NCBI GenBank assembly: GCA_015066525.1
Contig: SVOG01000011.1
Span: 1-39,013, forward strand
DNA from: Oscillospiraceae bacterium
Lineage (GTDB): Bacteria > Bacillota > Clostridia > Oscillospirales > Acutalibacteraceae
Direction of reading: 5' to 3'
DNA length: 39,013 nucleotides
In this document: positions 1-39,013 of the stretch, piece by piece
Layout of the letters: each line of letters starts with the position of its first letter
Numbering within the stretch: position 1 is the first letter of the stretch
The notes under the pieces: model-generated
What the model was told of the DNA's origin: nothing
The model's database searches: none
The model's input: only the letters and a program-made list of their open reading frames with translations
Position numbers and translations under genes: made by a program

Positions 1-46
1 GAAACCATCTTCTACTTCAACAATATCAAACCTTTAAGAAAACTTA

Positions 47-83
47 ATAAAAAAACGCCAGTCCAATATCGTATTGAACTGGC
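47..83 (-). terminator. Rho-independent terminator
   Basis: A 12-bp stem (57-68 with 72-83, one mismatch, 3-nt loop) is followed on the minus strand by a run of seven T at 55-49. It lies downstream of mntP and probably ends that transcript. On the plus strand a weaker T-run at 94-99 also follows, so it may work both ways. Nothing else was seen in 1-180 except the small palindrome at 145-170. Confidence 0.7.
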
Positions 84-144
84 AGCTTAATTCTTTTTTG
101 TGTCTACTAAATATTGACTATGTCAGAATGTCCGCAGCTTTTTT

Positions 145-170
145 GTAGGGGCGATTCACGAATCGCCCGT
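145..170. repeat. Short palindromic repeat, GTAGGG family, copy 1
   Basis: GTAG is followed by the hairpin GGGCGATTC-AC-GAATCGCCC. Near-identical or stem-compensated copies occur at 8961-8984 (reverse orientation), 9006-9030, 10535-10560, 10604-10629 and 12253-12277. It resembles a REP-like element. It lies just downstream of the mntP stop. Confidence 0.75.
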
Positions 171-180
171 TTTGCTTTTA

Positions 181-759
181 TTAAAAGAATACACCTTTTA
201 TGAATATCTCTATTCCTATGCCTATCAGGATGATGCCGCCGAGGAGGGTTGCTTTGCTCGAGAATTTGTCGCCGAACACCTTGCCGATTTCGATACCTCC
301 ACGGCACACGCCGTAGGTGACGGCACCGATAATCAGTGAGGAGATGAGCGCGTCCGCCGCCCCGTAACGCTGCGTCGTAAAACCGACCGAGAGCGCATCA
401 ATCGAGGTGGCAATACCCTGGAGTATCAGCGCACCCGCGGTGAGGAGTTCGCCGCTTTCGCTTTTTTGTTTACGGAAACTCTCGTACACCATCTTGCCGC
501 CGATGTAGAGCAGAAGAATCAGCGCGATGTACGGGATGAACGGCTCTACCTTCTTAAAATAGCTGACCACCCAGTGTACGGCTGCCCAGCCGAGCATCGG
601 CATAATGAACTGAAAGAGGGCAAAAGTGCCCGCTATGGTAACGGCTTTCCTGCGCCGCATCTTCGGCTCGGAGAGTCCGTTGGCGACCGAAACGGAGAAG
701 GCGTCCATCGCCAGCCCGAAACCGAATAGTATACTATTAACAAAAAACATAATATTCAT
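181..759 (-). CDS. mntP: Manganese efflux pump MntP
   Basis: This 192-aa integral membrane protein has the two-fold repeated signature of the MntP/YebN (DUF204) family: GLAMDAFSVSVANGL near the N-terminus and ATSIDALSVG near the middle. The conserved Asp in each half is needed for Mn2+ export in the family. About six hydrophobic segments are visible, and length is normal for MntP. The start is placed at the ATG at 759 because GAGGGA lies 7 nt upstream. An in-frame ATG at 777 would fall at or before the predicted transcription start of the promoter at 780-808, so it is unlikely. The gene is divergent from the NusG-II gene. No yybP-ykoY manganese riboswitch fits in the very short leader. The family call is firm; Mn2+ as substrate is inferred from the family. 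Confidence 0.92.
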   Translation of the reverse strand: MNIMFFVNSILFGFGLAMDAFSVSVANGLSEPKMRRRKAVTIAGTFALFQFIMPMLGWAAVHWVVSYFKKVEPFIPYIALILLLYIGGKMVYESFRKQKSESGELLTAGALILQGIATSIDALSVGFTTQRYGAADALISSLIIGAVTYGVCRGGIEIGKVFGDKFSSKATLLGGIILIGIGIEIFIKGVFF

Positions 760-779
760 TCTTATTCCCTCGATCATTC

Positions 780-808
780 ATATTACCATAATCGAAATAC
801 TATGTCAA
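780..808 (-). promoter_or_regulatory. mntP promoter
   Basis: On the minus strand, -35 TTGACA (808-803), a 17-bp spacer and -10 TAATAT (785-780) give a near-consensus housekeeping promoter with transcription start near 773. That leaves a leader of about 14 nt holding only the ribosome binding site. The -35 box abuts the divergent -35 at 810-815. Confidence 0.8.
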
Positions 809-809
809 T

Positions 810-838
810 TTGACAATGAATTCTCTTCAGTATATAAT
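810..838 (+). promoter_or_regulatory. Promoter of the NusG-II/Gx transporter pair
   Basis: Perfect consensus TTGACA (810-815), a 17-bp spacer and TATAAT (833-838). The expected transcription start, about 7 nt after the -10 box, is the A of the ATG at 845, so the message is probably leaderless. The two divergent -35 boxes form the perfect palindrome TGTCAA-T-TTGACA at 803-815. Confidence 0.85.
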
Positions 839-844
839 TTAGGT

Positions 845-1222
845 ATGAAAACATTGAGGGTGAAAAAAGCGGATATACTCCTCGCTGCTGCGGTACTGTG
901 TCTGGCTGCGGCTGCTTTTTTATGCCTGCATTTCTTTTCGCCCGCGGGAAGTATGGCGGTCGTGGAGCAAAACGGCACGGTGATAGCCGAGTTGCCGCTT
1001 GATGAGGACGCTGTCTTTGAAATCAAGGACGGCGACAGCGTGACGAATACGCTGGTCATAAAGGACGGCACGGCGGATATGACAGCCGCCGACTGTCCCG
1101 ATAAAATTTGCGTGCATCATCGCCCGATTCGGCAAAGCGGCGAGAGTATTATCTGCCTGCCGCACCGGGTCATTGTCACCGTGCGCGGCGGCATCTCAGA
1201 AGTGGATGGGGTGGCGCGATGA
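845..1222 (+). CDS. NusG domain II-containing membrane-anchored protein
   Basis: This 125-aa protein has one N-terminal hydrophobic segment (residues about 10-30) and then a compact domain with the hallmark of the NusG_II family (formerly DUF1312): CPDKICVHHRPI, then SGESIICLPH. The conserved cysteines and histidines lie outside the membrane. These proteins are not NusG transcription factors; the extracytoplasmic domain only resembles NusG domain II, and its biochemical role is unsettled. The stop overlaps the next gene's start (ATGA at 1219-1222), so the two are translationally coupled. A NusG-II gene next to a Gx-type transporter is a recurring Firmicutes pair. No ribosome binding site is visible before ATG 845, consistent with a leaderless message. 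Confidence 0.85.
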   Translation: MKTLRVKKADILLAAAVLCLAAAAFLCLHFFSPAGSMAVVEQNGTVIAELPLDEDAVFEIKDGDSVTNTLVIKDGTADMTAADCPDKICVHHRPIRQSGESIICLPHRVIVTVRGGISEVDGVAR

Positions 1223-1731
1223 GTAAGTCAAAAAAAGTAGCCACCTTCGCGCTCTGCATCGCGCTCGCGTTTACGCTCTCGTTTCTCGAGAGCCTGATTC
1301 CGATTAACATCGGCATTCCCGGGGTAAAACTCGGACTCGCCAATTCCGTGACGCTCGCGGCACTCTATCTCCTCGGAAAGAAGGAGGCATTTGCCATCTC
1401 GATGGTGCGTATCCTCCTTGCGGGACTGTTGTTTAGCGGCGCATTTTCGCTCGTGTACGGATTCGCGGGCGGTATACTTTCGTATCTCGTGATGGTGCTT
1501 GCGATGAGAAGTGAGAAATTCTCGCCCGTCGGTGTTTCAATTCTCGGCGCAGCCGTGCATAATACGGGACAGATTATCGTGGCTGCCCTTGTGATGCAGA
1601 CGGCGCGGATTGCCTATTATCTTCCCGTGCTGCTTCTCAGCGGCGCCGTCAGCGGCGCACTCGTCGGTATCGTTTCGGGTATCGCTGTCGCAAGACTGAA
1701 CAGAGTGACACATAAAGATAACATCGGGTAG
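1219..1731 (+). CDS. Gx transporter family protein (heptaprenyl diphosphate synthase component I-like)
   Basis: This 170-aa, very hydrophobic protein has about five membrane segments and the family features LESLIPINIGIPGVKLGLAN near the N-terminus and GAAVHNTGQIIVA near residue 115. The family (PF07456) was named for component I of heptaprenyl diphosphate synthase, but its fold resembles the substrate-binding S components of ECF transporters, so a small-molecule uptake role is as likely. Its partner is the NusG-II protein just upstream, with start and stop codons overlapping by 4 nt. The start at 1219 is supported by a GGATGGGGTGG stretch upstream; a longer in-frame start at 1108 would run deep inside the upstream gene and is rejected. 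The substrate cannot be told from sequence. Confidence 0.82.
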   Translation: MSKSKKVATFALCIALAFTLSFLESLIPINIGIPGVKLGLANSVTLAALYLLGKKEAFAISMVRILLAGLLFSGAFSLVYGFAGGILSYLVMVLAMRSEKFSPVGVSILGAAVHNTGQIIVAALVMQTARIAYYLPVLLLSGAVSGALVGIVSGIAVARLNRVTHKDNIG

Positions 1732-1750
1732 TCTTACCCGATGTTTTTTT
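1720..1750 (+). terminator. Rho-independent terminator overlapping the Gx transporter stop
   Basis: A perfect 11-bp stem (1720-1730 with 1735-1745, loop GTCT) continues into a T-run at 1744-1750. The TAG stop lies inside the hairpin. It separates the NusG-II/Gx pair from yqfC. Confidence 0.9.
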
Positions 1751-1773
1751 GCATATAATGTAGCGGTGATTTT

Positions 1774-2019
1774 GTGAAATACAGTGATGACATCATAGCT
1801 TATACCGCGTCTCCCCGTCTCGAAATCGTCGGCAATACACAGTGTGTGGTTGACGGACTGCAGAGCATCCTCGAATACACGAAGGACAGGATTAAAATCG
1901 ACCTCGGCAAGTACGCCGTGACCTTCCTCGGCAGCGAACTGTATATTAACTGTCTTTCCCACGAGGGCGCCGTCGTTGAGGGAACCATTATGAGCGTGGA
2001 GTTTGGCAGTAATGGTTAG
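1774..2019 (+). CDS. yqfC: Sporulation protein YqfC (YabP/YqfC family)
   Basis: This 81-aa protein has the family pattern: PRLEIVGN, then a short segment, then EYTKDRIKIDLGKYAVTFLG and finally GTIMSVEF. YqfC is a small mother-cell sporulation protein of the YabP/YqfC family, and its gene sits directly upstream of yqfD across Bacilli and Clostridia, as here. The start is GTG at 1774, preceded by GCGGTGAT, which matches the 3' half of the anti-Shine-Dalgarno complement. CATATAAT at 1752-1759, just after the upstream terminator, resembles a SigE -10 box, as expected for a mother-cell gene, but no -35 could be made out. The C-terminus overlaps the yqfD start by 8 nt. Confidence 0.87.
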   Translation: MKYSDDIIAYTASPRLEIVGNTQCVVDGLQSILEYTKDRIKIDLGKYAVTFLGSELYINCLSHEGAVVEGTIMSVEFGSNG

Positions 2020-3187
2020 GCTGATACGATGGGTGATAGGCTTTGTCCGCTTTTGCTTTTTTGACGGATTTGCCGATGGATTTCTGAATGCGTGTATTGC
2101 GGCAGGGGAGCCGCTGAGAAATGTGCACCGCGACGGCGCAAAACTCTATGCCGATTGCCCCGCGTCGCATTATCTTGCGCTCAGCCGTCTGGCACGGGCG
2201 CACGGCGGGCGCTTGAAGGTTGTAAAACGCAAGGGAATGGTGTTCCCGTTTCTGAAGATGAAAAACCGTTTCGGTCTCTTTGCGGGCGCGGTGGCGTTTG
2301 TCGTTATCATCAGCGCGCTATCGGGCTTTGTATGGAACGTGGAGATTGTCGGGAATGAACGTATTGACGGGAGTGAACTGGAGCGGTTTATCGCCGATAA
2401 CGGATTGCACAGCGGCGTGTTCTGGGACGGGGTGGAGAAGGACAGGATTGAGAATCTCGTGATGGCGTCTTTTGACGACTGCGCCTGGGTGCACATCAAT
2501 GAAATCGGCACGACCGCGCGCATTGAAATCCGCGAAACGCGTGTGAAACCGAAAATTGCGCCGGCGAAAACTCCGGCAAATCTGAAGGCGACGGACGATG
2601 GTATTATCGTGAAAGCGGATGTCTACGACGGTTGGCAGGTCGCAAAGAAGGGCGACAGCGTGACGAAGGGCGACCTCTTAATATCGGGTATCTATGACAG
2701 CGAGAAGAAAAAGGGAAATCAGTTTGCCCACGCCCGCGGCGAGTATCTCGCACAGGTGGTCTATCCGCTCGAGAATGTCGTCAGCCGCGAGCAGAGCAAA
2801 AAGGTCTATACGACCGAGCGCGCGTTTAAGGAATTTGTATTCTTTGGGCTGCGCCTTCCGCTTTATTTTGGCAGAATGAATTTGCAGAGCGCCGATGTCA
2901 GCACCGATGACATATATCTGAAAATCAATGATAACGCGATTCCCATCGGCGTTGTGACCGCGAAGGTGCGGTATTATACGGTGCAAAAGATAACCCTCAG
3001 CGATAAAGAGCTTACCGCCCTTTGTAAAGCGGAAACGGAAAAACAAATACAGTCGGACTATGCCGACTGCGAAATTGTGAAGAAGAAATACGGGATTGAT
3101 TTGGGTGCGGACTCCGCCACGGCAAAGGGTAAAATAACCGTCCTCAAAGACATCGGCGAGGAGGTCCCCATAAAGATAAAAAAATAA
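2012..3187 (+). CDS. yqfD: Sporulation protein YqfD
   Basis: This 391-aa protein has the YqfD layout: a basic N-terminal region of about 85 residues, one membrane segment near residues 87-108 (FGLFAGAVAFVVIISALSGF), then a long extracytoplasmic part beginning WNVEIVGNERI. YqfD is needed for efficient sporulation in Bacillus and is expressed in the mother cell; its biochemistry is not known. The ATG at 2012 is chosen over an in-frame TTG at 2003 because the GTGGAG at 1996-2001 is 10 nt before the ATG but touches the TTG. It overlaps yqfC by 8 nt. In many Firmicutes phoH and ybeY follow; here a convergent TM2 gene follows instead. Confidence 0.9.
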   Translation: MVRLIRWVIGFVRFCFFDGFADGFLNACIAAGEPLRNVHRDGAKLYADCPASHYLALSRLARAHGGRLKVVKRKGMVFPFLKMKNRFGLFAGAVAFVVIISALSGFVWNVEIVGNERIDGSELERFIADNGLHSGVFWDGVEKDRIENLVMASFDDCAWVHINEIGTTARIEIRETRVKPKIAPAKTPANLKATDDGIIVKADVYDGWQVAKKGDSVTKGDLLISGIYDSEKKKGNQFAHARGEYLAQVVYPLENVVSREQSKKVYTTERAFKEFVFFGLRLPLYFGRMNLQSADVSTDDIYLKINDNAIPIGVVTAKVRYYTVQKITLSDKELTALCKAETEKQIQSDYADCEIVKKKYGIDLGADSATAKGKITVLKDIGEEVPIKIKK

Positions 3188-3212
3188 AGCGGCAACGCCG
3201 CTTTATTTTTTT
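3182..3212. terminator. Bidirectional terminator between yqfD and the TM2 gene
   Basis: The arms 3182-3193 and 3197-3208 pair perfectly (12 bp, loop AAC). T-runs follow on the plus strand (3206-3212), and the A-rich 5' flank gives a shorter one on the minus strand. It ends both convergent genes. Confidence 0.88.
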
Positions 3213-3753
3213 ATTTACCTTCATTAATTGCTCTTGCGATGGACTCCTCGGGAGTCATAATCTTATAACCGTCTCCGTCCTTATCATTCTTTTCCGCAAA
3301 AATGAGGATGGCTTCGACAATCGCCCAGATATAAGCAACGACGGCGCCGAGACCGAAGAAGAGGGAACCGATGAGGCATACAAGAAGTTGCGCCAGTGCT
3401 CTCGAATTATTGCCGAGATAGTAGTTGTGGATACCAAACATACCCACGGTAACAGCGAGCACGACGGCAACGAGCTTTTTCTTGATTTTATATCCCTCGG
3501 GGTAATCCGTTCTTGCCGGAATTTCGGCAGCCGGCGCCGGAGCGGCGGGCGGTACGACCGGGGGTGTATAGTAGGTTTCCTGCGGCGGCGCGTACTGAGG
3601 CGGCGCATACTGAGGCTGAGCCTCGGGCTGCGACGGCGTGTAGTAGGTCTCCTGGGGTGCTTCGTTTTCTTCGGGAGCGGTTTCGGGCTGCGGAATGCAG
3701 TTGCACACTTCGCCTTCCGAGAGCTCTCTTCCGCAATTCGGACAATAGGTCAT
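3211..3753 (-). CDS. TM2 domain-containing protein with N-terminal zinc ribbon
   Basis: This 180-aa protein has three parts. Residues 1-20 hold a small zinc-ribbon-like motif (CPNCG and CNC). Residues 21-80 are a Pro/Glu/Tyr-rich linker with repeated YAPPQ and ETYYTP units. Residues 88-160 are a TM2 domain: two hydrophobic helices joined by GMFGIHNYYLGN, with GLGAVVAYIWAIVE in the second. TM2 proteins are small membrane proteins with no agreed function. The start has a clear AAAGGAG 8 nt upstream. The promoter is at 3787-3815 and the gene ends in the bidirectional terminator shared with yqfD. The tail KNDKDGDGYKI is charged and probably cytoplasmic. Confidence 0.85.
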   Translation of the reverse strand: MTYCPNCGRELSEGEVCNCIPQPETAPEENEAPQETYYTPSQPEAQPQYAPPQYAPPQETYYTPPVVPPAAPAPAAEIPARTDYPEGYKIKKKLVAVVLAVTVGMFGIHNYYLGNNSRALAQLLVCLIGSLFFGLGAVVAYIWAIVEAILIFAEKNDKDGDGYKIMTPEESIARAINEGK

Positions 3754-3786
3754 AGTGACATCTCCTTTAAGTTTTATTACATCTTT

Positions 3787-3815
3787 ATCTTACATCATTC
3801 GGCATAGCAAGTCAA
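3787..3815 (-). promoter_or_regulatory. Promoter of the TM2 gene
   Basis: On the minus strand, -35 TTGACT (3815-3810), a 17-bp spacer and -10 TAAGAT (3792-3787) lie about 35 nt upstream of the ATG at 3753. Confidence 0.7.
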
Positions 3816-3851
3816 ACGCTGACAGGAAAGTTAATAAAAACTTGACTTTTG

Positions 3852-3878
3852 TTAGCACAATTTTTAACAGACTGCTAA
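3852..3878. promoter_or_regulatory. Degenerate second CIRCE-like operator
   Basis: TTAGCACAA, exactly nine bases, then GACTGCTAA. Compared with CIRCE (TTAGCACTC-N9-GAGTGCTAA) the left half matches 7 of 9 and the right half 8 of 9, with the correct spacing. It lies 67 nt before the perfect CIRCE start, between the TM2 and hrcA promoters. Confidence 0.5.
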
Positions 3879-3905
3879 TTTTTCAGAAAAATTTTCAAAA
3901 AACTG

Positions 3906-3934
3906 TTGACAAAACGGAAAAATGGATATAATAT
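3906..3934 (+). promoter_or_regulatory. hrcA operon promoter
   Basis: TTGACA (3906-3911) with TAATAT (3929-3934) at 17 bp, or TATAAT (3927-3932) at 15 bp. The transcription start falls near 3940, just before the CIRCE element, the usual arrangement for HrcA repression. Confidence 0.82.
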
Positions 3935-3944
3935 ACATATAGCA

Positions 3945-3971
3945 TTAGCACTCGAACATCGAGAGTGCTAA
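3945..3971. promoter_or_regulatory. CIRCE operator (HrcA binding site)
   Basis: A perfect TTAGCACTC-N9-GAGTGCTAA inverted repeat directly after the promoter and 27 nt before the hrcA start codon. HrcA binding here represses the whole chaperone operon under non-stress conditions. Confidence 0.98.
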
Positions 3972-3998
3972 TTCAAAAACACGAAAGGGGAGAAACCT

Positions 3999-5036
3999 AT
4001 GGCAGGCGACAGAAGAGCGGCTATTCTTGGTCTGATTATTGATTATTATATCAAAACGGGCGAACCGCTCGGCTCTAAGACGCTCTGCGATATGCTTCCC
4101 TATGCCATCAGTTCCGCGACCATTCGAAACGAAATGGCGCTGCTCAGTTCGATGGGTTATCTCGAGCAGCGACACACGAGCGGCGGCAGGGTGCCAAGCA
4201 AGGCGGCGTACCGCTACTATGTCGACAATCTGATGAACGCCGAGCGCCTCACCGAGTATGAAAAGCAGCGCATCGCCGAACGCCTCAGCACGAATGCGTC
4301 CGACCCCGAACGACTGCTCGCGGATGCGGCAAATCTCCTCAGCGAGCTGACGGGCTGCGCCGCGTTTTACAGCACGGTGAAGGATTCGCTTGACTGCGTG
4401 CAGGGTGTGGAACTCATTCCCGCCGGAAACGGCAAGGTGATGCTCGTGATGCTCACCCTCGGCGGCAAGATTAAATCCTCGGTTTGCACGATTTCGTGTC
4501 CCGTGGATGATGAGTTTAAGGAACTGTTTTACACCTTTACGCGCGAGTATTTCATCGGCACACCGCTCGATGAAATAGACCTCTCGTTCGTCCAGTCGGC
4601 AGCACCGGCGCTCGGGCTCAGGGTTTTTGATATGCTCCCGCTTCTCGCATCGCTTTGTTCCCTTTGCCGCGAGGCGGCGCAGGGCTCGCTTATGGTAACG
4701 GGCGAGACGAAACTCCTGTCGCAGACAGAACTCGGAAACAGCGTTTACAACCTACTGGTACTCCTCGCAGGGAAAGAGAAACTTGAGAATCTGCTGAACC
4801 GTTTTGCGCGGGCAAATATCAGCCAGTCGCTGGTACTCGGCGATGAGAATCCCGTCTACGAACTGAAGAATACGGCAATGGCGATTGCCCGTTTCGATTA
4901 TAATAATTCGCAAATTGCCACACTCGGCATCATCGGCTCGCTCAGAGTGGATTATAAGACAATTCTGCCGAGAGTGGATTATATAATGAAAACAGTCAGA
5001 GCATATTTGAAGGAGGGTGGAATAAGATATGAGTAA
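3999..5036 (+). CDS. hrcA: Heat-inducible transcription repressor HrcA
   Basis: This 345-aa protein is full length for HrcA. The N-terminal winged helix carries the family signature: YIKTGEPLGSKTL, SSATIRNEMALLSSMGYLEQ and HTSGGRVPSKAAYRYYVD. The C-terminal part is the usual GAF-like and dimerisation region. HrcA binds CIRCE as a dimer and depends on chaperonins for correct folding, which couples repression to unfolded-protein load. Here the operator lies in its own leader, so the operon is autoregulated. The start is ATG 3999 with AAAGGGGAG upstream. Its stop overlaps the grpE start by 8 nt. Confidence 0.97.
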   Translation: MAGDRRAAILGLIIDYYIKTGEPLGSKTLCDMLPYAISSATIRNEMALLSSMGYLEQRHTSGGRVPSKAAYRYYVDNLMNAERLTEYEKQRIAERLSTNASDPERLLADAANLLSELTGCAAFYSTVKDSLDCVQGVELIPAGNGKVMLVMLTLGGKIKSSVCTISCPVDDEFKELFYTFTREYFIGTPLDEIDLSFVQSAAPALGLRVFDMLPLLASLCSLCREAAQGSLMVTGETKLLSQTELGNSVYNLLVLLAGKEKLENLLNRFARANISQSLVLGDENPVYELKNTAMAIARFDYNNSQIATLGIIGSLRVDYKTILPRVDYIMKTVRAYLKEGGIRYE

Positions 5037-5541
5037 AGAAAAGCCCGAAGAGATAAAAGAAGAGGAAGTGCTCGAAGAGGCGCCGGAGACCGAAAAGGAA
5101 ACCAAGGAGCCGACACTCGAGGACAAACTCAAGGACACGAAGGACCAGCTTCTCCGTACGGCTGCCGAGTACGCGAACTACCGCGCCCGCAGCGCGAAGG
5201 AAAAGGAGCAGACCTACTCGAACGCCAAGGGAAATGTGGTTGCCGAGATACTCCCGGTGATTGATAATCTCGAGCGCGCGCTTTCCGGAGAAGGAAACGA
5301 TTACGATGCGCTGAAGCAGGGTGTCCAGATGACGATGGACGGACTGATGGCGGCGCTCGAAAAACTCGGTGTCGAGCAATACGGCGAGAGCGGTGACGCG
5401 TTTGACCCGAATTTCCATCATGCAGTGATGCATATTGAGGACGAATCGCTCGGTGAGAATGTTATCTGTGATGTGTTCCAGAAGGGATACAAACTCGGCG
5501 ACAGAGTCATCCGCGCCGCGATGGTAAAAACAGCGAACTAA
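5029..5541 (+). CDS. grpE: Nucleotide exchange factor GrpE
   Basis: This 170-aa protein has an acidic, Glu/Lys-rich N-terminal tail (residues 1-35), then a long coiled coil containing LLRTAAEYANYRARSAKEKE, and the C-terminal beta domain with FDPNFHHAVMHIED and GYKLGDRVIRAAMV. GrpE releases ADP from DnaK. The overlap with hrcA (8 nt) and a strong AAGGAGGGTGG site about 10 nt upstream indicate coupled translation. A repeat hairpin starts 6 nt after its stop (5548-5591). Confidence 0.96.
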   Translation: MSKEKPEEIKEEEVLEEAPETEKETKEPTLEDKLKDTKDQLLRTAAEYANYRARSAKEKEQTYSNAKGNVVAEILPVIDNLERALSGEGNDYDALKQGVQMTMDGLMAALEKLGVEQYGESGDAFDPNFHHAVMHIEDESLGENVICDVFQKGYKLGDRVIRAAMVKTAN

Positions 5542-5547
5542 AGTTCG

Positions 5548-5591
5548 CAGACTCAAGGCTCAAGGATTGCCCTGCGGGCAAAAGGCTCAAG
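5548..5591. repeat. Stop-proximal hairpin repeat, copy 1 (after grpE)
   Basis: Contains GGCTCAAGG duplicated, then a TTGCCC-TGC-GGGCAA hairpin, then AAAGGCTCAAG. Copy 2 (7469-7513, after dnaK) is nearly identical and copy 3 (11770-11806, after uxuA) is shorter. All begin 5-6 nt after a stop codon. The remaining 5592-5639 is an AT-rich leader with the dnaK ribosome binding site. Confidence 0.85.
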
Positions 5592-5639
5592 GGCAAATAA
5601 TATAAACACAAATATAACCATAAAAAGGAGATAAATATT

Positions 5640-7463
5640 ATGGGAAAGATTATTGGTATTGACTTAGGTACAACAAATAGCTGCGTATCCGTTATTGAAG
5701 GCGGCGAGCCCGTCGTTATCACAAATGCGGAAGGCGCAAGAACGACTCCGTCCGTCGTTGCATTTTCCAAGGACGGCGAGAGAATGGTCGGCGCAGTTGC
5801 AAAGCGTCAGGCTATCACGAACCCCGACAGGACGATTGCCTCCATCAAGCGTCATATGGGCTCGGATTACAAAGTAAATATCGACGGCAAGGACTTCACG
5901 CCGCAGGAAATCAGCTCCATCATTCTGCAGAAACTTAAGAGCGACGCAGAGGCTTACCTCGGCGAGACGGTTACTGAGGCGGTTATCACCGTGCCCGCAT
6001 ATTTCACCGACTCACAGCGCCAGGCTACCAAGGATGCCGGCAAGATTGCAGGTCTCGACGTCAAGAGAATCATCAACGAGCCGACCGCAGCAGCGCTTGC
6101 ATTCGGCATTGATAAAGAGGACGACCAAAAAGTTATGGTATACGACCTCGGCGGCGGTACCTTCGACGTTTCCATCATCGAGATGGGCGACGGCGTTCAG
6201 GAAGTACTCGCTACCGCGGGTAACAACCGTCTCGGCGGCGACGATTTCGACAAGAAGATTATGGATTGGCTCGTAGCTGAGTTCAAGGCGCAGAACGGTA
6301 TCGACCTTTCGGGCGATAAGATGGCGATGCAGAGAATTAAGGAAGCGGCTGAGAAGGCAAAGATTGACCTCTCGGGTATGACGACCGCGCAGATTTCGCT
6401 GCCGTTTATCACCGCTGATGCAACCGGTCCGAAGCACCTTGAAATGACGCTCACCAGAGCAAAGTTCAATGAGATGACCGCGGACCTCGTAGAGGCAACG
6501 ATGGGTCCCGTTCGCCAGGCGATGAGCGACTCGGGTCTTTCGATGAACGAGATTGACAAGATTCTGCTTGTCGGCGGCTCCACCCGTATTCCTGCCGTAC
6601 AGGATGCGATTAAGAATTTCTCACATAAAGAGCCCTTTAAGGGTATTAACCCCGACGAATGTGTCGCTATGGGCGCAGCGCTTCAGGGCGGCGTACTCGG
6701 CGGCGACGTAAAGGGTCTGCTTCTCCTCGATGTTACCCCGCTGTCACTCGGTATTGAGACAATGGGCGGTGTCAACACCGTTATCATCGAGAGAAACACC
6801 ACCATCCCGACGAAAAAATCGCAGATTTTCTCCACCGCAGCGGATAACCAGACTTCCGTAGAAGTTCATGTTCTCCAGGGTGAGAGAGAATTCGCAAAGG
6901 ATAATAAGACGCTCGGTATGTTCCACCTCGACGGCATCCTTCCGGCACGCCGCGGTGTGCCGCAGATTGAGGTAACCTTTGATATCGACGCAAACGGCAT
7001 CGTACACGTATCGGCTAAGGACCTCGGCACCGGTAAGGAGCAGCAAATCAGCATCACCGCGTCCTCGAATATGAGCAAGGAAGATATTGATAAGGCTGTC
7101 CGCGAGGCTGAGCAGTTTGCCGAGGAAGATAAGAAGAAGAGAGAGGCTGTCGACCTGCGCAACAACGCTGACCAGATGGTATACCAGACCGAGAAGATGC
7201 TGGCAGACGACGGCGACAAGTTCTCCGCTGATGACAAGACGGCTCTCGAGACCAAACTCGGCGCGCTGAAGGAAGCGCTCAAGGGCGACAATAACGACGC
7301 CATCAAGTCCGCGCAGGAGGACCTCACCAACAAGTTCTACGAGGTTTCTCAGAAGCTCTATCAGCAGGCGCAGGCAGCGCAGGGCGCACCGCAGGGTGAC
7401 CCGACGCAGGGTGCACAGCCGGATGACGGCTATACCGACTACACCGAGGTAGACGAAAACTAA
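5640..7463 (+). CDS. dnaK: Chaperone DnaK (Hsp70)
   Basis: This 607-aa protein has all Hsp70 signatures: [14 protein letters not shown] at the N-terminus, [14 protein letters not shown] near residue 165, and [14 protein letters not shown] near residue 310. The substrate-binding domain contains the [15 protein letters not shown] linker segment, then the helical lid, and a Gln/Ala/Gly-rich tail ending in TEVDEN. It is the ATP-driven chaperone that works with DnaJ and GrpE in the same operon. AAAGGAG is well placed before ATG 5640. Copies of one repeat hairpin lie just upstream and just downstream of the gene, which may affect message processing. Length fits Gram-positive DnaK. Confidence 0.98.
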
Positions 7464-7468
7464 GCTAC

Positions 7469-7513
7469 GCAGGCTCAAGGCTCAAGGATTGCCCTGCGGG
7501 CAAAAGGCTCAAG
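7469..7513. repeat. Stop-proximal hairpin repeat, copy 2 (after dnaK)
   Basis: Nearly identical to 5548-5591 and starts 5 nt after the dnaK stop. It is followed at once by another hairpin (7515-7536). Confidence 0.85.
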
Positions 7514-7514
7514 A

Positions 7515-7536
7515 CGGGCGGATTTTTATCCGCCCG
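7515..7536. repeat. Palindromic hairpin in the dnaK-dnaJ spacer
   Basis: A perfect 9-bp stem, CGGGCGGAT-TTTT-ATCCGCCCG, without a following T-run, so not a typical terminator. It resembles the short palindromic elements elsewhere in the window. Confidence 0.65.
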
Positions 7537-7612
7537 AATATACATATTACAAACAAAACAAATCAAAAAGCAGGCGAAGCCGAATTTTGATTTGAGAGGA
7601 AAAACATACGGA

Positions 7613-7653
7613 GCGGTTAATAATAAAACGCCAAAGCGTTTTGTTTCAACCGC
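7613..7653 (+). promoter_or_regulatory. Possible hairpin next to the dnaJ ribosome binding site
   Basis: An outer stem GCGGTT/AACCGC (7613-7618 with 7648-7653) encloses AAAACGC-CAAA-GCGTTTT (7625-7642). The base of the stem abuts GGAGG at 7654-7658, the dnaJ ribosome binding site. It could tune dnaJ translation within the dnaK-dnaJ message. Only the complementarity is seen; the function is a guess. Confidence 0.35.
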
Positions 7654-7671
7654 GGAGGATGATTTGACGAA

Positions 7672-8820
7672 ATGCCTGAAAACAAACGAGATTACTACGA
7701 GGTGCTCGGCGTCAGCAAGGGCGCCTCGGACGACGAAATTAAAAAAGCATACAGAAAAACTGCCAAGAAATACCACCCCGACCTCAACCCCGACAACCCC
7801 GAGGCGGAGGCTAAATTCAAGGAGTGCAACGAGGCATACGAGGTACTCTCCGACCCGCAGAAGAAGGCGCGTTACGACCAGTTCGGCTTTGCCGGCGTCG
7901 ACCCGAATTTCGGCGCAGGACAGGGCGCGGGCGGCTTCGGCGGCGGCTTCGGCGGATTTGAGGGCGATATTGACCTCGGTGACATCTTTTCCTCCTTCTT
8001 CGGAGGCGGTGGCGGCTTCGGTGGCGCGCGTAATCCGAATGCGCCGCGCAAGGGCAGGGATATCCAGAGCGCCGTTACCATCACCTTTGAGGAGGCGGCA
8101 AAGGGCTGCAAGAAAACCGTGGAGGTTTCCCGTATTGAGGATTGCTCCCAGTGCCACGGCACGGGCGCGGCTGAGGGCAGCTCTCCTGTCACCTGTCCCG
8201 ACTGTCAGGGCAGGGGCTTTATCAATGTGCAGCAGCGCTCCATCCTCGGTACAATTAATACCCAGACCACCTGCTCACGCTGCGGCGGCAAGGGCAAGAT
8301 TGTGGAAAATCCGTGCCCGAAATGTCAGGGCAAGGGCAAGGTCAGAAAGCGTACAAAGGTCGATATCGACATTCCTGCCGGTATTGATAACCGCCAGGTT
8401 GTCAACCTCAGAGGCTACGGCGACAGCGGCGTGAACGGCGGACCTGCAGGCGACCTCAAAGTGGTCGTCAATGTCCGTGCGCATAAGGATTTCGAGCGCG
8501 ACGGCTACGACCTGCATTATAATAAGCATGTCAGCATTGTCGAGGCAACGCTCGGCGCAGAGCTGCGCGTGCCGACCCTCGAGGGCGACATTAAGTATAA
8601 TATGCCCGCGGGCACCCAGCCCGGCGAGATTTTCAAACTCAAGGGCAAGGGTATTCAGCGCCTCAACGGCGTTGGCAAGGGCGATATGTTCGTGCGCGTG
8701 ATTGTCGATATTCCGACGAATATCACCTCCGAGCAGGCAAATCTGCTCAAAGAGTTCGACAAGACCTATAAACCGCCCAAGAACCCGGGCAAAAAAGGCT
8801 TTTTCGATAAATTTAAGTAA
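7672..8820 (+). CDS. dnaJ: Chaperone DnaJ (Hsp40)
   Basis: This 382-aa class I DnaJ is complete. The J domain (residues 1-72) contains the HPD motif at 35-37, which triggers DnaK ATPase activity. A Gly/Phe-rich stretch follows at about 80-120. Four zinc-binding repeats then appear: [24 protein letters not shown] and CPKCQGKG. The C-terminal peptide-binding domain ends in a Lys/Gly-rich tail. The ATG at 7672 has GGAGG 13 nt upstream, a rather long spacing. It is the last gene of the operon, separated from dnaK by 208 nt of repeat hairpins and closed by the terminator at 8823-8852. Confidence 0.98.
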
Positions 8821-8822
8821 AC

Positions 8823-8852
8823 AAAAGGACGCACGATAAGTGCGCCTTTTTT
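8823..8852 (+). terminator. dnaJ terminator
   Basis: AAAAGG-a-CGCAC pairs with GTGCG-CCTTTT (one bulged A, loop GATAA), followed by T-rich sequence to 8852. It ends the hrcA operon. Confidence 0.85.
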
Positions 8853-8892
8853 GTTGCAATTCACAGTATCATTTTTTGGTACAGTTTGTTAT

Positions 8893-9094
8893 AATTATAA
8901 ATGATGAATGATAAATGATAAATGATGAATTGCGGGTGCTGCGCACGGCGATTTTTGTGCGGGCGATTCGTGAATCGCCCCTACAAAGTGTGTCAGAGAG
9001 CAATCGTAGGGGTCATTCATGAATGACCCGTTAATTGTTCGAGGCGTGAGCCGAGTAACCATAATTCATCATTCATAATTCATAACTCATAATT
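8893..9094. repeat. Mosaic inverted-repeat element before the PurF-like gene
   Basis: The outer arms (8893-8931 and 9063-9094) are built from ATGATGAAT/ATAAATGAT-type units and are inverted copies of each other. Inside are two head-to-head GTAGGG-family palindromes (8961-8984 reverse, 9006-9030 forward). The whole looks like a non-coding MITE-like or nested repeat. No gene was seen in 8853-9111. Confidence 0.6.
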
Positions 9095-9111
9095 AGACAT
9101 AGGAGGACATT

Positions 9112-10527
9112 ATGGGAGGATTTTTCGGAGCAGTTTCTAAGGAGGATTGTGTCTTTGACTTGTTTTTCGGTGTGGATTATCATTCTCACCTCGGCACACG
9201 CCGTGCGGGTCTTGCGGTTTATGACCCCGAAAACGGTTTTGACAAAGCAATCCACAATATCGAAAATGCACCCTTCAGAACAAAGTTTACCAAGGAGTCG
9301 AACACGATGCACGGCAAGATGGGCATCGGCTGTATCAGTGATTTTGAGGCGCAGCCGATTCTCGTGCGCTCGCATCACGGCACCTTTGCCATCGCGACGG
9401 TGGGCAAGGTAAACAACAGCGACGAAATCGTCGATGAGATTATCGCCAATAAGACGCATTTCTTTGAAATGCAAAACGGCGATATTAACCAGACGGAACT
9501 GATTGCCGCGATGATTAACCAGAAGGATAATTTCATCGACGGCATCCGCTATGTGCAGGAGAAAGTTGACGGCTCCATCAGTATGCTGATTCTGACGCCG
9601 AAGGGCGTCTACGCCGCGCGTGACAGGATGGGCAGAACGCCCGTCGTGCTCGGACAGAAGGAGGACGGATACTGCGCAAGCTTCGAGAGTTTTGCCTACT
9701 TAAATCTCGGCTACCGTCCCTATAAAGAGCTCGGACCCGGCGAGGTTGTCGTGATGACCCCCGACGGCGTAAAAACGCTGATTGCGGGCGGCGACAAGAT
9801 GAAAATCTGTACCTTCCTGTGGATTTATTACGGCTATCCGTCATCGTCCTATGAGGGTATCAGCGTCGAGGCGATGCGCTATGAGTGCGGCAAAGCGCTC
9901 GCACGCCGTGACCGCGAGAGCGGGGTAAAGCCCGATGTCGTTGCAGGCGTTCCCGATTCGGGTGTGGCGCACGCCATCGGCTATTCGAATGAGTCGGGTA
10001 TTCCGTATACGCGCCCGTTTGTGAAGTATACCCCCACCTGGCCGCGCTCGTTTATGCCGACCATTCAGAGTAAGCGCGACCTCATCGCGAAGATGAAACT
10101 CATCCCGATTGAGGATTTAATCGCGGGCAAGAGCCTCTTGATGATTGACGACTCAATCGTGCGCGGTACGCAGCTGCGCGAAACGACGGAGTATCTCTTT
10201 GCCAGCGGCGCAAAGGAAGTGCATATCCGCCCCGCGTGCCCGCCGCTGTTTTACGGCTGTAAGTATCTGAATTTCTCGCGCTCGACGAGCGAGATGGAAC
10301 TCATTACCCGCCGTGTTATCCGCGAACTTGAGGGCGGCGATGTGTCGGACGAGGTGCTCGAGGAGTACATCAATCCCGATAGCGAGAAGTATGCGAATAT
10401 GCTCGAGGCGATTCGTAAGCAGTTGAAATTCACGACTCTGCGTTACCACCGACTCGACGATATGCTCGCCTCCGTCGGTATCGACGAGGACAAGCTCTGC
10501 ACCTATTGCTGGAACGGAAAAGAATAA
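9112..10527 (+). CDS. PurF-like protein: class II glutamine amidotransferase domain without Cys2, plus phosphoribosyltransferase domain
   Basis: This 471-aa protein resembles amidophosphoribosyltransferase (PurF), which makes phosphoribosylamine from PRPP and glutamine. The C-terminal phosphoribosyltransferase domain has an intact PRPP-binding motif, MIDDSIVRGTQ at 344-354. The N-terminal domain has the Ntn-type fold signature, but it starts MGGFFGAVS where PurF has Met-Cys-Gly; the catalytic N-terminal cysteine is replaced by glycine. Later conserved bits, YHSHLGTRRAGLAVYD and GDINQTELIAA, are recognisable but not typical of PurF. The C-terminus has CTYCWNGKE. It may use free ammonia, act on another substrate or be regulatory. 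It stands alone after the heat-shock operon, not with other pur genes. AGGAGG at 9100-9105 supports the start. I recall similar Met-Gly-Gly paralogues in anaerobes, without being able to verify this here. Confidence 0.78.
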   Translation: MGGFFGAVSKEDCVFDLFFGVDYHSHLGTRRAGLAVYDPENGFDKAIHNIENAPFRTKFTKESNTMHGKMGIGCISDFEAQPILVRSHHGTFAIATVGKVNNSDEIVDEIIANKTHFFEMQNGDINQTELIAAMINQKDNFIDGIRYVQEKVDGSISMLILTPKGVYAARDRMGRTPVVLGQKEDGYCASFESFAYLNLGYRPYKELGPGEVVVMTPDGVKTLIAGGDKMKICTFLWIYYGYPSSSYEGISVEAMRYECGKALARRDRESGVKPDVVAGVPDSGVAHAIGYSNESGIPYTRPFVKYTPTWPRSFMPTIQSKRDLIAKMKLIPIEDLIAGKSLLMIDDSIVRGTQLRETTEYLFASGAKEVHIRPACPPLFYGCKYLNFSRSTSEMELITRRVIRELEGGDVSDEVLEEYINPDSEKYANMLEAIRKQLKFTTLRYHRLDDMLASVGIDEDKLCTYCWNGKE

Positions 10528-10534
10528 TCTATTG

Positions 10535-10567
10535 TAGGGAGCGCTGACCACAGCGCTCCGTTTTTTT
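10535..10567 (+). terminator. Terminator formed by a GTAGGG-family palindrome
   Basis: A perfect 9-bp stem, GGAGCGCTG-ACCA-CAGCGCTCC (10538-10559), is followed by G and seven T. It shares the GTAGGG head of the repeat family but adds a T-run, so it ends the PurF-like transcript. Confidence 0.85.
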
Positions 10568-10603
10568 AGAGCGATGCCCGTCCCCTTACGCAACTCAAAA
10601 CCG

Positions 10604-10629
10604 TAGGGAGCGGCGACCCCGACGCTCCG
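10604..10629. repeat. Short palindromic repeat, GTAGGG family
   Basis: GTAGGGAGCG, a GC-rich loop, then CGCTCC (10607-10612 with 10623-10628). It lies just upstream of the uxuA promoter. Confidence 0.6.
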
Positions 10630-10644
10630 CAATACAATTTTATG

Positions 10645-10673
10645 TTGAACAACTCCCGATAATATGTTAAAAT
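10645..10673 (+). promoter_or_regulatory. uxuA promoter
   Basis: TTGAAC (10645-10650), a 17-bp spacer and TAAAAT (10668-10673). The transcription start is near 10680, with AAGGAGGTAA directly before ATG 10700. No obvious operator palindrome was found near it. Confidence 0.7.
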
Positions 10674-10699
10674 AAAATCTGTATAAAGGAGGTAACGCT

Positions 10700-11764
10700 A
10701 TGCAAATGACGTTTCGCTGGTTCGGTGCCGAGAAGGATACCGTCACACTCGAGCAGATTAAGCAGATTCCGGGCGTTGTCGGCGTCGTTCCCGCGCTCCA
10801 CGATTTGCCCGCGGGCGAGGCTTGGACGATGGATCGCGTACAGGCGATGTACGACGAAATCACGGCTGCCGGTCTGACGATGGAATGTATCGAGAGTGTG
10901 AATGTCCACGAGGACATCAAAATCGGACTGCCGACGAGAGATCAGTATATCGAGAATTATAAGACCTCAATCCGCAACCTTGCCAAGGTCGGGGTCAAGG
11001 TAATCTGTTATAACTTTATGCCCGTCTTTGACTGGACGCGCACGGATTTATATATGCCGCTTCCCGACGGCTCGACCTGTCTGTCCTACGACGGCAAGCA
11101 GGTGGAGGGCAAGAGCCCCGAGGATATGTTCCGCGAGATTGACGATAATTCCAACGGCTACGCGATGCCCGGTTGGGAAACCGAGCGCATGGGCGAGATT
11201 AAGGAGCTTTTTGAGAAATATAAGAATGTGACCGCCGACGATTTGTGGGCGAATCTGAAATATTTTCTCGACGCGATTATGCCCGTCTGCGAGGAGTGCG
11301 ATGTGAAGATGGCAATCCACCCGGACGACCCGCCGTGGGGCATCTTCGGTCTGCCGCGTATCATCACCGGCAAGGAGGCTATTGAGAAACTCTTTGCCCT
11401 CGTGCCGAGTAAGTACAACGGTCTGACCCTCTGCACGGGCTCGCTCGGCGCAAGCCCCGATAACGATATGGTCGAGATTATCCATACCGCGAAGGACAGA
11501 ATCTATTTTGCCCATCTGCGTAATGTGCAGCATAACGAGCAGTGGTTTAATGAAACCGCCCACGAGAGCGCTGCCGGCTCGCTGGATATGTACGAGATTG
11601 TCAAGGCGCTGCAGGAGGAAGGCTTCGACGGCTATGTCCGTCCCGACCACGGCAGAATGATTTGGGGCGAGGTTGCCCGTCCCGGCTACGGTCTCTTTGA
11701 CCGAGCGCTCGGTGTGTGCTATCTGAACGGACTTTGGGAAGCAGTGGAAAAATCACGCAAGTGA
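10700..11764 (+). CDS. uxuA: Mannonate dehydratase UxuA
   Basis: This 354-aa protein is full length for UxuA, which dehydrates D-mannonate to 2-keto-3-deoxygluconate. Family motifs run the length of the protein: MQMTFRWFG at the start, CYNFMPVFDWTRTDL near residue 97, MAIHPDDPPWGIFGLPRI near residue 205, LCTGSLG, AHLRNV and RPDHGRMIWGE. Metal ligands expected for the family are present at Cys245, His272, Asp316 and His317. It supplies the step missing from the minus-strand operon at 13904-19247, which has the other four enzymes. It has its own promoter and is monocistronic, ending in the terminator over its stop codon. The ribosome binding site AAGGAGG is strong. Confidence 0.96.
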   Translation: MQMTFRWFGAEKDTVTLEQIKQIPGVVGVVPALHDLPAGEAWTMDRVQAMYDEITAAGLTMECIESVNVHEDIKIGLPTRDQYIENYKTSIRNLAKVGVKVICYNFMPVFDWTRTDLYMPLPDGSTCLSYDGKQVEGKSPEDMFREIDDNSNGYAMPGWETERMGEIKELFEKYKNVTADDLWANLKYFLDAIMPVCEECDVKMAIHPDDPPWGIFGLPRIITGKEAIEKLFALVPSKYNGLTLCTGSLGASPDNDMVEIIHTAKDRIYFAHLRNVQHNEQWFNETAHESAAGSLDMYEIVKALQEEGFDGYVRPDHGRMIWGEVARPGYGLFDRALGVCYLNGLWEAVEKSRK

Positions 11765-11769
11765 TTTTT
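11748..11769 (+). terminator. uxuA terminator spanning the stop codon
   Basis: AAAAATCAC-GCAA-GTGATTTTT (11748-11756 with 11761-11769). The stop codon TGA lies in the 3' arm and T5 closes the stem. A short, AT-rich stem, so efficiency may be partial. Confidence 0.65.
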
Positions 11770-11806
11770 CAGGCGCAAGGATTGCCCTTCGGGCAAAAGG
11801 CTCAAG
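11770..11806. repeat. Stop-proximal hairpin repeat, copy 3 (after uxuA)
   Basis: A shorter copy of 5548-5591, with hairpin TTGCCC-TTC-GGGCAA and the AAAGGCTCAAG tail, starting 5 nt after the uxuA stop. A partial GTAGGG-type element follows at 11806-11830. Confidence 0.8.
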
Positions 11807-11867
11807 TAGGGGCGTATGCCATCCGCCCGCACAACGCGCACCGCGTTTTGAGGTTAATTGCAAGTAG

Positions 11868-11951
11868 GGACCGATGAGATTCCCCTACTAGGGGAAATGT
11901 CACCGTAGGTGACAAAAGGGTCTGGCGCCCGCTCCAAGGGCACATCGGTCC
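11868..11951. repeat. Multi-stem (cruciform-like) intergenic element
   Basis: The outer stem GGACCGATG/CATCGGTCC (11868-11876 with 11943-11951) encloses three smaller stems: TTCCCCTA-C-TAGGGGAA (11880-11896), GTCACC-GTA-GGTGAC (11899-11913) and GCCC/GGGC (11927-11941). It ends 8 nt before the AAGGAG of the pspC gene. It could be a repeat element or a structured leader RNA. Confidence 0.55.
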
Positions 11952-11973
11952 GAAATAAAAAGGAGTAATGTTT

Positions 11974-12210
11974 ATGAAAAAGTTATATAAGGATAAGAAA
12001 AACGCAATGCTCTCGGGCGTATGCGCAGGCGTTGCGAAGTATTTTGATATGGACCCGACGATTATCCGTCTGATTTGGGTATTCGTCACCCTCGTCGGCG
12101 GCAGCGGACTGGTTGCGTATGTGGTATGCGCCATCGTCATCCCCGACGAGCCCGACACCGTCACCGAAGTGGATTACACCGAAGTCGACCCCGACGACAA
12201 AAACGAATAA
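11974..12210 (+). CDS. PspC domain-containing protein
   Basis: This 78-aa protein is a stand-alone PspC domain: KKLYKDKKNAMLSGVCAGVA, then KYFDMDPTIIRLIWVFVTLV, a Gly-rich turn and a second hydrophobic stretch, followed by an acidic tail (residues 57-78). PspC domains are small membrane proteins linked to envelope stress in other bacteria; the stand-alone forms in Firmicutes are mostly uncharacterised. The ATG at 11974 is preferred over 11968 because AAGGAG at 11960-11965 is 8 nt from the former and 2 nt from the latter. It is monocistronic and ends in a strong terminator. Confidence 0.9.
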   Translation: MKKLYKDKKNAMLSGVCAGVAKYFDMDPTIIRLIWVFVTLVGGSGLVAYVVCAIVIPDEPDTVTEVDYTEVDPDDKNE

Positions 12211-12222
12211 TGAATAAACAAC

Positions 12223-12252
12223 AAATCCCACCGACTCCGGTGGGATTTTTTT
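12223..12252 (+). terminator. pspC terminator
   Basis: A perfect 11-bp stem, AAATCCCACCG-ACTC-CGGTGGGATTT (12223-12233 with 12238-12248), running into a T-run to 12252. Confidence 0.93.
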
Positions 12253-12277
12253 GTAGGGGCGATTCACGAATCGCCCG
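12253..12277. repeat. Short palindromic repeat, GTAGGG family
   Basis: GTAGGGGCGATTC-AC-GAATCGCCC, the same sequence as 145-168, placed between the pspC terminator and the convergent stop of the 12278-13543 gene. Confidence 0.75.
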
Positions 12278-13543
12278 TTAATTACTATACAACTGCCATT
12301 TATCATATGCAGACAAATCTGCATTGTAAAATGTGATTTTATTATTTGCCACTTTATAATATACATACATTGTTTTACTTCCCGTAACAAGCGCATTAAA
12401 TGAATTCCTTGCACCGTATTTAAGTGATACGCTTACATAGTATATGTTGCCCTTATTTTTGTAAGCGTATGTACGAATACCGTAATCATACCTTGTATAT
12501 GAACTCGGGTCTTTTAGATATTGCTTTAATGCATCTTCTGCGTAATCCAAAACTTTATCACAAACGGCATATGGCAAATATGAGCAAATCTCATTTTCAT
12601 TGAGAAGTTCCATATTATCTTCAATTTTGCTTTTTATGCTGTATGCATTATAATCCGCCAGATATTTGCAGTTTTCTTTAAGGTATTTAATAACAGCATT
12701 ATGTTTTGCCTGTTTTGAATTCTTTTTTGCGGCTTTTGCAACATCAAGCTTTGTTATCATTTTTTGATACTTTTCGTCAAGGTTGTCGTATTCGTCTAAC
12801 AACTCTTTTGCGGTATCATAATTGTCCGCGCTTTTTTCTTTTGAACACTTTTCTGCAGTTTCGTCAAAGTATTTTACATATAGAAGATAGTATTCGTCAT
12901 ACTTTGTTTCAAGCAAATCATAATTATCAACATACTTTATATTTTCTTTATCCAAAGATTTATACATTCTGTTAATATCATCAAGCGTGTCTTTTGATTC
13001 AAGTGTGATTTCGCCTAATTCGTTAATGTTCTTTTCTACGATATATGCCTGATTGCTTGTTTCCCATCTAATTGTTGTTGTGCCGTTTGTATTTGTAAGT
13101 TCAACATAATCCAAATTTTTCGGGTCGTCCGAATCAAACGAATAAAACTTCCACTTATATCCGGCATCGTCGTCAAGCTCGCTTGGTGTTTCATCGTAAT
13201 ATTCACTTAGCTTATCCTTTAATATGTCAAAAGACTCTTTTTCTTTGCAAGACCAGGTGAGATTTGTTATGTATTTTTCATCGGTATCGGAGTTGAACTC
13301 CACCTTGCCGATATAGCCCCATAGTTTAACGCGTCTGAGATTTGACAATTCTTTTTCGTTTTTCAAAACGGATTTATACTCTTTGCAATCAACGGATACA
13401 ATTGCACTTGCCTGCTTGATAAACTCGCCGTCTGTAGATTTGTTAGGTATAATCAGGCTTAATAAAAATACAAGTCCGCATATACCCACTATTGCAGCGG
13501 TCACTGCAATAATAATGACATCCTTTGTTTTTAGCGTTTTCAT
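12278..13543 (-). CDS. Unrecognised membrane-anchored protein, Lys/Asp/Tyr-rich
   Basis: This 421-aa protein has a short basic start (MKTLKTKD), one hydrophobic helix (residues 9-32, IIIAVTAAIVGICGLVFLLS) and a long hydrophilic remainder rich in Lys, Asp, Glu, Tyr and Asn. Residues about 185-290 look coiled-coil-like and helical. The C-terminal 90 residues contain beta-type stretches such as GNIYYVSVSLKYGARNSFNA. I recognise no domain. The gene is visibly more AT-rich than its neighbours, hinting at recent acquisition or a different history. GAGGAG at 13552-13557 fixes the start. The 180-nt leader is unusual: a long hairpin from the predicted transcription start, then a terminator-like hairpin only 5 nt before the ribosome binding site, suggesting attenuation control. 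Confidence 0.72.
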   Translation of the reverse strand: MKTLKTKDVIIIAVTAAIVGICGLVFLLSLIIPNKSTDGEFIKQASAIVSVDCKEYKSVLKNEKELSNLRRVKLWGYIGKVEFNSDTDEKYITNLTWSCKEKESFDILKDKLSEYYDETPSELDDDAGYKWKFYSFDSDDPKNLDYVELTNTNGTTTIRWETSNQAYIVEKNINELGEITLESKDTLDDINRMYKSLDKENIKYVDNYDLLETKYDEYYLLYVKYFDETAEKCSKEKSADNYDTAKELLDEYDNLDEKYQKMITKLDVAKAAKKNSKQAKHNAVIKYLKENCKYLADYNAYSIKSKIEDNMELLNENEICSYLPYAVCDKVLDYAEDALKQYLKDPSSYTRYDYGIRTYAYKNKGNIYYVSVSLKYGARNSFNALVTGSKTMYVYYKVANNKITFYNADLSAYDKWQLYSN

Positions 13544-13561
13544 TAACTTCTCTCCTCAAAT

Positions 13562-13587
13562 AAAAAAATGCGTAGCAGAGCTACGCA
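13562..13587 (-). terminator. Leader terminator (attenuator candidate)
   Basis: On the minus strand TGCGTAGC-TCT-GCTACGCA (13587-13569) is followed by seven T (13568-13562). It lies in the leader of the 12278-13543 gene, just before its ribosome binding site. An upstream GAGCTGCG (13602-13595) can pair with CGTAGCTC (13585-13578), which would break the terminator stem. Confidence 0.7.
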
Positions 13588-13609
13588 CAAAAAACGCAGC
13601 TCAACTGTC

Positions 13610-13722
13610 GCCAAACAAAATCCAACATTTCAAAAAAAGGAAACGCTGAAAAAGCCGCATTTTTATCAGAAGATAAAAATAGCTTTCCCTTTTTTGAAAC
13701 ATAATATTAGATTTTGCTTGGC
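13610..13722 (-). other. Long hairpin at the 5' end of a leader (structured RNA or MITE-like palindrome)
   Basis: Minus-strand pairing: GCCAAGCAAAATC (13722-13710) with GATTTTGTTTGGC (13622-13610), 13 bp with one wobble. Then TTTCAAAAAAGG pairs with CCTTTTTTTGAAA (12 bp, one extra T). At the tip is ATTTTTATC-TTCT-GATAAAAAT (13680-13659). The base of the stem coincides with the predicted transcription start. No known riboswitch consensus was recognised. Confidence 0.6.
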
Positions 13723-13728
13723 AATTTC

Positions 13729-13757
13729 ATTTTAGCATTAATATAAATACAAGTCAA
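13729..13757 (-). promoter_or_regulatory. Promoter of the 12278-13543 gene
   Basis: Minus strand TTGACT (13757-13752), 17-bp spacer and TAAAAT (13734-13729). The start is expected at 13722, giving a leader of about 179 nt. Confidence 0.72.
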
Positions 13758-13767
13758 GAAATAATGA

Positions 13768-13895
13768 AAAAGGCTTCCCCTTGAGGGGAAGCTGTTGAGC
13801 GAAGCGAAACTGATGAGGTGGAAAAGTAAAATGGATTTTACACCTCATCAGTCTTGCCTGCGGCAATCCACCTTCCCCTCAAGGGGAAGGCTTAT
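13768..13895. repeat. Long inverted-repeat element downstream of uxuB
   Basis: The ends AAGGCTTCCCCTTGAGGGGA (13770-13789) and its near-complement (13873-13893) are themselves palindromic (TTCCCCTTGAGGGGAA). An inner pair CTGATGAGGTG/CACCTCATCAG (13810-13852) gives a second stem. I recall this as a widespread Clostridia intergenic element. It lies 9 nt after the uxuB stop. With the leader elements it accounts for the gene-free stretch 13544-13903. Confidence 0.7.
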
Positions 13896-13903
13896 TATTT
13901 TTA

Positions 13904-14752
13904 TTATACTCCGCTGTAGGCGTTAAATCCGCCGTCGACGGGGATGTTGACGCCCGTGATGAAGCCGCTGTACGCCTCGTCACAGAGGAAGAGGAGCGTA
14001 CCGTCGAGTTCTTCGGGTTTGCCGAAACGGTCCATCGGTGTTGCGGCAAGAATTTTGCCCGTTCTCTCGGTCGGCGAGCCGTCCTCGTTCCAGAGGAGCG
14101 CAGCGTTCTGCTTTGTGGAGAAGAATCCCGGCGCAATCGCGTTGACGCGGATGCCCATCGGTGCGAAATGTACTGCCATCCACTCGGTGAAGTTCTTGAC
14201 CGCCGCCTTCGCTGCCGAGTACGCAGGGATGCGGGTGAGCGGACGAAAGGCGTTCATCGAGGTCACCATTACGATACAGGTGTTCTCCTTTTCGACCATA
14301 TCGCGCGCAAATACCTGGGTGGGAATCAGTGTGCCGAGGAAGTTGAGATTGAATACAAAGCTGATACCGTTGGGGTCAAGGTCAAAGAAGGTCTTGACAT
14401 TCTCGTCCTTTTGTACGAGGTCAATCTTTTCGAGTGTGTCCTTCGTGGTCGTGCCCTTCGGGTTATTGCCGCCGGCGCCGTTGAGCAGAATGTCGCAGGT
14501 GCCGAGTTTCTCGTTAATAATCTCGCGTGCCTGCTGCATCGACTCGAGCTCGAGCACATTACAGCCTACGGCAATCGCCGTGCCGCCGTCTGCGTTAATT
14601 TCATCCGCACATTTCTGCGCCGCCTCTTCGTTGAGGTCAAGAACGGCTACCTTGCAACCCTGCTGTGCAAGCGTTTTCGCAAATGCACCGCAGAGCACGC
14701 CGCCGCCGCCCGTTACCACGGCAACTCTGCCTTTTAAGTTTTCGTGAGTCAT
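13904..14752 (-). CDS. uxuB: D-mannonate oxidoreductase / fructuronate reductase, SDR type
   Basis: This 282-aa short-chain dehydrogenase has the Rossmann motif TGGGGVLCG (14-22), NGAGGNNP (91-98), catalytic Ser165 (VTSMNAF), Tyr178 and Lys182 (YSAAK), and the C-terminal VDGGFNAYSGV. Of SDR sugar-acid enzymes it best fits the YjmF/UxuB type of Firmicutes, which reduces D-fructuronate to D-mannonate with NAD(P)H. This is not the unrelated long-chain UxuB of E. coli. Context supports it: it is last in the uxaC-kdgK-kdgA operon and its product is the substrate of UxuA at 10700-11764. A 2-deoxy-D-gluconate dehydrogenase (KduD-like) role is the main alternative. AAGGAG is 8 nt before the ATG, and the kdgA stop is 11 nt upstream. 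Confidence 0.78.
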   Translation of the reverse strand: MTHENLKGRVAVVTGGGGVLCGAFAKTLAQQGCKVAVLDLNEEAAQKCADEINADGGTAIAVGCNVLELESMQQAREIINEKLGTCDILLNGAGGNNPKGTTTKDTLEKIDLVQKDENVKTFFDLDPNGISFVFNLNFLGTLIPTQVFARDMVEKENTCIVMVTSMNAFRPLTRIPAYSAAKAAVKNFTEWMAVHFAPMGIRVNAIAPGFFSTKQNAALLWNEDGSPTERTGKILAATPMDRFGKPEELDGTLLFLCDEAYSGFITGVNIPVDGGFNAYSGV

Positions 14753-14763
14753 AGTATATCTCC

Positions 14764-15423
14764 TTATTTAGCAGCCATTTCTGCGCGTGCTTCTTTGATT
14801 CTCTGAACAAAAATCTTACCTGTTTCGGTAATCTTTTCGTATTCGCCGGTTTTGGCGCCTGCGGTGAGGGAGGAGCCTGCGCCGACTGCGATGGCGCCCG
14901 CCTTGATCCAGTCCTTAACGTTATCCACGTCAACACCGCCCGACGGCATCATCACTGCGTGCGGAATCGGACCGTGGATATCCTTGATGAAGCGGGGACC
15001 TGCGAGGTCGCCGGGGAATACCTTGAGTACGTCGGCGCCGCATTCCATCGCCTGTACAGCCTCGGTGGGTGTGTAAATACCGGGCATCGACGGAATACCG
15101 TAGCGGTTGCAGCAGCGCACGGTCTCGGGGTCAAAGTAGGGGGCAACCACATACTCAGCGCCCGCGAGAATCGCAATTCTTGCGGTTGCAGCATCCATAA
15201 CGGTGCCTGCGCCGATGATGATTTCGCCGCTGTTATACTTCGCTCTCATCGCCTCGATGAGTTTGTCCGCGTGCGGAACGGTAAAGGTCAGCTCGATGGC
15301 TGCTACGCCGCCTGCGATACAAGCGTCGGTGATTTTCTCAGCCTGCTCAATGGAAGTGGCGCGAACGACTGCCACGATGCCGACTTCCTGAATTTTGGAT
15401 AAAGTTTCGATTTTGTTAGACAT
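14764..15423 (-). CDS. kdgA: 2-keto-3-deoxy-6-phosphogluconate aldolase
   Basis: This 219-aa protein has the KDPG/KHG aldolase pattern: GIVAVVRA (15-22, with Arg21), AIELTFTVP (42-50, Glu44 as general base), GAGTV (71-75), and the Schiff-base lysine Lys134 in VLKVFPGDLAGP. SGGV and GAGSSL complete the phosphate-binding loops. It cleaves KDPG to pyruvate and glyceraldehyde 3-phosphate, the last step of the hexuronate route. It follows kdgK in function but is separated from it by a secreted protein gene. The start has AAGGAG 8 nt upstream. Confidence 0.94.
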   Translation of the reverse strand: MSNKIETLSKIQEVGIVAVVRATSIEQAEKITDACIAGGVAAIELTFTVPHADKLIEAMRAKYNSGEIIIGAGTVMDAATARIAILAGAEYVVAPYFDPETVRCCNRYGIPSMPGIYTPTEAVQAMECGADVLKVFPGDLAGPRFIKDIHGPIPHAVMMPSGGVDVDNVKDWIKAGAIAVGAGSSLTAGAKTGEYEKITETGKIFVQRIKEARAEMAAK

Positions 15424-15451
15424 TTTAACTTCTCCTTATATGGTTATTGCT

Positions 15452-16657
15452 TTATTGTTTTGTAGTTACCGTTTTGGATTTGCTCCAGGATGAATAATAC
15501 CTTGTCTTATCGACTGTTTTGTATGTGCGGATACGCACGTAGTATTTCTTCTTTCCTTTGAGCTTGCCAATTCTTTTCGTAATTGTTTTATTACTTTTTA
15601 TTGTTACGGTTTTTGTTTTGCTTTTGAAATGCTTATCCGTGCTGAATTGGATTTGATATCCCGTTGTCTTTGTAGCCTGTTTTTTCCATTTCACGGTAAA
15701 GCTCTTGGACTGCGGGATTATTTTTGTGAGTTTTGTGGGCTCAGGTACGACGGTAAAATATAATACTTTAGCGCCTGAATACCTGCCCTTAAAATTGACT
15801 CTTACCGTATATTTCCCGATTTCCTTTCGGTTTTTCTGATAGTTTACCGTATAGCCGGATGCAGGAAGGTTATTTCCGTTTCTATCCTTAATTGTGACGG
15901 TGGGCTTGTGCGCCTTGCCGTTATAGGTGTATTTTGTACGGCTGAGCGATACTTGCGTGACGGCAGGAATCTTTTCAAAGGAATATAACCCGCAGTCAAT
16001 ACAGTAATGCACAGCAATTCCGTCGCAGTATTCAATGCTGTCAACACCGCTTTTAGCGAGAGTGGCAGGCGTAATATACTTCCTGAAGTTATGACTGTGA
16101 CCCGGAAGCGAGCAAAAGCCGATATTCCACAAACAGCAATTTACGCTAATATTGTAATATAAACAATTATCAAAGCCTTCGAGCGAAGCCTTAAACTCAT
16201 CGTTGCAGCGTGTGTTGAATACATCGGTGCCGTCATCTTTTTCATACGAAAAATTCAGGTCTTCGCCGGCGTACGTATACAATTTCGGCAGAAAGACAGA
16301 CGCGGATATTTCGTCACTGTCAGTCACAAGATTTGCCGATATGATAATATCGGGAAAACTGTAGTGAAAGGATATTCTGTCTCCGCTTGAAACGAACTGC
16401 GCATCAAAGCGAAGATGATTGGTTGCCTTTTCGACGGTGATTTTGTATTCATTTTGAGTCAGTTCGTCCCGATAGCAGATATATTTGTTATCCGCGGTGT
16501 CGGTTTTGCCTGTTTTCATTATTTCTCTGACTACATCGTTGATTTTTTCGCTGACAAAGTTTTCATCTGCGCTATACTGAATATTTGCGTTTGCACTGAT
16601 GGGAGATGCCGCAATCAGCATGATGAACGCCATCAGAAAGGCGAATATTTTTTTCAT
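15452..16657 (-). CDS. Secreted surface protein with Ig-like and FN3 modules
   Basis: This 401-aa protein starts with a clear signal peptide (MKKIFAFLMAFIMLIAASP, cleavage near ANA). Residues 25-210 are a domain I do not recognise. Then comes a module set I know from Ruminococcaceae and Lachnospiraceae wall proteins: a zinc-ribbon-like HNF..TPATLAKSG...CIDCG stretch, an Ig-like repeat (VSLSRTKYTYNGKAHKPTVT through YSGAKVLYFTV), and a C-terminal FN3-like domain (FTVKWKKQATKTTGYQIQFS to YYSSWSKSKTVTTK). No LPXTG or SLH anchor is present. The start is ATG 16657 after GGTGAAG, not the upstream in-frame ATG at 16702. It lies between kdgK (76 nt) and kdgA (28 nt) in the hexuronate operon and is more AT-rich than both, so it may have been inserted there. 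Confidence 0.82.
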   Translation of the reverse strand: MKKIFAFLMAFIMLIAASPISANANIQYSADENFVSEKINDVVREIMKTGKTDTADNKYICYRDELTQNEYKITVEKATNHLRFDAQFVSSGDRISFHYSFPDIIISANLVTDSDEISASVFLPKLYTYAGEDLNFSYEKDDGTDVFNTRCNDEFKASLEGFDNCLYYNISVNCCLWNIGFCSLPGHSHNFRKYITPATLAKSGVDSIEYCDGIAVHYCIDCGLYSFEKIPAVTQVSLSRTKYTYNGKAHKPTVTIKDRNGNNLPASGYTVNYQKNRKEIGKYTVRVNFKGRYSGAKVLYFTVVPEPTKLTKIIPQSKSFTVKWKKQATKTTGYQIQFSTDKHFKSKTKTVTIKSNKTITKRIGKLKGKKKYYVRIRTYKTVDKTRYYSSWSKSKTVTTKQ

Positions 16658-16733
16658 ATTCTTCACCGCCGATTTTTGGATAATAAACAGATGCATCATC
16701 AAAAGGAATTTTATCTATGCTCAACAAGAGCAA

Positions 16734-17831
16734 TCAGCGTTGTACACGAGCGCCTGCGCCGTTTACTTTGGCTTCCACTTCCTTGAGTGACGCCATCGAG
16801 GTGTCGCCGGGGGTAGTCATCGCGAGTGCGCCGTGAACGACGCCGTAGTTGACTGCCTTCTGTGCGTCCTCGTAGGTCATCAGACCGTAGATAAGTCCGC
16901 TTGCGAAACTGTCGCCGCCGCCGACTCTGTCGAGGATTTCAAGACCGGGGAACTCGAGCGAGTTGAAAATCTTGCCGTCAGCCCAGCAGATTGCCTTCCA
17001 GTCGTTGACAGTCGCCGTCTTAACGGTACGCAGGGTGGTTGCGATGACCTTGAAGTTCGGATACGCCTTCGTCACGGTCTCAATCATCTTGTAGTAGCCG
17101 TCCATATTGAGCTCTTTGAGGTCGGCGTCGTTACCCTCTACCTCAAAGCCGAGGGAAGCCGTGAAGTCCTCCTCGTTGCCAATCATTACATCGACATACT
17201 TCGCGATTTCACGATTAACCTCCTGTGCCTTAGCCTGACCGCCGATGTCCTTCCAGAGTGACGGACGGTAGTTGAGGTCGTAGGAGACGATGGTGCCGTA
17301 TTCCTTCGCCTTCTTTACTGCGGCGATGGTTGTCTCGGCAGCGGTTTCAGAGAGCGCTGCGTAAATGCCGCCTGTGTGCAGCCAGCGAACGCCGAGCGTA
17401 CCGAAGATGTAATCCCAGTCGATGTCCTCGGGTCTGAGCTGCGAAGCAGCGGTATTGCCCCTGTCCGAAGCGCCGACAGCGCCGCGGATGCCGAAGCCGC
17501 GCTCGGTGAAATTCAGTCCGTTTCTGACCGTTCTGCCGATACCGTCGTAGGGCACCCACTTAATAAGGCTCGTATCAACGCCGCCCTGCAGGATTAAATC
17601 CTCCATCAGATAGCCGATTTCATTCTCGGCAAAGGCAGTAACGACCGAGGTTTTGAGTCCGAAGCATCTTCTCAGTCCGCGGGCAACATTGTACTCGCCG
17701 CCGCCTTCCCATGCTCGGAAGGAGCGGGCGGTCTTAATTCTGCCTTCGCCCGGGTCCAGACGGAGCATAATCTCGCCGAGAGAAATCTCGTCAAAGGTGC
17801 ATTCTTCTTTAGGTCTTAAGTTCAAATTCAT
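16734..17831 (-). CDS. kdgK: 2-keto-3-deoxygluconate kinase (PfkB family)
   Basis: This 365-aa sugar kinase has the PfkB signatures: GEIMLRLDPGEG near the N-terminus, WEGGGEYNVARGL near residue 41 for sugar binding, and DRVGGGDSFASGLIYG near the C-terminus with catalytic Asp307. It phosphorylates 2-keto-3-deoxygluconate to KDPG. The substrate is inferred mainly from the operon: UxaC is 18 nt upstream and KDPG aldolase and the fructuronate reductase follow. It is somewhat longer than typical KdgK (about 310-340 aa). The start at 17831 has a GGAGG-type site 8 nt upstream. Confidence 0.9.
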   Translation of the reverse strand: MNLNLRPKEECTFDEISLGEIMLRLDPGEGRIKTARSFRAWEGGGEYNVARGLRRCFGLKTSVVTAFAENEIGYLMEDLILQGGVDTSLIKWVPYDGIGRTVRNGLNFTERGFGIRGAVGASDRGNTAASQLRPEDIDWDYIFGTLGVRWLHTGGIYAALSETAAETTIAAVKKAKEYGTIVSYDLNYRPSLWKDIGGQAKAQEVNREIAKYVDVMIGNEEDFTASLGFEVEGNDADLKELNMDGYYKMIETVTKAYPNFKVIATTLRTVKTATVNDWKAICWADGKIFNSLEFPGLEILDRVGGGDSFASGLIYGLMTYEDAQKAVNYGVVHGALAMTTPGDTSMASLKEVEAKVNGAGARVQR

Positions 17832-17849
17832 TTGTGCGTCCTCCGTATA

Positions 17850-19247
17850 TTAAAACTTGAAGTATTCTACTGCGTTATTGTAGCAAATGCCTTCGACAAT
17901 CTGCCTTAGCATCTCGTCGTCGTTGGCGTACCAGCCATCCTCAACCCAGCGTCCGAGCAGACGGCACATAATGCGTCTGAAATACTCGTGTCTGCCATAG
18001 GAGGTAAAGGAGCGGCTGTCCGTCTCCATACCGACGAATTTGCCGAGCACGCCGAGATTGCCGAGCGATTTCATCTGGGCAGTCATACCGTCCATTGTGT
18101 CGAGGAACCACCATGCGGGACCGAACTGAATCTTACCCGCGGTTTCACTGCTCTGGAAATTGCCGAGCATCGTGGCAAGCACGGTGTTGTCCTTGTCGTT
18201 GAGGTTGAAGAGTATCGTTTTCGGCAGGTTGCCGTTTGCTTCGAGCGCGTTGAGGAACGCTGAGAGCGGCTGCGCAATTTCGCAGTCGCCGACGCTGTCG
18301 AATCCCGTATCCGCGCCGAGTGCCAGGAATTTTTTAGTATTATTATTACGCATCGCGCCGATGTGCACTTCCATTGCCCAGCCGAGTTCGCTGTACTTCT
18401 TGCCGAGCGCAAGCATCACGGCGGTGCGGTATTTGTCGGTATCCTTCTGTTGCGGCTCTTCGCCCTTCATCGCCTTTTTGAAGATTTTATCAACTTCATC
18501 CTCATCTGCGTAAACATAGGGCACATAGTCGAATGCCTGGTCACTCACTTTGCAGCCAACCTCATTGAAGTAGTCGGCACGCTTTAAGAGGGCGGTGATA
18601 ACATCGTCGAAGTGCTTGATTTTGATTCCCGCACTTTCGCCGAGCGCCTCGATATAATCGGCAAAACCGTCGAGATTAATATTCAGCGCCTTGTCGGGGC
18701 GGAAGGAGGGGAGCACCCGAAACGGTAAATCCTGAGCGGCGAGGAGTTTGTGATACCTCAGGTCGTCAATCGGGTCGTCGGTCGTGCAGACGAATTTCAC
18801 ATTTGATTGTGCAATCAGCGTTTGCGGTCTGAAGTCGCCGTCTCTAATGACTTCGTTTGCCTTTTCATAGATTTCCTCGGCAGTCTTGGCGTTCAGTGGC
18901 GTGTCAATGCCAAAGTATCGCTGCAACTCGATATGCGCCCAGTGATAGAGCGGATTGCCGATGCACCAGCCGAGCGTCTCGCCGAATTTGAGGAATTTTT
19001 CCTTCGGCGTTGCGTCGCCCGTGCAGTATTTCTCGTCAATCCCGTAGGAACGCATCGCGCGCCACTTGTAGTGGTCGCCCGAGAGCCAGAGCTGCGAGAT
19101 GTCGGACGGTTGCTCGTTTTCGTAAATTTCCTTGGGGCTGAGGTGACAGTGGTAATCGCAAATCGGCATCTTCTCCGCAAAGTCGTGAAAAAGATGCTGC
19201 GCGCACTTTGTGTCAAGCAGAAAGTCCCTGTCCATAAACTGATTCAT
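17850..19247 (-). CDS. uxaC: Glucuronate isomerase (uronate isomerase)
   Basis: This 465-aa protein is a full-length UxaC of the amidohydrolase superfamily. The metal-binding motif DYHCHLSPKEI is at residues 31-41 (His33, His35). Further family pieces are WRAMRSYGI, CTTDDPIDDLRYH, LPSFRPDKALNI, WAMEVHIGAMRNNN and GMETDSRSFTSYGRHEYFRRI. It converts D-glucuronate to D-fructuronate (and D-galacturonate to D-tagaturonate). No tagaturonate reductase or altronate dehydratase is in the window, so glucuronate is the likely substrate. It is the first gene of the operon, with promoter at 19280-19308 and GGGAG before the ATG. Confidence 0.97.
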   Translation of the reverse strand: MNQFMDRDFLLDTKCAQHLFHDFAEKMPICDYHCHLSPKEIYENEQPSDISQLWLSGDHYKWRAMRSYGIDEKYCTGDATPKEKFLKFGETLGWCIGNPLYHWAHIELQRYFGIDTPLNAKTAEEIYEKANEVIRDGDFRPQTLIAQSNVKFVCTTDDPIDDLRYHKLLAAQDLPFRVLPSFRPDKALNINLDGFADYIEALGESAGIKIKHFDDVITALLKRADYFNEVGCKVSDQAFDYVPYVYADEDEVDKIFKKAMKGEEPQQKDTDKYRTAVMLALGKKYSELGWAMEVHIGAMRNNNTKKFLALGADTGFDSVGDCEIAQPLSAFLNALEANGNLPKTILFNLNDKDNTVLATMLGNFQSSETAGKIQFGPAWWFLDTMDGMTAQMKSLGNLGVLGKFVGMETDSRSFTSYGRHEYFRRIMCRLLGRWVEDGWYANDDEMLRQIVEGICYNNAVEYFKF

Positions 19248-19279
19248 AGGTTTACTCCCATATATTTATAATCGGTTCT

Positions 19280-19308
19280 ATTATATACTGATAAAATAGT
19301 ATTTTCAA
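19280..19308 (-). promoter_or_regulatory. Promoter of the uxaC operon
   Basis: Minus strand TTGAAA (19308-19303), 17-bp spacer and TATAAT (19285-19280); transcription start near 19273. No operator palindrome is obvious and no regulator gene lies next to it. Confidence 0.78.
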
Positions 19309-19389
19309 TACTTTTTTAAGAATCCGCACGGGATAAAGATTTGTACAAATGCCGCCGGATTTTGCTTTTTGGCGCCGGTGTTTTATCTG

Positions 19390-19421
19390 AAAAAGGAGCA
19401 CCCTGCTCATACAGGGCGCTC
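19390..19421 (-). terminator. Terminator of the potassium channel gene
   Basis: Minus-strand GAGCGCCCTG/CAGGGTGCTC (19421-19412 with 19405-19396, one wobble pair) followed by CCTTTTT, 11 nt after the channel stop. Confidence 0.75.
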
Positions 19422-19431
19422 TGCTGATGGA

Positions 19432-20166
19432 TTATTCTTTTGTGTCGGTATCGTTGTTATTTTTTACAACCTCCAAATATCCCGCGGTCAGCACGCCGGA
19501 CGGCAGCGCCACAATGGCAACGCCGATAAGGCTTGAAATAATGGTAACAAAGCGCCCTGCCGTGGAAATGGGATAAATATCGCCGTAACCCACCGTGGTT
19601 AAGCTGACGGCAGCCCAGTAAACGGCGTCAAAAAAGCTGTTAAAGGTGTTTGGCTCCACATTGAATATCACCAGCGCGGAGATTAAAACATAGCCCACGG
19701 CAAAGGTGCCCACCGCTATCAGGGCGTTTTTTTGCTCCTTGATTACTTCGGTGACAATGCTGATGCTTTTACTGTATCGAAAAATCTTAAAAGCCTTAAA
19801 TACTCTTAAAGTTCTGAGCAGTCGGAACATTCTCAGCAGTTTGAATCCCGAAGCCAGAATGGTGATACTCGGCAGAATCGACAGCAAATCAATAACTGCC
19901 AAAAATGTAAACGGATACAGAAAAAAGGAAACCGTGCCCTTTTTTAAGTATTTGTCTGCCGTGAATAATCTCAAAAAATAATCCACAATAAAAATGGCAA
20001 CCGTTACCTTATCAATCACAAAAAACAGCAAGTTGCTTTCGATTGGCTTAAACGCAAGCGGTATGATGCTCACAATAATGGCGAGCATCATCAGATAGTT
20101 GTAGGCTAACCCCGCTTTGCCGGCGGAGTCGTCGCAGTTGATTAAAGCAAAGATTTTATCGCGCAT
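19432..20166 (-). CDS. Voltage-gated-type potassium channel (six-segment ion channel)
   Basis: This 244-aa membrane protein has the layout of a voltage-gated K+ channel subunit. Segments S1-S3 span about residues 22-105. S4 (109-130, FKLLRMFRLLRTLRVFKAFK) carries an Arg/Lys every third position, the voltage-sensor pattern. S5, a pore helix and the selectivity filter TVGYGD (191-196) are followed by S6 (about 205-230). The polar cytoplasmic tail is very short, with no RCK or cyclic-nucleotide domain. It would form a tetramer in the cytoplasmic membrane. TATAAT at 20190-20195 with TTGCGT 16 bp upstream is its likely promoter. It is monocistronic between two terminators. Confidence 0.93.
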   Translation of the reverse strand: MRDKIFALINCDDSAGKAGLAYNYLMMLAIIVSIIPLAFKPIESNLLFFVIDKVTVAIFIVDYFLRLFTADKYLKKGTVSFFLYPFTFLAVIDLLSILPSITILASGFKLLRMFRLLRTLRVFKAFKIFRYSKSISIVTEVIKEQKNALIAVGTFAVGYVLISALVIFNVEPNTFNSFFDAVYWAAVSLTTVGYGDIYPISTAGRFVTIISSLIGVAIVALPSGVLTAGYLEVVKNNNDTDTKE

Positions 20167-20189
20167 TCTGATTACCTCTTTTCGCTTAC

Positions 20190-20217
20190 ATTATACCACA
20201 TATCCGCACATACGCAA
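20190..20217 (-). promoter_or_regulatory. Promoter of the potassium channel gene
   Basis: Minus strand TTGCGT (20217-20212), 16-bp spacer, TATAAT (20195-20190). The ATG at 20166 is about 17 nt after the predicted start. Confidence 0.6.
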
Positions 20218-20221
20218 CAGA

Positions 20222-20252
20222 AAAAGCCGGGGCGCCTTTTTCAAGGCACCCC
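20222..20252 (-). terminator. Terminator of the Nudix-to-GH27 operon
   Basis: Minus-strand GGGGTGCC/GGCGCCCC (20252-20245 with 20236-20229) followed by GGCTTTTT, just after the GH27 stop at 20261. Confidence 0.75.
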
Positions 20253-20260
20253 GCGTGCGT

Positions 20261-21982
20261 TTACTGTGAAATTCTGTACACTGCCACGCCGTGCTTGGGT
20301 ACGGTGGCGGTGATTTTTGTGTCGGCATATCGGTCGTCGGACCAGAGGTCGTGGATTTCATAATTGCCGGGCGCTCTTTGGAAGTTCAGATATTTATATT
20401 CCTTAAGCGAGTCGAGCTCAAACTCAATCGGTTTCTCCCTGCCCGACTTATTGAAGAAGCAGAGCGCGGTGTCGCCGTTTGCAAGTGGACGCGCGAGAAT
20501 GTCGAGTGCGGGGGATTTCTTAATCCTCTTGGCCGCCTTGACAAGCGGGTCCTGGTCGATGAGAATGAGGCTCTTATTCGTTACGGTGTCAATGAGGAAG
20601 CGGCTCTGCGACGAACCGTCAGTCAGACGGCGCAGGTCATTTCCGAGCACGAGGGGCGCCGCCATCATACACCAAAGGGCGAAGTGTGCGCGGTTCTCGT
20701 CAGGCGTGAGTTTGCCGTTGCCGACCTCGAGCATATCGGGGTCGTTGACATGCGCAGGACCTGCGTATTTGTAGAGGTCAACGGATTTATGATAAATCGC
20801 TTTAATGCGGCTCCATTTCGGCGTGATGTCTATCGTGGTGCGCCACATATTACCCGCTTTTCTTCCCCAGTGCCACGGGTGCGCGAATCCCCATTCGCAA
20901 ATGGAAAAAGTAATCGGCTTTTCCTCAGTCTTTGTGTACTGAGCCCACGCCTTGGAGGCGTCTTTGAGCGCCTCGCCCATACGCTTGTACTGGATGTAGG
21001 ACGAGTCCGCCATCGTAACGACGGGGTTTTGGAAGGTGATTTTATTGCTGCCGGAATCGAGCTGAATTTCAAGCTGCACCTTGGCGTCGTGCGACATCGA
21101 GAAGCCCTTTGGCATATGTACCTCGTAGACCCTGCCGTTGACGACGACCTGGAGATACTGTCTGCCGTGCACAATCGCCTTGTGGTAGTGAATTGTCATA
21201 ATATACTTGCCGCCGTAGGGAACGTCCACATTGAAGGATGCCGTACCCGCGCCGTGATTAATCAGTCCCATTCCGCGCTTGCTGGGGAGCTCGTCGCACT
21301 TAACCTCTCGCGCCTTGCCCGTGTATTTCGCGTGGTCGGGGCGCAGACGGATTTCGCTTCTCTCGCCGGGCTTGCTGATGTCGGCAAATTCGATAATCGG
21401 GGTGGAGCCCGTCAATTTCTGATTATGGCAAAAATCGTATTTGACATATTCAATACCCCACGAGGCAAAGGTTTTTGCATCAAGTTCCTCGTTGCCGAGA
21501 GATGCGGGCATATCCTCGCAGGTCAGCGTGCCGTTACTCGAGTAGATACCGAACTTTAAGCCGAGCGCGTTTACCTTTTTGCAGAGCTCGTCAATGCCTG
21601 AAGGAAACGCCTCCAAGTCGCCCTGGAGTTTGCCGTCGGCGTCACGCATGCTGCTCTGCCAACAGTCGTCGATATTGATATACTGATACCCAGCCTCTGC
21701 GAGTCCGCAGTCAGCCATAGCCTTTGCAGTGTCGTAGATTGACTCCTCGTCAATGTGATTTCTCAGCAAATTCCAGCTCGACCAGCCCATAATCGGCGTT
21801 GCCGACACATTGTTGTCGTAATTCGGCTCGTCCTTGATGTCGATGGTGAGCTTGCCCCTGCCGAGATGTTTCATCGCGCACGCGGGGCATTTTCCCTCCG
21901 CGCGGTAGGACAAAAACCAGGTCAGAAAGACGACGATAATAATCGCAAGTATGGCTGCGAGACATATGAGAAATGAAGTCAT
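20261..21982 (-). CDS. Membrane-anchored GH27 glycosidase (alpha-galactosidase-like) with inserted sugar-binding-like module
   Basis: This 573-aa protein has an N-terminal membrane helix (residues 3-25), then KCPACAMKH, then a GH27 (beta/alpha)8 barrel: GWSSWN (66-71), YINIDDCWQ (101-109), GLKFGIYSSNGTLTCE (141-156). The expected nucleophile is Asp183 in VKYDFC, and the acid/base is Asp385 in RTTIDI. The barrel is split: residues about 195-330, between the nucleophile strand and YKRMGEALK, form a beta-rich block with GGKYIMTIHY, LQVVVNGRVYEV and SGSNKITFQNP, the pattern of CBM6/CBM35-type modules. After the insert the barrel resumes (SICEWGFAHPWHWG, NDPDMLEVGN) and ends in a C-terminal beta domain. 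GH27 enzymes are retaining alpha-galactosidases or alpha-N-acetylgalactosaminidases; specificity is not decided here. The start overlaps the previous stop by 4 nt. Confidence 0.88.
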   Translation of the reverse strand: MTSFLICLAAILAIIIVVFLTWFLSYRAEGKCPACAMKHLGRGKLTIDIKDEPNYDNNVSATPIMGWSSWNLLRNHIDEESIYDTAKAMADCGLAEAGYQYINIDDCWQSSMRDADGKLQGDLEAFPSGIDELCKKVNALGLKFGIYSSNGTLTCEDMPASLGNEELDAKTFASWGIEYVKYDFCHNQKLTGSTPIIEFADISKPGERSEIRLRPDHAKYTGKAREVKCDELPSKRGMGLINHGAGTASFNVDVPYGGKYIMTIHYHKAIVHGRQYLQVVVNGRVYEVHMPKGFSMSHDAKVQLEIQLDSGSNKITFQNPVVTMADSSYIQYKRMGEALKDASKAWAQYTKTEEKPITFSICEWGFAHPWHWGRKAGNMWRTTIDITPKWSRIKAIYHKSVDLYKYAGPAHVNDPDMLEVGNGKLTPDENRAHFALWCMMAAPLVLGNDLRRLTDGSSQSRFLIDTVTNKSLILIDQDPLVKAAKRIKKSPALDILARPLANGDTALCFFNKSGREKPIEFELDSLKEYKYLNFQRAPGNYEIHDLWSDDRYADTKITATVPKHGVAVYRISQ

Positions 21983-23142
21983 AATAATCCAATCTCCTTA
22001 AAGAAGTGCAGCTCCTGCTGCGCTTCTTGTTTCGTTTCATCACTTGAAAGGGCGGCAGTTGCGCTGTGCACAAACGCGCGCCTGTTCTTATAGTTATAGT
22101 AAATGCGGTACACCCACGCCGCGGGTACGAGGTAGCGCCTGCCCTCAATAAATGAGATATAGGGGATGTTGCGCATTTTTTCGTAGGAGGGGAAGAGGAG
22201 GCGCAGTTTCGCGCCGAGGCTTCCGCCGCTTCCGCCGTTTTCGATATCCTTGCGCATCACAACCGCCGCTTTGTTTCGTCCGCTGTTGCCGAACGCACCG
22301 TAGGATAGAATAAATTCCTCGGTTTTCTGTGTATCGGCGCCAAAATCCCTGCCGCAGCCGAACCATTTGTGCGTTACGGTGAGGATAACCTCGCCAAACT
22401 GCCGCAGTCCCGCGCCGTCAAGGATTTCAAATACTTTGTCAATATCAATATCGCATTTTTTCAGCATCACGGCGAGGTCGAGTATCAGCTTGACACCGGC
22501 ACCGTAAAACCAGAAATGGTGCGCTGTGTGCGCCATCAGATAGGCGAAATGATAGTTATCATCCAGCGTGCCCCGGCAACCTTCAAATGCAGCGTATTCT
22601 ATCGCGTCGGCAAAGGCGCTCTCGAGGTCGTTTTCACCGATTTTACCGCTGATAATACGGGTGTGCGCCTCGCACAGAAGCTTGTCCTTCATGTACTCGT
22701 AGACATTGCCGTTTGACGCCTCGCAGACGAATCCGTTCTCGCACAGCAGGTTTTTGAATGAGTTCCTGCTGTCGTGGTCAATCAGGATATCCACATCGCC
22801 CATCGCCCGCGCTTCGGGCACGGGGAAGAGGTCTCGGAGCATGGCGCCCTTGAAGAAAACGTAGCGGATACCCGCCTTTTCGCACAGGGCGCCGATTTCG
22901 GCGATTTGCCTGCTTTGGAAGTCGTAACGCACGACAGCCTCTAAAAAGTCGTTTTCAAAGCGCCTGAGTGCCTCTTGAGGGACTTTATCACGATTCGGCG
23001 CCGTGTTGAGCACGCAGTAGACGACGGCGCTCAGATTATGCGCGTGCGCCTCGGCGTACAGTCGGTCAAAATCGCAATTTTCGTCGATGAAAATGTTTTC
23101 GCCGTGCAGAAATGCACGGCATAGCTTAATTAAATACTGCAT
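21979..23142 (-). CDS. Nucleotidyltransferase family protein (NTP_transf_5-like)
   Basis: This 387-aa protein has the signature of the uncharacterised nucleotidyltransferase family PF14907: YVFFKGAMLRDLFPVPEARA (94-113), then MGDVDILID, where Asp116 and Asp118 would be the metal-binding carboxylates. A helical middle with YLMAHTAHHFWFYGAGVKLI follows, as in the family. Members often sit with polysaccharide or peptide biosynthesis genes; the substrate is unknown. The start overlaps the end of the upstream exporter gene by 17 nt and the stop overlaps the GH27 start by 4 nt, so the three are tightly coupled. Confidence 0.82.
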   Translation of the reverse strand: MQYLIKLCRAFLHGENIFIDENCDFDRLYAEAHAHNLSAVVYCVLNTAPNRDKVPQEALRRFENDFLEAVVRYDFQSRQIAEIGALCEKAGIRYVFFKGAMLRDLFPVPEARAMGDVDILIDHDSRNSFKNLLCENGFVCEASNGNVYEYMKDKLLCEAHTRIISGKIGENDLESAFADAIEYAAFEGCRGTLDDNYHFAYLMAHTAHHFWFYGAGVKLILDLAVMLKKCDIDIDKVFEILDGAGLRQFGEVILTVTHKWFGCGRDFGADTQKTEEFILSYGAFGNSGRNKAAVVMRKDIENGGSGGSLGAKLRLLFPSYEKMRNIPYISFIEGRRYLVPAAWVYRIYYNYKNRRAFVHSATAALSSDETKQEAQQELHFFKEIGLL

Positions 23143-23632
23143 AACCCACTACCAGTGAGAGCACGGTGATAATCAGTCCTGCGATGAATACGCCGACGGC
23201 GATGACGCCGAAACTCTTCTTGCGGTCGAGGTGCAGGAGGGAAGCGAGCAGCGCGCCCGTCCATCCGCCCGTACCGGGCAGGGGAATCGCTACGAAGAGC
23301 AGTAGCCCCCATATGCCGTATTTGTCGATTTTATCCTTCTTTTTCAGCGTTTTTTCCTCAAGCCAGATAATCGGTACCTTGATATACGGAATCTTCTTGA
23401 GAAGCTCGAATATCTGATTAATCAATAGCAGGATAAACGGAATCGGCAGGATGTTACCGAGAAAACTGATGATGAATCCGACAAAGGGGTTCATCTGCAG
23501 CAACACGATGGCGGTAAACATACCGAGTCTGCACTCTAAAATCGGGCAGAGAGATATGATAAATACAACCAGCCAGTCGGGGATACCGTGAGCCGTTAAA
23601 AATTCCTGAATTGTTCTGCATAATTCCTGCAT
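23126..23632 (-). CDS. Small multi-drug export family membrane protein
   Basis: This 168-aa membrane protein has about four hydrophobic segments and the motifs of the Sm_multidrug_ex family (PF06695, COG2426): CPILECRLGM near residue 34 and FVAIPLPGTGGWTGALLASL near residue 110. Despite the name, transport of drugs is not well established for the family. ATG 23632 is chosen because AAGGAG lies 6 nt upstream; an upstream in-frame ATG at 23662 has no such site. It is the second gene of a four-gene operon and overlaps the nucleotidyltransferase gene by 17 nt. Confidence 0.85.
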   Translation of the reverse strand: MQELCRTIQEFLTAHGIPDWLVVFIISLCPILECRLGMFTAIVLLQMNPFVGFIISFLGNILPIPFILLLINQIFELLKKIPYIKVPIIWLEEKTLKKKDKIDKYGIWGLLLFVAIPLPGTGGWTGALLASLLHLDRKKSFGVIAVGVFIAGLIITVLSLVVGYAVFN

Positions 23633-23674
23633 AGGATGCTCCTTCGTCGCAGGCTCAAACACTGCGATACTCGC

Positions 23675-24391
23675 TTAAATATAATTATTCTCGTTGAGGA
23701 ACTTGTATGCCGCCGAGAGGATATTTTTATCGTTATCGAACTTCAGAAGGCTCATCGCCCTGTCGTAGGTCAGCCAGATATAGTCCTCGATTTCCTCCAC
23801 CTGGATGGAGGTGTTGGTATCCTTCGTCGTGCCGACAAAAATAGAAACGGTTTTTTCAATCGTGTCGCGGATTTTATACTTCGATACACATTCGAATCCC
23901 TCGTGGATGGTGAGGTGAATTCCGGTTTCCTCGAGCACCTCGCGGTACGCCGTTTCCTCCTTCGTTTCGCCGGGCTCGATGTGTCCCTTCGGGAAGCCCC
24001 AGTGCGCCGAGCGATTATTTTTAATCAGCAAAAAACGCACCTCGCCCCTTATATCGCGGTAAACAACCGCGCCGCAGCTGCTCTCATAGAGGCAGTCCAG
24101 CTTATAAGTGGGGAAGTCCTTTTCTAAATTAATATAGTTTTTAATATCATTGATAATGAAGCGCGTGCTTTTCGGTGCCACTATCCAGATATAACTTTTC
24201 GCCCTGCGGTCGCTCAGCACCGCAATCACCCTGCCGTCGAAATTACGCACGGGATGATGGATGCCCATAATAAACGCCGTTTGTTTCTCGTTGCCGTAAA
24301 CTGTGCCGAAATTCAGTGGATAGGTGTAGCCCGCTTCATCATCAGAGCCGATAGGTTTAACGACCTTGACTCTAACATATTTTCCGAGCAT
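23675..24391 (-). CDS. Fusion of an inorganic-pyrophosphatase-like domain and a Nudix hydrolase
   Basis: This 238-aa protein has two parts. The C-terminal domain (about 103-238) is a Nudix hydrolase with a perfect box, Gly136 to Ile158, ending YREVLEETGI and preceded by WGFPKGHIEPGE, the style of diadenosine-polyphosphate hydrolases. The N-terminal 100 residues (RVKVVKPIGSDDEAGYTYPL, NFGTV, AFIMGIHHPV, FDGRVIAVLSDR) resemble the beta-barrel of small soluble inorganic pyrophosphatases, but several acidic metal ligands seem to be missing. It may therefore be a degenerate binding domain. ATG 24391 is chosen over 24448 because GGTGGTGA precedes it and the longer start lies at the predicted transcription start. 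It is the first gene of its operon. Nudix is firm; the N-terminal call is tentative. Confidence 0.85.
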   Translation of the reverse strand: MLGKYVRVKVVKPIGSDDEAGYTYPLNFGTVYGNEKQTAFIMGIHHPVRNFDGRVIAVLSDRRAKSYIWIVAPKSTRFIINDIKNYINLEKDFPTYKLDCLYESSCGAVVYRDIRGEVRFLLIKNNRSAHWGFPKGHIEPGETKEETAYREVLEETGIHLTIHEGFECVSKYKIRDTIEKTVSIFVGTTKDTNTSIQVEEIEDYIWLTYDRAMSLLKFDNDKNILSAAYKFLNENNYI

Positions 24392-24454
24392 TATTTCACC
24401 ACCATGCGGACAAACCCTTAGCCGTTTCGGGTAAGCCCCAGATAACATAGTATT

Positions 24455-24483
24455 ATTATACTAAAAAACATATTAATATACAA
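24455..24483 (-). promoter_or_regulatory. Promoter of the Nudix-to-GH27 operon
   Basis: Minus strand TTGTAT (24483-24478), 17-bp spacer and TATAAT (24460-24455), start near 24448. A tandem 15-bp repeat (24482-24511) abuts the -35 box and contributes its first TT. Confidence 0.72.
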
Positions 24484-24511
24484 GAGTTTTTTATCCAAGA
24501 GTTTTTTATCG
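24482..24511. repeat. Tandem 15-bp duplication
   Basis: AAGAGTTTTTTATC occurs twice in a row (24482-24495 and 24497-24510), separated by one base, directly upstream of the Nudix promoter. The A-tracts could act like an UP element. Between here and 24580 nothing else stands out. Confidence 0.8.
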
Positions 24512-24573
24512 TCCGGGTATAGCGGGCAACCGTATCTTACTGATTCCTTTGAGTTCAAGCTAACAAAAAACAA

Positions 24574-24607
24574 CCAAAAAAAACAACCGCCGAAGCGGTT
24601 GTTTTTT
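24574..24607. terminator. Bidirectional terminator after the 2456-aa gene
   Basis: A perfect 10-bp stem AAACAACCGC-CGAA-GCGGTTGTTT (24581-24590 with 24595-24604), with T-rich tails on both strands. It lies 11 nt after the stop of the giant minus-strand gene. Confidence 0.88.
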
Positions 24608-24617
24608 ATTTAAGCGA

Positions 24618-27600
24618 TTAACCTGCGATTTGCTGGAGAAGCTCTACGAGGTCTGCGATAACCTTATCGGCATCGCCCTGGAGCATTCCGAGTACATCGC
24701 TGATAGTGCCTGCAAGGCTCGGGTCAACGCCGTCGCCGAGGAGACCCATAATGAGGTTAACAATCTTATCGTAGTTATCCTTATAGTTAATGGTGTTGAT
24801 AAGGAATCTGAGAAGAGCGATGAGCGTCTCATCTTCGTCAGCTACTACATAGATTCTCTTGCCCATTGTTGCAGCCTGGGAAGCGCCGTCGAGAACGAAC
24901 TCGCCGTGGCTTGCAAGCTGGAACCAGTCAATCTCGGGAAGTTCAAGACCGAGCGGTGAGCCCTTAATCTTGATAACGCCGAGGATGCTGTTGATGGTGT
25001 TGACGACATTGTCAGAACCAACGAGGGGCTTGAGTGTACCTTTGAGGTCGTAAATATCGAACTTGCTTACATTCAGTCCGACCTTATCCTTCAGGAGTTT
25101 CGGAACATTGAGTCCTGCTGCCTTGAGAACGTCATTGACATTGACAATCGGCTTGAGTGCATCGAGCAGTGCCGTAACGGGTGTCAGGAGATTGTCAACA
25201 ATCTGGAGCAGTCCGTCGTTTGCAAAGAAGAGCGACAGGTTCGGGAGAATGCTCATCAATACTTCAAGCGGAGCATTGAGGATATCCTCAACCTTATCCC
25301 AAAGAGGATTGAGAATGTCGAGAAGGACATTGTCGTATGCCTTGTAGCAATCTTCTCTGTACTGGTACTGTGTCTTGATGTTGTATACACCGAATGCCTC
25401 GAGGAGAGGAACGATGGTCGAAGTATATCCGTCGGAGCCGGGGATACTTACGAGGTCGAAGAGGTTGAGTGACGCGTCGTTGAGGAGTACGTCGAGTACG
25501 CCGTAAATCGGACGAAGTACTGCAACGAGCGCATTCAGGAAGGAATCTCTGTCCTTAACGCCGAACTTCAGGTTCTCAGCCTTGACATTCTTCCAGGAGC
25601 CTGCGTTTCTGATGACGGATGCTGCAGCCGGATAGGTCTTGCCGTAGTCACCGTTTGTCAAAAGCGATGCGACATTGCCTGCGGAGAAGTCGATGTCGGT
25701 CATCTTGAGGAGATTTACGAGCGAGCCGATTTCATCGTTAATCTTAACGCCTTCAACGGCACCGTAAAGTCCTGTTGCGAGTTTCGCTACGAGGTCGTCG
25801 GTGTAGAGCTTTTCTTCTACGAGACCCGAGAGACCGCCCTCGAGAAGGGAGCCTATCATACCGTCGAGCATCGGAGCGAGCTTGCGGCAGAAGTCCTCGT
25901 CCATATCGCCGAAGGAGAACTTGTAGCTGTCGTCGTACTTGAAGTTCGTGTAATCGAAGAACTTGTCGGTTGCGTTCTCAGTGAGGAGATAGAATACTGC
26001 GCGAACGATGTCGTCCTGCTTTGCAATACCAATCTGCGAGAATACGGAAGCGACGATGTTCTTAATGGTAGCGTTCTTCTTGACTGCATCGATGTTGCAG
26101 ATAATCTTCTTAAGACCCTTAGCGTTCTTAATCAGAAGGTTCGATACATAGCGAAGTACTGCTACGAGTGTTTCACCCTGACGGGATTGTACCTGACGGG
26201 TGGTGAACTTGCCCTTATCATTTCTTGCAGCGCTCTTGACTACCTTGATGGTGCCGTGGCTTGCGAGCTTCTTGAAGCTGATGTCGGGAAGTGTAATCGG
26301 AAGGTTGTTGTTCTTGAGAATCTTATTGACAAGCGGAACAACGATTACCTGGATGTTGGTCTTGGACATATCGGTCAGCTTGATGGTAAGCTTCGCGTCA
26401 ATGTCGAGAAGGTCTGCTACGATAGCACCGAGGTCCTTATCGAAGAGGAGCTTGATAATCTTATCAATATCGACTCCGTCCTTCTTGAGAACGCCGAGCA
26501 CGCCATCCTTAGCGGTAAGAGGAGCAAGGAGGTTGCCCACTGCCTGTGCTACGCCGTTGCTGTCAATGAAGTAAGCGACGTTCGGAAGTACCTTGGTAAC
26601 GGTATCGAACGGCTTATCCGTTACATCGCCAACGAAGTTAACAATAGGAGTGAGGATATTTACGAGGAGGTTATCCTTAGCCTTCTTGTAGTCCTTCTTG
26701 TACTGCTTGTAAGTCTTGACTCCGTCGCACATAAATGCTTCGAGAATCGGGATGATGGCACTTTCATAACCGTTTGTGCCGAGATTGATGCCCTTGCTGC
26801 CGTCGAGGAGATCCTGGAGATCCTTCGCGATAGCGTTGAGGTCAATCTTGATAACATTTCTGGTAGCGATGGTTGCGTTGGACTTCACGCCGAGTACAAC
26901 CTTGCCGTTCTTGATGTTGTAATCAAGAGTAGCGTCGCCGACCTTTGTCTTACCCTTGAAGTTCAGGGACTTGATGATAGCGGGAACATCGAGGTCAAGT
27001 GTTTCCTTGAGGTTGCCCTCAGCAAGGAAGATTGCGAGGATGTCATTGAACGGACGAAGAACTGCTGCGAGACCGTTTACGAATCCCTTTTCAGCCTTCG
27101 CGCTTCCGTCCTTGAAGCCCCAGTTGATGGTCTTAACCTTATCCCAGTTCTTAGCCTTCTTGAGAGTGGCGGCAGCACTTGAGTAAGTCTTGCCGTAGCT
27201 CTTGTCGGTGAGGTATGCAGCGAAGCCCTTCGGCGAAAGGTCGAAACCGATTGTCTTGAAGATATCGCCTGCCGTACCCTTGCTGAGTGCACCGTAGATG
27301 CCCTTGGCAGCCTTGGTGAGAAGGTCGTTGGTGTAAAGCTTGTCGTTAACGAGAGCGCCGAGACCTTCAATGTCTGTAACGCCGAGACCGTTAAGAAGCG
27401 GGAATACATTGGCTACCAGGTCGTCGAGTTGGCCGACTGCCTTGGTTGCGTCCGATGCGAGTACATCCTTGGGATATACGAAGGTATTCGAAATCTTGCC
27501 GGCATATTCCTTGAAGGTCCAGAAGATTTCTGTCGGGCTCTGTACGGATGCGATGACATCGCTGAGGATGGTCAGAATCTGTACAGCGTCGAGTTTCTTA

Positions 27601-30600
27601 AGAATATCGGTGAGACCCGGTGCCAGGCTGTCGATGAGACCGGAGATGAGGTCTGAATGCAGCACGGAGTCTACGAGATAACCGTAAACGAGGAGAAGTA
27701 CCTCAGCCGGTGATTTCGCGGATGCGAGTTTCTTCCAGTTGATGGACGGAAGTTCAAAGATGTCCTTGAGCTTAGCGCCGCCGATGGAGATATTGTTAAT
27801 CAGATTAACAATGATATCCTTCTGCGGTAAGCCGCCGCCTACGCCGCCGAAAAGTTCTTCTGCTTTCTCTTGTACAAACTTAGCGAGTGTGGGTGACAGG
27901 TTGCTGCCGACCGGATTCTGTGCGTTTCTCGGACCGAGGAACATTACCGCGCCGCCGATGAGCATCTGAATCGGAGCAAGTGCGTTGCCGATTAATTCCT
28001 GGATGCTTGCGTCATCGAGAAGTCCTGCAAGACCCTTAACGAGGTTGAGTACGAAGGATGCCGGAGCATCGTAAATCTGGTCGAGTACGCTTGCCAGCGG
28101 AGTAACGATACCCTTAATCAGCTGCTGCGGAGCCGTTGCTGCGTTGAACTCTGCGGGAGACATCACGCCGCTTGCACCGGTTGCATCCGCAATGCTGGTC
28201 AGTACGGGATAAAGAAGTCCGCTGTAATAGTTGTTGCTGTGCTGAATGTCTGTGTAAGACTTGGTGAGCAGTGTGCCGATGATAGCCGCTACACCGCCGA
28301 GCGATTCGCCCATTGCATCGTAGAATGCCTCTTTGTCGCCCTTGGAGAAGTTGAACTTCAGATAGTTCTTTGCATAGCTCTGGTTGCCGTATTCATATGC
28401 GGTAACCTTAACCTTAAAGGAGTTCCAGTTGCGATAATCTTCTTTTGCAAGAACTTCTGCGGTTGCACTGTATTCATCGCTGAGACGAACGCCGACAGCA
28501 TCGGGGGATACGATACCGTAAAGAGCATCTGCTACAAGCATATTCGGGTCGCGCTTATTGAGAACGCCGGATTCATCGTTATAGAATGCATAGTCGATGA
28601 TGTTCTCGATGAGCGAGTATGTCTGAATGACAAGTACGGAGAGCTGCTCAGGTGTGTAAACCTTGGAAGCGTTGACCTTACCGTCTTGCGGACGGATACC
28701 GATTTTGCCGTCCTTGCTCTTATTTGTACGGCTTTCGCCTGTTACATAATAGAGATAGTTATTGACCAGAGTCAGAATATCATTGGTATTTTCCTGGCCG
28801 ATATACGCAGTAGCGAATGTCGCCGCGCTCCAGATGATATTCTCAGTGGAATCAATGTTAAATCCGTTAACTGATGTATTTTCAAGGAGAGATGAAAGCA
28901 TGGTGTCGAGTGCGTCTACAAGTTTCTGCGCTGCCTTGACATTCTTATCGGACAGGAGTTTCTTGTAATCCGTACCTGCAGCTGACTTATTTGCTTTCGA
29001 GGAAGAAGCGAGGGTGGTTGTGCCCGCCTTAAACGCTCTTTTAACTTTATAATCTGCCTTGGTATCTGTAGGATTAATTAATGTTGAAATGAAGGGGATG
29101 AGACCCTTTACCTTTCCGCTTGCATCCGCATACTGGATGTTTGAGAGAAGGAAGAAGCCGCTTTCGTTCGTGAAACCAACGAAGTTGGTGTTCGGCTGCT
29201 GGCTGAGAGTGAAGGATGCGTCGTCGCTTCTCTTGAGCTGGAAGAGACCGTTGAATACATCGGTGATAACACTCTTTTCTCCGAATCCGCCGAGTGCTTC
29301 GAGTAAGCCTTGAACGAGCGGGAAGCACTGAGCAATCATATTATTCTCATCGGATACGGTATCGTTGACGATGTCGAGGAGACCGTTCATCCAGTTGCCG
29401 ATGAAGATGTTGACAAATTCACCGAGGATAGCCGACGGGTCGTTCGAAGTAGCAAGATTCTTAAATGCCTGCAGCGTGTTGTTCTGTTTCTGCTGCTTGT
29501 CGCCTGCGTCCGTGCTCTTGGTGATGGTCTCAATCTTGCCGGGATAGGTGTATTCCCAGTCAGAAGCCATCAGCGCGTACTTCGTCTTGTAGTTCTGACC
29601 AATCTGGTTGAGAACTTCGGGAAGTGCTACGAAGATGTTGTTCAGTCCGTTCTGCGTAACGGTGCCTTCGCTGTCGTATCTCTTGTCGCCTTCGTTTGCT
29701 GCGAGATAATCGTTAACAGCCTGAAGTCCGAAGGTCGCAATCTCGGAAACTGCTTCGTCAATCGCGTCTGCAAGCCAAGCGTTGTCGCCCTGGAAGGACT
29801 CGTTGTTCTTGAGAACCTTTGCGAGACCGCCGTTGAGATGAGCACCGTAGAGTGCCTTATCTGCTACATAGATGTTGAGGAACTTCGGTACAGCGTTGTC
29901 GTAGGTGCTGCCGGTGTAGTGACCGACCGCTGCGTAAGCCTCGTCCTCGTTACCGACTAACCAGTTGAGGATGGAGGGAACAGCTTTGTTCAGGTCGATG
30001 GTGAGAGCACCGAGACCGATGTCGCTGCCCGCATCCTGCGTATACTGAGCGAGGATACCGTCGCCCGTAGCAAGCAGGTTGTAAAGGAAGCCGTTGTACT
30101 TGTCGCCTTCCTTATTGAGAAGGATGGGAACAAGAAGCTCGTCAACTGCGATGGTGAGCGTCGGGAGAAGGTTAAAGATTTCTTCAATCGGGTCGTTGTA
30201 AAGCTTGAGCCATACATCGTTGAGAACGCCCGAGCCGTCTTCTTTATAGAGGACGATGTTGCTCTCGAGAAGTCCCTTCAGCACGCTGTCGATGATACCG
30301 CCGATCTGTGTGGAAGGATCAAGATACTGACCGAGTAAGCCGTTGAGCGTCGCGTTAACAGCCTGTACCATTAACTTTTCGGGAATAACGATATCGCCTT
30401 CGTACTTATAGGTTTTCTTAATATTCGGCTTGATGCCGGCTTGGTAGTTGAAGAAGTCCTCGGTGTAGAGTGCCGGCTCAGCGCCGTCTCTCAACGGAAC
30501 ACCCTTGTTGCCGAGCTCGTTGCCGAACTTGTCAACAAGCAGCTCGGATGCCATCATCGCGTTCAGTCTGTCAATGATGCCGAGCGCTGCGCTGCCGTCT

Positions 30601-31988
30601 TTACCGTTACGGAAAAGATAGGAGCTGTTATAATCGCTATCCTGAAGGACCCAGCTCTTAGCTGTAGCCGGATTGGAAAGACAAAGCTCAAAGAATTCGG
30701 AAACGAGGTTCTCGGACTGGCTGGAATTTATATAGCCAAGGAAATACTTGGTAGCCAGCGGCGAGAACGGGGACTCCGTATTCAGATAATTAAGGATAGC
30801 GTTCTTATCATAACCGGTGAGATGAAGGTCATCTTTAAGGTGGGAGCAGAAGGTGCTGAACTGCGCGTCGGTAATCTTGGCATCGTTTACTGCTTTTTTA
30901 CAAGCGTCAAGGTCACCGAAAACGCCGGTGTAAACCATAAGACCGATGCACATTTCCTCATAGAACGGAGAATATGCGGAGCCGTCAGTGTTTCCACCCG
31001 GGAAGAGCGCGGTGATGATATCGTTCGGATTCATGGACGCGTAATTATCCCAGGTAAGGGTGGTGCCGTTTACCTTGATTTCCGCACCGCCCATAAGAGC
31101 TGTGCCGAGCGGTCTGATAATGGTTTGCAGATAAATCAGTCCGTCGCCCATCATATAGTAGATGAGGTCTGCTGCGCTTTCCGCTCTGTCGGGTGCTCCG
31201 TAAGAAGCAAAGGTCTCGTTGACATAGTCAATGAGGAACTGTATGTCGCTCTTGGTGGTGTCAATGATACCGTCAGTGACAACCTTGCCGTCCACCATTT
31301 CAGGCTTGTCACAGTCGCCGAACGGAACGCCGCCTACGGTGATATTGCGCAGCGCTTCCTTGGAAGTGTCTGTGATTAACGCAATATACTCGCCGTAAGT
31401 GTTCATCAGCTCGGTGCCTTCACCGGCTGTGTTCATCTTTGTGCCGAAGGTGTTGGAAGCTGCGGCGTACTGACCGAGCAGCTCCTGCAGTTTGGGCAGG
31501 GTAGCGCGGCAATATTCGCCAAGCTCACCGTCCGCGCCCTGATTCTGCGCACAGAATGCGTACAGGGTGTAGAAACTGATGGCGTCCGTGCCGTCGCCGT
31601 CAAGATAGGAATAATAGTATTCGTCTAACTTGCTGGTGCTGCCGATAATATCGGACTTATTTACAGCACCGCCGAGCAGTCCCATAATGAACGGGGAAGC
31701 TCCTGCTACGACGTCGGAAATGGTTGTCTCGTCAGTGACTGTCATACCCAGCGTACCTTCGAGAATATTCTTGACAGCAGGAATATTCAGAAGAGCAGGT
31801 GTGTAGGCATCTGCGAGTGAATTCAATGCGCCGAATGCAGCGGCTGCATCGGTGCCGTCATTCCAATATGCGTTGTTGGCGTCAGTTTTGTTTTCGTCTG
31901 CTGCAAAGGCGGTGAAACCAACACTGCATGATGTAATGACCATTACTAAAGCCAGAAACAGGCTCAGTAATTTTTTGCTCGTTTTCAT
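24618..31988 (-). CDS. Giant secreted repeat protein (2456 aa), function unknown
   Basis: A signal peptide, MKTSKKLLSLFLALVMVITS then CSVGFTAFAA, precedes the mature protein. A lipobox-like ITSC also fits, so lipoprotein processing is possible. I recognise no catalytic domain. The protein is built of diverged helical repeats of about 450-490 residues. Each has a segment ending in a P motif (DAPASFVLNLVKG near 1308, DKPFDTVTKVLPN near 1791, NAPLEVLMSILPN near 2236), followed about 105-110 residues later by LP-x-I-x-W/F-x-x-LAS (near 1413, 1899, 2346). A weaker unit is near 600-670. Two units also share KLYTNDLL/KLYTDDLV and YGKTY-AAA. No LPXTG, SLH or dockerin was seen. ATG 31988 is chosen by spacing from AAAGGAGAG. 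It is divergent from another giant secreted protein gene; adhesion or surface scaffold is a guess. Confidence 0.85.
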   Translation of the reverse strand: MKTSKKLLSLFLALVMVITSCSVGFTAFAADENKTDANNAYWNDGTDAAAAFGALNSLADAYTPALLNIPAVKNILEGTLGMTVTDETTISDVVAGASPFIMGLLGGAVNKSDIIGSTSKLDEYYYSYLDGDGTDAISFYTLYAFCAQNQGADGELGEYCRATLPKLQELLGQYAAASNTFGTKMNTAGEGTELMNTYGEYIALITDTSKEALRNITVGGVPFGDCDKPEMVDGKVVTDGIIDTTKSDIQFLIDYVNETFASYGAPDRAESAADLIYYMMGDGLIYLQTIIRPLGTALMGGAEIKVNGTTLTWDNYASMNPNDIITALFPGGNTDGSAYSPFYEEMCIGLMVYTGVFGDLDACKKAVNDAKITDAQFSTFCSHLKDDLHLTGYDKNAILNYLNTESPFSPLATKYFLGYINSSQSENLVSEFFELCLSNPATAKSWVLQDSDYNSSYLFRNGKDGSAALGIIDRLNAMMASELLVDKFGNELGNKGVPLRDGAEPALYTEDFFNYQAGIKPNIKKTYKYEGDIVIPEKLMVQAVNATLNGLLGQYLDPSTQIGGIIDSVLKGLLESNIVLYKEDGSGVLNDVWLKLYNDPIEEIFNLLPTLTIAVDELLVPILLNKEGDKYNGFLYNLLATGDGILAQYTQDAGSDIGLGALTIDLNKAVPSILNWLVGNEDEAYAAVGHYTGSTYDNAVPKFLNIYVADKALYGAHLNGGLAKVLKNNESFQGDNAWLADAIDEAVSEIATFGLQAVNDYLAANEGDKRYDSEGTVTQNGLNNIFVALPEVLNQIGQNYKTKYALMASDWEYTYPGKIETITKSTDAGDKQQKQNNTLQAFKNLATSNDPSAILGEFVNIFIGNWMNGLLDIVNDTVSDENNMIAQCFPLVQGLLEALGGFGEKSVITDVFNGLFQLKRSDDASFTLSQQPNTNFVGFTNESGFFLLSNIQYADASGKVKGLIPFISTLINPTDTKADYKVKRAFKAGTTTLASSSKANKSAAGTDYKKLLSDKNVKAAQKLVDALDTMLSSLLENTSVNGFNIDSTENIIWSAATFATAYIGQENTNDILTLVNNYLYYVTGESRTNKSKDGKIGIRPQDGKVNASKVYTPEQLSVLVIQTYSLIENIIDYAFYNDESGVLNKRDPNMLVADALYGIVSPDAVGVRLSDEYSATAEVLAKEDYRNWNSFKVKVTAYEYGNQSYAKNYLKFNFSKGDKEAFYDAMGESLGGVAAIIGTLLTKSYTDIQHSNNYYSGLLYPVLTSIADATGASGVMSPAEFNAATAPQQLIKGIVTPLASVLDQIYDAPASFVLNLVKGLAGLLDDASIQELIGNALAPIQMLIGGAVMFLGPRNAQNPVGSNLSPTLAKFVQEKAEELFGGVGGGLPQKDIIVNLINNISIGGAKLKDIFELPSINWKKLASAKSPAEVLLLVYGYLVDSVLHSDLISGLIDSLAPGLTDILKKLDAVQILTILSDVIASVQSPTEIFWTFKEYAGKISNTFVYPKDVLASDATKAVGQLDDLVANVFPLLNGLGVTDIEGLGALVNDKLYTNDLLTKAAKGIYGALSKGTAGDIFKTIGFDLSPKGFAAYLTDKSYGKTYSSAAATLKKAKNWDKVKTINWGFKDGSAKAEKGFVNGLAAVLRPFNDILAIFLAEGNLKETLDLDVPAIIKSLNFKGKTKVGDATLDYNIKNGKVVLGVKSNATIATRNVIKIDLNAIAKDLQDLLDGSKGINLGTNGYESAIIPILEAFMCDGVKTYKQYKKDYKKAKDNLLVNILTPIVNFVGDVTDKPFDTVTKVLPNVAYFIDSNGVAQAVGNLLAPLTAKDGVLGVLKKDGVDIDKIIKLLFDKDLGAIVADLLDIDAKLTIKLTDMSKTNIQVIVVPLVNKILKNNNLPITLPDISFKKLASHGTIKVVKSAARNDKGKFTTRQVQSRQGETLVAVLRYVSNLLIKNAKGLKKIICNIDAVKKNATIKNIVASVFSQIGIAKQDDIVRAVFYLLTENATDKFFDYTNFKYDDSYKFSFGDMDEDFCRKLAPMLDGMIGSLLEGGLSGLVEEKLYTDDLVAKLATGLYGAVEGVKINDEIGSLVNLLKMTDIDFSAGNVASLLTNGDYGKTYPAAASVIRNAGSWKNVKAENLKFGVKDRDSFLNALVAVLRPIYGVLDVLLNDASLNLFDLVSIPGSDGYTSTIVPLLEAFGVYNIKTQYQYREDCYKAYDNVLLDILNPLWDKVEDILNAPLEVLMSILPNLSLFFANDGLLQIVDNLLTPVTALLDALKPIVNVNDVLKAAGLNVPKLLKDKVGLNVSKFDIYDLKGTLKPLVGSDNVVNTINSILGVIKIKGSPLGLELPEIDWFQLASHGEFVLDGASQAATMGKRIYVVADEDETLIALLRFLINTINYKDNYDKIVNLIMGLLGDGVDPSLAGTISDVLGMLQGDADKVIADLVELLQQIAG

Positions 31989-32040
31989 AATCATCTCTCC
32001 TTTTCTAAATGATTTACGGGCAAATACCCGCGTATGAGAA

Positions 32041-32069
32041 CGCAGTGCAATTCCGGATTTCGCACTGCG
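32041..32069 (-). promoter_or_regulatory. Leader hairpin of the giant minus-strand gene
   Basis: CGCAGTGC pairs with GCACTGCG (32041-32048 with 32062-32069), extended by AAT/ATT inside. It is in the predicted untranslated leader and could stabilise the message. Confidence 0.5.
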
Positions 32070-32088
32070 ACAAGCAAACTCAATTATA

Positions 32089-32117
32089 TATATAACATTA
32101 AATTAGAATTAAGTCAA
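32089..32117 (-). promoter_or_regulatory. Promoter of the giant minus-strand gene
   Basis: Minus strand TTGACT (32117-32112), 17-bp spacer and TATATA (32094-32089), in a very AT-rich stretch. Leader of about 90 nt. Confidence 0.62.
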
Positions 32118-32227
32118 TATAAAATTAAAAAAATATTCATAATTTATTAAACATTTATCATATTTCCGAGTAACTCATTGACGAAAAGGGTCGCTTTTTT
32201 ATCTTCTTCCACTGATGAAAATATAAT

Positions 32228-32313
32228 AAAGCAGGGGAGCGGCACAATGAATTAAGGAAGGTAAAAATTTCGGAGAGTTGGTACAAAATAGCCGCCGCTC
32301 CGCCTGCTTTTTT
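32228..32313 (+). other. Long-loop hairpin with T-run in the divergent spacer
   Basis: AAAGCAGG-GGAGCGGC (32228-32243) pairs with GCCGCTCC-g-CCTGCTTT (32294-32310), one bulge, loop about 50 nt, followed by TTT. A small RNA or a terminator are possible. No coding sequence is supported here. Confidence 0.4.
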
Positions 32314-32492
32314 GGAAAACTAACCGCCTTTACGGGCGGAACAATCTGCATTGCAATTTCGCAAAAACACATACTATATATTGTGGCGAAAAGGGAAAAT
32401 ACTTGTCGAAAAACTGACGTGTAAAGGAAAACACTTTCCATACAATAAACGAAATATGTAAAGCAAAATTTTTCCCATATGTAAATTAAATT

Positions 32493-32507
32493 TTAACAAA
32501 TTGTTAA
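32493..32507. promoter_or_regulatory. Perfect 15-bp palindrome (possible operator)
   Basis: TTAACAA-A-TTGTTAA in the AT-rich middle of the divergent spacer. Two TTCACA direct repeats lie nearby (about 32550-32570). These are the only operator-like marks seen between the two giant genes; no bound protein can be named. Confidence 0.35.
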
Positions 32508-32618
32508 CGTCACACTTGCATCATACAATAAAAACTGTTGGTTGTCAAGGTGATATTCACAAAATGTTCACATTTCCAGACAGATGTATATAATATGTTA
32601 AAATTTCATAATTTTTTA

Positions 32619-32647
32619 TTGACTTTACTTATAATAAGTGTTTTAAT
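32619..32647 (+). promoter_or_regulatory. Promoter of the giant plus-strand gene
   Basis: TTGACT (32619-32624), 17-bp spacer and TTTAAT (32642-32647); transcription start near 32654, followed by a structured leader of about 150 nt. Confidence 0.62.
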
Positions 32648-32660
32648 ATATTTGCGTGAT

Positions 32661-32771
32661 ATGCGTCTTTTTGATGGGGCGTAACCCAAACGGCGGTAGA
32701 ATACCTTCAGTCTGCTGCAACTTTTGCAGCGGGGTCAGAGATTGTGACAACCGTAAATCAATCTGACGCGT
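32661..32771 (+). ncRNA. Multi-stem structured leader, class unknown
   Basis: A closing stem ATGCGTC/GACGCGT (32661-32667 with 32765-32771, one wobble) and TTGAT/ATCAA (32671-32675 with 32757-32761) enclose hairpins GGG/CCC (32677-32687), GGTA-GAA-TACC (32695-32705), GCTGCAA-CTT-TTGCAGC (32714-32730) and GTCA/TGAC (32734-32748). This looks like a multi-branched cis-regulatory RNA. I compared it from memory with c-di-GMP, c-di-AMP, cobalamin, TPP and SAM riboswitch cores and none fits. No terminator follows, so any control would be at translation. Confidence 0.45.
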
Positions 32772-32804
32772 TATTCGTAATACTTTAACGGAGGAAAATT
32801 TAAA

Positions 32805-35800
32805 TTGGAATCAAAAAAATCTAAGATTTTTACCAAAAAGCTGATTGCTTTGTTCCTTTCCGCGTTGATGGCGGCTTCCTGCTTCACAGGTGCGCTCACC
32901 GCTTATGCAAGAGCAGAAGATTATCATGACGAGAATATCGCCTATAACTTCCTTGCTTGGGCAGAGACCACTGACGAGCAGACAGCTGAGGCGATTCTTG
33001 ACTGGGCGGATGCAAATCTCTCCTGGACTATGAAGAACCTGGTTGGCTTTGATGAGTATCATTTCAGCCAGAACATCGTTGTAGCGACAATCAAGATTGA
33101 CGCTTATCTTGACAGTGTTGACGGTCTTATTTATACCGTTGAGCAGGCGGATGACCTTCTTGATTCTTACGGCGGTCTCGTCGGCGGTGATGTTAAGAAT
33201 ATTAATCTTAACGGTGTTGCTGACCTCGCTGACAGATATTCAACTGATTCATCCGATGTCGTTTCCAAGTGCGGAAGAAGCTACCGTGCAAGATATACTG
33301 CTAAGGAAATCCTTATAGCTGTAGCACGTTTGCTTTACGACAACACCAAGGACGGTAACAACGTTTTCCGTAAGCTCGTTATCGGTGATTTTAACCTTGG
33401 TTCCATTCTCGGCGGCGTAATCAAGAACTTAGCAGGCAGCGACGATATCTTTGATATCCTCAAGGATACGCTCGGTATGTGGGACAATTATCAGAACGAC
33501 CTCGCATACAATATTGTTGCTAACCTTATTTTCACGAATACCAAGTGGTGGACCGACGAAGAGCTTGCTTATTATAAGCAGACTGACAGCAACGGTAATC
33601 TTACCAACTGGAATTTCGATGACAGACTCTTTGAAGCACTCAGCACACAGCTGCTTCAGCAGATTAATGCCGAGATTACTTATCAGGACAAGAATAACGA
33701 TCTCAATATTGAAGCTGACTCTTCCAAGACACGTTATGCCGCACTCCAGGCATTTGCTGAGGAGCAGGGCACAACCTTAACCGATGAGAACACTGCCGAA
33801 ATTACCGCAGCATATAACGCCGCAAACAACACGGACTTTGACGGCAAGCTTCATTACACGGACGAAGGTAATGTATACCTTTTCCGCTACGGTACAGATG
33901 TTCTTACCGTAGGCAAGACCGATAATCTTCTTGATGTTGCTTATTCCGCAGCAAAGATTGCGTGGAATACGGCGCTCAAGGCTACGCTTGGTCTGCTTCA
34001 CGTGAACTACGACAACCACGATGATACTGAGAACACACACGGTACAAACTTTGATAACCACTACTATCTGTGGCGTTCGGGTAAGTACGGCTGGGATACA
34101 TCCGACCTTGAGACGATGTATGCTCCTCAGTACGTTGAAGAGTGGTTCGCAGAAATCTGCGACGGCTACGGTCTTACAGCGCAAGAGATGAAGGACTATG
34201 TATGGACGAACCTCACCTTTGACAGAAGCGTTTCTGAAGACGCTGAGGGCAACTGGAGAGATATTAAGTCCAAGTCACTCTTTGTGAAACTGCGTTACAG
34301 CCCGATGGCTGACTACTACTTTGATGCTCAGACCGGTCCTATCAACCTTTACTTTGAGCAGACAGGTACTGACGCGCTCGATGATTTCATCACCAGAGCA
34401 TTCGATGAGGATGAGTATTCATCCATCCCCGCAGCACTCAATGATCTTCTTGTTGCTGCTACCAAGGTTCTCTTCCCTGAGAGCTCCAATATCGGCTTCC
34501 AGGGTGCTGAGAGAGGCGTTGTAGGCACTGACCTTCACGTTCCTACAATGGTAGAGACGGGTAATATGGACCTCACCGGTTCCGGCAGAGCTGCTAACAT
34601 CAGAACAAGCGCAGAAACTCTCGTTTCCAACGCACTTGCAATGTTTGAGTATGCAGCTAACGCAGCTGACCCGTACATCTTCAATCAGTTCTATAAGAAC
34701 CATAACATTACTTATAACGGAACCACCAACCTCACCGAGGGCAACTTCGAAGAGGCTGCTATCCCGCTTGGCGTTGCTGCTGTTGTACAGAATGTCAACA
34801 TGGCAAACACCATCCATCATGAAGACTGGGATAAGGTTAAGGACGCAGAGGGCGCAGGCTATCTTGCACTTGCTGAATACCTCTCCTATGTTCTTCCTGA
34901 CAGAGATTACAGCGATTTCGTTACCTACGATGCTGACGGCAAGATTAACGCAGACTTCAACAACTGCATTCTTCCGATGGCTCGTGATGCAATCGGCTAT
35001 GTCGTTCAGGCATATGTTCCGGTTAGAAATACGGACGGTACAGAATGGAATGTTTATGACACTACCACAGCTGATACTTCATCCGTATGGGACCTTGCTA
35101 ACTCGGTAGTATGCTACTATGCATCCGATTACAAGTATCCCGCAGTTAAGGGCGGCGCTGCTACCACCGCACAGAGCAAGTCCATTGCGACGCTTCTCGG
35201 CGTAACGGATAATAGCGGTAATGCACTTGTTCAGCCGACCAACACCCTTTGGGTCAATGTGGACAACGTTGTAAATAAGATTCTCCCGATTCTCGGTGAG
35301 CTTCAGTACGGTACCTCTGATAAGAACGGTCAGTTCAGCTCAGAAGACCTGATTTACAACGATATTATTAAGAATATCCTGAACATCGGCGGCGATGACG
35401 GCACAGGAACCGGTATCACAAACTTCCTTGAGAGAGTTTATACCATCGTATGCTCCGACCCGATTGCCAATAAGGGCATTGACGAGATGGTTTACAACGA
35501 CATCGTTGTTTCCCTCATCAATAACCTCTTTGGCCCCCGTTACGGCACAGGTTATTCCCATGTTCTTCCCACCTATGCAGAACTGAATTCATCTTCACCG
35601 TTTGACACCATGCTTCATGTAAGCTGGCTCGGTAATTACAAGGGTTATCAGAATAACGGCAGCGTTACTTCTTCGAATGACCTCGGCTATCTCAGCCTGT
35701 TAATTACGAACCTTTACGCAGCACTTGGCGGCTATGACGGTGTTAACGGTACCGGTCCTAAGGGCGCATGGACGGCGCTGATGTTTGCTGCTACTGCAGT

Positions 35801-38800
35801 ACATAGCTTCATTCCTGACTTCGCTCCCCAGATTGGTGCTCATACCTTCGGTGCAGTTACCGCTTCGGTTGCCAACGCATCCGTATCCGGTCTTACCGCA
35901 GGCGCAAACCTCGATACCAACTATCTGAATATCAAGAACGGCTCCATCGGTATCAACCGTGCTTATAACACCACGGGCAGAACGAACGGTTCCGTTCAGC
36001 AGGATAGCAGACTGTATGTAGAGGTTACCGGCATTGATGTAGAGGCTACGACGAACTCGAGCGGCACGCAGACCAGCACCACTTCGCAGATTAACCTTGG
36101 CGCTACCACTGCAAGCATTGCTCCCGAGCAGACGGCTCAGATTGCAATCACCGGTAAGGCTCCTTCAGCAGCGGTTGGTAATATTCTGTACACCTTTACC
36201 ATTCATTATAATGTGACACTCGGTAACGGCGGCGAGGCTCTCTATACGGACCTCAAGACCAAGACCTTTATGTATCACACAACCGCTAAGGGCTGGGCAG
36301 AAACGGCATACAGCGGCGATACTCTAAACACTAACACGACAACCGCTAACTACACTAAGTGTCCGAGCGGTAACAGCGGATTTGAGTATTATACTCCGAA
36401 GAATTTCATCATCCCGATGAGTAATCCTTCTTCAATCAACACTAAGACATTCTATATGAAGAACCTTAATAACCCGTTATTCAATGACGGATATAAGGCT
36501 ATGGACGGTATCTTCACATACGCTAAGAGCGGTACGAAGTACTATGCTGTATCAAACGGCACAGTTGCTTCCACTCAGTCAACAGCAAGTGGCACAGATA
36601 CCACTCTTGCTTATGCTGCTATTGACAGAGCAACCGGTAACATCATCAACTATGACCTTTATGACTACTATTATAATGGCACATGGTATCGTGGTGATCA
36701 GAACAACAATGCTATCAATGCAACCGTTAACGACGACGGTTCAGGCGGCGGTCTCGGCGGCGGTTATATGGGTTACACGGCAACTGAAATCGGAAACCTT
36801 TCTGAAACAATCAGAAACTCCGACGGTTTCTCCACCCGTCCGCACGTTGTCTGGACATTTGAAGAAGCACTTGCAACCGGCTATGTAATGGGTGTTATCC
36901 GTGATGTTGCCCGTGTAAAGACAGACGGTACAGTTGAGTATATCTACAGCGCTGTATTTATTAAACCGACTACCGGTCTTCTTCAGGGTAACTACGGTCA
37001 GAACTCCAAGGTATCTATCTCCTGGGGTACTCCCGTTCCCGGTGTATACTTCGGCGTAGGTAAGAACAGACTTAAGAAGCAGACTGCAGATACATCTAAG
37101 GTGTTCCTTAAGTACGACGGTTCTACCGAGCTTTCCAAGTTTATGGATACCGTAAACCTGGATATGTTCAGAAACAACGACGAGGCTAAGACAACGCTTA
37201 ACCTTTATGTAGCAGACGATACCCAGGCTGCAACCCTTCAGCAGGCTTACGAGGCTGATATCCAGACAATGGCTGCATATCAGGAGTCCGACCTTACGGA
37301 CTATGACGGCACGAACTCTGCTATCTATGATTCACTTCAGAATGGCTTCCAGCTTGCAGTTGCTAAGATTTCCGAGCCGATTAACGAGAATAACGCTCGT
37401 ACACTTGGTTCTACCACCATCCGTGCAACTGTAACGCACGACACCACTGCAACTGCCGGTGACAAGGCTTACAAGCCTGTTCCGACTACTGAGTCACTTC
37501 CGTCCAAGATGCTCGTTGACGCTACAAAGGGCGACGACGGCTATTGGTACAACGACGTTGACTGCCAGCTTCCGATTTACTATGCGGATGCAGGTAACGC
37601 GCTGACCGACGCGGATGTACAAAACGGCAAAGACCCTGTCGGTATGCCCGTTGTCAAGGTTGACGGCGTATGGTATGTGGCAAATGCTGTTAAGTACAAC
37701 CAGGTTTGGGATACCGAGACCTATAACTATCCGTATCTGACTGACGACACTGAGCAGGCGAAGGACGCTTCCGGCGCACTGCTTTACAAGCAGGTTCAGT
37801 TCGTTTACAGAGACGAGGACGGCGAGAAGGTTAACTCGGGCGACAACCCGACCTACAAACTTCCCGAAGGTCAGACAATCACAAAGCCGAATGACGGTAC
37901 AGAGTATCGTTCCGGCTATGAGCAGCTCGATAATAACCTGAGCTATTGGATGGAGCAGGTTAAGAGTAACGTTAAGAACGCTGCTGACAGAATTGTTGAC
38001 GGCGTATCTAAGGACCGTGAGAACCTCAATAATGTAAACTTCATCGTTGCTAACTATGAGGCAATGGTTAAGGTTGCTAAGGAAGCTGAGGGTATCCTCA
38101 ACACCGAGTGGAATCCGGTTGCTACTACTGATACAACCTATCAGTATGACACCGATTACTACACCAAGAACGGTGAAGAGTATACAAAGGTTGAAGAGTA
38201 TAATATCGGCGACGCTATCGAGGGCACGCTCTATGTATACGAGCCGACTTACTCCACCGCTGCTTCCGCTGTAGAAATTGATGAGGCTATCCGTCTCTAT
38301 AACCTCTATAAGAGCAGAGCGGATGTTACTCATATCGATTACAAGGCTGATAACAGACTTGAGAGCGAAATCGAACACGCTTCCGGCAATGCTTACAGCA
38401 CTTATACTGCTGCAACCGACGGCACGACTCACAGATTCGCTTACTCGACGAAGGGCGCTCACGAGAAGGATGACGTTAAGAACTTCACCGGCATCACCAC
38501 AACTGCTTCGAAGGTTCGCTTCGGTACAGTTAAGGATGGCGCTATCGTCAACGAAGACGCGGAAGGCAACCAGCTTTACACCGACGCTTCCTGGAAGGCT
38601 TATATCGACGCACTCGGCGATGCAGTTACCACTGCTCAGACCGGCCGCGCTGATGCTGCTTCCCTCGACGCAGAAGTAAGCGATTGCTACACTGCGAAGT
38701 CACACCTTATCATCGCTGAAAACAACCTTGAAGAATTTGTTGCAGAGCCTGTTGAAGAGGGCTACACTGTAACAGGTACAGTCAAGGTAGCACGTGACGA

Positions 38801-39013
38801 AAATGGCGATACATACGCAGCAACCTCAAAGGTAATTGGCGCAACAGTGAATGTACTTGACGCAGACGGCGTAGTTGTTGCAACGACAACAACCGATGCA
38901 AGCGGTCAGTTCTCCGTTGTTGTTCCTGCAGGCGGTGTATCTATCCAGATTACAAAGTACTGCGCAAGTGTAAGAACAATTACACTCAGCGGTAACGAAG
39001 TAACCGATTATCC
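32805..39013 (+). CDS. Giant secreted modular protein, TTG start, C-terminus beyond the window
   Basis: An uninterrupted frame runs from TTG 32805 to the last base (over 2069 codons, no stop). GGAGG at 32790-32794 is 10 nt before the TTG; no better-placed start exists. The signal peptide is LESKKSKIFTKKLIALFLSA followed by LMAASCFTGALTAYA, with cleavage after AYA. Residues 40-1100 are a Tyr/Asp/Asn-rich region I do not recognise. A Ser/Thr-rich beta-like region follows, a Gly-rich patch lies near 1310, FIVAR-like helical segments are near 1735-1770 and 1925-1980, and a carboxypeptidase-regulatory-type beta module (VTGTVKVARDENG onward) begins near 1985. In Ruminococcus-type proteins such a module is often followed by a dockerin-like EF-hand pair, which would lie just beyond the window. 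Likely a cell-surface or secreted protein. Confidence 0.85.
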   Translation, partial: MESKKSKIFTKKLIALFLSALMAASCFTGALTAYARAEDYHDENIAYNFLAWAETTDEQTAEAILDWADANLSWTMKNLVGFDEYHFSQNIVVATIKIDAYLDSVDGLIYTVEQADDLLDSYGGLVGGDVKNINLNGVADLADRYSTDSSDVVSKCGRSYRARYTAKEILIAVARLLYDNTKDGNNVFRKLVIGDFNLGSILGGVIKNLAGSDDIFDILKDTLGMWDNYQNDLAYNIVANLIFTNTKWWTDEELAYYKQTDSNGNLTNWNFDDRLFEALSTQLLQQINAEITYQDKNNDLNIEADSSKTRYAALQAFAEEQGTTLTDENTAEITAAYNAANNTDFDGKLHYTDEGNVYLFRYGTDVLTVGKTDNLLDVAYSAAKIAWNTALKATLGLLHVNYDNHDDTENTHGTNFDNHYYLWRSGKYGWDTSDLETMYAPQYVEEWFAEICDGYGLTAQEMKDYVWTNLTFDRSVSEDAEGNWRDIKSKSLFVKLRYSPMADYYFDAQTGPINLYFEQTGTDALDDFITRAFDEDEYSSIPAALNDLLVAATKVLFPESSNIGFQGAERGVVGTDLHVPTMVETGNMDLTGSGRAANIRTSAETLVSNALAMFEYAANAADPYIFNQFYKNHNITYNGTTNLTEGNFEEAAIPLGVAAVVQNVNMANTIHHEDWDKVKDAEGAGYLALAEYLSYVLPDRDYSDFVTYDADGKINADFNNCILPMARDAIGYVVQAYVPVRNTDGTEWNVYDTTTADTSSVWDLANSVVCYYASDYKYPAVKGGAATTAQSKSIATLLGVTDNSGNALVQPTNTLWVNVDNVVNKILPILGELQYGTSDKNGQFSSEDLIYNDIIKNILNIGGDDGTGTGITNFLERVYTIVCSDPIANKGIDEMVYNDIVVSLINNLFGPRYGTGYSHVLPTYAELNSSSPFDTMLHVSWLGNYKGYQNNGSVTSSNDLGYLSLLITNLYAALGGYDGVNGTGPKGAWTALMFAATAVHSFIPDFAPQIGAHTFGAVTASVANASVSGLTAGANLDTNYLNIKNGSIGINRAYNTTGRTNGSVQQDSRLYVEVTGIDVEATTNSSGTQTSTTSQINLGATTASIAPEQTAQIAITGKAPSAAVGNILYTFTIHYNVTLGNGGEALYTDLKTKTFMYHTTAKGWAETAYSGDTLNTNTTTANYTKCPSGNSGFEYYTPKNFIIPMSNPSSINTKTFYMKNLNNPLFNDGYKAMDGIFTYAKSGTKYYAVSNGTVASTQSTASGTDTTLAYAAIDRATGNIINYDLYDYYYNGTWYRGDQNNNAINATVNDDGSGGGLGGGYMGYTATEIGNLSETIRNSDGFSTRPHVVWTFEEALATGYVMGVIRDVARVKTDGTVEYIYSAVFIKPTTGLLQGNYGQNSKVSISWGTPVPGVYFGVGKNRLKKQTADTSKVFLKYDGSTELSKFMDTVNLDMFRNNDEAKTTLNLYVADDTQAATLQQAYEADIQTMAAYQESDLTDYDGTNSAIYDSLQNGFQLAVAKISEPINENNARTLGSTTIRATVTHDTTATAGDKAYKPVPTTESLPSKMLVDATKGDDGYWYNDVDCQLPIYYADAGNALTDADVQNGKDPVGMPVVKVDGVWYVANAVKYNQVWDTETYNYPYLTDDTEQAKDASGALLYKQVQFVYRDEDGEKVNSGDNPTYKLPEGQTITKPNDGTEYRSGYEQLDNNLSYWMEQVKSNVKNAADRIVDGVSKDRENLNNVNFIVANYEAMVKVAKEAEGILNTEWNPVATTDTTYQYDTDYYTKNGEEYTKVEEYNIGDAIEGTLYVYEPTYSTAASAVEIDEAIRLYNLYKSRADVTHIDYKADNRLESEIEHASGNAYSTYTAATDGTTHRFAYSTKGAHEKDDVKNFTGITTTASKVRFGTVKDGAIVNEDAEGNQLYTDASWKAYIDALGDAVTTAQTGRADAASLDAEVSDCYTAKSHLIIAENNLEEFVAEPVEEGYTVTGTVKVARDENGDTYAATSKVIGATVNVLDADGVVVATTTTDASGQFSVVVPAGGVSIQITKYCASVRTITLSGNEVTDY

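Follow-up and report, generated by a model that had tools for sequence, protein, structure and literature searches.

A long hairpin separates the promoter of a 421-aa orphan gene from its ribosome binding site in the window (the whole 39,013-nt stretch of DNA analysed here), and the question raised by this locus is whether the hairpin belongs to a leader that controls the gene or is a palindromic element lodged between promoter and gene. An earlier note, made from the sequence, had proposed an attenuator with mutually exclusive terminator and antiterminator stems. Its proposal gains support from the related copies compared here, and we consider it likely, on sequence comparison, that the leader attenuates transcription in cis and belongs to a class absent from Rfam 15, in which one segment (B) switches between an upstream partner (A) and the 5' arm of the terminator (T). 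Comparison of the copies shows a conserved module and copy-by-copy covariation of both A:B and B:T; the A:B pairing and the related copies elsewhere go beyond what the earlier note had observed.

The Leader of the Window Locus

The features of the locus are given in Table 1. The positions first read for the promoter, the 113-nt hairpin, GAGCTGCG, the terminator, the T-run and the ribosome binding site proved correct base for base. A TG precedes the −10 hexamer (TGcTAAAAT), making it an extended −10, and transcription would start near 13722, as judged solely from promoter spacing. The RNA from 13540 to 13730 folds at −70.2 kcal/mol, compared with −40.1 kcal/mol (sd 3.7) for 200 dinucleotide shuffles, none of which was as stable (z = −8.2; 0/200). 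In the minimum free energy structure of the leader, the predicted antiterminator between B and the terminator 5' arm is present and the terminator is absent. The same copy can form an A:B helix of 13 bp, with a duplex energy of −15.7 kcal/mol.

Table 1. Features of the leader locus in the window.
Feature	Position	Strand	Description
Promoter	13757-13729	-	sigma-70-type; TTGACT (13757-13752), 17-nt spacer, TAAAAT (13734-13729); sequence reading and consensus scan
Rod hairpin	13722-13610 (113 nt)	-	P1 arms GCCAAGC/GTTTGGC at the base, variable P2, apical hairpin
Apical hairpin	13680-13659	-	AUUUUUAUC-loop-GAUAAAAAU; fold and family comparison
Segment A	13664-13652	-	AAAAATGCGGCTT; 3' side of apical hairpin; coordinates from sequence
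Segment B	13602-13590	-	GAGCTGCGTTTTT; common partner of A and of terminator 5' arm
GAGCTGCG	13602-13595	-	between rod and terminator
Segment T	13585-13578	-	partner of B in the antiterminator; overlaps terminator 5' arm
Intrinsic terminator	13587-13569	-	TGCGTAGC-TCT-GCTACGCA; sequence and consensus scan
Seven T of terminator	13568-13562	-	whole terminator with T-run, 13587-13562
Ribosome binding site	13557-13552	-	GAGGAG; sequence reading
421-aa orphan ORF	12278..13543	-	ATG at 13543; gene behind the window copy

The encoded 421-aa protein has a membrane- or secretion-like N-terminus. It belongs to no Pfam family and to no NCBIfam family over the cut-off. Among the other 79 genus genomes, one gave a match to it, with 32% identity across about 193 aa.

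No Rfam 15 family reached its gathering threshold on the whole window. Permissive scans gave only weak matches to unrelated families, both for the window leader and, besides a neighbouring tRNA, for six other loci. A known Rfam family was therefore rejected as the identity of the leader, nothing useful having appeared at either threshold. None of the titles and abstracts found in the literature describes the leader family; PMC8040213 has 3161 candidates in its supplementary tables. We rate the family as an attenuator by its logic and as a new family by its sequence and structure.

Distribution of the Leader Family

A nucleotide search found the leader at five places in the window's own genome and matched 20 of 40 genomes, a count that includes this one. 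A covariance model was built from 45 of the 57 extracted copies, the other 12 being omitted because they ran into contig ends, contained Ns, or had an unclear 5' end or a doubtful core. At E ≤ 0.001, and with the own genome in every tally, the model matched 65 of 80 genomes of the genus, 103 of 295 genomes in the order sample (62 of 148 genera), 85 of 341 in the class sample (54 of 203 genera) and, among the 348 of the phylum sample, the own genome only; absences in these tallies are soft because searches of more than 40 genomes apply strict filters. The palindromic leader also yields weak reverse-strand hits, so that match counts per genome can include some of these: the window's genome has six model matches, one of them on the reverse strand, leaving five copies, and genome G086 has 34, of which 25 are among the matches listed.

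At least 119 stretches with the leader pattern were found by a pattern scan of named genomes, and 80 of these were rescored and kept out of the pairing tests. Among the 80 titles listed, one is labelled Bacteroides sp. and the others Clostridia, Clostridiales, Oscillospiraceae, Ruminococcaceae or similar genera, many of them from ruminant, deer or rabbit gut. The contig titled Bacteroides sp. carries the leader (L150), and its public label looks wrong. Viral contigs, phages and plasmids gave no match to two exact patterns and one nucleotide query, which distant relatives could escape.

Anatomy of the Module

The comparisons below use 157 distinct copies, which remained when duplicates had been removed from 31 model hits at genus level, 93 at order level and the 45 copies of the first alignment. 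The order-level matches used were 28 new loci among those listed and 60 regions, mostly the stronger matches, and in the genus set (n = 63) a single copy, L027, comes from a different family of the order. The module typically runs from an extended −10 promoter through a rod of about 105–130 nt, segment B and an intrinsic terminator to the ribosome binding site and the gene. Copies are alike mainly in short patches, and the rod varies in sequence from copy to copy while keeping its shape. The distance between a −35 resembling TTGACA, an extended −10 (TRTGnTAnAAT) and the base of the rod is fixed in the order-level (n = 92) and genus-set (n = 63) copies. The alternative raised with the original proposal, insertion of a palindromic element between promoter and gene, is at odds in that form with a promoter that is itself part of the conserved module and stands at a fixed distance.

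In the window's genus the rod base is typically TGCCAAA/TTTGGCG, and many of the order-level copies listed have TGCGACACA/TGTGTCGCA or a similar pair of arms there, both strands being changed. The rod tip reads UUUUUA..UAAAAA and is followed on the 3' side by the consensus UGCAUGCUCU, which together with the preceding As constitutes segment A; segment B has a consensus near GGAGCnAUGCGUUUUU and lies after the rod, ahead of terminator and gene. The motif AAUA occurs on the 5' side of the rod in 118 of 157 copies, compared with 51.7 expected from letter shuffling. A hinge that would fold back through AAUA was rejected; it found no support in the helix lengths, and P1 and P2 anticorrelate.

Alignment and folding of the 45 copies (MAFFT/RNAalifold) recovered only P1 and the terminator, the rod being too variable to align, and the terminator pairs change on both sides in this alignment. 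Since the rod could not be aligned, pairing was tested by duplex energies between anchored segments.

Competing Pairings of Segment B

Segments were anchored by motif, B in all 157 copies and A in 155 (two were dropped), and A:B mostly spans 11–16 bp. Segments A and B from the same copy pair more strongly than segments from different copies, with −15.45 against −12.65 kcal/mol in the order set (n = 92; z = −11.1, 0/5000) and −15.95 against −13.85 kcal/mol in the genus set (z = −8.7, 0/5000). The same holds for B:T, at −15.96 against −14.14 kcal/mol in the order set (z = −7.5) and −15.98 against −14.82 kcal/mol in the genus set (z = −4.4), whereas A:T, a control of the same relatedness, gave no gain (z = −0.2 and +4.0). 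The result persists when shuffles are restricted to families, genera or genomes, with A:T at +2.0 to +3.1; within single genomes (102 copies, 38 genomes) z is −5.2 for A:B, −4.4 for B:T (0/3000 each) and +2.0 for the control. Inside G086 alone the test is uninformative (A:B −2.9, A:T −2.3, B:T −0.4), and some copies pair poorly (L108, L260, L272 and L279).

The pair A+2/B−2, at the second position after the A-run, could be tallied in 151 of the 155 A-anchored copies, and is G-C in 109, A-U in 23, G-U in eight and unpaired in 11. Among 38 order-level genera, G-C was seen in 31, A-U in 11 and both in seven, and from this spread the exchange probably arose repeatedly. The compensatory changes sought in the alternative stems are present, A:B and B:T both being maintained copy by copy, and an antiterminator that excludes the terminator is kept by covariation, as an attenuator requires.

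With B free, the segment from B to the terminator is more stable, by over 1 kcal/mol, than the terminator by itself in 81 of 92 order-set and 62 of 63 genus-set copies, so capture of B by A is predicted, from these energies, to favour termination. Downstream pairing of B has a predicted probability above 0.5 in 56 of 63 genus-set copies but in only 48 of 92 order-set copies, so that the default state is not clear everywhere.

B as a shared partner suggests a logic like that of the trp operon, with A:B as the off state and B:T as the on state. RNA polymerase would start at the rod base and the rod would fold first. If B then paired with A, the T arm would be free, the terminator could form and the gene would be off; with A occupied or held away, B would pair with T, no terminator would form and the gene would be read. 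In this way the choice would be set for many genes together, by a signal that acts on the A loop or on the upper part of the rod.

In trp-type attenuators the pairing logic is 1:2, 2:3 and 3:4. The likeness is that a single segment, here B as segment 2, can pair either with a partner upstream or with the arm of the terminator. The leader family differs in having no conserved leader peptide and in that segment 1 sits in the internal loop of a long rod, and 1:2 would be a pseudoknot or would open the rod. Ribosome-mediated attenuation through a leader peptide, for which the trp-like order of segments could be cited, is extremely improbable: an ATG or GTG frame of at least seven codons preceded by a Shine-Dalgarno (SD) sequence occurs in only 31 of 157 leaders, and the rod varies freely in sequence and length. 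A leader-peptide attenuator was rejected on this count of translated frames.

Rod energies are −45 kcal/mol or lower in 29 of the 35 rods listed, compared with about −15.5 kcal/mol for A:B. Because the rod is so much more stable, A:B would have to form either between two RNAs or as a pseudoknot that leaves the rod at least partly intact. The full rod may be too long and stiff for A and B to meet, a point against the attenuator geometry. If instead the short, terminated leaders acted in trans, pairing A or B with other copies or RNAs, this would suit their own promoter and terminator, the tandem units that leave no room for a gene between them, and the 438 of 506 trans A:B pairs in G086 that still lie below −12 kcal/mol; but cis pairing beats trans pairing within the same genome and the leaders are placed before start codons, and we regard action in trans as quite improbable.

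Placement and Downstream Genes

An ORF on the same strand (50 aa or longer, or running off the end of the locus) begins within 120 nt of 133 of the 157 copies, at a median of 17 nt from the end of the model match, and 119 of these 133 ORFs have an SD-like match and 120 an ATG start. An opposite-direction control, starting 60 nt beyond the 5' end, gave any such ORF in 79 of 157 copies; when ATG, SD and at least 80 aa were required jointly, the counts were 101 of 157 forward and 10 of 157 in the control. No qualifying ORF was found within 120 nt of 24 copies. Promoter, intrinsic terminator and gene thus follow in order on one strand, as in an attenuator. The covariance search across Clostridia that had been suggested as a check returned homologues that are dispersed, yet lie before same-strand genes.

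The 133 downstream proteins fall into 93 clusters, 79 of them single, and 64 of the 133 have a signal- or membrane-like N-terminus by a crude pattern (not SignalP). Short or doubtful ORFs (L100, L123, L272, L279 and L296) were omitted, and the remaining 128 proteins were aligned and scanned. They matched 88 Pfam families, including BspA-type LRR (15), AMP-binding (6), zinc ribbon (6) and HTH (5). Some pairs of leader and gene family recur across bacterial families, as with a zinc-ribbon protein found in five genomes of the genus and one genome of another family. Pfam matches and clustering revealed no common downstream pathway. Scans with PADLOC (33 families in all) and PHROG (189) showed no uniting defence or phage theme among the 25 families listed for each; these are mostly HTH regulators and nameless families, and the listed PHROGs include a few endolysin, peptidase, tail and superinfection-exclusion-like families of two to three members each.

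Target genes so numerous and varied suggest a signal of a general kind more than a single metabolite pathway. Another reading is a riboswitch in the narrow sense, which would bind a metabolite through an aptamer made up of the upper rod and the A loop. The terminator platform would suit one, as would the letters conserved around A and in the apical part; much of the conserved sequence is, however, accounted for by A:B, P1 and the terminator, and the 128 scanned proteins with their 88 families share no common pathway. We therefore find a riboswitch of this kind rather unlikely.

As copies of the proposed attenuator precede many unrelated genes in gut bacteria, its trigger may control a large gene set. 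A broader reading, possible but doubtful, is a global RNA regulon of uncultured gut Clostridia, in which a three-way pseudoknot switch of A, B and terminator senses one signal, cellular or from the community, and spreads with its genes as promoter-switch-gene cassettes; equally tentatively, this regulon would extend over dozens of genera, with up to about 30 copies per genome, and would gate accessory, largely secreted genes. If true, rumen and gut Clostridia would have in the leader an RNA regulator that is both abundant and unannotated, and common control is suggested for many secreted or orphan proteins without known function. The covariation pinpoints which pairings to examine in one experiment.

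Multiplied Copies and Possible Cassette Spread

In G086 a small orphan gene has been multiplied along with the module, which makes cassette-like spread possible. Of the 34 model matches in this genome 23 were fetched, and 11 of these copies carry a closely related ORF of 91–95 aa; similarity of the units mostly starts near −45 and ends shortly after the stop codon. G086 has 14 matches to the protein, of which two are truncated at contig ends; the 79 remaining genus genomes have none. Leaders 54–100 nt apart in tandem in G007 and G091, with no room for an ordinary gene between them, and the dispersal of copies before unrelated genes (93 clusters) would likewise suit a mobile or recurrently copied promoter-leader-gene cassette, where the leader spreads with or to genes and regulation is secondary. 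Leader identity of up to 0.91 within G086 would suit it as well. Against this, the median leader identity there is 0.83, the Pfam families listed for directly downstream proteins (25 of 88) include no transposase, and the phage, plasmid and viral collections gave no match with the queries used. A mere repeat would also not need both switch pairings, which are kept copy by copy. That regulation is secondary appears unlikely to us, and cassette copying is a live rival or companion to plain regulation.

The 11 intact 91–95-aa proteins that were fetched (among L321–L340) were found via the leader and lie behind it; they belong to no Pfam family over the cut-off. In one G086 unit (L338), what appears by eye to be the same terminator palindrome flanks both sides in inverted orientation. 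Tandem leaders, each with its own promoter and terminator, were also seen at L016 and L058 (G007:C60 and G014:C40), where the gene behind them is PIN/NYN-like by resemblance; two PIN7 matches occur among the scanned proteins.

Relation to Known Systems

LoaP antitermination involves hairpin leaders and conditional termination in Firmicutes, and the leader family is alike in its hairpin and in its proposed conditional termination. Control by LoaP was rejected, as the LoaP model scored over its cut-off in one of 80 genus genomes and the leader occurs in 65 of the 80. Matches below the cut-off, in 70 of 80 genus and 13 of 14 control genomes, are as expected of ordinary NusG.

Type III toxin-antitoxin systems have the order ToxI-terminator-ToxN, and so also place a structured RNA and a terminator before a gene. 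They differ in that the proteins downstream of the leader family are mostly unrelated to each other, and no toxin repeat array was seen in the leader copies read. ToxI/ToxN is also named in PMC8040213.

The SLH motif, according to PMC6429828, is a riboswitch candidate before surface-protein and unknown genes, including those of Clostridia, a setting like that of the leader family; no family of Rfam, which may lack an SLH model, reached its threshold on the window or, a neighbouring tRNA apart, in six other copies. Naville and Gautheret (2010; PMC2965389) describe attenuator regulons and "mobile attenuators", the latter being insertion-sequence terminators of recent spread. Such 5' terminators of one sequence family, dispersed before unrelated genes, resemble the leaders; the mobile attenuators, as described there, differ from the present family, where promoter, rod and two stems are kept with compensatory changes across many genera, and the family fits their notion of a regulon.

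Neighbourhood of the Window Leader

A second, unrelated palindromic repeat, CTTCCCCTTGAGGGGAAGG ... GATGAGGTG, lies at 13767-13896, between the end of a dehydrogenase gene and the promoter. When at most one mismatch is allowed, the genome holds 13 matches to its end motif, of which two lie at 13767-13896 itself; the reversed-motif control gave none. Hexuronate-pathway-like genes occupy 13904-19247, with a dehydrogenase, a KDPG aldolase and a sugar kinase by Pfam, and one that we take to be a uronate isomerase. Among them, at 15452-16702, is the gene for a secreted-like protein with an fn3 domain.
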